From: Sipunculus nudus | Lineage: Eukaryota > Annelida > Sipuncula > Golfingiida > Sipunculidae | DNA length: 64,000 bases | NCBI GenBank assembly: GCA_026874595.1 | Contig: CM049318.1 | Span: forward strand, 42,450,456 to 42,514,455 | Direction of reading: 5' to 3' | Part shown: piece by piece, positions 1 through 64,000 of the stretch | Position numbering within the stretch: position 1 is the first letter of the stretch | Layout of the letters: each line of letters opens with the position of its first letter | Notes under the pieces: generated by a model | What the model saw: only the letters and a program-made list of their open reading frames with translations | Told to the model about the DNA's origin: nothing | Databases searched by the model: none | Program-made: the position numbers and the translations under genes

Positions 1-6
1 CATGCA

Positions 7-245
7 TGCGTTTGCCGCGGGGCAAGTCCTTTTCCCTGTGAGCGTTTTGTATGCGTTTGCCGCGCGGCAATCGCATGCCATCCTGATACAACTGAACGGA
101 CTTAAACACACGAGTACGGGGAAACCCCCAAATGTGACGTCATTGAGGCGGGATTCCCATGCGTTTGCCGCGCGGCAAACGCAGAAATCCAGCACTGCTG
201 GATTCCAAAACTGACGCGTGCGTTTGCCGCGCGGCAATCGCATAC
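7..245. repeat. Cluster of four TTGCCGCGCGGCAA palindromes
   Basis: Four copies of a GC-rich palindromic motif sit at about 7-29, 51-76, 159-184 and 219-245. The copy at 160-183 is a perfect 24-bp palindrome: TGCGTTTGCCGC followed by its exact reverse complement. The first copy carries one substitution (CGGGG for CGCGG). Between copies three and four lies another perfect inverted repeat, AATCCAGCA-C-TGCTGGATT, at 186-204. A related palindrome occurs at 3583-3603. These are probably foldback or terminal segments of a mobile repeat; this is inference, since no target-site duplication is visible. Confidence 0.7.
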
Positions 246-594
246 ATGGAAATAGCGACAGCTTGTCACCCCAAACGTCGATTTTAGATGTACTGAAGAC
301 GATGGGGTGACAGTACAAGCTGTTGGGTTCGCATCAATTCTAGTATGTGCAGATGTGCACGCCATTTCTGACACTACTTTTTCATTTTCATCTACTTATC
401 GAACTGTCATTTTCCTGAGTTAAGACAAAAAGTGACGTTATTCTGTTGGGGAAAATAATAATTATTACATCCACGGTTGACTTACGTGCATTCGTGCAGC
501 AGTTTTTAATTCTGAGGCTGGTTTTACTCGAAAAAACTCGTCTCCACGTCTGTCAGCGGGAGAACCATAACTTCCGGTAGGGGATTTCCAAACG
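246..594. other. No gene seen
   Basis: This is moderately AT-rich sequence with no recognisable coding, RNA or repeat signature. It may be the body of the palindrome-bearing repeat to its left. Confidence 0.5.
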
Positions 595-735
595 GCTATG
601 TGTAAAACTCGGAAGTCCGAAGTCGGAAGCAAGGAATTTTTTAAAACAATGATCGAAGCATAATTAAAATGCTACTACATCAATGGAAAGTACCTTTTTA
701 TTTTTATTGATAGAATAAGGTCTTTTCTAACATTA
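595..735 (-). mobile_element. Dispersed repeat family A, diverged inverted copy
   Basis: Read on the minus strand, this matches the family A copies at 3100-3340 and 15442-15660. Shared pieces are the AAAGACCTTATTCT block, AATTCCTTG-like sequence and the CTTCCGACTTC...TTCCGAG block. A further short match to the CGGAAG end lies at 808-826 (TGTGTAAAACTCGGAAG). The copy is clearly older than the other two, and no coding capacity is seen. The class is unknown. Confidence 0.55.
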
Positions 736-829
736 TGTAAAAAATCAAAGTTATCCATCCGAAATTATAGACTATTTTTTGCTCGGAAATGCCCGGTTAT
801 GGGCCAAATGTGTAAAACTCGGAAGCCAG

Positions 830-1383
830 TAATGGCTAATGCACTGGTCATCATATCGTCAGCAAACGTGTCAAGCATTTTCAGTTTCTTCAATATCATA
901 TATTTTTCATAAACTCAATCTGTTTTGTAAAATTCATGATGCTGTTTTTTTTTATAATATATTATATTGATATTTTATTTCATTTTGTAAAACAAGATTA
1001 TTTTAACTCATCAATATTTTACGCTGTTACCGTATTTTATGTTGGTCGAAAAATGAAAAAAATAAAAGTTTGATAATATTTTATTCACGTTACTAATGTG
1101 CCCCTATAAAAATCACCCTGATAATATCATAGAAACTTAAACAGAAAATTTGACAGAACCAAAAAACGTCCAGTTAATGTTTTTACAAGTTGTTTCGAAC
1201 AAAATATTTTATTTTTAATGTATAAATTGAAAAACCTTTTCCTCTTCCATTGACCAAAAAATTTCATCAGCATTATGAATCTCTTAAACTCTTATCTATT
1301 ATGAAATATTTTTTTATGCCAAATTATATTTTACATTTCATTGTCCGGTTGCACACATTGATATTTTTTATATATATTATGTA
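830..1383. other. AT-rich sequence, no gene seen
   Basis: This is very AT-rich sequence with many short A and T runs. No open frame, tRNA-like box or tandem structure can be supported. Confidence 0.6.
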
Positions 1384-2190
1384 AACAAAATTGTAATTTC
1401 TTATCGAGATCCTTGTAATCGTACAGTAATATGAAGTTGAAGGGGGCACATTCTGGTTAGATGCCCTTATCATGCACATATTATAACGTTTGAGAGTGAA
1501 ATCAGTTGCAAACATACTTTGATATATTAATAAATATCCATATATTTGAAGTTGAAATGTGATGTTGAAACATCAGGAGTTAAATTGTTATAATATAAAT
1601 ATCAAGATTGATAAAGTTTAAAAATAAGAGTCAAAAACTTGTAAAAGAATTAATTTTAGTTTAAAAAAAATATTTGCTTAAATTTACAAATCCATCAGAT
1701 TTTATAATAACACATGTATTAGTATGTTATATATTATCTGGACTGTTGTTTCCCTTTTCTAAGATATAAATTTAACATTTTTTTTAAATATCGTTGAACT
1801 CTAACATATTGAAAGACATGTATGTTTGTTCCAGCGATGACCTACTGGGATATATTGAATTTTTATATTTGTTCAACGTATGGAAAATATATTACTGTTT
1901 TTATTTTGAATGACATCGTAATTTATAACGGTATTTTTAATGCCGTATTAGGGTTAATTATACCATATTTATTTTTCAGTGGTGCATCCATAGAGGGCGC
2001 AAGCCCGTTCAGACGTAATATCTCTCATTTTATCGAGTTCTTTTCCCATTTATTCGTAATCAATTTTCATTTTTTTCCGGATTACTTTTTTTATTCCCTA
2101 GCAATTCATTATTATATTTATTACTTTCCAATTCATAAGTTGGTGATTTACTCCACTGAGAGAGCATCCAAATATTTACTAGTATATTGA
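1384..2190 (+). mobile_element. Dispersed repeat family B, copy 1
   Basis: About 800 bp here align collinearly with 8276-9075. Landmarks present in both copies are TTCTTATCGAGAT, ATTATAACGTTTGAGA, GATGTTGAAACATCAGG, CTACTGGGATATATTGAAT (or CTTACTGG...) and AGTGGTGCATCCATAG. The copies differ by scattered substitutions and small indels. Downstream, copy 1 continues into family C sequence (2300-2560) whereas copy 2 does not, so the full unit may be composite. The longest frame (122 codons, from 1822) is broken in copy 2 and is not conserved as protein. Probably a non-autonomous transposon; strand is arbitrary. Confidence 0.7.
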
Positions 2191-2299
2191 GAGAGGAAGT
2201 CCTTCCGTTATCACACTTTCCTCGGTAATAACACCGACGAATTCCAATCCCCCCCCCCCCCCCCCCATCGCATTACCGTGTGAGTCATGCACGGTCTCC

Positions 2300-2560
2300 C
2301 CACAGAGCTCAGCTCGGGGTGGGATCGACCGTGAAAAATCTCACGGCTCCTCGGTTGATTCTCAGACTCGCACACTGTGCTCTACTGTCCGAGCCTGTGC
2401 GCTCACAGATCACAAATGTCGGTAAAATGCAAAGATTGTCATAAGACTTAAACATATCGATTATTTTACAACGAGTACTACATTTAAATACTAGTAGTGA
2501 CATTTGCCAGTTATAAATGTATAGACGCGCATTTCATCATTGACATTAACATGTTACGAA
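2300..2560 (-). mobile_element. Dispersed repeat family C, SINE-like, copy 1
   Basis: This segment matches 13725-13930 almost base for base over long stretches. Examples are TGTCCGAGCCTGTGCGCTCA, CAAAGATTGTCATAAGACTT and GTATAGACGCGCATTTCAT. A diverged relative at 55330-55560 keeps the GTCGACCGTGAA and GGTAAAATGCAAAG blocks. On the minus strand that relative contains GGGTTCGAGTACC, which resembles a Pol III B box, so a tRNA-derived SINE is plausible. The box is decayed in this copy. Confidence 0.6.
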
Positions 2561-2734
2561 CTTTTGAATATTTGGACTTTCCAGTTTTCACCGTCATTTT
2601 ACAGAAATATAAATATTAAAGCCCAACAACTTAATGTTTGAATACATTGTTCAAAAACATTTAGAAGAATAGTTGCGGAACAGAAAATCCTCATAATCTT
2701 GAGATGGGGTGAAATATATTACGTGAAAATACAC

Positions 2735-2736
<2 letters not shown>

Positions 2737-2807
<71 letters not shown>
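2737..2807. repeat. (AT)n microsatellite
   Basis: About 70 bp of uninterrupted AT dinucleotides. Confidence 0.95.
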
Positions 2808-2810
<3 letters not shown>

Positions 2811-3099
2811 TTTACAAATAAAAAAAATTAAGAACCTATAGTTTTCCGATTATGTATCATGTATTGTATTATACACTCATTAAAAGCAGAATCATGCATA
2901 AGCAGTTTTAATATATGCATGCAACTATAATTATAATGAAACTGCATTCGGGCTGTGGCTCTTAACTGACTACAAGTTAACCAGTGCGTCTCTGTGACTT
3001 CCGAGTTATACACATTGGATAACATCCAAGCACTTCTGACTGACTTCTGAGATGGCTTCTGAGCACAAAATCTTCCATAACGTTCAGATTAAACAATGG
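2808..3099. other. No gene seen
   Basis: AT-rich spacer between the microsatellite and the family A copy. Nothing is recognised. Confidence 0.5.
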
Positions 3100-3340
3100 A
3101 TAACTATTATTCTTCACAGAATAATAATAAAGATCTTATTCTATCGGGGGAAAAACAAAACGGTATTGAAGCGTTAGCATTTTGTATATGCTTTAAACTG
3201 CTTTCGTTGGTTTCCGGCTTCCGGCTTCCGACTTCCAAGTTTCCGTACACGACCGCGCCATGACACATTTAGTTTTGAATGAGAAGTACCGCTTCACGTG
3301 AATCGGTGCCACAGTGATGAAAGGAGGTAATAAATGTAAT
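3100..3340 (+). mobile_element. Dispersed repeat family A, copy 2
   Basis: This matches 15442-15660 along its length. Shared blocks include CTTCACAGAAT, AAGATCTTATTCTATCGGGG, CGTTAGCATTTTGTATATG, CGGCTTCCGACTTCCAAGTT, AGTACCGCTTCACGTGAATC and GGTGCCACAGTG. Downstream at 3505-3543 lies one sequence (GAAGGCCTGAGTGTCATGTT and following bases) that is nearly identical to part of the 75-bp unit amplified beside the other copy at 15.66 kb. A CCGCGCGG palindrome follows at 3580-3603. The whole 3100-3620 interval may therefore be one element. Confidence 0.7.
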
Positions 3341-3504
3341 TATTTTTGTGTAACAACACTTTTTCTTTGATATTAAGCACCTATATTACGACTATATAAG
3401 CCTGTGATGCCAAATATTACCAGACAGGAAATACTTTGATCCGACCCTTAGAATGGGCGTTCTGTTGTGACTGCCATCATGACTCAAGGCCCTATCAGTT
3501 TATT

Positions 3505-3543
3505 TCCGAAGGCCTGAGTGTCATGTTGTCATGGCTAACATGG
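3505..3543 (+). repeat. Single monomer related to the 75-bp minisatellite
   Basis: The bases GAAGGCCTGAGTGTCATGTT followed by GTCATGGCTA match the unit of the 15663-16906 array with one substitution. The piece lies downstream of a family A copy, as does the array. I infer that the array grew from a sequence native to this dispersed element. Confidence 0.7.
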
Positions 3544-3579
3544 AAATAGCACATGACTTTTTAACTAGTTGGATTTTCG

Positions 3580-3603
3580 CCGCGCGGTACCCGCGCGGCA
3601 AAC
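3580..3603. repeat. CCGCGCGG palindrome pair
   Basis: CGCCGCGCGG-TAC-CCGCGCGGCA forms an inverted repeat around GGTACC and continues into GCAAACGC. It is related to the palindrome cluster at 7-245, and both are followed by an ACATGGAAA-like sequence. Confidence 0.6.
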
Positions 3604-3625
3604 GCTTGCAAACGCGTACATGGAA

Positions 3626-3945
3626 AAGCACCCTTAATCGGAAACCCTCTGCTATTTACGGACAGAACGCAAAGTCCAACAGCTGTTAGTTAACATATAT
3701 AAACAAAAAATGTATAAAAATAATTACATGTTGATAATTCACTTTTTTCCAAGTGAAATTTACAGTACCCCATTTCCGAATTTGAGGTAAATAATGGAAA
3801 CGCTTATCTTAAGTGGGTAACGTAGACCGCTGTACGAACGGTTTGTGGGGCATAGATTTGAGCATGTTAATAAACTGAACAGAGCTCCTTTATATCTTCT
3901 TCAAGTTCGAAATGATTTTGTAGATATTATATGGGCCCTGTTTCA
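3626..3945. other. No gene seen
   Basis: AT-rich sequence upstream of the 39-bp array. No feature can be supported. Confidence 0.5.
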
Positions 3946-5010
3946 AGGGTGACAGAGGGACATGTCCAAATCATATTGTTATGGATGGAGACGAGGGACA
4001 CTGCTAATTCATATTGTTAGGGATAAGGAGAGAGGGACATGTCCAAATCATGTTATTAGGGATAAGGACGGAGAGGGGCATGTCCAAATCATATTGTGAG
4101 GGATGGGGTCAGAGGGACATGTTCAAATCATACTGTTAGGAATAGGGACAGAGGGACATGTCCAAGTCATATTGAAAGGAATTGGGAAAGAGGGACACGT
4201 CCAAATTACATTGTTAGGGAGCGGGATAGAGGGACATGTTCAAATCATATTGTTAGGAATAGGAACAGAATGATAGGTCCAAGTCATATTGAAAGAAATC
4301 GGGAAAGAGGGATACGTCCAAATTACATTGTTGGGGATGGGGCAGAGGGACATGTCCAAATCATATTTTTAGAAATAGAGACAGAGGAACATGTTCAAGT
4401 CATATTTTTAGGAATAGAGACAGAGGGACATGTCCAAGTCATATTGCTAGAGATGGGGACAGAGTGACATGTCCGCATCATATTTTTTGGGGTGAGGACA
4501 GAGGGACATGTCCAAATCACATTGTTAGGGATGAGGACCGAGGGACATGTCCAAATCACATTGTTAGGGAACGAGGACAGAAGGACATTTCCAAATCATA
4601 TTGTGAGGGATGAGGACAGAGGGATATGTCCAGATCACATTGTTAGGGATGAGGACAGAGGAACATGTCCAAATCATATTGTGAGGGATGAGGACAGAGG
4701 GACACGTCCAAATTGCATTGTTAGGGATGAGGACAGAGGAACATGTCCACATCAAATTGTTAGGGATGAGGGCAGAGGGACATGTCCGAATCACATTGTT
4801 AGGGATCAGGACAGATGGACAGGTCCACATCAAATTGTTAGGGATTGGGACAGAGGGACATGTCCACATCAAATTGTTAGGGATGAGGACAGAGGGACAT
4901 GTCCAAATCACATTGTTTGGAATTGGTCAGAGGGACATGTCCACATCAGATTGAAAGGGATGAGGACAGAGGGACACGTCCAAATTACATTCTTAGGAAT
5001 TTGGATAGAG
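3946..5010 (+). repeat. 39-bp minisatellite, about 27 units
   Basis: The tandem unit is 39 bp with core GAGGGACATGTCCAAATCAC, then ATTGTTAGGGATGAGGACA. Units at the left edge are more diverged and some are one to three bases short or long. Because 39 is a multiple of three, the array carries overlapping open frames on both strands (13-residue periods such as RTEGHVQITLLG on plus). The frames break at the off-length units, so I do not regard them as genes. The unit contains the 8-bp palindrome GGACATGTCC in most copies. Confidence 0.93.
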
Positions 5011-5193
5011 TACTTATTGTTTCACACACTTTTTAAGGGACTGAAAAGCATACTTTAATTTTCAATATATAAATAATAGGATATGGCATGTTACAAATGG
5101 CATTATTGAATCGTTATAATTTTTTTACATAAACGTAGGTTGTTCAGTGCTCAAACCAAATGTAATTATGACAAATAATGTTGAAGTATATTT

Positions 5194-5971
5194 TGTTACA
5201 GGTGCTCTTTTTATTGTGTGACACGGGCGTACCTCCTGTTGTGGCACTCGTGTCTGGCCGCGTATTACATTTTATGTTTAATCCGTACTGGTTGAACTCT
5301 CATTGTCATGTTTAGCCTTGGGTTTTCACGCCTGGTCGTGCGTCACGTGATGAGCCTGGTATGTAGATATACACAGAGAATTCTTGAAACGCGTGTTTAC
5401 TGTGATTGCGCAAGATCTTATAGACTTTTCGAGGAGTGGAATATTCTCGGCTTGGGGTGTGAAGGTATATAAAGGGACTGTGTTTTAGAACGGATACGCA
5501 GAAGCGTATGTCAGATTCTAGGACCTTTCTCCGACTAATGCGGCAATAATAGACTTTCAAAGACTTTCTCCTGGATTTTATGCATTTGGACTTCAGTTTA
5601 CTTTCTGGGTTGTTGCAAGAACTTTCCACTGGACTGTCATTCTCCAAGAGATTACATTTAAAGGACTTATCGTTGTGATGGTCTTGGTATCCAGGTATTG
5701 TGCACATACATTATTTTCTCTGTGATTGTATTGATTTGTTGTGATACAGTTGTTTTACTGAATAATTGTATTGATTTAGTGTATTGTAATGTTAGGGTTG
5801 TTTTAGGAATAAATTATAGTTATTTGTTAACAAAAAAACACTGACTTCTTTATTCATTCCCCTAGACATTTCACGCTGCCTAGTGTTACAAAATCTGATT
5901 CGTTTTTATCTCCATTACAAACTTTGTGTTCATCACGCATACGTGATCTGTTTATATTAGGTTCCGTAACA
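5194..5971 (+). mobile_element. Solo LTR of a retrotransposon, 778 bp
   Basis: The segment begins TGTTACAG and ends CCGTAACA, the short inverted termini typical of an LTR. It has a TATA box in GGTATATAAAGGG at about 5466 and a polyadenylation signal AATAAA near 5811. A homologous copy lies on the minus strand at 54178-54957, and a diverged one ends at 31351 with the same ATTAGGTTCCGTAACA tail. No primer-binding site, polypurine tract or gag-pol frame flanks it, so it is a solo LTR. Flanking pentamers (TATTT and ATATA) do not match exactly, so the target-site duplication is decayed or the edges are off by a base. The lineage is unknown; Ty3/Gypsy would be a guess. Confidence 0.8.
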
Positions 5972-8275
5972 ATATACATATTGTCCCCTTATATTTATTA
6001 GCAGTTGAGGCTTAAGTGAACTTATTCAATATTTGGCTCAAAAACGTTTTGTGGGCGAACTTTTTTTGGTCCAATATTTTCCTCTTTTTTTGTTGTTTTC
6101 TTTTTTTGTTCTGCCCGCGTTTGTGTTACATCAGAAATAGGAATGATTTTCAAAATCTGCCCTTTGAACACATGTAGATTTCAGCTGAAATATAAAGTTT
6201 TGACCTTGGCCTATTTTCCAAGGTCGTACACGGCCGATTTCCATTATCGCTCAGTTGCGGGCGTCGGAGGAGGCCTCCAGGGATAGCTCCTTCAGATCAT
6301 TATAAGCCATATGATCTGCTACCACATATTGACTATCCAAGTGAAACGCATGAAAGATCAAAATTAACCCAAAAAAGTACACTCTTTAGTCATTAACACA
6401 TTAGTACTGGAATAACCGCTATAACAATTACTTTAACGGAAAACAAGGTGATAATGATATATATTATTCATGCTAACTGCATTCTGAGAATTGAGGTCTA
6501 TTTAACAACGTATACCTATTTAAGCTAGATCTCTAATATATCTGATTTTGAAAAATAATCCTTGGGCTCCGTAACAGTTGTAGGTGATATATTTGTACCT
6601 GATATTTATTTTTGACCGTTGCCTTACTTCCATTATATATGTCAAATTCGGCTGATATGCGTACGAACTAAGGACAGGGGAAGTAATTGCCCCAACATAA
6701 ACGTTTTTTACCAATCATGCATTTTAATTGTATCTAGAATCAAGTAATGTGTAAATTCTTTTAAAAGATATTCCCCTTTACCAGGCTTCTGCTTTGTAAA
6801 TAACTCATGACTTATCCCTCCCCCCCCCCCCCCCCCACCTGAAAATGATGTTCAAAAACCTGTGTAGCTGGATTAACAAAGTTTTGGTCACAGTAATAGT
6901 CACATTTAATAGATTTGCACCTGATATTTATTTTGAGCCTTCATCTAATATTCCCTCTACACAGCCTATATCCGAGTTATTCTTGCGACCAACTGGCGGT
7001 TTCAGATATATATCTTGTTTTTAATAACTTTCAGTTGTATCCCTAATAAGGGAGACGCCTAAAAATCCTCGGTATGTGATGGATCGTATATCAAGTGCTT
7101 TTCCAGTTTCAGCGACATCATTATAACGCGATTCACCAAGCCTGGGTCCTTGTGTTTATGTATTTCTTTGTGTGAAAACAACACTTTTATGAAGCAATCC
7201 CAATTACCTAATGAGACCAAGAAAAAGCCACAACTTGAGAATCAAAATAGCACCATCAGGATGAACACGTGCCAGGAATGCAAAATTAAATGAAATTTAA
7301 GTGGAGTGATTAATTAATGACAGAGCAACGCAACCAGGAATTGCTTTTTGGAAAATGAAAGTCAGCGAAGGCCTGCGCGTGCTCGGCATACGGGTTGAAT
7401 CAAAGGCTCGCGTAAGCGACAGTTTACAACATGGTTCAGACTATGATGCGGACCACAGTGTCCTAAGAATTATAAGTATATAGTCATGCACGAACTGAAT
7501 AAGTCGTGAGTAGAAAACATGTTACTTTGTATAGCCGCGTGAGATCCTTGCGGGTGTTATTGGTCACCAACATAGTGCGGGGTCTCGGCCTGCTGTGTCT
7601 GACAAATTATAGCCCGCTTTCAACTTCCAAGATTCTGGCGCCGAATCAAGACGAACTGATGCCATAATAATTCGGAGGGAAGTCATTGGGTGCAGTAGAT
7701 GGACATTCATGGACATTCGGTTGTGCTCATAACAAGGTCTTGCAGACAAAAAAAATTCTGTTTAATAATAGAAGCTGATACCAGCAACTATTAAGTCCTA
7801 CTATCGAGCATTCCGACTATAGTCCGGCGATTACCAGGCCTAAGAAAAAGCATCCTATCTGTTAATTTTGTTTCTGAGGATAAAAATATAAGAATAAAAT
7901 TAAATTAGTGAGTATACACGGAATATTCAGATGCATGGATTTTTATAAAGATAAAACATTACTATATAGCAGATGTAGAATGGAAATAATTAATATTTGT
8001 AATTTAAATATTTATCTTATTGGTAAATATCTAACTTGATTGATAACGGTCTGGTTCCATTATTGCATGGTTTCGTCATTTTTATGAGAAATTTCAAGCA
8101 ATGTATCTTAGATGAGCAACAGGTTCAATAGAAATGCCTATATCTCGCAGCATCTTTAAGACACCCGGTCACCTCTATAGACAGACTTTTACTTGAAGCC
8201 CTAAATGTTGTACGTGTCGATAAAGATGATATATGGTTATTTATCAAAGATTTTACATTCAACGATCTCCTCTGT
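5972..8275. other. Long stretch without a recognisable gene
   Basis: AT-rich intergenic sequence. The only feature I can point to is a 17-base C run at 6820-6836. Short open frames here (for example 6520-6714 and 7564-7749 on minus) show no motif or compositional support. Confidence 0.55.
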
Positions 8276-9075
8276 ACACAAAATTTTAAATTCTTATCGA
8301 GATTATTGTAATCGTACAGAAATCCGAAGCGAGCACATTCTGTTTTGATGCCCTTATTATGCACATATTATAACGTTTGAGATTGAAATCAGTTGCAAAT
8401 ACACTATAAAATATTATCAAATATCCATTTATTTGAAGTTGAAATAAGATGTTGAAACATCAGGGATGAAATTTTTATAATATAAATATCAAGATTGAAA
8501 AGTTTAAAGAAAGAGTTAAAAAGTTGAAAAAGAATTAATTTCAGTTTTAAAAAAAATTATTTGCTTAAATATACAAGTCGATCAGATTTTATAATCACAC
8601 GTGTATAAGTATGTTATATATTATCTAGACTGTTGTATCCCTTTTCTAATATATATTTAAACTTTTTTTTTAATATCGTAGAACTCTAATATATTGAAAG
8701 ACATTTTGTTAAAGTTTTGTGTGATAAATGTATGTTTTTTCCAGCAATGACTTACTGGGATATATTGAATTTTCATATTTGTTCAACGTATGGAAAATGT
8801 ATTTTTTTATGTTGAATGACATCGTAATTTATAACTGTATTTTTAATGCCGTATTAGGGTTTATCATACCATATATATTATTCAGTGGTGCATCCATAGG
8901 GGGGCGCAAGCCAGTTCAAGACGTAATGTCTCTCATTTTATCTAGTTCTTTTCCCATTTATTCGTAATCAATTTATCAGATTACCTTTTTATTCCCTAGC
9001 AATTTCATTATTATATTTATTACTTTCCCATTCATAAGTTGGTGATTTACTCCACTGAAAGCTCTAGAGCATCCA
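8276..9075 (+). mobile_element. Dispersed repeat family B, copy 2
   Basis: This is collinear with 1384-2190, starting at ACAAAATT...TTCTTATCGAG and ending near the TTGGTGATTTACTCCACTGA block. It lacks the family C extension found beyond copy 1. No protein frame is conserved between the copies. Confidence 0.7.
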
Positions 9076-9364
9076 AAAATATACTAGTACTGCCTGTAAG
9101 TACAGTACTGTAAGTACTGCCTCCGTACGTCAACGTGGCAATCGCACGGAGATCGTGCGTTACAATCACGTTGTAAGCATGTACAACTCACCACGTGCGC
9201 TTAGTACGATGCACGCAAAGGCTCACGAGCCACGTACTCACAGCTTGCGCAACCGTGCGTTGACGCACTCCCTCCCTACTCTTGCCACTCCCCACGTTTT
9301 CAGAAAAACGTGGCAGCCGTGGCCTCCCCAAAAAAACGTACGGACTAAAAACAATAAGAACGTA

Positions 9365-9520
9365 ACTGCCGTTATCCACACAGTTTTTATTCCCCCCCCC
9401 CCCCCCTTGTTGCACGGCCAGGCCCAAAATTTACAACTTAGACGAAATTTTACTTAGTTGAAGGGGAATTATGTGAGCATAATTTGGGTCCATTTAAATA
9501 AAAATGGCACCTTAACAGAA
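9365..9520 (+). mobile_element. Dispersed repeat family D, fragment
   Basis: This matches the reverse complement of about 13385-13500 through the blocks TGCCGTTATCCACA, ATTTACAACTTAGACGA and CATAATTTG(G/A)GTCCA. A 15-base C run at 9392-9406 sits where the 13.4-kb copy has a mixed pyrimidine tract. Confidence 0.65.
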
Positions 9521-9732
9521 ATTTACCTTTATTCGTGGCAAATGTAACAATTGTCTCTGTTTGCATATAAAATTAAAGGTACTTGCATGATAAAAGATTA
9601 TGTACGTTTTTGTAGAGTGTATTATGTAGGGTGTACATACGAACGGACATATTGTCACATGCATGGAAAACAAACTGGTCTCTCAAAAATACTTATATAT
9701 GATTATAGGGATTGGCGGGGTCGAAAAGCATT

Positions 9733-9790
9733 ACAGAGAGCTGAGTCATCCCCCGGCCCCCCTTCCCATGTTTTTCATGCAGTCATTACA
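9733..9790 (+). mobile_element. Dispersed repeat family D, 5' fragment
   Basis: GAGCTGAGTCATCCCCCGGC...TTTTTCATGCAGT is the reverse complement of 13680-13722. The match stops after CATTACA, exactly before the hairpin and dimeric satellite. It resumes at about 11255, so a 1.46-kb block separates the two parts. Confidence 0.65.
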
Positions 9791-9795
9791 TAAAT

Positions 9796-9826
9796 GTATC
9801 CGCAAAAAACGAAGTTTTGCGGATAC
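9796..9826. repeat. 12-bp perfect hairpin
   Basis: GTATCCGCAAAA and its exact complement flank the 7-base loop AACGAAG. It sits at the left edge of the block that interrupts the family D copy. Confidence 0.8.
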
Positions 9827-9957
9827 TATGTTTTTGACCGGGTTCCGCCGCTGCCGCCGCCACGTTCGTTTCCGGAGAACTCCTCTGAGACTACTGGACG
9901 GCTTTTTCCGAAACTTACACAAATATCGGGTAACATGAGAACTGGTGTCTAACCAAG

Positions 9958-9976
9958 TGACCTTGACCTCTGACCT
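9958..9976 (-). promoter_or_regulatory. Three AGGTCA-type half-sites
   Basis: On the minus strand AGGTCA-G-AGGTCA-AGGTCA forms a DR1 joined to a DR0, the binding pattern used by nuclear receptors. It is embedded in repeat sequence and may be a chance property of that repeat; function is unproven. Confidence 0.3.
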
Positions 9977-9999
9977 TTTCTCTCTGCCAAGCGTCCGTT

Positions 10000-11150
10000 T
10001 GTGCGTCTGTTTGCACACATAAACCCACATATCTCGGGAACCGTATGACCGATCAGGAAAATTTTTTTACACAAATGTAGCCCTGGGATAGCTTTATAAC
10101 ATACACAAAAAGGTGGCGCCACCTGCAACCATGTCTGCACAGTGTCCATCTGTTTATCTGCCCTGGGTTAAAATCACTCATATCTCTGCAGTGGTTTGAC
10201 TAATTCACCTAAAATTAGGCATGCGTATACATCCTAGATAGCTTTCTTGATTTTATGACAGGTGGCGCCACCTACATTCACGTTAACGCTGCAGACATCC
10301 AAGCTCATACTTCGGGAACCGTTTGACCAATCAGGAAAAAAAAAAATTTACACAAATGTATCCCTTGGATAGCTTTATAACATACACAAAATGGTGGCGC
10401 CACCTGCAGCCATATTTGCACAGCGTCCATCTGTTTGTCTGCCTTGGGTTAAAGTCACTCATATCTCTGCAGTGGTTTGACCAAAATACCTGAAAATCGG
10501 CATGCGTATACATCCTGGATAGCTTTCTTGATTTTATGACAGGTGGCGCCACCTACATTCATGTTCACGCTGTAGACATCCATGCTTATATCTCCGGACT
10601 CGTTCAACCAATCAGGAAAATTTTTTTACACAAATGTAGCCCTTGGATAGCTTTAAAACATACACGAAAATGGTGGCGCCACCTGCAGCCATTTTTGCAC
10701 AGCGTCCATCTGTTTGCCTGCCTTGGGTTTAAATCACTCATATCTCTGCAGTAGTTTGACCAAATTACCAGTTATTCGGCATGCGTATACATCCTGGATA
10801 GCCTTCTTGATTTTATGACAGGTGGCGCCACCTACATTCACGTTCACGCTGCAGACATTAATGCTTATATCTCCGGACTTGGTTGACCAATCAGGAAAAA
10901 AATTAACACAAATGTAGCCCTTGGATAGCTTTATAACATACACAAAAATGGTGGCGCCACCGGCAGCCATTTTTGCACAGCGTCCATCTGTTTGTCTGCT
11001 GTGGGAAAAAATCACTTATATCTCTGCAGTAGTTTGACTTTTCCTCATGAAATTTTGCATGTGTATACATCTTGGATAGTTTCTCGTCCAAATAACAGGT
11101 GGCGCCACCTACAGTCATGTTTATGTGGCAGAGATCCATTCTAATATGTA
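10000..11150 (+). repeat. Dimeric satellite, about 280-bp unit, each half with GGTGGCGCCACC
   Basis: Eight copies of the 12-bp palindrome GGTGGCGCCACC (the seventh followed by GGCAG instead of TGCAG) begin at 10112, 10261, 10393, 10542, 10672, 10821, 10950 and 11098. Spacings alternate 149, 132, 149, 130, 149, 129 and 148, so the array is a dimer-based higher-order repeat. One half has CTTTATAACATACACAAAA before the palindrome and TGCAGCC after it. The other has CTTTCTTGATTTTATGACA before and TACATTCA after. Both halves share GGATAGCTTT, which suggests duplication of an ancestral unit near 140 bp. No coding capacity is seen. Confidence 0.92.
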
Positions 11151-11254
11151 ACACATGTAACTCTGTTTCCCCTTGCCACTCAATTCATGCCTCACTTCAC
11201 CCGTCCTTCTCTGATAATGGCGGATACACGTAGTCGCTTGTCGACTACCCGTAT

Positions 11255-11405
11255 TCTAGTTTGTCAAACGTTATCTAACTGTGGACTTCCATATGTGGCC
11301 GCAATTATTCATAGACTTAGAATGTATTATTATTATTTACTACTTGTCTTATTTCACTGGTTTGTTATTTGTTAATACTCTGTCTATATCAGCATCGTCA
11401 TCACA
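11255..11405 (+). mobile_element. Dispersed repeat family D, continuation
   Basis: TGTGGACTTCCATATGTGGC, TGGTTTGTTATTTGTTAATA and CTATATCAGCATC are the reverse complement, with a few changes, of 13545-13660. Together with 9733-9790 it forms one family D copy split by the hairpin and dimeric satellite. Confidence 0.65.
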
Positions 11406-13384
11406 ATTTTTTTAGGAATTAGGTGATACACAGGAAACAATCCTTTAAATTTTGAAGACGACCCTGATCACCACCATGAGATTTCTCTATCACTACCAAC
11501 ATACAAGGCCCATGGTATTTTTTCTGGCGCCAACCATGGAGTTCGTTTACCGTGAAACACATTTTCTATGAAAAACACAGCACAGTTTGATGAAAATCCT
11601 GGCAGAATCAGTGGTATTTGACTACTTTCTTTTTTAATGATATCCGGGTAATGTATCTGTCCGGCTCAGATCACATATATGCTCCAACCTCTTCCAAAGC
11701 TTTTGTAAAAGGATAGTGGCACTGTGCCACCAGTACATGGATAAATATCTTTTGAGACACTGAAACTCAGTAAATGGATAAAAATGTCTCTGAGAAGGGT
11801 AGGAACACAGTTACACATATGGGAAGGGTAGGAACACAGCGACACAGCTTAGACAGGTGGATCTCGGAATCAACTATAGTATGTCTCAACCTGACTGACA
11901 TGCACTCGGTCCTCCATGATTTAGCTGAAGCATGTATGATATTCTGCGGGCTTCCATCACAAAAATTTCATGGGAAATAATTTCTTGACCAATTCCAGAA
12001 TAGACGGCTGGATAGACAACAGGTTTCAAGTCCAAGACCTGTAAAGATTCGTTTATTTCATTAATAAAACACATTAGTTCTTTAAAATAAGGAAAGCTTT
12101 AACTTGCACCCTAATAAGCAGACTCTCTTATTCAAATTCAGAACTTGAAGTGCAAACAAAGAGGAATGCTGAAAAATATATAATTACAAACCAGACCTTG
12201 TTTATTGAAATAAGACTGTTTAGCTGAGGTACGAATTTAACAACATTATTCAATAAGGCAGACAATGCATTTTAATTCTCATAATTTTTTCATATTGTAG
12301 TAAGGAAAAGAATGTGTAAGGTGACATATTCCATAATCATTTTTTCTTCCCTTATGCATGCCACCCACAGCATTGGCTGTACGTTAATCTATATATAGTT
12401 GAATTTTACTAAACGTGAGCTTAACTGAAATATTCTCGATATCCGTGTCCCAACCGATAGCCATTTTTCCCTTGTGCTTAGAGCCCCCCTCCCCTATGTG
12501 ACCATTTACATGCATAGGTACCTACTACAGTCCAATGTCGTGATCTTTTTTTTATTTTCTTGGGGGAAATGTAACTTAGTCATCCTAGTGCATTAATTGA
12601 TGGATTATTAAATGCATATGAGTGATTAATGAGTGATTTTTAGCCATAGGCTGTTCACGGCAACTCATTATGTTGTCTGCCTTTGTAAGTCTCTTAGAAA
12701 CAAGTAAATCCCTGAATTTGCGATATCATCTCACAGAACAATATTTGATATCGCTAATTATGTCACGTGTTTCTATAATATGTGCCAACTTAATATTATA
12801 CAATTTATTGCATTTAACCATCGTGTTTTCTGTGTGCATACATGGGAATACATTTATATGATGCCGATTTGCGCTCATTCATTTTCTTTAGTTCAAAGAT
12901 TCAGAAATACTATTTTTTCCCAAATTATGCATGATGCATAACACCGACGGCACCGACGGGGGGGGGGGGGCATTTTATAAAACTCTAACGCATTGTCATC
13001 ATCATTTATATAACATGAATTTCGGCGCTGAAGGTTTCAGGAATTCCTGAAATATTTGGTAACAGAAATGACGTCAGAACCGGGTGTTCATTCACATCAG
13101 TTGTCATATGTTGCTATTGACTAAAATTGTATGTTTCCATAATACCATTTAATAAAATTCAATTATATCTATGCTCAAATGGGTCACCTTCTTCTAAAAA
13201 GCTGTTTATTTTAATATAAAATCTAAAGTAATAGTCTTTTTTGGTTTAGCTACAGAAAGTGGAGAAATGAGTTCAGCATGCACAGGCAAGTTGACATAGT
13301 TGGCGTTCGCATAGCAGACAAATCATCCATATTAATATGCTGCTGATGGCAACATGATGCCGATGGGAGATTGCAGCAGTACCA
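11406..13384. other. Long stretch without a recognisable gene
   Basis: AT-rich unique-looking sequence. It contains a CACCGACGG direct repeat leading into a 13-base G run at 12958-12970. Short frames at 11774-11980 and 12670-12861 have no supporting motif. Confidence 0.55.
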
Positions 13385-13724
13385 TTTTAATTTAATTGGA
13401 CTCAAATTATGTTCATAAATAAATTCTCGTCTAAGTTGTAAATATAGGGCCTCGTCGTGAAACAAGGAAGAAAATAAAAAAAATTGTGGATAACGGCACT
13501 TTCGCGTTTATATGAAGGCCATATATTGGTAAATAAAATGATGAAGATGCTGATATAGATAGAATAAACAAATAACAAACCAAGGAAGTAAAACATTAAA
13601 CTATACATCCCTAGTCTGTGAATGTAAGCGGCCACATATGGAAGTCCACATAAGATAACCTTTGACAAAATATGTAAAGACTGCATGAAAAACATGGAGA
13701 AGGGGGGCCGGGGGATGACTCAGC
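13385..13724 (-). mobile_element. Dispersed repeat family D, fullest copy
   Basis: This single stretch contains, in continuous order, the pieces found separately at 9733-9790, 11255-11405 and 9365-9520 on the opposite strand. It runs directly into a family C copy at 13725. The 165-codon minus frame across the junction has no recognisable domain and is not kept open in the other copies. Confidence 0.7.
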
Positions 13725-13930
13725 TCTCGGCCGATATTCAGACTCACGCACTGTGCTCTGCTGTCCGAGCCTGTGCGCTCACAGATCACAAAAGTCGGCA
13801 AAATGCAAAGATTGTCATAAGACTTAAACATATCAATTATTTTACAACGAGTACTACATTTTAATAGTGACTTTTTGCAAATTATAAATGTATAGACGCG
13901 CATTTCATATTTGACATTAATAGTGCAGCA
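13725..13930 (-). mobile_element. Dispersed repeat family C, SINE-like, copy 2
   Basis: Very close to 2300-2560, sharing long identical runs around CCGAGCCTGTGCGCTCACAG and ATTTTACAACGAGTACTACA. Direct linkage to family D here, but to family B at 2.3 kb, suggests that C is either an independent SINE-like element or a shared terminal module. Confidence 0.65.
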
Positions 13931-14437
13931 GATAGCTGAAACAATCTTTCGAATGGTGATACAAGCACCAAATTTGGCAAAAATACTTCTTACACATTGC
14001 ATTTTTGAAAAAGTACGCTGGCCACTTGAAATTAAAGACGGCTGCCCATTTTTTTCAAGATGGCCGCCATGTAGAAAAAAAAATGGGATATTTACCACAG
14101 AATCTCACCACTTTGATCAATCTGGATGATCTTGGTGTCTAAAAGTAGGTTTTTGACTACGGGAAAGTTAAAAATTCACTTCTTAACCTTCTAAGGAGCT
14201 CCTTTTTATCATTTTTAACAAAAAGGTAAAATATATATATAGACTAGGACATATTCTACGAAATATTTGAATTATTAGAATGTAAAACTGGAACTTTTTT
14301 TTATTTTTTTTTCGGTGTAGGTAACCGCCTCCATTTTTATTGCTTGCTTAACTAGGCTATATACATCAACAAAATTAAATTCAATCAGTCCATACGAGGT
14401 TAGGCATGCCTGTCATCCAGATGAATTTAAATTTGGC
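13931..14437. other. No gene seen
   Basis: Contains CAAGATGGCCGCCATG near 14057, which resembles a YY1-type motif but lies in repeat-like sequence, and poly-T runs. Nothing else is supported. Confidence 0.5.
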
Positions 14438-15445
14438 CTAAACCTCACATTTGCAGCTACATAGCCTGGTACAGGTAAGACTGAATCGGTAGCATTTGCA
14501 CCTTCCACGGCATTCCGACTTACATCCACACTTGGTCAGCTGTTGGCAACTATCTGCAATAGGTGGAAGTGTTGTCCAGCAGACGTAGTGTTGACTGACT
14601 CCATATGCAGCCTGCTTGATAGGCAGCACGCTTTGCATGCTGAAGTAGTGCTGACCTCTTTGGAGGAATAGCGTCGTAAGACCTCTGCTTCCGAGCAAAC
14701 ACGTCCAGCCTGGCATCATCAACGTGCAACTGTACTGAACCTGTCATACATTGTCACCACAAACTTCTCCAGAACCTCCAGATCATCATCATCGTCATCT
14801 ACAGTTGGTGGGTACTGGCTGAGCCTGGCAAACACACCAGAAGCCTCAACATACACGTCCCAGGTTTGCCATGCTGATTTCTTCCCTGTGCTGCGGAATC
14901 CTGACACAAGATCGCAACCAGTGAAGGCATGAAAGAAGAGTATTAATTTGCTTTTTTTCCGGTCCAATGGAGTGAAACAAGTCATGTACATGAAATCATC
15001 TCAGGTTTAACCCTTGTCCAAAGGCCATCCACAACTGCAGCAGACCAGTATCTTGAAGAAGAGGCAGAACACTGATTGCTATGACGAGGTCATCTGTGTC
15101 AGTGGCTTTCACCATTAATATCTTGCCCCCCCCCCCCTCTAGATGGATCCCTGGCGTGTACAAAGATGCATGTGTCTGCTTCCTCATGACTACATGGTGC
15201 AATCCATTCAAAGCTTAGCTTGTGGTTGCTGGCAACATCTTGTTCTTTGGTCACAATGACCAAGTTGGGTGTAGACATCTGTGCAATCTTGTCAGCCAGG
15301 AACCTGAACAGCTCAGTTTTGTTGTCACTGTCTCGCAGGAAGTTCCGCCAGTTTGAGGGGTTTTTGCCCTTGCTTGTCACTCTTTGTCTTACTCCACGTC
15401 CACGCTTTGACCTGGTTTCAACCTTGAGACTGGATGGCTGGTCTT
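14438..15445 (-). pseudogene. Decayed gene of an uncharacterised HAFTGCD / CXC-tail protein family
   Basis: Reading the minus strand from 15445 downwards gives consecutive pieces of one protein. First come a basic region and NWRNFLRDSDNKTELFRFLA (frame one), then PCSHEEADTCIFVHA at about 15200-15150. TDTDDLVIAI follows at about 15100 in a second frame, with the change falling in a 12-base C run at 15126-15137. An in-frame TGA at 14996-14998 precedes a PLDRKK-like segment. A further shift in a T run near 14955 leads to FHAFTGCDLVSGF and KKSAWQTW. Next is DARLDVFARKQRSYDAIPP in a fourth frame. The Cys-rich end CGCKSECRGRCKCYRF then follows, with spacing like a CXC (TSO1/tesmin) cluster. I recall this architecture from invertebrate predicted proteins of unknown function. 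The EAD and DTD acidic motifs would fit a PIN/FEN-like nuclease, which is inference. The upstream end is cut by a family A insertion. Confidence 0.8.
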
Positions 15446-15661
15446 CACAGAATGATAAAAAAGATCTTATTCTATCGGGGGAAAACAAAACGGTATTGCA
15501 CCGTTAGCATTTTGTATATGCGTTAAACTGCTTTATTTATAAAACAATTCCTTGGTTTCCGGCTTCCGACTTCCAAGTTGACATACACGACCCTGCCATG
15601 ACACCTTTAGTTTTGAACGAGAAGTACCGCTTCACGTGAATCGGTGCCACAGTGTTGAAAG
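15442..15661 (+). mobile_element. Dispersed repeat family A, copy 3
   Basis: Nearly collinear with 3100-3340. It abuts the truncated N-terminal side of the pseudogene on the left and the 75-bp minisatellite on the right. Relative to copy 2 it carries a short extra TTTATAAAACAATTCC segment before the CGGCTTCCGACTTCC block. The inverted copy at 595-735 also has an AATTCC-like stretch there, so the deletion is probably in copy 2. Confidence 0.7.
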
Positions 15662-15662
15662 A

Positions 15663-16906
15663 TGGTCTCACACTTCTCTTCTCGTACAACATGGTTTAAT
15701 GGTGAAGGCCTGAGTGTCATGTTGTTATGGCTAGTGGAACTCTCACACTTCTCTTCTCGTACAACATGGTTTAATGGTGAAGGCCTGGGTGTCATGTTGT
15801 TATGGCTAGTGGAACTCTCACACTTCTCTTCTCGTACAACATGGTTTAATGGTGAAGGCCTGAGTGTCATGTTGTTATGGCTAGTGGAACTCTCACACTT
15901 GTCTTCTCGTACAACATGGTTTAATGGTGAAGGCCTGGGTGTCATGTTGTTATGGCTAGTGGAACTCTCACACTTGTCTTCTCGTACAACATGGTTTAAT
16001 GGTGAAGGCCTGGGTGTCATGTTGTTATGGCTAGTGGAACTCTCACACTTCTCTTCTCGTACAACATGGTTTAATGCTGAAGGCCTGAGTGTCATGTTGT
16101 TATGGCTAGTGGAACTCTCACACTTCTCTTCTCGTACAACATGGTTTAATGGTGAAGGCCTGAGTGTCATGTTGTTATGGCTAGTGGAACTCTCACACTT
16201 CTCTTCTCGTACAACATGGTTTAATGGTGAAGGCCTGAGTGTCATGTTGTTATGGCTAGTGGAGCTCTCGCACTTCTCTTCTCGTACAATATGGTTTAAT
16301 GGTGAAGGCCTGAGTGTCATGTTGTTATGGCTAGTGGAACTCTCACACTTCTCTTCTCGTACAACATGGTTTAATGGTGAAGGCCTGGGTGTCATGTTGT
16401 TATGGCTATTGGAACTCTCACACTTCTCTTCTCGTACAACATGGTTTAATGGTGAAGGCCTGGGTGTCATGTTGTTATGGCTAGTGGAACTCTCACACTT
16501 CTCTTCTCGTACAACATGGTTTAATGGTGAAGGCCTGAGTGTCATGTTGTTATGGCTAGTGGAACTCTCACACTTCTCTTCTCGTACAACATGGTTTAAT
16601 GCTGAAGGCCTGAGTGTCATGTTGTTATGGCTAGTGGAACTCTCACACTTCTCTTCTCGTACAACATGGTTTAATGGTGAAGGCCTGAGTGTCATGTTGT
16701 TATGGCTAGTGGAGCTCTCACACTTCTCTTCTCGTACAACATGGTTTAATGGTGAAGGCCTGATTGTCATGTTGTTATGGCTAGTGGAGCTCTCACACTT
16801 CTCTTCTCGTACAACATGGTTTAATGGTGAAGGCCTGAGTGTCATGTTGTTATGGCTAGTGGAGCTCTCACACTCCTCTTCTCGTACAACATGGTTTAAT
16901 GGTGAA
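15663..16906 (+). repeat. 75-bp minisatellite, about 16.6 units, open on both strands
   Basis: The unit is 75 bp with core CTTCTCGTACAACATGGTTT, then AATGGTGAAGGCCTGAGTGT. Units differ by only a handful of substitutions (for example TGAG/TGGG and GGT/GCT), so amplification or homogenisation is recent. The 25-codon period leaves a 416-codon plus frame (SHFSSRTTWFNGEGL...) and a 412-codon minus frame (CESSTSHNNMTLRPS...) open at the same time. Dual openness, lack of any domain and derivation from a family A neighbour argue against a real protein. Confidence 0.95.
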
Positions 16907-19108
16907 ATCTAGTTAGAACCTTAGTGTCTTAACGACAGGTGATGCCTTCTGGATTATTCCGTACATATCCAACCTGAAATCCAGAAGGCTTAATAATAAT
17001 ATACCGTACTTATCGTATAGATTTTTTTAATAATCAATATTTTAATTCATAAATCAATTCGTACATGCATATATCCACATAGGAATTTGCAAAAATGCAA
17101 TGAAAAGATGGAATTAAGGTTTGATAGGAAAACAATTCTAATGCAAGAAAAGAAAAAAAAATACTATGATTCTTCTATTAATCATAAGACAGATAAAAAA
17201 GACTTCATGAGAAACTATAGGTATGCATTTTACAGAGAACATATACAAATTTTATAAAATTTTACAATGCTAAGAATTGTTCCCATAATTCCAAAGTCTT
17301 CTTCCTTTTGTTCATCATGTGCTATTTAATGTTCGATTTTAATATATGCTCGCAGAATAGACATGATATATTCAATCTGGAATTTCCCCACATATTCTAT
17401 TAGAATATAACAGTCCATGGTACAATCATTTTACATATAAATAAAGAAACAGGATAAATAAAGGTTCAGGAATAATTTATCAAGGCGCCTAATAACTGCG
17501 TTTAAACAAAGCACAGTTCCAGTTTTTTTTTTTCAAAATCTTTCATAAAATTCACTCCGACCTTTGATGCGCTCTTTACTTCTGCAAGAATGAGCTTCAG
17601 CCGTTATGACTTCGAGCTGTATAACTGCCAAAAAAATCGCAAAAAAATGGTATATACATGTATAGGGATGTATGTATAGCAAATTGTGTGAGGTATATTT
17701 CATATATGAAGCAACATGCTTACATAAAGAACTCGCACACATGCATAATTACCCCGTTGCTTAAAACCTAGAGCTTTCAATGTGTCCGCATGGTTTAATC
17801 GATTGGTGTAAGAAACGATTTGTAAACACTTCCTGTAAATGATTCATAACGTTTTGATTGAAGTGCGTTCCCGTTTGGAAATGCCATTTGAACTCACAAT
17901 TTGCACAGAAAACGTTTTAAACGATTTACATTTGCTGTGTGAAAAGGGAGTCATTTATTCGCATGACCTAAAACATCTTAAAGCTGGGTTATTTTGAAAC
18001 GATATTAAGATGCCAGTCTCAATATAAGCTAGTTTTGGCAGTCATGAAGGCGTGATTAGGTTTAACAAGTTAATGGATGTTATAATATCTGTATCCGATA
18101 ACGGTCCTTTGTGATTCTACTGAATATCCACAGTTTAAGAAATAGCAAAACGCGCCTCAAGTAGTCAATCAAAGTTGTCAAAGAAAATATCCAGGTTCAA
18201 TCAAATTACCATGAAATAACTGCTTTTGTAGAGTGAAAAATGTAGAATTATGTATTAAGTGCACAGTGTAACTGTAGCAAGTATATTGTGTGGCACTGAT
18301 CAAAAGAGAAACCTAACTTAGCATTCCACGTACAAACATTGTAACCAAAAGTTACTTTATTTGAAATGATAATTCCAAATAATATATGTTACAGATTACC
18401 AAATAAGAGAACAGTGGCATTTATTTTTTTTTAATTTACTATAATCGGTATAATCGGACTTTCAGCGGCAAGTTACATTCTGATATCAAGATGACATTTC
18501 AATGACATGTTATGGGCCAATATCAGCTCTTACTTGTTCTTCCTGCTACACCGCTCTTTACCAACAACATTTCATATGTTGAAACGATTATTGGTTCGAC
18601 TTTCAGTTGTAAGTCCTTAGCCACCATACCACATGACGGTCTATTTTGCCATTTTTGCCGCCCATTAATGTTATTAGGATGGTTAAGTTTATTGGGCGGA
18701 TGGAATGAATGAGAAAAGTGTTACAGCCTTTTATTGAGCGTAGGTATACCCTCGACTATATTTTTTTTGTCTTATACAAAATGCTCTGTCCTCAGGCAAA
18801 TCGAACGTTCGTATACCATGGGAAAGTCTCGTGTGGTATAGAAACAGATGTCCGCCACACTCTTTTTTTACATGGTTTGATACCAAGTCGTTTATTTTTC
18901 CTTCTTGTCCGGCCGCGGTACACAATTCAATAGACCAGATTTGTCTTGTCTGCATTCAAACTTAGAAACAAGTGCACAGGCCCTAAATAAGAGCCAACAG
19001 TGTAACCAGCCATCCACAAAACATTTCTATAGAATTTACATGATTTCTATCTTACTCTGCGTATATATGAATGAACTCAAGGTAACTTCTGTAAAGAAAA
19101 AATCTAAA
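16907..19108. other. Long stretch without a recognisable gene
   Basis: AT-rich sequence between two minisatellites. Short frames at 18512-18712, 18709-18933 and 17533-17742 show no motif. Nothing else can be supported. Confidence 0.55.
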
Positions 19109-22100
19109 AACGCCTCTGTGACGGATGTATGAGCTTGTTTATCTTATAACGCCTCTCTGACGGATGTATGAGCTTGTTTATCTTATTAAGCCTCGCTGAC
19201 GAAAGTATGAGCTTGTTTATCTTATAAAGCCTCTCTGACGGATGTATGAGCTTGTTTATCTTATAAAGCCTCTCTGACGGATGTATGAGCTTGTTTATCT
19301 TATAAAGCCTCTCTGACGGATGTATGAGCTTGTTTATCTTATAAAGCCTCTCTGACGGATGTATGAGCTTGTTCATTTAATAAAGCCTCTCTGACGGATG
19401 TATGAGCTTGTTTATCTTATAAAGCCTCTCTGACGGATGTATGAGCTTGTTTATCTTATAAAGCCTCTCTGACGGATGTATGAGCTTGTTCATTTAATAA
19501 AGCCTCTCTGACGGATGTATGAGCTTGTTTATCTTATAAAGCCTCTCTGACGGATGTATGAGCTTGTTTATCATATAAAGCCTCTCTGACGGATGTATGA
19601 GCTTGTTTATCTTATAAAGCCTCTCTGACGGGTGTATGAGCTTGTTTATCTTATAACGCCTCCGTGACAGATGTATGAGCTTGTTTATCTTATAAAGCCT
19701 CTGTGACGGATGTATGAGCTTGTTTGTCTTAAAATCCTCTGTGACGGGTCTTTGAGCTTGTTTATCTTATAACGCCTCTCTGACGGATGTATGAGCTTGT
19801 TTATCTTATAAAGCCTCTGTGACGTATGTATGAGCTTGTTTATCTTATAAAGCCTCTCTGACGGGTATATGAGCTTGTTTATCTTATAAAGCCTCTGTGA
19901 CGAATGTATCAGCTTGTTTATCTTATAAAGCCTCTCTGACGGATGTATGAGCTTGTTTATCTTATAAAGCCTCTCTGACGGGTGTATGAGCTTGTTTATC
20001 TTATAACGCCTCCGTGACAGATGTATGAGCTTGTTTATCTTATAAAGCCTCTGTGACGGATGTATGAGCTTGTTTGTCTTAAAATCCTCTGTGACGGGTG
20101 TTTGAGCTTGTTTATCTTATAACGCCTCTCTGACGGATGTATGAGCTTGTTTATCTTATAAAGCCTCTGTGACGTATGTATGAGCTTGTTTATCTTATAA
20201 AGCCTCTCTGACGGGTATATGAGCTTGTTTATCTTATAAAGCCTCTGTGACGAATGTATCAGCTTGTTTATCTTATAAAGCCTCTGTGACGGATGTATGA
20301 GCTTGTTTATCTTAAAACGCCTTTCTGACCTATGTATGAGCTTGTTTATCTTATAAAGCCTCTCTGACGGATGTATGAGCTTGTTAATCTTATAAAGCCT
20401 CTCTGACGGGTATATGAGCTTGTTTATCTTATAAAGCCTCTGTGACGAATGTATGAGCTTGTTTATCTTATAAAGCCTCTGTGACGGATGTATGAGCTTG
20501 TTTATCTTAAAACGCCTTTCTGACCTATGTATGAGCTTGTTTATCTTATAAAGCCTCTCTGACGGATGTATGAGCTTGTTTATCTTATAAAGCCTCTCTG
20601 ACGGATGTATGAGCTTGTTTATCTTATAAAGCCTCTGTGACGGATGTATGAGCTTGTTTGTCTTAAAAATCCTCTGTGACGGGTGTTTGAGCTTGTTTAT
20701 CTTATAAAGCCTCTCTGACGGGTGTATGAGCTTGTTTATCTTATAAAGCCTCTGTGACGGATGTATGAGCTTGTTTATCTTATAAAGCCTCTCTGACGGG
20801 TGTATGAGCTTGTTTATCTTATAACGCCTCTCTGACGGATGTATGAGCTTGTTTATCTTATAAAGCCTCTGTGACGGATGTATGAGCTTGTTTATCTTAT
20901 AACGCCTCTCTGACGGGTATATGAGCTTGTTTATCTTATAAAGCCTCTGTGACGAATGTATGAGCTTGTTTATCTTATAAAGCCTCTGTGACGGATGTAT
21001 GAGCTTGTTTATCTTAAAACGCCTTTCTGACCTATGTATGAGCTTGTTTATCTTATAAAGCCTCTGTGACGGATGTATGAGGTTGTTTATCTTATAAAGC
21101 CTCTGTGACGGATGTATGAGGTTGTTTATCTTATAACGCCTCTCTGACGGATGTATGAGCTTGTTTATCTTATAACGCCTCTCTGACGGATGTATGAGCT
21201 TGTTTATCTTATAAAGCCTCTCTGACGGATGTATGAGCTTGTTTATCTTATAAAGCCTCTCTGACGGGTATATGAGCTTGTTTATCTTATAACGCCTCTG
21301 TGACGGATGTATGAGCTTGTTTATCTTATAAAGCCTCTGTGACGGATGTATGAGCTTGTTTATCTAATAAAGCGTCTCTGACGGATGTATGAGCTTGTTT
21401 ATCTTATAAAGCGTCTCTGACGGATGTATGAGCTTGTTTATCTTATAAAGCCTCTCTGACGGATGTATGAGCTTGTTTATCTTATAAAGCCTCTCTGACG
21501 GATGTATGAGCTTGTTTATCTTATAAAGCCTCTGTGACGGATGTATGAGCTTGTTTATCTTATAAAGCCTCTGTGACGGATGTATGAGCTTGTTTATCTT
21601 ATAAAGCCTCTCTGACGGATGTATGAGCTTGTTTATCTTATTAAGCCTCTCTGACGGATGTATGAGCTTGTTTATCTTATAAAGCCTCTCTGACGGATGT
21701 ATGAGCTTGTTTATCTTATAAAGCCTCTCTGACGGATGTATGAGCTTGTTTATCTTATAAAGCCTCTCTGACGGATGTATGAGCTTTTTTATCTTATAAA
21801 GCCTCTCTGACGGATGTATGAGCTTGTTTATTTTATAAAGCCTCTCTGACGGATGTATGAGCTTGTTTATCTTATAAAGCCTCTCTGACGGATGTATGAG
21901 CTTGTTTATCTTATAAAGCCTCTGTGACGGATGTATGAGCTTGTTTATCTTATATAGCCTCTCTGACGGATGTATGAGCTTGTTTATCTTATATAGCCTC
22001 TCTGACGGATGTATGAGCTTGTTTATCTTATAAAGCCTCTCTAACGGATGTATGAGCTTGCTTATCTTATAAAGCCTTTCTGACGGATGTATGAGCTTGT

Positions 22101-22738
22101 TTATCTTATAAAGCCTTTCTGACGGATGTATGAGCTTGTTTATCTTATAAAGCCTCTCTGACGTATGTATGAGCTTGTTTATCTTATAAAGCCTCTGTGA
22201 CAGATGTATGAGCTTGTTTATCTTATAAAGCCTCTGTGACGGATGTATGAGCTTGTTTATCTTATAATGCCTCTCTGACGGATGTTTGAGCTTGTTTGTC
22301 TTTTAAAGCCTCTCGGACGGGTGTTTTAGCTTGTTTATCTTATAAAGCCTCTCTGACGGATGTATGAGCTTGTTTATCTTATAAAGCCTTTCGGACGGAT
22401 GTATGAGCTTTTTTATCTTATAAAACCTCTCTGACGGATGTATGAGCTTGTTTATCTTATAAAGCCTCTCTGACGGATGTATGAGCTTGTTCATCTTATA
22501 AAGCCTCTCTGACGGATGTATGAGCTTGTTTATCTTATAAAGCCTCTCAGACGGATGTATGAGCTTGTTTATCTTTTAAAGCCCCTCTGACGGATGTATG
22601 AGCTTGTTTATCTTTTAAAGCCTCTCTGACGGATGTATGAGCTTGTTTATCTTATAAAGCCTCTCTGATGGATGTATGAGCTTGTTTATCTTATAAAGCC
22701 TCTCTGACGGATGTATGAGCTTGTTTATCTTATAAAGC
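19109..22738 (-). repeat. 39-bp minisatellite, about 93 units
   Basis: The unit is CCTCTCTGACGGATGTATGA followed by GCTTGTTTATCTTATAAAG, 39 bp, over about 3.6 kb. This is the largest array in the window. Variants (CTGTGACGG, GGGTATATG, TTGTCTTAAAATCC) recur in ordered groups. A nine-unit block of about 350 bp starting near 19621 is repeated at about 19971, giving higher-order structure. Minus-strand translation gives a 13-residue period, KINKLIHPSERLY, which stays open only over runs of full-length units. A single related unit is found at 50577-50620. This is unrelated in sequence to the other 39-bp array at 4-5 kb. Confidence 0.95.
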
Positions 22739-23381
22739 ATTTTTCCAGAATTATTAAGTACACACACAAACTTTACTCGCACATAATTGTTGGTATGGCC
22801 TTTGCAGTATGATATCAGAAATATCATCAAATATTTCAGTCACAAACCATTTACGACAGACAACGATACAGTGTACCATTCACCACGCACAATGATGGGT
22901 CCACAGTCTAATGGGCTGCGCTAAACTTCTTATGTACAGAAATTTTGCCTCAGTTTGATCGGCTTTGTTTGTTCGGACTAAATTCCTATAGTTGTGATGT
23001 TTCTTATATTAAACCCTTGGGGGGGGGGGGGGAGAAGCCAAAGTTTCCAGAAAGAGACATTCCATGAAGGCTATTTTAATTTGTAAAAATATGTTTGCAG
23101 GACAGGTTTCATTTTGAGAGTGATCGAAGAATTATCATTTTCGTTCAGTGACAACACGTGACTAGAGGACTGAACCATTCAAATTTAAAATAAATAACTC
23201 AACCAGTTATATCTATTCCTCAATAAGCATTCCTCAAAACACGATTCACATCACTTATTTTAGAATTTATATACAGGCAAAACGATGAAAAAGGCTGCAG
23301 AATCCATCTTGACCACGAAATTCCAAAATTTGAAAAGTACCTCCTTTGTGGCGGAGAAACATCTAGATATATACATGCATA
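22739..23381. other. No gene seen
   Basis: Spacer between arrays, with a 14-base G run at 23019-23032. No other feature is recognised. Confidence 0.5.
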
Positions 23382-25086
23382 TAGGATAAAAAATCCTACA
23401 GTAAAAAGATCCTACAGATGATAGATAAAAGATCCTACAGATGATAGATAAAAAACCTACAAATGATAGATAAAAACTCCTACAGATGAAAGATAAAAAA
23501 TCCTACAGATGATGGTAAAAAGATCCTACAGATGATAGATAAATGATCCTACAGATGATAGATAAAAAGATCCTACAGATAATAATTAAAAGATCCTACA
23601 GATAATAGATAAAAGATCCTACAGATGATAGATACAATAATCCCACAGATGTTAGAAAAAAATACTAAAGATGCTGGATAAAAAGATCCTACAAATGATA
23701 GATATATATATATATATATGTGTGTGTGTTTGTGTGGATAGAGATACTTTTAAAAATTACACAGGTCAGTATGCATGGGCCCCTTTAAAAAATGCCAGTC
23801 TTGAGGGGTCCCATAAGCTCGGGAGAACATATATTTACGTGACACCAGCCACCCTGGCCGGGAGTTACTCCCGGCTTTAACCCATTTTGCAAACATCATT
23901 TAAAAATAACTCTGTGTTTAAAGATCGAATTAGCGAAATATGTTAAGGACTAATACATGGGTATACGTGCTTTAATTATTGTATAACAAATTGAGCATGT
24001 GTGATACGGTCCGCTTGTTAATCCTTAGTCCCGGCTTTTTCCGGAACCCGGGTACTCCCGGCTCCTGGCCGGGAGTCCCGGCTTTTACCCAGTACCATAA
24101 AAAATCCTACAGATGATAGTAAAAGATCCCACAGATAATAATTAAAAGATCCTACAGATGATAGTAAAAAGATCCTACAGATAATAATAAAAAGATCCTA
24201 CAGATAATAGATAAAAGATCCTACAGATGATAGATACAATAATCCCACAGATGTTAGAAAAAATACTAAAGATGATGGATAAAAAATCCTACAGATGAAA
24301 GATAAAAAATCCTACAGATGATAGTAAAAAGATCCTACAGATGATAGAAAAAAAAGACCCTACAGATGATAGATAAAAAATCCTACAGATGATAGTGAAA
24401 CTTCCTACAGATGATAGATAAAACCTCCTACAGATGATAGATAAAAAATCCTAAAGATGATAGTGAAAAGATCCTAGAGATAATAGAAAAAAACAATCCT
24501 ACAGATGATAGATAAAAAATCGTACAGATAATAGTAAAAAGATCCTACAGATGATAGATAAAAAACCTACAAATGATAGATAAAAACTCCTACAGATGAA
24601 AGATAAAAAAACCTACAGATGATAGTAAAATGATCCTACAGATAATAGATAAAAGACCCTACAGATAATAGATAAAAGATTCTACAGATAATAGATACAA
24701 TAATCCCACAGATGATAGAAAAAAAATACTAAAGATGATGGATAAAAAATCCTACAGATGAAAGATAAAAAATCCTACAGATGATAGTAAAAAGATCCTA
24801 CAGATGATAGATAGAAGATCCTACAGATGAAAGATAAAAAATCCTACAGATGATAGTAAAAAGATCCTACAGATGAAAGATAAAAATTCCTACAGATGAT
24901 AAATAAAAAATCCTACAGATGATAGTAAAAAGATAATACAGATGAAAGATAAAAAATCCTACAGATGATAGATAAAACTTCCTACAGATGATAGATAATA
25001 CTTCTTACAGATGACAGATAAAATCTCCTACAGATGAAAGATACAAAAATCCTACAGATTATAGATAATAAAATCCTACAGATGTC
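23382..25086 (+). repeat. 24-25-bp AT-rich minisatellite, interrupted
   Basis: The unit is approximately GATCCTACAGATGATAGATA followed by four or five A. Common variants are ATGAAAG, AATAATAG and short GTAAAA forms. Roughly fifty units are present on the two sides of a non-repeat insertion at about 23698-24096. Unit length varies by one to three bases, so no long frame forms. Confidence 0.92.
23698..24096. mobile_element. 0.4-kb insertion inside the 24-bp array
   Basis: The array stops at GATAGATA and resumes at AAAAAATCCTAC. The insertion begins with a TA/TG microsatellite (23702-23728). It carries two hairpins made from the same arms: GCCGGGAGT-T-ACTCCCGGC at 23857-23875 and ACTCCCGGC-TCCTG-GCCGGGAGT at 24054-24076. 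No clear terminal inverted repeat or coding frame is seen. Probably a small transposable element; the exact ends are uncertain because of the AT-rich flank. Confidence 0.55.
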
Positions 25087-25112
25087 ATTTTAATTATATA
25101 ATTCAGTGTTTG

Positions 25113-25520
25113 CCAATGGATACACTCTTTCTAAGTAACACGGTACAAGGTCACCATTATTTGACTGTGGATTCTGTCTTTGTCTACAGGTATATTCTGT
25201 TAATGTTACACGGTTTACGGTCAACATTATTTGACTGTGGATTCGGTCTTTGCCTATGGGTATATTCTTTCTGTGTGAGGCGTGCACGGTCAACATTATT
25301 TGACTGTGCATTTTGTCCTTGTCTATGGGTATATTCTGTCCATGGGACACGGTGAACGGTCAACATTAAATGACTGTTGATTCGGTCACTGTCCATTGAT
25401 ATATCCTGTCTATAGGACACGGTATACGGTCAACATTATTTGACTGTATATTTGGTCTTTGCCTATGGGTGTATTCTTTCTAAGGGAGACGGTGCACGGT
25501 TGATATTATTGGTGGGTATT
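25113..25520 (+). repeat. 69-70-bp tandem repeat, about 5.5 units
   Basis: The block GGTCAACATTATTTGACTGT (or a close variant) begins at 25149, 25219, 25288, 25358 and 25428, giving a period of 69-70 bp. It also contains TATGGGTATATTCT. Units are moderately diverged. Confidence 0.9.
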
Positions 25521-28500
25521 AAACAAATATTTTAAAATTTCAATGTTTATGTTTAAACCTCGCTCTTGTCGATTTTGTTCGATCGTGTGTAAATCAAGTT
25601 CACTCCCGCACTATGATATTATAATAGAAGTCTCACCGAGGGGGACTGGCAACCATCAATATCACCATAATAATCCGAAATATGAGAAAGAAAATATACT
25701 TTTTTTCAAATGGTAGACAAAACCATTATGTAAGAGTAATACTATTACCACCTCCATAACCACCATCATCTGTTTACTGTTCTTTATCACTTTATCCTCA
25801 TAATTACTTTCATTAACCTTAATTAATTAAATTCAAAATAATTGTCCATTGACAATATAGGCTACAGCAACTTTTGCATGAGCCATTCTGTGTAGTGTTT
25901 TTAACGACGAGCTTATCAGGGGTAGGAATATTGTCTGGAGATTGCGTTTAACCGCGTTCTCGGGTCTCCCACCGAGCCTGGTATGGGCTGGAATCCAGTT
26001 GCCAATCAATCTATCTAAAAATAATAGACATCCGACAGTTTAAAGATGCCTCCCTGCGTGCCTTCCGTGAGAGAACATTCACAGTAATGAAAGTAATTAA
26101 TGACTATTGCTATTCCTGCGACAGAATGAAGAATTCTCATTAGCGGCTGCCTCCAATACATCTCCGTTATCTCAGGAAAAATTGTACTCTCCGTAATTAG
26201 TACGCCAACAAAAAGGAGAAAATAATAAAATCAATTGACACAGCGCGATTCCTTAAGATCATACCAATGGCCACCTTCTGAGTTTAGTTAGTGCTTGAAT
26301 AGACACATAAGAAACATTAGTGCAACACGCGCGTGGTACACCGCATCGCCTTCACCTGGCACCAGCATATAAACCATGCAAACGGTTCAATAATATAAAA
26401 ATAAAACCCTCCCGACGACCCTTCCTTAAGGTCCCATACCCTGACCAATACCTATTCACATCATGTACGTCAACAAAGAAAGTTGAATTAAATACCTTAG
26501 TGGTTTCAGTACAAGTATCCCCCGGTAGATATTAGAGATTTAAGAACAGACAACATTTCAGAACAATACATGAAATTATTCCTGAGAAATGCGGTCTTTT
26601 CAATGAATTATAATAATAATTAGCGATGGTTGCACTCACCCGTTTTCACCTAACTTCTCTGTGGCCAGGCCTCAGAAATGCCCGCGTATTTTTCTTGAAC
26701 TATTGCGCACGATGCCAAGTGTGTCCTAAGGGAGTAACTTTCAATATTTCCTATTATTTCGCAAAGGAGCTACAGCAGCATTATATATCAGAAATACAGC
26801 TAGCTACAACGGACCTGTCCAAAACCATGAACGGGTTATATGCTAGTAAAATTTTAAAAAGGCCTCGTCTTATGTTTTCAAGACTTATTAGAACTGCGTA
26901 AAAGTGAAATCATTGTAAGTGGCACAACAGGCCTTGAAGTACAGATTTTTTTTTTATAAATAGTGAAATATCGCAACATTCGATGTAGCTATTTGATTGT
27001 AAACTATTCACCCATTCTTTTGAAATCCAGTGTTCAATATGATTTACATAAACAAAATACAAATTAAAGTGTCACTCTCACAGTGAAGGTCGGGATCTCA
27101 ATTTAAATTGGTTCGTCCTCTAGCCCATTTCGCTGAAAAATGAAAACAAAATTATGAGTACACATAAAACTGTAGTGTTCAGGTGAAACATTTTTATTTG
27201 CAGTTGACCCCTCTTTGTTCCGTTGTAAGTGGATAATGATATGAAAATCTGGATTTCACGGAATGAAAAAAAAAAACACTTTTATGCCAGTCAGTAAACA
27301 ATTGATTTTCAGTTTTCACTCATATGAATGTTATATCCAATTTAATTCGATCTGGCATGATTTTTAAACACTCTCATATTTCTTCAAAATAAAATCTTGA
27401 TTTCAAGTTTTTATCAATTTTTTTTAAAATATACCACTTGATCAATAAATGCTTAAAATATCTAAAATATATATTGCACCACCTAAGAGACAGCATCAAA
27501 AGTTTCTAGTGAAGTCTGTTACTAGATAAACTGATTGATTTACCACAAAGCCTTCTCGTACGGGGAAATAGATATTTTCAAACAATCTGAAGTAAATGAT
27601 TTTTGGTTGAAAATGCGTGCATGATTATTTTTGTTTTTATTGTGGAATTACTTCAGTGCCTCTTATCCTTTTGATGTGTTTAACCAGGTAGTGTCTGCTT
27701 TATATTTGATCCCGGATGTCTAGGTATTACACAATGTAAATGCAGTGCTACAGTCTCCTCATACCGTGTCTTATTATTAGCAGGAAACGTGCTATATTTT
27801 CTCACTTGCTTATCAAATTAAATTACGAAAAAAGTTTATTTTATGAAGATGGTGCCTTTACTTTTAGAGATTATATAAAATTAATTGTTTTTATTTCATA
27901 AAAAGAATCTTTTCCTATCCCGGACTCCTACGTGACTTTACACAATTAAACTTGTTTAAATATCCTATATGTACGTTATGTATATTGTCTACACAATTCA
28001 TGCTTGACTAAGACAGGTGTCCACGGTAAATAACCATATCATTTGTGGGTCATTCAAGAGAGAACTACTTAATACTTTTTTTCTTTTATTAAATTTGAAC
28101 ACTTCTTGTTTTTATGTTTAGTTATACAATTATAACATTCAATATGTATGTATAAAGACAAAAAAGGTTTTCTTGTAACTATGAGGGTTCCTGGGTGCAC
28201 GCCCTTCTTGCCCCGCCTCTGTTTGTCTCAATCAGAATATCAATCAGTTTTCGCAGATCACAAGAATGAATTGATACTTTAAAGTGAACCAATTTAAGAG
28301 GTTATGGTATCGAGGATATAGTGAAACTCAACACTTAAGGGAACTTATAGATTAGCCATAAGCGTGTTCTTGATGGGCCCCCTTATCAGTTTCACTCATT
28401 AAATCTGCTCTTTGATGTTCAATATGTGACACGCCGTCTGCTGGTGATTTGGAATCACTCTGCAATATCTCTTCTGAACTCTATGACCTGCAACACAGGC

Positions 28501-28614
28501 CATTGCACCATGTACATAGACGAGACCACGTATGGTCAGACAGCCTGGGACGTTCGTACTTTTATTTGTTGCAATGTAAATAATTTAATGAGCACTGTCA
28601 GAATCAGTGAAATT
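25521..28614. other. Long stretch without a recognisable gene
   Basis: AT-rich sequence, about 3 kb. Small frames at 26320-26535 and 26626-26901 have no domain, and I see no splice-site arrangement that would join them. Nothing else is supported. Confidence 0.5.
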
Positions 28615-28822
28615 CTCACTATATTATATGTATTACCTTTCGCTATATTTTGTCTAAATGATCTCACTATATCATACTTATTAGTTCTCACCATATTCTA
28701 TTTTGAGCCACCACTATACTTAAATTGCTCTTACAGTATTATTTCTATTAGCTTTCAGTATATTTAAATTGCCCTGACTATAATATGTTAATCAGCTCTC
28801 AGTATATTTTATTTATTAGTTA
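28615..28822 (+). repeat. Degenerate 22-24-bp tandem repeat
   Basis: About nine units of CTCACTATATTNTATTTATT-like sequence follow each other, for example CTCACTATATCATACTTATT then CTCACCATATTCTATTTTGA then TTCAGTATATTTAAATTGCC. They differ widely in sequence but little in length. The array lies just upstream of the 54-bp array. Confidence 0.6.
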
Positions 28823-28895
28823 CCAAAACACACAAACTGCTCTTATTTTAATCATTATCCGCTCTCCCTATATATTTTCGAACTCTCACACTCGT

Positions 28896-30064
28896 TCATT
28901 TATTATGAGTATGATTCCTGATACAGACATATTACAGAGTCACGATGATACATTTATTATGAGTATGATTCCTGATACAGGCATATTACAGAGTCACGAT
29001 GATACATTTATTATGAGTCTGATTCCTGGTACAGACATATTACAGAGTCACGATGATACACTTATTATGATTATGGTTTCTGATGAAGGCATATTACAGA
29101 GTCACGATGATACATTTATTATGAGTATGATTCCTGATACAGGCATAATACAGAGTCACGATGATACATACATTATAAGTATGATTCCTGGTACAGGCAT
29201 ATTACAGAGTCACGATGATACATTTATTATGAGTATGATTCCTGATACAGACATATTACAGAGTCACGATGATACACTTATTATGATTATGGTTTCTGAT
29301 AAAGGCATATTACAGAGTCACGATGATACATTTATTTTGAGTATGATTCCTGATACAGGCATATTACAGAGTCACGATGATACATTTATTATGAGTATGA
29401 TTCCTGATACAGGCATATTACAGAGTCACGATGATACATACATTATAAGTATGATTCCTGGTACAGGCATATTACAGAGTCACGATGATACACTTATTAT
29501 GAGTATGATTCCTGATACAGGCATATTACAGAGTCACGATGATACATACATTATGAGTATGATTCCTGGGACAGGCATATTACAGAGTCACGATGATACA
29601 CTTATTATGAGTATGATTCCTGATACAGGCATATTACAGAGTCACGATGATACATTTATTATGAGTATGATTCCTGATAAAGACATATTACAGAGTCACG
29701 ATGATACACTTATTATGATTATGGTTTGTGATAAAGGCATATTACAGAGTCATGATGATACATTTGTCATGAGTATGATTCCTGATAAAGGCATATTACA
29801 GAGTCATGATGATACATTTTTTATGTGTATGATTCCTCATACAGGCATATTACAGAGTCATTGTGATACATTTGTTATGAGTATGATTCCTGATAAAGGC
29901 ATATTACAGAGTCATGATGATACATTTTTTATGAGTATGATTCCTCATACAGGCATATTACAGAGTCATTGTGATACATTTATTACGAGTATGATTCCTG
30001 ATAAAGGCATATTACAGAGTCACGATGATACATTTATTATGCGTATGATTCCTGATACAGGCAC
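28896..30064 (+). repeat. 54-bp minisatellite, about 21.6 units, within a 471-codon frame
   Basis: The unit is ATTATGAGTATGATTCCTGA followed by TACAGGCATATTACAGAGTC and ACGATGATACATTT, 54 bp or 18 codons. It reads as IMSMIPDTGILQSHDDTF. The other five reading frames contain a stop in the consensus unit. This one stays open through all units and across both flanks (28785-30200), although units vary (for example LIMIMVSDKG and FFMCMIPHTG). No signal peptide, domain or codon evidence supports translation. I list it as a repeat; a repeat protein is possible but unproven. Confidence 0.92.
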
Positions 30065-30217
30065 CTTAAAAAGCGGTAACTATAAAAAAGGAAACATCAG
30101 AAGTTATCAGAGATATTTGATAGAACAGCAGATAAGTATTCAAGTCAGTCACCTGCAGGACACAAGTTGCTCTTGTGGTTGGAACATTTTGTCCCGCTGA
30201 CAATAGAGTACGATCTA

Positions 30218-30620
30218 CATCAGAGTGCCGCACTGTGAGGCTCTAATTGGATGCAAAAGATTTCGTCATTTTTTACAACGCCTCATCACCTTCCATGTAC
30301 GCTGTCACTTGAAATAAATCGGTAGATATATCTGTATACAAACAACACCTAACATGTGCGAGAAAGTTCAACTTATTTATAAATCCCCGCATGAACAAAA
30401 GCGTGTTGGTTACCCGGCGCAGCTTTACGCTACACAAAAATTGTCCTGTTAACAAGTCTGACATTAGCGAGCTTACAACCCGCTTACTGGCTGTCAGAGT
30501 GCCGTTACATCCTTCAGCGGGGAACGCACTATCAGCCTCTATGAGGATGCAAATATTTTCGTCATGTCTGATATCGCTTCGTTGCCTATAGGCACGTTGT
30601 CAATTGACATAAACCGGACT
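30218..30620 (+). repeat. Pair of diverged direct repeats of about 110 bp
   Basis: 30218-30325 and about 30495-30620 share CAGAGTGCCG, GGATGCAAA, TTTCGTCAT, an (A/G)C(G/A)CTGTCA-like block and ATAAA(T/C)CGG in the same order. The interval between holds nothing recognised. Confidence 0.45.
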
Positions 30621-30663
30621 GGCCGTTAGCTTTTTTTATTTTTTTGCATTATCTATTTTGTAG

Positions 30664-31351
30664 TGTTGCATGTATCTGTTTTGTTATGCGCAGGGTTTTG
30701 GGTAGGCATTCTGATTCGTGTTAAGCGCAAACCCAGTGCGCTGCTATAAATAACCGCATCTGCTGAACTCTCCCGGAGAGTAAACACATCGCTCGCTCGT
30801 CTGGTGTAGTCTAGAGGGATCCAGAATGGAAAATTCTGGGCTTGAGGTGAAAAAGTTATAAATAGGGGTGTGTTAAGAGGGGAGAAGGAGATAAAAATTC
30901 CAGCGGAAACGGAAGAGTGTGAGTCAGTTTGTGGACCTTACCGATAACTGCAGTGGTTTCAGATATTTAACGGACTTAATACAGATTTAATACGGACTGT
31001 CTCCAGTTTGTCTTTGGATTATTACTACTTACTTGGATTATTGGTTTTAAACTACTCGTGTTGAGCTGTGACAGTGGTGGTATCCAGATATCAAAGCTAG
31101 GATCCGGACACTCTGGTACTATTCATTTTATTTGTTATGCCTTGTAATTGTATTGATTAAGTGTATTGTTATGTTTGGATTGTTTTAAGAAAAAAATATA
31201 ATTATTTGTTAACAAAAAACCACTGACTTCTTTATTCATTCCCCTAGATATTTCACGCTGCCTAATGTTACGGAATCTGATCTTTTTATCTCCATATCAA
31301 AATGTGTGCTGATCACGATTACGTGATATGTTGTTATTAGGTTCCGTAACA
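30664..31351 (+). mobile_element. Diverged solo LTR of the same family
   Basis: The right half aligns with the LTR at 5194-5971. Shared blocks are TTCT(C/G)GGCTTG(G/A)GGTG, then a TATA box (GTTATAAATAGGGG at about 30855), TTGTATTGATT, TTATTTGTTAACAAAAAA, ACTTCTTTATTCATTCCCCT, TTTCACGCTGCCTA and the terminal ATTAGGTTCCGTAACA. The middle differs strongly, so this is a sibling subfamily. The left end is uncertain; TGTTGCATG at 30664 is my best candidate. No internal retrotransposon genes follow. Confidence 0.65.
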
Positions 31352-31847
31352 TATGAACTTCTAACAACGTGTAATATGAGCGATAAAAAGATCCTTGTAA
31401 ACTCGGCATATTGATTAACCGCTCCGCATGTCTGTTGAATTTCTGGTTGCATTAATATAAGCATGACTCGCACGGGTTACTGGACGAAGCCAACTTGTAC
31501 GTGATACAGGATATGACTTGTTACCATGGAGACGTAGTTTCAGTTTGGGTTTTGAGTTCACATGTATTATCCAGTATTAATTCATCATTCGTAATATAAA
31601 GATTATTGGCTGTTTACCACAAAATGAATGCAAGATGATGGAAGACAACTGCGATGCATTCCTCGATATTGCTTGTATCACGAATCAAGTAGGCTTACAA
31701 GATCATTTATCAGTGCCTACTAAGTCGGGTTGTCACGGCTACTTGATACCATAAAGATGTATCTACACTTTAGTCTGTGAGCTCACATGTATCATTTTGT
31801 GTTAATTCATAATTTGTAGCTTAATGTTCAGACAACCGACGGTTTAC
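31352..31847. other. No gene seen
   Basis: Mixed-composition sequence between the solo LTR and the 40-bp array. Nothing is recognised. Confidence 0.5.
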
Positions 31848-34045
31848 CATGATGTCATGGCTTCCCGGGCTGGCGGTACATTTGAGTACTCTGTTCACGG
31901 ATTCCTGGGCTGGCAGTACGTTTGAGTCCTGTGTTTACGGCTACCTGGGCTGGCGGTACGTTTCAATACTGTGTTAACGGCTACCGGGGCTGGTGACATG
32001 TTTGAGTCCTGTGTTCACGGCTACACGGGCTGGCGGTACATTTGAGTCCTGTGTTCACGGGTAACCGAGCTGGCGGGACGTTTGAGTCCTGTGTTCACGG
32101 CTTCCCTGACTGGCAGTACGTTTGAGTCCTGTGTTTTCGGCTACACAGGCTGGCGCTTCGTTTGAGTCCTGTGTTCAAAGCTACCCGGACTGGCGAGACG
32201 TTTGAGTTCTGTATTCACGGCTACCCGGGATGGCGGTACGTTTGAGTCCTGTGTTCACGGCTACCCGGGCTGGCGGGACGTTTGAGTCCTGTGTAAACGG
32301 CTACCCTACTGGCGATACGTTTGAGTCCTGCGGACTGGCGGTTCTTTTGAGTACTGTGTTCATGGCTACCCTGGCTGGTGATACTTTTAAGTCTGGTGAT
32401 TACAGCTATCCGGGCTGGCAGTACATTTGAGTCCTGTGTTCACGGCTACCCGGGCTTGTGATATATTGGAGTCCGGTGTTTACAGCTACCCAGGCTGGTG
32501 CTACGTTTAATTCCTGTATTCACAGCTACCCGGCTGGCGGTTCTTCTGAGTACTGTGTTCACGGCTACCCTGGCTGGTGATACATTTGAGTCCTGTGTTC
32601 ACAAATACCCAGGTTGGCGGTACATTTAAGTCCTGTGTTACGGCTACCCGGGCTGGTGGTACGTTTGAGTCCTGTGTTCACGGCAACCCTTGCTGGCAGT
32701 ACGTTGGAGTCCTGTGTTCACAGCTACCCGGGCTGGCGCTACGTTTGAGTCCTGTGTTCACGGCTACCCGGGCTGCTGGTACATTTGAGTCCTGTGTTCA
32801 TGGCTACCCTGGCTGGTGATACATTTGAGTCCTGTGTTTACAGCTACCCGGGCTGGTGGTTCTTTTGAGTCCTGTAATGGCTACCCTAGTGGCGATACGT
32901 TTGAATCCTGCGAGCTGGCGGTTCTTTTGAGTACTATGTTCACGGCTACCCTGGCTGGTGATACTTTTGAGTCTGGTGATTACAGCTATCCGGGCTGGCA
33001 GTACATTTGAGTCCTGTGTTCACGGCTACCCGGGCTGGTGATATATTGGAGTCTGGTGTTTACGGCTACTCGGGCTGGCGGATCTTTTGAGTACTGTGTT
33101 CACGGCTACCCTGGCTGGTGATACGTTTGAGTCCTGTGTTCACAACTACCCGGGTTGGCGGTACAATTAAGTCCTGTGTTACGGCTACCCGGGCTGGTGG
33201 TACGTTTGAGTCCTGTGTTCACGGCTACCCTGGCTGGCAGTACGTTTAAGTCCTGTGTTCACAGCTACCCGGGCTGGCGCTATGTTTAAGTCCTGTGTTC
33301 ACGGCTACCCGGGCTGCTGGTACATTTGAGTCCTGTGTTCACAGCTACCCGGGCTCGCGGTTCTTTTGAGTCCTGTGTTCACGGCTACCCGGGCTGGTGA
33401 TACATTTGAGTCCAGCGATTACACCTATCCGGACTGGCAGTTCATTTGAGTCCTGTGTTCACAGCTACCTGGGTTGGCGGTACATTTGAGTCCTGTGTTA
33501 CGGCTACCCGGGATGGTGGTACGTTTGAGTCCTGTGTTTACGGCTACCCTGGCTGGCAGTACGTTTAAGTCCTGTGTTCACAGCTACCCGGGCTGCTGGT
33601 ACATTTGGGTCCTGTGTTCATGGCTACCCTGGCTGCTGGTACATTTGAGTCCTGTGTTCACAGCTACCCGGTTGGCGGTTCTTTTGAGTCCTGTGTTCAC
33701 GGCTACCCTGGCTGGTGATACATTTGAGTTCGGCGATTACAGCTATCCGGACTGGCAGTACATTTGAGTCCTGTGTTACGGCTACCCGGGCTGGTGATAC
33801 ATTTGAGTCCTGTGTTTACGGCTATCCTGGATGGCCTACGTTTGAGTTCTGTGTTCACGGTAACCCAGGCTGGCGGTACGTTTGAGTCCTGTTTTCAAGG
33901 CTACCAGGGCTGGCGGGACGTTTGAGTCCTGTGTTCACGGCTACCCGGCTGGCGGGACGTTTGAGTCCTGTGTACATTGCTTCTCGTGCTGGCGGGACGT
34001 TTGAGTCTTGTGTTCATGGCTACCCGGGCTGGTGATACGTTTGAC
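31848..34045 (+). repeat. 40-bp minisatellite, about 55 units
   Basis: The unit is approximately TACCCGGGCTGGCGGTACGT then TTGAGTCCTGTGTTCACGGC. Divergence between units is substantial and several are 35-39 bp. A variant block containing ACTGGCGATACG, a truncated CCTGCGGACTGGCGGTTC-type unit and TCTGGTGATTACAGC occurs near 32292-32480 and again near 32876-33065, about 580 bp apart. This shows block duplication. Because 40 is not a multiple of three, open frames are short. Confidence 0.93.
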
Positions 34046-37000
34046 TCGGGCCCCTATTAGTCGGCGTATAAGTGTGTGATTCACATGAAAACGATTAAAG
34101 ATATCAATTGCTGAAACTCATCGGGGCCATGTTGTCGAGGGGGGGAGGGACCACCAAGCCTTCTTTGTCAATAAAGAGCATTGCAGTTAGTAATTAACCC
34201 CGCGTGGACTTACCCTTGAGAGATTACTGAGAACTGGTCTTGTTGCTTCATCTCAGAATTCATGCATCAACACCTGAGGAAACTAAAACAGTAAACAGGC
34301 CCGTGAAAGGGGATGAGTGTCTGAAGTGAATATATTTCATCATATTCGAGAGCATTGGAAGAATGGATGCTTCCGAAAACTCCGGACACTGAAATGTATG
34401 AAAACATACAGGTTTTTATAATGACGAAATCGGAACCAAAACTGCGTCAACCTTTCTTTGCCTCAAGAACCACTTAATCTGTAAATGCGAGCGAACGTCA
34501 AAACACATCCCCAGGAAACACGTAGACGGTCAAGCAGAGAGATGATGATCTACCCACTGCCGTACTTGGTAGACCCCTTCTGTCCTTGTGGCGTGTCTGA
34601 GTAACAGATGTCTTTAAAAGAAGTGAAGATTGCCGTGTTTGCACATTTGGGGTTTCCTAAGCCCTCCTTGCAAAAGTCATTTACGCTAAGAAAGACTGAT
34701 TTCTGATGGTTATGTGGTAGACAAGGCTGTTTTCCGCGTTTTTAAACTAGGGTTGGCTTGGCTGGTCCAGGGGGACACAAGAGGTGAACATGAGATGAAC
34801 AGCCCTGCATATTCTTATACCAACAGTTAGCGCAGGACTGCCTTAACACACTTCGAACCATACTAACCTAGACCTGTCTAGTAGGGTATACTGTGGCACA
34901 CTTGTTAACTACATTAATTGTTTCATGAGTTAATCTTCACCAAAAAAATCCATACAGGTCATCTCAAGTAACATTATCAACATTGCATCTTATGTATTTT
35001 TTTTTTATTTAGGAAAATAACCCCTAATACTATAACAAATAACCCCTAATAATATAACTCATGACTCATTTTGTGTCCTATTGGCAAATAGATCACCTAA
35101 TGAGCAGAAGGCTGTCTGAATCTTTTAAAGGTTTGTTGTCTCAACATATAAATCCCTGTAAGCCTAGTTTTCACTACTTCAAGGGTCAGTCTGATTATTC
35201 CCCTGACATTTTTTTTTTACTTTCGTTTCATCCTTTATTATATTGAACTATAAATCAGGCACCAAATTACTTGAATGTAAAGCTTGTACGTCTGTTTCCA
35301 TGGAATTATTTCTAGATTTACTTCTTTGTAGCACCTACATGCGAGATTCTTTATTTATCAAGCCTCTTCATCATAGGATGCCAAGAAAGTAACTGCTGGT
35401 GTTCCTCCCAGTGTAATGCAGGTTTACGAGGGTGTACATGCCACAGAACATGAAGACCTTTCTTCGTACCATAACCGTGTTGGGGCAGACAGGTGTACAG
35501 TTTATCTGCCGTGAGGCAAAAATATACATTTGCTAAAGGAAGAAAATGCTCAAATAGTACACACACCGGTGGGGTGAATTTCATAATTATGCTTGATAAA
35601 TAATAAAGAAATGACATTGATTAAAATGCATGGAACATACACCCGCACACTTAGCGCTGGTATCAAGAATATTAATTTGTAACTCTGGCTGGGGCAGTCT
35701 CAGGAAGCTGAAACTGTCGATAGTTTTCTATGGAACTGTTGGAGGACAATTGATGCTCGGATGCGGGGATGAAATATCGAACATCCCAATCAATGTTCAA
35801 ATCATGCACGGACCACAAAATGGAAGCCATGCATGGAACGTAGAGAGCAGAGTAGATCTTTACTGAATGGATGTAATTCCGGCTGGCCAACCCGACCGCG
35901 TGTCGCCTTCCCGCAGTGCCGGCAGCCTAACCCCCTTGGTAAAATATAGATCAGGCTTTAGAAGCTATAAATATGCAAGAATGTTATGTTTTGTTGATTG
36001 TTCTCTTACTGTGTCCTGGTGTTTTGAGCTTGGTGCTCTACATGAACCCCCTTCCAAAGCAGATGATCCCGGTGATTAGATCAAATAAATACATTATAAT
36101 TCTTTGTTGTATTACTTATTCATAGTCTCACTGAGCGACCCGGTTATAAAGATAAGAATGAAAATCCATTCATTAAGATAGAAAGAGGTACCGACAGTGG
36201 CCCAGTCGGCTCATTCTATTTAAATACATAAAAACTACCAGGCAGTCACTGACTGATTCAGTATATTGTTTGCTATAAAACTCTGTTATGAATCATAACA
36301 TACACATCATATCCCAACAACCTACGCGTTTCAGGTAGATCGCCATTGTTTAACATACATTAGGGATCGAGTGCAATCCAACATCCCGGGATAAACGAGG
36401 ATAATACATACGAGCTGGACGCTACGTGTATTAATTCACCAATGTAGGTCGATGAAACTGGCCGGAGCTGGGCTATCTTGGGAAACAAACAAAAATATGT
36501 AGAAAGATTCCAATCACCTATTTTATAAAGATCCAGCGACGGTTGTTCTAGTGAATGTCCATTCTTTAACTTTACGAATAAAGTATTTTTGACAGAGGAG
36601 GCACAGCAATTTTACGATGTCAGTACTGCCTCTACAGAAGGTTCTCCTTTACTAAAGTTATTGAAACGCTCATATATACATGGACATTTTAGTATATGAA
36701 CATTTCGGGCATTTCTTTTCAAGCTTTGAAAACTGTAAAATAAAAAAAAATATTCTTAATATACTTTAAGGGTTCCAAACACTGAAATACCGAAGATGCC
36801 CAGTGGTAAACATGTTTTCTTCTCAGTTTCATTAATACTGATTTTGCTATCCAACATCAGTCAGCAAAACGTTATTCAGCATTCCTCAAGATGCTCTTTA
36901 GTTTATATGGGCAGTTGCAGCGACCTTTTGAACTCTAACCTTCCAACCGATATGTAAATAAGGTCAGGGTAAGAGTGCTGTGACCTTCAGTAATGAAGAA

Positions 37001-37279
37001 CACGGCCAGAAGTCCGTGGCCCGTTATTACTGATCCCAGGAACACGCCCAGAACATCCCCGTGAACGAGGTCAGGCGTGTCCCAGCTGGCCGTGTCCTGA
37101 GACCTGGGTCACATCAATCAATAGTGAGAGGGAAGAATGCCTACTTTAAGACACGCCATGGGCCTGTCCATGTCGAGGGTGACATACGGAAACAAAGACA
37201 AAACATGTTAGACAAACAGATGGGCGGGTGGGATGAAGGCTGGAGCAACTATCATCTAATGTGTATATAACATTTATAC
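34046..37279. other. Long stretch without a recognisable gene
   Basis: About 3.2 kb of non-repetitive sequence. Frames at 35351-35617 (minus), 35630-35866 and 35867-36079 (plus) lack domains I know. The last ends ten bases before an AATAAA, which may be chance. If a real single-copy gene exists here it would need splicing that I cannot establish by eye. Confidence 0.45.
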
Positions 37280-37620
37280 TTAAGGCCAAAATAAAAAAAG
37301 GTATGGTTCTCAGGCACTTTTTTCAGAAATCAATGCGGGCGGGCGCTTTTTTATGTTAAATTTTTTGGTATGTTTCGATGAAAATGTCAAATAATAAGGG
37401 AAAAGCATGAAAATAACAGTTTTATATTGCTAAATAAGTAAAAGCACGACAGAACAAAAGAAATTGTATGGTTTTATCTTCTTGAAAGAAATGTCGGAGA
37501 GGCAGCAGCTCAAAATTGGAAAGTTTTTATTGAAAATCAAAATAAAATTTTTTGATGCGGGGGTTTAAAATTGATGCGGGAGGTGCCTGAGAACCATACC
37601 TTTAATTTTTTTGGCCTAAA
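37280..37620. mobile_element. MITE with 38-bp terminal inverted repeats
   Basis: The left end (37280-37317: TTAAGGCCAAAAT, then GGTATGGTTCTCAGGCAC) and the right end (37583-37620) are inverted copies, identical over GGTATGGTTCTCAGGCAC and nearly so through the A-rich part to GGCC. The interior has repeated TTGATGCGGG near both ends and no coding frame. Flanks read TTAA on the left and TAAA on the right. A decayed TTAA target duplication (piggyBac or Kolobok type) is possible but unproven. Length is 341 bp. Confidence 0.85.
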
Positions 37621-38325
37621 TTGTGTTATCTTGCTTTCTCAATCCCTTATTTTTAACTGAATGTGACTCATTCTTTGCTCACCCTTCCATCCGTTGTCAA
37701 CTCGGAATCCATCCATCTCCCTTCAACGTTTTTGTGATTATTTTTAATCTCATAACGTTCATTATGCAGCACAACAGTGTACAAGACCCTTTAACGGAAA
37801 TAGACAAGCAAGGGCGATCTTACCATTTGAGCACAAGACAAAACTTATCTCTATTTGGGTCATCTGGTTTCCTCCCATGTTCTAAGTGGCTAAATATATT
37901 ATCTTACTTTTGGATCTATACATCTGGAAATAAGAATGTGTGTGTATGTGTGTGACTCGTGCATGTGGGTGTGTGAGTTTAAGAGCGACAATACGTTTCA
38001 ATCATTATGTAATGCAATGTATGCCTGTCCCGCTTGTGACGGTCAATTTTTCTCTTCAAGGGTGTCAACCCAAAAATACGACCACGCATACAATTCTCAA
38101 AATACATAACATCACAGAATAGCGACAAATCTTTCTGAAATAGAAACACATCTAGGGAAGAAATATTTTAGATACACTTACCATATTATTATATAATTTA
38201 TTGCTAAAATGTTTTATTTTGCTATATACACGTCCACGTCTCACAATTTAAACGCTTTCGGAAAAAGAGGATTACCACCGCAGCCACAAATGTCTTGATA
38301 TCAACAGCAAAGCGCAAAATTTCCA
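37621..38325. other. No gene seen
   Basis: AT-rich sequence with a short TGTG-rich tract at about 37936-37975. The 110-codon frame at 37623-37955 has no recognisable motif. Confidence 0.5.
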
Positions 38326-39010
38326 AGAGATGCTAAGGGTTCGACCAATAAACATCGTCCTATCAGACTTCTCTTACAGACGCGGAGGGATCGACCGATA
38401 AACATCGTCATATCAAACTTCTCTTAGAGACGCGGAGAGATCGACCAATACACATCGTCATATCATACTTCTCTTAGAGACGCGGAGGGATCGACCAATA
38501 AACATCGTCATATCAGACTTCTCTTAGGGACGCGGAGTGATCGACCAATTAACATCGTCATATCAGACTTCTTTTAGAGACGCGGAGGGATCGACCAATA
38601 AACATTGTTTTATCAGACATCTCTTACAGACGCGGAGGGATCGACCGATAAACATCGTCATATTAGACTTCTCTTAGAAACGCGGAGGATCGACCAATAA
38701 ACATCGTCATATCAAAATTCTCTTAGAGACGCGGAGGGATCGACCAATAAACATCGTCATATCAGACTTCTCTTAGAGACGCGGAGGGATCAACCAATAA
38801 ACATCGTCATGTCAGACTTCTCTTAGAAACGCGGAGAGATCGACCAATAAACATCGTCCTATCGGACTTCGCTTACAGACGCGGGGGATCGACCGATAAA
38901 CATCGTCATATCAGACTTCTCTTAGAAACGCGGGGGATCGACCAATAACATCGTCATATCAGACTTCTCTTAGAGACGCGGACGGTTCAACCAATAAACA
39001 TCACATAACA
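38326..39010 (+). repeat. 50-bp minisatellite, about 13.5 units
   Basis: The unit is GACGCGGAGGGATCGACCAA followed by TAAACATCGTCATATCAGAC and TTCTCTTAGA. It is directly followed by, and alignable to, the 48/49-bp array. Shared positions include ACGC, GAG(G/A)GATC, ACCAA, CATCATA and CTTC. Confidence 0.92.
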
Positions 39011-40330
39011 ATCTTCAAGTAACCCCATGGGATCTACCAACAAAACCACCACTTCCAAGAAACGCCAAGAGATCTATACCAAAAAACACCACATCATAAT
39101 TTTCAAGAAACGCCAAGAGATCTATACCAAAGAACACCACATCATAATCTTCAAGAAACGCCAAGAGATCTATACCAAAACACACCACATCATAATCTAT
39201 AAGAAAAACACCAAGAGGTCTTACAAAAAAACACCACATCATGGCCTTCAAGAAACGCCAAGAAATCTATACCAAAAAACACCACATCATAATCTTCAAG
39301 AAACGCCAAGAGATCTATACCAAAACACACCACATCATAATCTTCAAGAAAAACACCAAGAGGTCTTACAAAAAAACACCACATCATGGCCTTCAAGAAA
39401 CGCCAAGAAATCTATACCAAAAAACACCACATCATAATCTTCAAGAAACGCCAAGAGATCTATACCAAAACACACCACATCATAATCTTCAAGAAAAACA
39501 CCAAGAGGTCTTACAAAAAAAACACCACATCATGATCTTCAAGAAACGCCAAGAGATCTATACCAAAAAACACCACATCATAATCTTTAAGAAACGCCAA
39601 GAGATCTATACCAAAACACACCACATCATAATCTTCAAGAAAAACACCAAGAGGTTTTACAAAAAAACACCACATCATGATCTTCAAGAAACGCCAAGAG
39701 ATCTATACCAAAACACATCAAAATCTTCAGGAAACGCCAAGAGATCTATACCAAAACACACCACATCTTAATCTTCAAGGAATCTCAAGGTTTCGAGCAA
39801 CCATCATAATCTTCAAGAAAAACACCAAGAGGTCTTACAAAAAAACACCACATCATGATCTTCAAGAAACGCCAAGAGATCTATACCAAAACACACCACA
39901 TCATAATCTTCAAGAAACGCCAAGAGATCTATACCAAAACGCACCACATCATAATCTTCAAGAAAAACACCAAGAGGTCTTACAAAAAAACACCACATCA
40001 TGATCTTCAAGAAACGCCAAGAGATCTATACCAAAAAACACCACATCATAATCTTCAAGAAAAACACCAAGAGGTCTTACAAAAAAACACCACGTCATGA
40101 TCTTCGAGAAACGCCAAGAGATCTATACCAAAAAACACCACATCATAATCTTCAAGAAACGCCAAGAGATCTATACCAAAACACACCACATCATAATCTT
40201 CAAGAAAAACACCAAGAGGTCTTACAAAAGAACACTACATCATGATCTTCAAGAAACGCCAAGAGATCTATACCAAAAAACACCACATCTTAATCTTCAA
40301 GGAATCTCAAGGTTTCGAGCAACCACCGCC
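39011..40330 (+). repeat. 48/49-bp satellite with 145-bp trimeric higher-order repeat
   Basis: The basic unit is CGCCAAGAGATCTATACCAA followed by AAAACACCACATCATAAT and CTTCAAGAAA. A variant with AAACACCAAGAGGTCTTAC begins at 39211, 39356, 39501, 39647, 39825, 39970, 40067 and 40212. The usual spacing is 145 bp, that is three units, with one 178-bp and one 97-bp exception. The sequence GGAATCTCAAGGTTTCGAGC occurs at 39779 and 40300, the second time at the array's right edge. Overlapping plus and minus frames of up to 176 codons arise from the repeat and are not gene candidates. Confidence 0.93.
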
Positions 40331-40729
40331 GCCATATTGCACTTCTCCGAGACACACTGAGAGTCTGATTGAAATATAGCCTTCCATCATGTCGCCTGTA
40401 CAAAAAGGACATCATCGATTCTTGAACCATCGTTTTTTTGCATATTTCAGCAGCTGGTATAAGCAGTTTAAGGTATAGTTTAATATATTAAAGCAGTATT
40501 AAATCGCTTTTGCCAAACATAATCGTAATATTGTTTCTATGTCCTTTTTAATATTGTTTTAGAAATATATCCATACTACTACAAAGAATGATATAGTAAA
40601 CTAAAATAGATGGTGACCTGTACTCAGTTATGGTCAATGTGACATGGTGCAATTCAGAAGAATGATAAACTTTCAGTTTATTCCAGTTGAAATAGCAACG
40701 TATTCCATATTGTTGACGAAAACTACCCG
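40331..40729. other. No gene seen
   Basis: AT-rich spacer right of the array. Nothing is recognised. Confidence 0.5.
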
Positions 40730-41284
40730 TCTGGGAAATGCTCCATTTCCATCACCTAACGGGTCCAGATAAACAATGACTGAATAATTGTTTGTCCGAC
40801 TGCGCATGCGTGGAAAGGCGCTAAATAGGGTTGGCCGAGGGACAGTTAATGATAACAGCGGCAAAAGATGGGCGTTCATGCCCAACCAGTTAGCAGTCAG
40901 TCGTTACCCCAGAAAACCAACGCCAATGCCGCAGTGTTTACACAGTTTTAAAATGGACAAGTAAGATCGTTCAACAGATATATATACATGATACTGGGGT
41001 TATTTTTGAATGATTCTCCGACGCACAGCAGCTCGTCCCGTCTCACTTTTAAATCCACGCGGACTGGATGATGCAGACTGGGATTGGAAAGTAATTAAGC
41101 TACACGGGAGTGTGGGACAGTAATATGAGCCCCGTCAGTCGCCGCTCGCTCTGCTAGTGGGAGCTGCGGATTCCTGCCGCATCTGATTTTTGTTTCATCT
41201 GTTCCACGTGACTTGTCATTTGATGTGTAAACCCGGTCACCGGAGAGGATCTACACGCGCTTCTGGCACCGCCACAATCAGGTA
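40730..41284 (+). promoter_or_regulatory. Possible promoter and noncoding first exon
   Basis: This is a GC-richer island in an AT-rich neighbourhood. It has TGCGCATGCG at 40801-40810 (close to the NRF-1 consensus), several CG dinucleotides and a perfect 5' splice-donor consensus CAG|GTAAGT at about 41279-41287. It lacks a long frame, so it would be a 5' UTR exon whose coding exons lie outside the window or were missed. This is inference from motifs only. Confidence 0.25.
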
Positions 41285-41696
41285 AGTGTATGACCGTCTG
41301 TAATAGGCTGGACTATCTGGCTTTCACAGCGCTCAAGGTCTGCTGACCGCCAGTTCCATTCGCTCCTCACGAGAAATATATGCTCAAAGTTTAGTTTTCA
41401 TATTTTATACACACGCATTTATTATAATCATCTTTCGACGTGCAACTATAGGCTTATCAACGTGTCTGTCTGTCCGACTGTTTGTTTGTCCATCTGTTTT
41501 CTCAGACATGTCTGAAGGCAAAGTTTTCAAACTTAGTCAAAATGCTATGCAAAATGTTGAGAGCATCAAAATATTTCTCTGCTGAGGGAGGTATATTTTT
41601 TCAAATCCTGAAATATATTACGTTGTAATAATAAAAAGGGCAATATAATTTACATAATTAATATACTATGTAGGCTTTTTTTACTAACACACACAC

Positions 41697-41746
<50 letters not shown>

Positions 41747-43214
41747 CTAAGTGACCCATGCCAAATATATTACAACTTGTTATATTTAAAAAAGGTTTCA
41801 TGTATGGGTAAATTCTATACCAGCCTTAGATGTATAATAATCTATAGTGAACTCAGAATCGGAGTTGTATGTGTGTATCATAATATCTGGCAGCCGCCAA
41901 CCCAATATTGGCGCCCCCTGTTCACGAATTTCTTGATCCACCACTGGCTTATTAATCTAGAGAGGTAAAGATTTCGCTTTTGGTACCATGTAATATGCTT
42001 TCAGTGACTTAAGTGCAAGTCTCGTCAGATCTCATGATATCTGCTGTCAAACGAGAACAGGCAAGAATTATTAGAATATCCGTATAACTCTGTCACTTTT
42101 TATATCAGAGAGCTCTTCCGTTTGATAAGCTCTACCCAATCTTGTCTAGTCTCACCCTAGTTGTACAGAAACGAGAATTTTATGATTTCGTTTACAGTTG
42201 TCCGCTGGACAGGGCTGCCGACCATATCATGATTACATCTTGTTGTATACTTCAGGGATATTAGTCGCTGCTCCATATACAATATATTATTACACACGAC
42301 ACACCCACACACACACTTTGACTATCTCATAAAACTTTCAGTACGTATATTGACAAGCAATGTTAACGCGAGTCCACAATACACGGAGCGAGAGAGAAAA
42401 AAAGGTCATTCTAACCTTTCTATTTCCGCGCGTTTATTTCCATTTTGTTCGGCTTGGTTAACGTTTCTAGCGGTACAGAATAGCAGGTTTTATCTGATTA
42501 GCACAGGTTAGAGGTTCTCTCATCAACTTTGAACTCAAGGCAGACGTAATGAGACGATGTTTAATCAATATATCACAGTAGTACAGGTTGGCACCATGCA
42601 CATACACTAAAAATATATCGAAACAGCAGGCTACTGGAGAACTCACTCGAGACTCGAAACCCAAGACTTGAGACCTGAGACCCCCTCTCGGTGCCATCCC
42701 ACAATACCTGTACTCTCTAGAGGTGCGAGTGAGTACCTGTGCGAAACGGGGGCTACAAGGCTGATGCTGGAATCATTATCTGCCCCAGTCAGAGTAAATG
42801 TGTGTTTCTTGTTTTCACTTAAATGGATATAAATCTAAAACTACTATACGCTCAGCAATAAATAAAATCTTGCCAGATAGCTCGCCGAACACTTTATCAG
42901 TGATTCTAATTGTTACGTAATTACGAATTAAAGTTAACTTGTAATGTAAAATAAACTTAGATTATTCCACGGGGATTTGAATTTATTAACTGAAAAATGA
43001 TTAATGACTGGAAAATGAAGTAAGGTAAGGTATCTTGGCCTATATGTACATAAAGAGAACAGAGGGGCTCACCTGATAATCTATTATTCGAAGAAATATA
43101 AATAAGGACCTGCTTACAAATGAAGAAATATACTTGAACAGATATACTCTTACTCAGAGGTAAAATCCATGGTCAATGAGTCATTTGACTGACAATTTTC
43201 AGCCCGGTACAGAC
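41285..43214. other. Long stretch without a recognisable gene
   Basis: Contains an (AC)/(AT) microsatellite at 41690-41743 and a short (CA)n at 42300-42318. The minus frame 42467-42697 has no domain. If the first-exon suggestion is right, this would be intron. Confidence 0.45.
41690..41743. repeat. (AC)n(AT)n microsatellite
   Basis: Short CA run followed by about 44 bp of TA dinucleotides. Confidence 0.93.
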
Positions 43215-46005
43215 TCATTACTTGAGTGAAGTCACTGTTATATCATGTAGGTTTTTGTTTATTACTTTAGTGAAGCCACTGTTATATCATCTAGGTTTCT
43301 TGATTATTACTTTAGTGAAGACACTGTTATATCATCTAGGTTTCTTGATTATTACTTTAGTGAAGCCACTAATATATCATCTAGGTTTCTTGTTTATTAC
43401 TTTAGTGAAGCCACTAATATATCATCTAGGTTTTTGTTTATTACTTGAGTGAAGCCACTGTTATATCATCTAGGTTTCTTGATTATTACTTTAGTGAAGC
43501 CACTAATATATCATCTAGGTTTCTTGTTTATTACTTTAGTGAAGCCACTAATATATCATCTAGGTTTTTGTTTATTACTTGAGTGAAGCCACTGTTATAT
43601 CATCTAGGTTTCTTGATTATTACTTTAGTGAAGCCACTGTTATATCATCTAGGTTTCTTGTTTATTACTTGAGTGAAGCCACTGTTATATCACCTAGGTA
43701 TCTTGATTATTATTTTAGTGAAGCCACTGTTATATCATCTAGGTTTCTTGATTATTACTTGAGTGAAGCCACTGATATATCATCTAGGTTTCTTGATTAT
43801 TACTTTAGTGAAGCCACTGTTATATCATCTAGGTTTCTTGTTTTTTACTTTAGTGAAGCCACTGTTATATCATCTAGGTTTCTTGATTATTACTTTAGTG
43901 AAGCCACTGTTATATCATCTAGGTTTCTTGATTATTACTTTAGTGAAGCCACTGTTATATCATCTAGGTTTCTTGTTTATTACTTGAGTGAAGCCACTGT
44001 TATATCATCTAGGTTTCTTGATTATTACTTTAGTGAAGCCACTGTTATATCATCTAGGTTTCTTGTTTATTACTTGAGTGAAGCCACTGTTATATCATCT
44101 AGGTTTCTTGATTATTACTTTAGTGAAGCCACTAATATATCATCTAGGTTTTTGTTTATTACTTTAATGAAGCCACTGTTATATCACCTAGGTTTCTTGA
44201 TTATTACTTTAGTGAAGCCACTAATATATCATCTAGGTTTCTTGTTTATTACTTTAGTGAAGCCACTAATATATCATCTAGGGTTTTGTTTATTACTTGA
44301 GTGAAGCCACTGTTATTTCATCTAGGTTTCTTGATTATTACTTTAGTGAAGCCACTGTTATATCATCTAGGTTTCTTGATTATTACTTTAGTGAAGCCAC
44401 TAATATATCATCTAGGTTTCTTGTTTATTACTTTAGTGAAGCCACTAATATATCATCTAGGTTTTTGTTTATTACTTGAGTGAAGCCACTGTTATATCAT
44501 CTAGGTTTCTTGATTATTACTTTAGTGAAGCCACTAATATATCATCTAGGTTTCTTGTTTATTACTTTAGTGAAGCCACTGTTATATCATCTAGGTTTCT
44601 TGTTTATTACTTGAGTGAAGCCACTGTTATATCATCTAGGTTTCTTGATTATTACTTTAGTGAAGCCACTAATATATCATCTAGGTTTTTGTTTATTACT
44701 TTAATGAAGCCACTGTTATATCACCTAGGTTTCTTGATTATTACTTTAGTGAAGCCACTAATATATCATCTAGGTTTCTTGTTTATTACTTTAGTGAAGC
44801 CACTAATATATCATCTAGGGTTTTGTTTATTACTTGAGTGAAGCCACTGTTATATCATCTAGGTTTCTTGATTATTACTTTAGTGAAGCCACTGTTATAT
44901 CATCTAGGTTTCTTGTTTATTACTTGAGTGAAGCCACTGTTATATCATCTAGGTTTCTTTATTATTACTTTAGTGAAGCCACTGTTATATCATCTAGGTT
45001 TCTTGATTATTACTTTAGTGAAGCCACTGTTATATCATCTAGGTTTCTTGATTATTACTTTAGTGAAGCCACTGTTATATCATCTAGGTTTCTTGTTTAT
45101 TACTTGAGTGAAGCCACTGTTATATCATCTAGGTTTCTTGATTATTACTTTAGTGAAGCCACTGTTATATCATCTAGGTTTCTTGTTTATTACTTGAGTG
45201 AAGCCTCTGTTATATCATCTAGGTTTCTTGATTATTACTTTAGTGAAGCCACTGTTATATCATCTAGGTTTCTTGTTTATTACTTTAGTGAAGCCAATGT
45301 TATATCATCTAGGTTTCTTGATTATTACTTTGGTGAAGCCACTGTTATATCATCTAGGTTTCTTGATTATTACTTTGGTGAAGCCACTGTTATATCATCT
45401 AGGTTTCTTGATTATTACTTTGGTGAAGCCACTGTTATATCATCTAGGTTTCTTGATTATTACTTTGGTGAAGCCACTGTTATATCATCTATGTTTCTTG
45501 ATTATTACTTTAGTGAAGCCACTGTTATATCATCTAGGTTTCTTGATTATTACTTGAGTGAAGCCACTGTTATATCATCTAGGTTTCTTGATTATTACTT
45601 TAGTGAAGTCACTGTTATATCATCTAGGTTTCTTGATTATTACTTTAGTGAAGACACTGTTATATCATCTAGGTTTCTTGATTATTACTTTAGTGAAGCC
45701 ACTAATATATCATCTAGGTTTCTTGTTTATTACTTTAGTGAAGCCACTAATATATCATCTAGGTTTTTGTTTATTACTTTAGTGAAGCCACTGTTATATC
45801 ATCTAGGTTTCTTGATTATTACTTGAGTGAAGCCACTGTTATATCATCTAGGTTTCTTGATTATTACTTTAGTGAAGTCACTGTTATATCATCTAGGTTT
45901 TTTTATAAATACTTTAGTGAAGTCACTGTTATATCATCTAGGTTTCTTGATTATTACTTTAGTGAAGTCACTGTTGTATCACCTAGGTTTCTTGTTTATA
46001 CCACT
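43215..46005 (+). repeat. 45-bp minisatellite, about 62 units
   Basis: The unit is GAAGCCACTGTTATATCATC followed by TAGGTTTCTTGATTATTACT and TTAGT. Regular variants are TTGTTTATTACTTGAGT, CACTAATATATC and a 44-bp form with TAGGTTTTTG. The 44-bp units shift the frame and divide the array into open blocks (SEATVISSRFLDYYF and KPLLYHLGFLIITLV periods, up to 330 codons). A block containing ACTTTAATGAAG and CACCTAGG at about 44110-44330 recurs at about 44647-44867, 537 bp away. Not a protein gene on this evidence. Confidence 0.95.
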
Positions 46006-48682
46006 TCGCGAAGGAAAGATCCATTTTGTGACCAGAATTGTGACGATTCCGAAAAACATGGCGCCAGCGGTCCGCAGATTTGAACATCCGTATAGAGTTT
46101 GAAATATGGACTAATATGTCACATTTATGAGAAAAACACTCCGATAATGCAGTGATTTAGGCGTGTTGTTTTTATACCAGGAGAGCAGAGACTCACATTC
46201 ACCCGGTATCGTGAGGCGGCCAGAACCACGGCCTGATTTAAACTCCCTTTATATTGTAATTTACAAACAGTTTATCACAGATTAAATCTCATAAACAGTG
46301 GCAAAATTCGTCGGAAACAACAGTAAACTGTTATTTTGCATCACCAGTGACGTATTCGGAAACATCAACACTCGTATTAATAAAGTAAGGGATACTCTGA
46401 AATGAACTCATTGCCTTCTTAATGATATGTATGAATGGGCTATGATATATAAATTCACAGCACCCCTTATAATAAAACAATATCACCTTCCTTTTGTAAA
46501 GTTAGATATAAAAAATATTTTATTATATAACATTTAATTTATATAAAAATCATTTAAAATTATACTGTATTATATTGTTTCATCATTGGCTCAACTGTCA
46601 GTTTGGTTAGTCGTTTTACCAATATATGGTATTTAACTATCTATTACACTCAACATCATGGTCCTGGCGTTCTGTACATTCTAAGTTTATGAAGACTCTT
46701 ATTTTTTTACAAGAGAGATTAAGACTTTTAATATCTCCATTACGTAATCTAGTGAAACCATTTTCACACTTTCGGTCAAATCCTACCCACAAGACTGGGA
46801 CCCTGCGGTTTTGGGATTGTGTGAGACAGAACCATTGCTAAACGATGCACCGGGTATTCTAATACTTTAGAAACGTTGATAGACGTGTAATAAAGTGCAA
46901 ATGCAGTCAAAAAATGAATTATACTTTTTCAAGACATGTTTCATGCACATGGATTTTTGAATGGACCTGATGGAAGTATCTTTTGTTAAACATGTGTGCA
47001 ATGTAAATAGAAGGCCTATTGAGGAATTTTAAGGTACGCTGTAGTAATTCTAATCACCGGCTCCCAGCCGTCCGACATAGCATACCTGGGAGAGGTTTTA
47101 GTAGAAACGACCCCTGGTAGAAGGGTGCTTTTTTCACTCTTAAGGAATCACTGGTCACAGCTCATGCGCGGCTTGTTGATCCATGCATACTGTATTAATC
47201 AGAATTTATAACTACTCAGTGTAACGGGTATTACACCTGGTTCATTACAGCATATGTACGACTTATCTTCGACGTAGGAGAATGAGAAAATGACATACCC
47301 AAGTAAAACAGAGAACTTATTCAAGGCCTCTAGAAAAACCACGTGTCGACATTGTGTGGTCCAATGTGCATACTATAATGTGTATTAAGAAAAATCCAGA
47401 ATAATTTGCCGGGGAATATTGATTCCGTTTCTGGCTGCACACATATCTAGACCAAATCAAAAGCGACTACTCATAATACATAACACTATATTATGAAAAT
47501 AGCGAATGTAAACAATTATTTTTACGTCATGTTTTAATTATTCACAATTTTTGAAGCACCAGTCATATTCAAGCGATGGAACTTTTTTTCATGTTGTTAA
47601 TTAATCCCCGAACACCCTGGCACTTGGCATGACGTGCAGAAATCTGGGGTTGGTGTCATATGTGAAACGTTGAAAAGCCTTAATGAGCGTGTTCAGGGTA
47701 TTGATCACGGCCGGGAAAACGAAGTTAGGTAGCCGGGCTGCAATTAGAGAGCGCGATGCTGATCAAATATTTGCAAGAGGTATGAACCAGTCCTGTCAGC
47801 GGAACTGACAATAGGATTTAAAAGGCCGCTCCCAACCTTGTTTAATGAACTTCATCATTCTTGGTGTGTGGATGCTAGGGACGAAAACACACACATATAC
47901 AAGTACATACTTCTTTACCATTTGTTCCGCGAAGAGCTCCATTTTTGAGAAATGACATTCATTTATATCTTGCTCAACGGACGAACTTTGTTTTCAGTGC
48001 GTTGGTTTTTGCCCATAAAATTTATCAACTGAAGATATGATTTCAAGCTCAAACTTACTCAATAAAGTATGTTATCACGTGAGTCGTACAACAAAAGGAA
48101 TACTGGGATAGGCAATCACTAGGTTACCGTATAGAAAAATAACTCTCAATATCAATGATTTTTTATGGGAGGATTGAACCATTGATTGTTGAATGTTGTT
48201 TGTTACAGCAGTATATAACCTGTGGGCTCTATTCAGGAATATGGACCTAAATTTTGATGTAACATTGCACGCAACAGATGCAAAGGATATTGCCATGACA
48301 CGTCGATTCACTTTGTAAATTGAGGACATTTTCATACATGTTTTATGTCATGTGCGACACTGCCTTCCTTTGTTTATTATGGCTTAGTGTTTCTATTGGC
48401 GACTTAGCATCTGGTCAATATGTTTAATCAGTTACTGTAGATATATGGACGCCAGCCACACCTGTTACACGACAGGCAATCACCGCTCCAGCCGACTGGG
48501 TCGGTTAATCCTTCAATGGGCTCGGTCAATGTTTAAAATTGTGTAGTGTTTTACATGAGAGGCAGATGTTGGTGCAGTTGTAAATGCATTCTTGGAGTTT
48601 ACTCAAATCTTAGGCAAAAGTATGTTTTCAACACACTTAGCAAAAGAGACTGAAATGCAAGCGGCTTTTTTAAACTATGCAG
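46006..48682. other. Long stretch without a recognisable gene
   Basis: Mostly AT-rich sequence. A slightly GC-richer patch with ATGGCGCCAGCGG lies just beyond the 45-bp array (about 46050). No domain-bearing frame is found. Confidence 0.5.
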
Positions 48683-48768
48683 CAGCTACAGTTAGACCCA
48701 GTTGTGGCTCTGTTGTAAACACATCTGTGTTTACAACAGAGCCACAACTGGGTCTACAGCTACAGTTA
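48683..48768. repeat. Perfect 30-bp inverted repeat flanked by 12-bp direct repeats
   Basis: The arm at 48694-48723 (AGACCCAGTTGTGGCTCTGT and ten more bases) is followed by TC and then its exact complement at 48726-48755. Outside the arms lies the direct repeat CAGCTACAGTTA at 48683-48694 and 48757-48768. Perfect arms with a 2-base loop suggest a recent event. Either a tiny foldback insertion with target duplication or a template-switch copying error would produce this. Confidence 0.95.
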
Positions 48769-49423
48769 ACTGACGGTTGTGCTGCTCAACCTTTGTCCGG
48801 CAATTTTTCTCTGTAGCCACGTCTAGGATATGCACGTGTTCTGTCTTGAGGTATCCTGAACGATGCCACGTGTGTCTGGATAGAGAGGGGACCATTTTCT
48901 TTATGTGAGGTCTAGTAATAGATGTGCGTGGTCTCTGTTTGATGATGTGAGGTTTAGCTTTGGCTGTTTGTGACTTCTGGTCAGAATGGGGTCTGTTCAT
49001 TAGCCTCATCTGTACTATTATCGACAAACCGTTATTTTGTCCTCCTTATTTATTTGTTCAATTAACAAATCAATTTCCGAGCGGGTACAGAGGGTCAGCT
49101 AGACGTCTATTTATGTGACGCTGGTCAGCTGAAGCAGCTTTTACATACTGAAAGGGGTTCATTCCCAGTCCAGATTAATATCAGACACTAGCGGCAAGCT
49201 TCGATCCTGTGGCCTCAATTATCAGTATAGAATCCGATAGAAAATTGAAACAGATTACTGTATACCGGGTCGATTAAACGCTCTCAAGGTGCCTCCATCT
49301 GCTGAAGTATACTTGTTAACTGTAAAGCGGTAGTTGATATGTACAACATTAAACAAATGGTTTCATTAACCCAAATACATCCAGTTGAAACATTTTGGTT
49401 GGAGGCTGAAGAATATTATGATA
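48769..49423. other. No gene seen
   Basis: The minus frame 48731-49027 overlaps the hairpin and has no recognisable domain. No other feature is supported. Confidence 0.45.

Positions 49424-49489
<66 letters not shown>
49424..49489. repeat. (AT)n microsatellite
   Basis: About 65 bp of TA dinucleotides directly before the GC-rich array. Confidence 0.95.
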
Positions 49490-49491
<2 letters not shown>

Positions 49492-49519
49492 TATTCCCGG
49501 TAAGGAATATTGGAGTACC

Positions 49520-50200
49520 GGTAATGTGGCGGGTTTAGAGAGGGCGCAGGAGGCGCGCGTCCCCTCTTTTTGTGACGGGTTTAGAGGAGGCGCAGGAGGC
49601 ACGTGTGCCCTCTTTTTGTAGCTGGTTAAGAGGGGGCGGAGGAGGCACGCGTGCCCCCTTTCTTGTGGTAGGTTAATAGGGGAAGTGCAGGAGGCGCGCG
49701 TCCCCTCTTTTTGTTGCGGGTTTAGAGAGGGTGCAGGAGGCCCGCGTCCCCTCTTTTTGGGACGGGTTTAGAGGAGGCGCAGGAGGCACGTGTGCCCTCT
49801 TTTTGTAGCGGGTTTAGAGGGGGCGGGGGAGGCACGCGTGCCCTTTTTTGTTGCGGGTTTAGAGAGGGCGCAAGAGGCGCGCATTTCTTCTTTTTTGGGA
49901 CGGTTTAGAGGAGGCCCGTTTGCCCTTTTTGTAGCGGGTATAGAGGGGCGGAGGAGGCACACGTGTCCTCTTTTTGTGGCGGGTTTAGAGAGGAAGTGCA
50001 GTAGGCACGCGTCCTCACTTTTTTGTGACGGGTGTAAAGGAGGCGCAGGAGGCACGCATGCCCTCTTTTTGTGGCGGGTTTAAAGAGGGCGCAGGAGGCG
50101 CGCGTACCTTCTTTTTGTGACGGGTTTCGAAGAGGCGAAGGAGGCGCGCGTCCCCCTTCCTGTGACGGGTTTAGAGGAGGCGCAGGAGGCACGAATCCAC
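49520..50200 (+). repeat. GC-rich 46-48-bp minisatellite, about 14 units
   Basis: The unit is GGGTTTAGAGGAGGCGCAGG followed by AGGCACGCGTGCCCTCTTTT and TGTGAC. Units vary in length by a few bases. It is rich in CG dinucleotides (CACGCGTG, GGCGCGCG), unlike the neighbouring sequence. Frames on both strands are repeat-derived. Confidence 0.92.
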
Positions 50201-50576
50201 TCTTTTCGACCTTAAAATCTGGGAATTAGAATATTATACGCTTAATACCCTAAAAGAAGCGCCAGATTATGCGTCCCGAACCACTGTTTCCCTGTTCCCC
50301 TTGCGTGGCAGTCATGCATAAAGTCTTTTAGTACTGCGAGTGTTGACACACTTGTTTACCGGTCACAGGGTGTGGAGCCCCATTTTTCTAAGATTCTGAA
50401 TCCGCCCCTGGTCGTAGCGGAAGTCTGCGTAGCCTCATGTCAGTGCACAGTTGTCGTTTCACTCCGCGACTTTAAAGGTGCCCAATCGCCTACCTTTTAA
50501 ATAAGAATTTATGTGATTTATGGCTTTCATTGTGTTTATATTAATAATCTAAGGGTAATTTTTGTTGCACAAAGTT

Positions 50577-50620
50577 CTAATAAGGCCTTTGTGAAGGATG
50601 TGTAAACTTGTTCATCAACA
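50577..50620 (-). repeat. Orphan unit related to the 19-22 kb 39-bp array
   Basis: AAGGCCTTTGTGAAGGATGT then GTAAACTTGTTCATC aligns with one unit of the large array. On minus it reads NKFTHPSQRPY, against NKLIHPSERLY. A single diverged monomer about 28 kb from the array. Confidence 0.6.
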
Positions 50621-51819
50621 ACATGTTTGTAAACACAGCAATGTTGACAAACGGGAAAAACATGTAACCTAAGGTGGTAGGTTGAATATATGCGGAGGTA
50701 GAAAGGTTACTTGTTGCAAAACACCATTTGCATAGTTCTGGCTTACCTGACTTGCTCCAAGATGCCCATGTTGATTTTGTTTTGTTTATTTTTGGCGGGC
50801 CGCAACATATTATAAACACGTTGATATAAACAAAAACAACAACCTGCGTTGGGTGATATCCACGTTTTCTGGCCTATTTTTTATGAAAGCTCCAAGGGAT
50901 TATCTTTAGTTTATAAAGGTCAGATAGGTGATTGGGCCCCTTTAATTGCCAAACAGGACTCTCCTCATTTTTGCACAATTCATCGACGATTTTCAATTTT
51001 GAAAATTACTGGCGGTCAACATAATGACGGCATATATTACACGTGGTGTTTTTTTAAATAATGATGTCTACGAGAACATCACAAATTTGCTTTGAGTTAC
51101 AAAGTTGTTGAGAAATAATTTTAATTACAATTTAGGTTGACGAAAGGCTCACATCCCGCCTCTAAGGTATAAAAACCAGGCCTAAAGTGCCGGTAGATAC
51201 CCGTGTATGTTCACAGCTGCATCGTTTGTATTCATTATTGCTTCGTTTGGCAAACTGGCGAAGGCCCGAACATCATTAAACATAATTAATATAACATAAC
51301 AGGCGATGCTAATAATAAAGTAGGAGTCTGACCGCCATATTGTCGTGAGGATCGGAACATTTTTCTGATTGGGCTAACTACAAAGGGGAAACTTCTGTAT
51401 GACAACATCGTTTGTAAAAGGACAGTATTCATTTTCTGAAAGTAAATTGAAACGAAAGTGAGTGTGATGGATGGAACACCGGAGGAGAACAGGAGTGGGG
51501 AGTGTCAACTAGTGGCTCATTAATAACGGTCTTTTCCTGATTAATTAGACATTCTATGACGATATTAATTATCCATTGTTACTTATTTTTTCCAGCTAGA
51601 ACCCTATCTGAAACACGCAATGTTAAAATGGTTCCATGGATGGTTCCTTGGTTTCAACGGTATAATTCTATAATCAGCACACTGGTAGTTTTATCTAGTG
51701 AACTTGGTTCTATCAGATTCACACGGAGATTCACTCTGTTATCTTGAATTTCACATATAGGATACAGATTTTCTAATCGGAGTTTATATAAACAATGTTG
51801 GTTTAATTTTATGTCCAAT

Positions 51820-51820
<1 letters not shown>

Positions 51821-51864
<44 letters not shown>
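51821..51864. repeat. (CT)n microsatellite
   Basis: About 44 bp of CT dinucleotides. Confidence 0.95.
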
Positions 51865-51868
<4 letters not shown>

Positions 51869-52054
51869 TTGTATCGAAGTTACAAAAACTACGCTCCGAT
51901 CTACACAATGGATCAGAAACAGTTTTATTATTGTTGCTTTTGTACAGAGAGAGAAATATATTCCAAGTGTATTTACAGTACTTCCATTCGCATGTAATCC
52001 AACCTGCATATTACTTTCAGTTGTAATTAAACGAATCTATTTAAGTATCAGTAC

Positions 52055-52669
52055 TTACAGTTGTTGACCATCCATTGTATTTAAATATCAGTATTTCCAG
52101 TTGTAGATCTTCCATTATATTTAAATATCAGTACCTCCAGCTGTAGACCATCCATTGTATTTTAGATTAAATGCGTCAAGCTGTAGACCATCCATTGTAT
52201 TTTTATATCAGTACTACCAGCTGTAGGCCATCCATTGTATTCAAAATTAAGTGCTTTCAGCTGTAGACCATCCATTGTATTTAAATATCATTGCGTCCAG
52301 CTGTAGACCATCCATTGTATTTAAATACCAGTACTTCCAGCTGTAGACCATCCGTTGTATTTTTATATCAGAACTTCCAGCTGTAGACCAAGCATTGTAT
52401 TTAAAATTAAGTGCGTCCAGCTGTAGACCATCCATTGTATTTAAATATCATTGCGTCTAGCTGTAGACCATCCATTGTATTTAAATATCAGTACCTCCAG
52501 CTGTAGACCATTCATTGTATTTAAATTAAGTACGTCAAGCTGTAGACCATCCATTTTATTTAAATCAAGTGCGTCAAGCTGTAGACCATCCATTGTATTT
52601 AAATTAAGTGCGTCAAGCTGTAGACCATCCATTGTATTTAAATATCAGTACTTCCACCTGTAGACCATC
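52055..52669 (+). repeat. 40-bp satellite array, left part
   Basis: The unit is approximately CCAGCTGTAGACCATCCATT followed by GTATTTAAATATCAGTACTT; about 15 units, some 37-39 bp (AATTAAGTGCGTCAAGCTG variants). The array stops at ACCATC where a TIR element begins, and continues in the same orientation and phase at 56486. Confidence 0.94.
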
Positions 52670-53164
52670 TGTTACGGCCCATAATGTAATAACCGGCCCA
52701 TAATGTAATAACGGCCCATATTGTAATAAAAACGACCCATAATGTAATAATCATACCCTGCCCATATTGTAATAAAACTGACCCATACTGTAATAAAAAA
52801 CGGCCCATATTGTTATAAATACGACTCATATTGTTATAATCATACCCTACCCATATTGTAATAAAAAAGGGAAGTGGGAAAAACGGCCCATATTGTAATT
52901 ATAATATGTTTAAGCTCAAGAATGAATCCCAAATCTAACAGGAGATATGTCGTTTGAGAATACCTTCTGAAATGACAGCCTTTTTAGTTCCTCATTGGTA
53001 TATGGGATGCAGTCATAATGGAAATCCAGTCAACATTTATGCTGTCTACGTATATTTAATCATAATCTTTTAAACTGCATTTTTTTTTACAATTTTGGCA
53101 TTTTTGCCCATTTAAGCCCCCACCATGCTGATTCAGTAAAGGTCGTTTTTTACAACAAAATAGA

Positions 53165-53276
53165 CAATTTCTACTACAATATTGACCATTGTTACAATAT
53201 GGGTCGTTATTACAATATGAGTCGTAATATGATACGAGTCATAATATGATAACCGTCCCAAATTGTAAAAATGGTC
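53165..53276 (-). repeat. Internal copies of the TIR module
   Basis: TTACAATATGGGTCGTTATT and following bases repeat the terminal CCCATATTGTAATAA motif in inverted orientation inside the element. Confidence 0.6.
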
Positions 53277-53277
53277 A

Positions 53278-53287
53278 ATATATATAT

Positions 53288-53345
<58 letters not shown>
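53278..53345. repeat. (AT)n microsatellite
   Basis: About 65 bp of TA/AT dinucleotides with two short interruptions. Confidence 0.93.
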
Positions 53346-53347
<2 letters not shown>

Positions 53348-54177
53348 TATACTAACCAAAGAAAACCCCTAGCAACAGGCGAATGGGATTGGGTGAGGCA
53401 TATTGTTTAGATTCATTTTGTAAATGGCGACATTTTTTATTCATTTAAGGCAACGGCATTTACATAATGCTATGAATAGTAATTAGCAAAAATAGTAAAT
53501 AGCAATATACCATATGACTGACAAAGTAACTAGGGATCAAACTTTACTCCTTCCCTTTTCCCACGCATTTACTATTACCGATCATTTGCGGGTAAAGGGG
53601 GGGGGGGGGGGGGTAGGTGTTTGACCGTGAGGGGTGGAGGTGGGGCAGGGGTAGCGGGTTAGGGTGGAGAAGGCTGAGGGAGGCTTCCCTGCGATCGCTC
53701 GTCGATTGCAAACATCTGGTTTTTCATGGATTGTACAAACAGTTGAAATAATTACTGGGAGGCTCTCTCCATGGCTCAGATGGTGTCGTTCGGTAGTCTT
53801 TATAGGTCTTTATAGTTGTTCGTCGATTCTTTAGGTAGACACCTTGTTCGATTAAAAAAAAAATGTTTTTTATACTACTGAGTTAAACCTCTGAAGGATG
53901 GTTCCGGTATAAGGTATATATATTTTTTGTGGATGTAATCGCTTTTTGTGGATATATCTATCTCGGTTTGGAGCACACGCTAAGTGTAATTATATAATAT
54001 CCTGGTGTCAGGTAACTACCGCACCTGCGGGTCCTGGATGTGTAATCGTCCCCATTACTGAGTCATAACATTGAGGAACTGGCCAAATTTTGCATTCGTT
54101 TGTGGTACAAACGTGATACATGGCTGTAGGGCACAGCCTTCTTATTATGCAGAGCGCTCACCCTGGATGGGGGCCGA
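53346..54177. other. No gene seen, interior of the TIR element
   Basis: Includes a 17-base G run at 53597-53613 and GT-rich sequence. No transposase-like frame is found on either strand. Confidence 0.5.
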
Positions 54178-54957
54178 CCATGACAAATTTTGTAATGGAG
54201 ATGAAAAAAAAATCAGATTCTGTAACACTAGGCAGCGTGTAATGTCTAGGGGAATGAATAAAGAAGTCAGTGTTTTTTTGTTAACAAATAACCACAATTT
54301 ATTCTTAAAACAACCCAAACATTACAATACACTAAATCAATAAATTATACAGTAAAACAGCGGTATAACAACAAATCAATACAATCACACAGTAAAATAC
54401 ACAAAGTGCACAGTACCTGGATACCACCACCATCACAACGATAAGTTCTTTAAATGTATACTCTCGAGGAACGACAGTCCAGTGTAAAGCTCTTGTAACA
54501 ATCCAGAAAGTAAACTGAAGTCCAAATGCATAAAATCCAGGAGAAAGGCTGAAGAAAATCTATAATTGCCGCACTCGTCGGATAAGGTCCCAGAAACTGA
54601 CACACGCTTCTGCGTCCGCTGGAAATCTTCTCTGCTCTGCTGTTCTCCCTCGGCTCTAAAACACAGCCCCTTTACATACTCTTCACCCCAAGCCGAGAAT
54701 TTTCCACTTCTCGAACAGTCTTAAAGATCTTACACAACACAGTAACCGCGCGTTACAGAAATCATCTAGAAGAACACCGCTGTGTGTCTCTACATACCAG
54801 GGTCCACACGTGACTCACGACAAGGCGAGAAAGCCCAAGGCTAGCATGACAACGAGAGTTCAACCAGTACAAATTAAACTGCGAATGTAACAAACGGCCC
54901 GGCGAGGGTGTCACAACACGAGTTACGCCCGTGTCACACTAAAAGATTACTGTAACA
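54178..54957 (-). mobile_element. Solo LTR, minus strand, truncated 3' end
   Basis: On the minus strand this begins TGTTACAG at 54957 and follows the LTR at 5194-5971 for almost its whole length. Shared blocks are GTGTGACACGGGCGTA, ATTCTCGGCTTGGGGTG, a TATA-like GTATGTAAAGGGG, AATAAA, and ACTTCTTTATTCATTCCCCT. Similarity ends at about 54178, some 45 bases before the expected GTAACA, so the 3' tip is lost. It lies inside the 3.8-kb TIR element. Confidence 0.8.
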
Positions 54958-55084
54958 ATATGGAGCATCGTGTTATTACTCGGAGTTTCACGCCGTTGCC
55001 GGTGTCGGCATCCGGGCGATCTTTTAACCTGCTCTACCTTAGCTGTATCGAGCTCTATACTGCAAGCACTGGACCTACTTAGGA

Positions 55085-55085
<1 letters not shown>

Positions 55086-55180
<95 letters not shown>
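55086..55180. repeat. (AT)n(GT)n microsatellite
   Basis: About 48 bp of TA followed by about 45 bp of GT dinucleotides. Confidence 0.95.
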
Positions 55181-55183
<3 letters not shown>

Positions 55184-55299
55184 TTCACAATTTTCGTGAT
55201 TGATTTTCATTTTTCATATTTCTTTTTATTAATTAGCAATTAGATTTTATTTTTTTAACTGCAGTTTATTACTTTCAAATTCATTAGTTGAGGATGAGG

Positions 55300-55560
55300 A
55301 TATTTATGAACAGCTGCAGAACTACTGCAGAGTACCAGGCCTTGGTTGGGGTCGACCGTGAACACTCTCATGGCTCCTCTGGTGATACCGGTACTCGAAC
55401 CCGCGATATATGCACTAGGAGTCATGTGTGCTGTCGAGACCATGGACCCCCGGTAAAATGCAAAGTTTACCAAGATAATATTTTGCAAGTTATTAACGTA
55501 AATGCGCCTATACGCCTTTAATTTTAACATGTTGGACCGATTGAAATTTTGTATTCTAAT
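55300..55560 (-). mobile_element. SINE-like element, relative of family C
   Basis: On the minus strand, GGGTTCGAGTACC (plus 55390-55402) resembles a Pol III B box. It is followed by GGAGCCATGAGAGTGTTCAC and GGTCGACCCC, which also occur in decayed form at 2.3 kb. The GGTAAAATGCAAAG block is shared with both family C copies. The A box is not clear, so tRNA origin is probable but not shown. Confidence 0.5.
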
Positions 55561-56274
55561 TTTGAAGAAATATAAATATTAAATATTGAACCTCTCTACA
55601 GTTTGACTACATAACGCAAAGACATAAGGGAACAGTTTTTCAGGAACAGTAAATCCTCATTGTTTGTGAAAATTGCCTCCAAATGTCCTCTTTACATTGC
55701 ATATTAAAAAAATATCCAAATAATGGAGGGAGGGGTATGGGAGTGGGATGCCCCCTCCCGTACCCTCCCCTTGAACCTGTTACTAACCTTAATGAAACCA
55801 TGGTTCACAATTGAATAAACAAAATCATATTATCATACACTAAAAGATAACGTATTAGAACAATAATAAAAATAATTATAATTATAATATATTTATATAT
55901 ACATATATACATATACACGTATATATAACGGTTTTCATAGTACCCATATATGCATCTTAGCGCCCCCCCCCCCCCTTTTCGAATTTCTGGATCCGCTACT
56001 AATTATGGCCCCCTACCCTCCCTCAATCCTGGCTTTATATATATATAAATTAACTTTTTCAAATACTTTATCACCCTATAACACTGATTCAACAAAAGGA
56101 TAACCATGAATCATGGCCGTATTTCGCTCATATTAGCTTGGTCACCGTTTTAAACAGATAGGCATTATGTCATCCAGTGGTTTTTCATACTTGTATGTTC
56201 ACTTACACATTCGTGTCATGAGAAGTCAATATATGAATTGTCTAAGTTAATTTGCATGGAATTTGAATTATAAA
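55561..56274. other. No gene seen, interior of the TIR element
   Basis: AT-rich sequence with GGGAGGGG/CCCCTCCC inverted blocks near 55725-55770 and a 13-base C run at 55963-55975. GGATCCGCTACT near 55990 resembles the end of a widespread GGATCCGC-type repeat. No frame is supported. Confidence 0.45.
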
Positions 56275-56485
56275 ATTATTGGCCTTCTTACCCACCTGCG
56301 ATTTTATTACAATATAGGCCGTTTTACCCACTTGCGATTTTATTACAATATGGGCAAGGTGTGGTTATTACAATATTGGCCGATTTTTATTACATTATGG
56401 GCCATTATTACATTATGGGTCGTTTTTATTACAATATGGGCCGTTATAACATTATGGGTCGGTTATTACATTACGGGTCGTAACA

Positions 56486-57130
56486 CCATCCATTGTATTT
56501 AAATTAAGTGCGTCAAGCTGTAGACCATCCATTGTATTTAAATCAAGTGCGTCAAGCTGTAGACCATCCATTGTATTTAAATATCAGTACCTCCAGCTGT
56601 AGACCATCCATTCTACTTAAATATCAGTACCTCCAGCTGTAGACCATCCATTGTATTTAAATATCAGTACCTCCAGCTGTAGACCATCCATTGTATTTAA
56701 ATATCAGTACTTCCAGCTGTAGACCATCCATTCTACTAAAATATCAGTACCTCCAGCTGTTGACCATCCATTGTATTTAAATATCAGTATCTCCAGCTGT
56801 AGACCATCCTTTGTATTTAAATATCAGTACTTCCAGCTGTAGACCATCCATTTTATTTGAATATCAGCACTTCCAGCTGTAGACCATCCATTGTATTTTA
56901 ATATCAGTGCTTCTAGCTGTAAACCATCCATCTATTTAAAAATCAGTGCTTCCATCTGTAGACCATTCATTGTATTTAAATATAAGTGCATCTAGTTGTA
57001 TCCATTCCACTGTATTTTTATACCAGTGCTTCCGGCTGTTCACCATGTATTGTATTTTATATCAGTTCTTCAAGCTGTAGACCACCTATTGTTTTTAATA
57101 TCAGTGCTTCCAGCTGTAGAGCCTCTACTG
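56486..57130 (+). repeat. 40-bp satellite array, right part
   Basis: Continuation of the 52055-52669 array in the same orientation. The first units carry the AATTAAGTGCGTCAAGCTG and AATCAAGTGCGTCAAGCTG variants also found in the last units left of the insertion. Units decay toward the right edge. Confidence 0.94.
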
Positions 57131-58702
57131 TATTTTAATATCCTCTAGCATATACACTCCCCATATTACTCCCCAGTATCCAACAAACAAGGATCTGTCT
57201 GCGTGGAAGAACATTTTTTTAACTACTCATTGCTCGGGGTAGAGTCATATAATGTTTCCCTATATGTGAACATTGCCAGTATAGGCTGTATTAATAACTC
57301 CACTCGATTTTATTACAGACAACACTTGCAGCAGCAAAACACACAATAATAATCATTACCACTAATGGAAATTTCCGGGCGAGCTTTACTGGAGAACAAA
57401 CACATTCTACCTCCTCCGCTGGAGAGCCGGATCGCCGTATAACCAGACCATCCATGAAGCAATGGATAAGAAATAACCAGGGACAGAATTTCCGCCTTTT
57501 TCAGAGAGGGCCTGAAAATCTTGGCTTTGAATCTTGTCAGACAGCCGTACACGTGTTATTAGCGCCTGTTTAGAATAATTAGGGTACAGTTACGGACCTG
57601 TTCGCCTGGATGGCAGGCTGAAACAGGTCGTGGAATTAGGTGGCGTGAAAACGGAATAACATTTATGTCTAAAAAAGGAAGGAAAAAAAGGTCTTTGTCG
57701 TTAAATTTTCAGGTCGCCATGCATATATTATCCATATTGTTGCGGGTGTGTGTCCGGGGGGGGGGGGGGGGGGTTTGCGATCCTTCGACGATTTCTCTTT
57801 CTTTTTCTCCTTTCCTTTAGTGTTTAGACTTATACATATACTTGGTACTTTCAAATGAATACAGAGATTCCTGTCGATGTAAACAGAATACAGACACCTG
57901 TTTTTTTGTATTCAAAATACAGAGGCACCTGTTTACAGGACAATAATTGTCGACATAGAAGACAGAGAAACATAATTGTTTGTATAAGGGCGCCTGCAGG
58001 ATTTAAACTCAATCACTGATCTTCGCATTGTGCCGCTAGTCGAAAAATAAACTTGTGTGGTATATTTGGGGTTATTGTATCACTGTTTGGCCATGACAAA
58101 AAAAAAAATAAAACCCCTAATTATGTGAAAATTAGACCAGTCATCCCAAAATGACAGAACTGATAGACGCATGTACCGAAAATCAGGCTGGGGGGACATA
58201 ATGGACAGAGAATGACTTTTGGTAACAGGGGCTGCATGAATATAAAGTGTTGGCCATTTCGGGTTTGATATTGATCCTGAGACGTGACCTTTGGGCTGAT
58301 CGTGTAGGTGCGTCCTCCCTCCTCCGGACACGACTTACGGAGACCTAATTTGCAAGCATCTTACTAGGCAGATCTGCCTCCACTGGCTGTGTAGTTGTGA
58401 CTCTGGCTCCGGCAGTAGAGACCTATTATAGCTCATAATGGACCAGATCCCTTGTCTAGCCGACTGCAAAAGGACCAGTAACTGTTTAGTGATTAGCTAA
58501 TTCTCCACCACATGAATCACAATGGATCTGCTGAACGACCGGGCTGTACTGTCAGCTATAGGGCTGGGTATCGATCAGCCTTTTTGGTACAATACGTATT
58601 GCGATTCACTTAAAGGGATACCCGATACGTATTGACGAACGCTAATTTTTCATTGTGATTTTTTTTTTCAAAACTAAGTGTTCATATCTAATAAAAAGAC
58701 CA

Positions 58703-58704
<2 letters not shown>
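57131..58704. other. Long stretch without a recognisable gene
   Basis: Has an 18-base G run at 57756-57773. Minus frames at 57313-57552 and 58080-58331 show no domain. Confidence 0.5.

Positions 58705-58778
<74 letters not shown>
58705..58778. repeat. (AT)n microsatellite
   Basis: About 72 bp of TA dinucleotides with one AA interruption. Confidence 0.95.
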
Positions 58779-58780
<2 letters not shown>

Positions 58781-58884
58781 CAAATCATTTCAAGCTGGCA
58801 TATTCATATCTTACACAAAGTTAACCTTCAGGTCGGACGAGCCCCCATTTTGATACGAAGATAAATTGTTCAGAGGAACATATG

Positions 58885-58955
58885 GGGCCGATCCGGGATT
58901 CGAACCCATAACGGTGGCGCACAAGTCCGGCGTACCAACCGCTTCGCAGGCAAAG
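58885..58955 (-). mobile_element. tRNA-like SINE fragment or tRNA pseudogene
   Basis: On the minus strand a B box GGGTTCGAATCCC (plus 58895-58907) follows an A-box-like TGCGAAGCGGTTGG (plus 58935-58948) at about the spacing of an intronless tRNA. The anticodon stem does not pair and the T stem has only three good pairs, so it is not a functional tRNA gene. A tRNA-derived SINE head is the likeliest reading. Confidence 0.5.
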
Positions 58956-59059
58956 CAAGCTTCACTAGCGAGAAAGTTCGGTCCGCTTTTATTTCACCCC
59001 GTAACAAGACATGTTTGTTAATCTGTGCATGTGTGGCAAATAGACCAGTAAAGTCAGCC

Positions 59060-59466
59060 TTCCATCACCGATTTTTTTTGCCGGCCCATTCTTTATGACC
59101 GACCGGAAAAAACACAAGTCACGCCGGTCGGTGAGTGCCCGCATGTCTACCTATTTTTCCTGCAGATCACCAGATTTCTCCGGTCATTTTGGTCACTTCT
59201 TATTTCCTCTCCAGGATTGATATTCTCGTCAGAAAAAGATAAAAAGAAGGAAATTTAGGTTGTAAATCAGCCATTTTTTTTCGGTTCCGTCATCACATCT
59301 ACTGAAAAGAAATCGACCGGAAAATCCTTGACATTGTCACGAATTTTCTGCAGCCTATATTTCCTGCCGGCATTTTAAAAAACCCGGCCTGCAGCACCCT
59401 GACATTTACCGATCATACAGATTGTCCGGCCATCGAAAACTCGGCCGGAAAAATCGGTTGATGGGG
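59060..59466. mobile_element. MITE-like element of about 405 bp
   Basis: The left end CCATCACCGATTTTTTTTGC CGGCCC and the right end, read in reverse as CCATCAACCGATTTTTCCGG CCG, are imperfect inverted repeats. The interior has many CCGG/GGTCGG motifs and T or A runs but no frame. No target duplication is identified. Confidence 0.6.
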
Positions 59467-62400
59467 GGACGGCTTAATACTCTAAAACAGATTTATTTGT
59501 GTGCATGCATTTTGCTATGGTGCGAACAAGTTTACTTTGTTTTAATTACAAGAACAACCTGATTTTTACACACCAGCATTCTCTGCAATCTTTGATAAGC
59601 CTGATATCTGTCTGATGTTACACAAGTACTGAGGAAGGTTTTTTTTCATCAAATAAAGCTTAATACACCGATGTTATTTTCTTCTGGAACAAGAAAAGTA
59701 GCTTCCGTGATCCAGGTAACTCTTTGAATCACATTCCTTTGAAAGGTTGCACCGGACCTTATTTAAAACTGGCGAAAATTTCATATATGTGAAAATTCCT
59801 ATTTTGTCAGTATAACAAAAAATACACTCGCAAAAAAATACATCTGAGCAGTTGTTAAAATTTGTGTATTCAAAGGAAGTTGAAGCCTCTGTGACTTTTA
59901 TGAAAGAGATCTTGGTGGATTGGACTCTACGAGAAAAAACATAGAAGTTCAGTATACAACATGAAAAAGTATACGGGTCTGTATATATTGGACATGATAC
60001 AATACAGAATCACAGATGAATTTCAAATTCAATTAAAATTGGTCCTTAAAGTTCCCCAGACTGTTCACCTAGTGCACTAACATTATGCATGTGCAGCAGT
60101 GAGCCGTCAGCATTAAAACGAAATTCATAAAGCACTTCAAGTACACGTGCACTGGAATTTAAAAGGTTAATTTGATCTAAATGTTTATATACGATATTAC
60201 GAACGGAAAATTGTGATTATTAACAGCTGATGGAATATAAAGGCCACCTTTTTTTGAATATGATATGCAAGTTTTGTTATATTTTTCCGTTTGGTTCGTT
60301 GGTTGTTTGTCTGTTAGTATCTGTCTGGTAAGAGTTTTCTGATGAAATTCATAGCAGGGTTAGAATAATTCATTACATTTTTAGATACTCTGGACAACCG
60401 TACTTTATTTTTAATCACGGAGTTTGTACCATTGTCCCACAGGGTTACTCCATTGTCCCATGTAGAGGCGAATCCATTGATAGGTAATTGGACCCGCATT
60501 TGCAAAACAACTGGCCAGGTGATACCGTTTTATTGAATCCTGACATGGTGCCCAAAACAAGAATGCTTGATTAGGGGGATCCTGGCGGGGTATCCGGGTA
60601 TTCATCCGACTTCACACAGATTTAGTTTTTTTAGGAGATTTAATTTTAAAAAGTAAATTACACCTTGTAGAAAATTTGCATGAAACTATGCACAATAATA
60701 GCATGACCATGCAGTTATGCGAATTCTTTTAACAAAAATATTACTTTGACAATGTTTGTACATGATCCAATTTTGACACCAACTTTAATTCTTTAATTTG
60801 AAATAAATCAACAAAATGAAAAAAAAATAAACTTCTCATCTGAAAATTAAAGTCAATCCAAAATAATTATTTTTGAACATTATTTGTCAGCGATTTGCTT
60901 ATTGTGTCCCTAAATATTTAGAAAATATAGTCATTAAATCTTAGTATTTTATTTTGAATTGGAAAAATGAAATCATACGGATTATCATTTTGGTTAAAGT
61001 CCTTGAAAATTTCAACGACTGAGCAATGTCGGATAATTGTGCGACGATAGATTTTTAAAATAACACCGAGAACTATCTATTCTTAAAATGGAATGTGCAT
61101 TTTCCTATTATTGCACATACCGACAGGTAAAAAAACTATTTTTAAATTTATTACTAATAAAATTATAAAACTACGAAACTGGGTTGGGTGAGGTAATCAC
61201 AAGACTTTGCTGGGCTCCTTGAAGGTTTTAGGTAATAGTAATGCATCATTTTACTGTTGACTGGGATCGTGCAGTCTTCTAAGAGCCCATATAGGTTCCT
61301 GAGACTATGTTTCTGTGGCACATGGTTTCTTAGGTCAAGCCGCCAAGGTAACGTTATCGTCCTCACCATTTGGGTTCCCTGATGAGTGTCGTGCTGTTAT
61401 AGCTCCTCCAGTAGCCCTCTACTCAGAGTTGTTAAACTGTTCAATCAAGCAGAAGAAAAGAATACCTATAGTGTTAATTAAAAATTCATTTTGTTACCAA
61501 TTACAACAAAATATACACGGATAAAACAGAAGAAACATTATAATGATGTTTTCTATGCTTATATGCCCAGATCAACTAAAGCTTGGTATCACCATCTTAG
61601 TAGATTTAGTACATTTTTTTCAAAATGGTCAGTGGTTTGGACTTAGATGGCAGGAGTCATAATGTAATGATTATCGATTATCTAGTATGATCTTGATCAG
61701 TAAGAATGATTAAACGTCTTCTAGAACTAAACAAAGATTTAACTGACCTGTCCTTATATCGGGGAGGCATACATATAACTATTTATTTGATTTCTTCACG
61801 TTTTGGTGTTTTATACTGAAAGCTGGTAACATGTGGATCACATGTCTCCAGTGTGGAACGATTCCTCCAAATTAATGTAAATATATATAATGACTTTTAG
61901 ACATGAGGTATGATATCAAAATAATTGTTTTGATGAAATAATGCTCTTGTTTTCTTGTTTTTAAACAACTTTTAATCAATAAACTTTTACCAACCAAGAA
62001 AAATGTTATATTTAGTGCTTTCATTAAGAATATGCACTGGGAGATCACTCCGTCATTAGGCATCTCGGATAAATTGCTGTGAGTATATATAAGTAGGTAT
62101 TGTATCCGGACACCCTTTCGATACCAAGATTTTATGACGCAAACACCCCTAAAGGTTTACCAAATTACTCTAAATAAACAACAATTCATTTGCCGTTGCG
62201 TTTCAGATTAGGATTTCCCGGTCAGAGCAATCAGCACGTAGATGGCGTTTGGGTAAATTCTCTCTGCACCAATAGACACAATTCCCCGGAAATCTTCGTG
62301 TGCGTCATCTTAATGGGGATCTGGCAGTGGTTTTTCTAAAGGGTCTTGCGGCCCCTTTCATGTTAAGAAGAATTTAAAATACGGCGGGGTACAGAGTTCG

Positions 62401-62836
62401 AGTAAACGGTCGTGTACCGTGTGACGAAATCGGCCATGTTGATGGACATGCCTTTGGTGAAAAGACAGAACCCAGTGTTAAATCTGTCTGGCGCAAGGAG
62501 TATCAGGTTAACGTGTATTGATTCAGAAAAAAATTGTCTACTTCAGGATCGAGGATGATTTCAGAAATAGGAAACACCGAAGTGAAAGGATGACAATAAA
62601 AAGTAACTGAAAAGGAGTCAGAGCGGGATGGAGATATAGGTCCTCATTGATCACAGATGGTGGTCTGATATTATAATGTGTTATTATGATTCGAATTATT
62701 TAAACCCGTCAAAGTTGACAGATCTACATAGTTACTTCAATAAATGTGGTGAAAGCCTGGTCCCAAGCTGTTAAATACAAAGGTAACATACTGGTGCAGA
62801 CTGTCCTGTAGAACGCTATACAATGTGGACGTATAC
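59467..62836. other. Long stretch without a recognisable gene
   Basis: About 3.4 kb of AT-rich sequence. The minus frame 61163-61369 looks somewhat protein-like but has no motif I can name. Nothing else is supported. Confidence 0.45.
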
Positions 62837-63035
62837 CAGGGGCGGATCCAGGATTTAGGAAAAAAAGGGGGGGTCCAACCCATGGGGACTTATGAAAATC
62901 CTAAAAAAAAGGTCATCATGTCTGGAAAAGGTGGGGTCCAGGCCGCAAAATTACGTCAAAAGCCCCTTAAAAAAGGTTGCTTCGGGTGAAAAAAGGAGGG
63001 TCCGGACCCCCTGGACCCCCCTTGATCCGCTTCTG
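62837..63035. mobile_element. Short GGGGCGGATCC-ended element, 199 bp
   Basis: The left end CAGGGGCGGATCCAGGATTT and the right end TTGATCCGCTTCTG are imperfect inverted repeats. GGGGGGGTCCAA and GGACCCCCTGGACCCCCC form internal inverted blocks. Such CAGGGGCGGATC termini are common among animal non-autonomous DNA elements. Flanks TATAC and TACAC are similar but not identical. Confidence 0.6.
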
Positions 63036-64000
63036 TACACTCATTTATAAATATAATCAAATTGCCATAAAATACCCTCTCGAAAAAGTGAACATTCCAG
63101 GTTGTTATTTACTTAAAAAGTCAGGATTTATAACTGTTTAATATTATTCATGAAATCGAATTTCAGAGGATTTTGGATATAAAATACTTAAAAAATTTAT
63201 CGCTTTGAACCAAACCGAAATCAGCTTTTGATAACCCAACTCTATTGTGCTGTTATGAGTAGACACCGTAGTTGTTTCAATGTGATAACCAACCTCTCAT
63301 GATATTATACATTTTTTAGTTTCATGTGGCAAACCCATGATCTAATATGAATTTAGTAACAACAACTAAAAACAATATGTAATCGTGACATAGTCGCCAG
63401 CCTTGTCCAGCTGTCACCTGTAAGGACTCCATAGCATTCTCGTGTCTGGTAAAAACAGGGTCAGAGTAGAGCCCATCAAATGTCACACAGTGCTGAAAAC
63501 CAGACCTCTCTAGCAACTAGACCTGTATAGCTGAAATGTGGCTGGGTTATAAGAGTTGTTGTGAAATCTCACTTATTCTCGTTTGATGTCGCGAGATTTC
63601 ATGAGACTTTCAAATGTTACCCTCTCTTTCAAATGCTAAAACTCAACCTCTCTATCATAAAAAGTCGCCGAGTTACAAGTTTTCCCGTGGAATCTCGCTT
63701 GTTCTCGTTTGACGCCTAACGAAACAATGGCCGAATAGAAAACAAGCATTCTTTCTTCGGTCATGCATAACGTTTTGACCAAGTATGAAGATGGACTGAT
63801 AGACAAACAAATAGGCAGACATAAAGACACGACGATAAGCCGGAAGCTGGTGACTCTAATCACAATAACAGCTGTGGATGTTTTCTAGAGACCAATTTCG
63901 ACCAAAAGTTGTTACGAAAAAAAAGGCAGCGATACATTTTCAGGTGATAAAATTAATTTTCTTTACAGGTAAAATTCGCCTGATTTCTTTATATCACGTC
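63036..64000. other. No gene seen
   Basis: AT-rich sequence. A short duplicated phrase (AATCTC(A/G)CTT(A/G)TTCTCGTTTGA) occurs at about 63567 and 63690. Minus frames at 63322-63516 and 63636-63863 lack motifs. Confidence 0.5.

Follow-up and report, generated by a model that had tools for sequence, protein, structure and literature searches.

A dispersed transposon family with TGTTAC tips, 5-bp target duplications and two types of module-array end in Sipunculus nudus

Comparable elements described so far

The bacterial elements Mu and Tn7 carry several transposase sites at each end, their two ends are unequal, and their insertion leaves a 5-bp duplication. Among eukaryotic elements, TDD-4 (3,839 bp, with terminal inverted repeats, TIRs, of 260 bp) and TDD-5 (3,783 bp, with TIRs of 297 bp) from Dictyostelium have been placed in Ginger2; both have TGTNR tips and 5-bp duplications and encode an integrase-like transposase, and the passages on them cited here mention neither module arrays nor an asymmetry between left and right ends (PMC2836005). 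Ginger2 duplications are given as 4 or 5 bp (PMC10045372), and the animal Ginger2 families combine TGTNR tips with 4-bp duplications in the target RTATAY; the animal rows of Table 2 drawn on here list TIRs of 45-180 bp (PMC2836005). Ginger1 elements share the TGTNR tips, have TIRs of 40-270 bp and duplicate 4 bp, which are CCGG in 75% and CCGT/ACGG in 24% of cases; non-autonomous copies with shared ends have been reported for them (PMC2836005).

Further groups resemble these in single features. Some IS481EU families have TGT...ACA tips, and non-autonomous families without a known partner are described, with TIRs mostly shorter than 50 bp, duplications of about 4, 15 or 25 bp and reports from parabasalids; IS3EU/GingerRoot elements duplicate 6 bp and have mostly TA..TA tips (PMC10045372). 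The hAT5 group makes 5-bp duplications, and Transib belongs to the CMCT clade, whose elements duplicate 2-5 bp and mostly end in CA..TG (PMC12730594).

The inserted element and its family

We analysed a 64,000-nucleotide stretch of contig CM049318.1 from Sipunculus nudus (the window), for which an initial annotation had proposed a TIR transposon within a satellite, with 82-bp inverted ends about 95% identical and CCATC on both sides. The DNA transposon copy occupies positions 52670-56485 (3816 bp) and has the tips TGTTAC...GTAACA. Its inverted arms, which are the outer 82 bp of an L-type TIR holding modules 1-4 (52670..52751, plus strand) and of an R-type TIR (56404..56485, minus strand), measure 82 nt each and are 95% complementary. 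The target site duplication CCATC lies at 52665-52669 on the left and 56486-56490 on the right, and the extent annotated for element plus duplication, 52665..56490, is exact with CCATC included. A 40-bp satellite adjoins the insertion on the left (52038..52669; TRF period 40, 15.9 copies) and on the right (56485..57142; TRF period 40, 16.6 copies). Removing the element and joining the flanks with a single CCATC restores the empty site as an unbroken satellite unit in the 39/40-bp register, with a unit spacing across the joint of 40,40,40,39,39,39,40,39,39,40,..., and the initial observation is confirmed.

Tips matching at no more than 2 mismatches number 726 in the 1.43-Gb genome (364 forward and 362 reverse), against 0 + 0 for a control pattern counted in the same way. 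We assembled 24 two-ended copies, namely the window copy, 17 of 20 fetched loci and 6 picked later, and all 24 have precise-end TIRs. Their 48 ends carry the tip TGTTACGACCC in 41 cases, TGTTACAACCC in 6 and TGTTACGGCCC in 1; the copies thus have the tip in common, and differing end positions, named in the initial annotation as refuting evidence, did not arise in these 24. At the three other fetched loci (L013, L020 and L028) no second end appeared in the roughly 9.7 kb examined, and a further 5 kb beyond L020 contained no tip. End conservation amounts to 98.9% on the left, a value inflated by picking copies with a good left-end match or exact tips, and to 95-96% on the less biased right. Literature searches returned no match for a module 17-mer, unrelated titles only for TGTTACGACCC and no match for 5-bp target site duplications in molluscs.

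A perfect 5-bp duplication flanks 22 of the 24 copies, compared with 7 of 552 mismatched flank pairs; a lack of 4-5-bp duplications in other copies, the second refuting case named at the outset, was thus not seen. The two imperfect duplications, at L010 and L014, are off by 1 and 2 bases. The target consensus of the 22 sites is roughly A-A-R | S-C-N-K-C | Y-N-T and GC-leaning, and TATA occurs in none of the 22 duplications. Among the Ginger groups, as far as the cited description covers them, the TDD-4/TDD-5 branch alone fits this duplication length and target (PMC2836005). A Ginger1 element would agree in the TGTNR tips and the TIR range, and the duplication of L035 contains ACGG, but the duplications are 5 bp long and 21 of the 22 perfect ones lack CCGG and CCGT/ACGG; with both length and sequence differing, Ginger1 was rejected as scarcely credible. 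IS481EU and IS3EU/GingerRoot were rejected on their cited duplication lengths (PMC10045372), and the mostly TA..TA tips of the latter are not those of this family.

Inside the window copy, a solo-LTR-like piece lies at 54183..54961 on the minus strand, and related stretches are found at 5190-5927 and within 30820-31307 of the window. The piece recurs in L011 and L014, whose flanks differ from each other and from those of the window copy, but not in L010, L015 and L028; the shared piece in differing flanks supports the view that the element may have moved with it as cargo. Simple repeats are also present inside the element. A tRNA scan of the window gave no hit, and an Rfam scan of 52600-56600 gave six matches, all below the family cut-offs, at two AT/TG-repeat stretches.

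The tandem modules, the inner simple repeats and the LTR-like piece could together be read as a rearranged satellite, an LTR-type insertion or a Helitron insertion, a reading to which we give next to no weight, as the ends are inverted and not direct, exact ends with 5-bp duplications recur at unrelated sites and the empty site is restored. Satellite rearrangement was rejected on the exact empty site, and an LTR element on the inverted ends. We consider the window copy probably a member of a non-autonomous family, mobilized by cut-and-paste or a similar DDE mechanism with a transposase from elsewhere; the data show ends that are precise, a target duplication of 5 bp, restoration of the empty site, tips dispersed in their hundreds, two end types and, among the 24 two-ended copies, no long frame.

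Module arrays at two unequal ends

Both ends of the element are arrays of a 15-bp module, CCCATAATGTAATAA. All 19 matches to it that the window contains at no more than 2 mismatches fall inside the element, whereas 100 shuffles gave a mean of 0.54. That the TIRs consist of tandem modules had been noted before; the arrays prove to be longer than the 82-bp arms, with 10 modules on the left and 9 on the right at up to 3 substitutions. The L-type array of the window copy (52678..52901, plus strand) has its 10 modules, where 12 are usual, at element positions 9, 28, 46, 67, 92, 113, 135, 156, 181 and 218, and the R-type array (56268..56477, minus strand) has 9, where 8-9 are usual. Across the 24 copies, the L end holds 12 modules in 19 (10, 11, 11, 14 and 18 in the remaining five), and the R end holds 8 modules in 13 copies and 9 in 8 (5, 7 and 10 in the rest). 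Module positions 9, 28, 46 and 67 from the tip are common to the L and R ends.

These fixed positions strengthen the earlier suggestion that the modules may be transposase-binding sites. Conservation is 0.994 in module cores against 0.974 in spacers at the L end (23 copies) and 0.983 against 0.973 at the R end (20 copies), copies with indels being excluded; the excess is slight and would not by itself prove binding sites.

Each of the 24 two-ended copies carries one L and one R end. Exact sites on contigs C1-C12, 83 of L type and 100 of R type, yield 46 pairs that face inward and lie no more than 15 kb apart. Every one of these pairs joins an L to an R, with one L site counted in two pairs; two same-orientation pairs were also seen, L-L at 8.9 kb and R-R at 2.3 kb. 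The L-R pairing can reflect plain common descent instead of a requirement.

A decayed internal block at 53140..53281 contains a junction between modules in inverted and in forward orientation; it can be aligned to a model of an R tip joined to an L tip, with no gap where the two tips meet. The block prompted the idea of a circle intermediate, which is unsupported because a genome-wide exact pattern search for fresh tip-to-tip joints gave 0.

Coding capacity, possible affiliation and mechanism

The longest stop-to-stop frame among the 24 copies has 153 amino acids (in L015), and none of ten frames taken from four copies (window, L011, L014 and L034) matched a Pfam family at E 0.1, in keeping with the non-autonomous nature proposed at the outset. 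No transposase came to light at the sixteen loci whose second module is unusual. Within the 1.5 kb examined, the interiors of L036, L038, L040, L044, L050 and L051 diverge from the family over some or most of their length; five L036 frames gave no Pfam match above the cut-off, and L050 has no frame longer than 74 amino acids from position 1610 onward. Domains of the retroviral integrase type (rve) are abundant in the genome, with 4779 candidates, of which the best 150 were scored. Comparison of 145 of these 150 (the other 5 being on small contigs with no listed end site) with 196 end sites placed the nearest at 28.8 kb, a weak negative; the 196 sites were picked by hand out of 300 listed rows, with near-duplicates removed. 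The autonomous relative that the initial annotation suggested seeking was thus not found among the 24 copies, the sixteen variant loci or the best rve matches near listed ends.

That annotation had also called the element Ginger-type. Ginger2/TDD transposases have an H2C2 zinc finger and a DDE integrase core, and those of Ginger1 a Gypsy-like integrase with GPY/F and additional C-terminal domains. The tips TGTTAC/GTAACA agree with the TGTNR...YNACA pattern of Ginger2/TDD, and the 5-bp duplication agrees with TDD-4/TDD-5 and with hAT5. A true Ginger2/TDD-branch element, whose autonomous partner would encode a Ginger2-group transposase resembling the Gypsy integrase, is a tentative possibility: tips, long TIRs and 5-bp duplications are as in TDD-4 and TDD-5, whose lengths and TIRs come near the element and end-array sizes found here, but the animal families duplicate 4 bp in RTATAY (PMC2836005), whereas the duplications here are 5 bp and GC-leaning, with TATA in none of the 22, and none of the 145 rve candidates compared lies within 28 kb of the 196 ends. 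With the defining Gypsy-like integrase unseen and the Ginger1 and animal Ginger2 duplications unmatched, the Ginger assignment is unproven, and the fit of tips and duplication to TDD-4/TDD-5 is a resemblance and not membership.

Another known superfamily capable of 5-bp duplications, for example hAT5 or Transib, appears improbable; the duplication lengths would allow it, but the mostly CA..TG ends of CMCT elements speak against Transib (PMC12730594). For hAT5, the duplication length agrees. TGTTAC tips would be atypical of hAT.

An undescribed superfamily or branch, in which an integrase-fold transposase would assemble on asymmetric multi-site ends as in Mu and Tn7, is doubtful but worth weighing. 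The combination of TG/CA tips, a 5-bp GC-leaning target and unequal fixed arrays matches none of the superfamily descriptions compared, a weak argument given that these were a few published descriptions. Moreover, subterminal repeat arrays occur in known transposon superfamilies. The more specific form, an integrase-fold multimer acting on two obligatorily different arrays of 15-bp sites (12 versus 8-9, at fixed positions) with a 5-bp stagger and GC-leaning targets, is unlikely. Mu and Tn7 are bacterial and autonomous and have other tip sequences, and the likeness would be only an analogy of mechanism.

For the non-autonomous family, a separate element would supply the transposase in trans. 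An integrase-like transposase would be the likeliest enzyme, because TG...CA tips with a 5-bp stagger are typical of rve chemistry. Several subunits may bind along each end at the 15-bp modules, the putative binding sites, with a spacing of about two helical turns; the two unequal ends would then be brought together, and the TG/CA tips would be joined to a GC-leaning target across the 5-bp stagger. Enzyme, module binding and chemistry are candidates, unproven while the transposase is unseen.

What looked like a single copy is now a family for which ends, target site and number of tips have been measured, and it offers a clear natural case, within a large genome, of transposon ends that are asymmetric and carry many sites. 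Should the Mu/Tn7-like lineage be real, a single 1.4-Gb genome would hold hundreds of ends from a superfamily or branch not described before, and if the L and R arrays are real binding platforms, ordered multi-site assembly by eukaryotic integrase-like transposases, in the manner of Mu and Tn7, would become testable.

Insertion site, family copies and target duplications

The element spans 52670 to 56485 (3816 bp), starts with TGTTAC, finishes with GTAACA and is bordered on either side by CCATC as the target duplication, with its outer 82 bp forming inverted repeats that are 95% complementary. Taking out the element and one CCATC in silico yields a normal unit of the 40-bp satellite array, in register with the neighbouring units. 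The initial annotation, which described a TIR element with a CCATC duplication in a satellite, holds in the details tested, namely, the ends, the duplication and the restored satellite unit. The element is almost certainly a transposon and non-autonomous. The window also contains a 75-bp tandem repeat (15666-16906, 16.5 copies, 97%), which is open for >400 codons on both strands, as can arise in repeats with a unit length divisible by three.

A search with 101 bp of the left end across the genome that contains the window (153 contigs totalling 1.43 Gb) gave 855 candidates, of which the best 40 loci were scored, and 20 of the 39 other scored loci were examined, each as a 10-kb piece. Both ends are present in 17 of these 20 loci, and L013, L020, and L028 show a single end within the piece examined. 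The one-ended copy of L013 adjoins an NLR-like gene (L013:1542-3938), in which Pfam identifies a NACHT domain frame and then a leucine-rich-repeat frame. The pattern search with the 23-bp tip (≤2 mismatches) found 364 and 362 sites in the genome, and the reversed tip, used as a control pattern, found none. Exact-tip pairs among 100 listed tip sites supplied six further copies, 2.9-3.7 kb long, and 24 two-ended copies were measured, the window copy included. Their 48 tips start with TGTTACGACCC in 41 cases, TGTTACAACCC in 6, and TGTTACGGCCC in 1, the left tip of the window copy.

The duplication is perfect, at precisely 5 bp, in 22 of the 24 copies and imperfect in L010 and L014, with 1 and 2 base differences, respectively. 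In the control, joining the left flank of one copy with the right flank of another gave identical 5-mers in 7 of 552 combinations. The 22 perfect sites were oriented with the L end first, L and R being the two end types told apart by their arrays of a 15-bp module. Within the duplication, C occupies position 2 in 17 sites and position 5 in 14, and T occurs at position 1 in none of the 22; the base three upstream of the duplication is A in 17. ACGG occurs within one duplication (L035), and neither CCGG nor TATA occurs in any of the 22.

Interior and search for a transposase

The longest stop-to-stop frame among the 24 copies is 153 amino acids (L015), compared to 107 in the window element, and ten frames from the window copy, L011, L014, and L034 matched no Pfam family. 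The element interior is without transposase coding. The loci L011 and L014 match the window element over most of its length at ~91 to 98%, and ~0.7 to 0.8 kb near element position 3366 is present in both and missing from the window copy. A solo-LTR-like piece (54183-54961), related to 5190-5927 (80%) and to parts of 30820-31307, is common to all three copies. Since their flanks differ from one another, the piece travelled with the element; it is not a simple clean insertion, because L010, L015, and L028 lack it and carry other sequence, some tens of bases long, at that place. The LTR-like repeat near 5190-5927 itself appears to have TGTTAC...GTAACA tips.

A decayed block (53140-53281) resembles two transposon ends meeting tip to tip. 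The window copy, L011, and L014 have 0 bases between the tips, and the block is 4 bases short in L010, L016, L020, and L030 to L034. An exact pattern search of the genome found no fresh joints with 0 to 12 bp between tips. The region 55290-55450 resembles, by eye, a reversed tRNA-type promoter box and may be what is left of a SINE; no tRNA was predicted by ARAGORN anywhere in the window. In L036 and L050, family sequence extends for 89 and 113 bp, respectively, from a single tip before giving way to unrelated DNA; these are either truncated ends or ends with a different interior.

The integrase domain rve (PF00665) is abundant in the genome, with 4779 first-look candidates, of which the best 150 were scored. 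Comparing the 145 of these on contigs C1 to C17 with 196 end sites, drawn from the listed tip, L and R sites, revealed no rve next to an element end, the nearest being 28.8 kb away, which is weak negative evidence, as both lists are incomplete. Neither the 24 copies nor this comparison yielded a transposase for the family. The five strongest matches lie on the small contigs C106, C110, C118, C128, and C135, score well above the large-contig matches and are possibly bacterial sequence in the assembly.

PMC2836005 describes 4-bp duplications for Ginger1 (CCGG/CCGT) and animal Ginger2 (within RTATAY), 5-bp duplications for the Dictyostelium elements TDD-4/TDD-5 of the Ginger2 branch, and TGTNR tips common to Ginger1 and Ginger2. 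The hAT5 group is described with 5-bp duplications in PMC12730594, and PMC10045372 gives the duplication lengths for IS481EU and related groups; passages of PMC9587614 and PMC10294476 supplied no match to the family. By tips and duplication length, the TDD branch of Ginger2 is nearest among the groups so described. The initial annotation had proposed a Ginger-type element, and it is possible, though less likely than not, that a Ginger2/TDD transposase moves the family.

Pairing and module arrays of the two ends

Exact sub-patterns typical of each end match 111 L and 133 R sites. The pairing set combined 100 listed R sites (C1 to C12:52.5 Mb) with 83 listed L sites of the same range, leaving out 17 listed L sites beyond C12:52.5 Mb. 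All 46 inward-facing pairs ≤15 kb apart among the listed sites are L-R, with one L site counted in two pairs, and no inward-facing L-L or R-R pairs or outward-facing pairs were found within this distance. The implied element length is ~1.46 to 1.81 kb in 38 of the 46 pairs. Two same-orientation pairs occur among the listed sites. One of them consists of two L-type ends on contig C3 of this genome (G000:C3:40492421 and 40501275), which lie 8.9 kb apart without a listed R-type partner. Common descent alone could account for the L-R pairing, so we can only infer that pairing is a requirement.

The module CCCATAATGTAATAA (≤3 substitutions) recurs at fixed positions in both ends, usually starting 9, 28, 46, 67, 92, 113, 131, 153, 171, 192, 217, and 253 from the tip of the L end and 9, 28, 46, 67, 85, 107, 132, 168, and often 204 from that of the R end. 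The L end has 12 modules in 19 of the 24 copies (10, 11, 11, 14, and 18 in the remainder), and the R end has 8 in 13 copies and 9 in 8 (5, 7, and 10 in the remainder); the window copy has 10 L and 9 R modules. Steps between modules are mostly 18 to 25 bp, about two helical turns, and the innermost are ~36. The modules are probably binding sites, and the distinctive result for this family is that the two ends carry unequal module arrays, each largely fixed.
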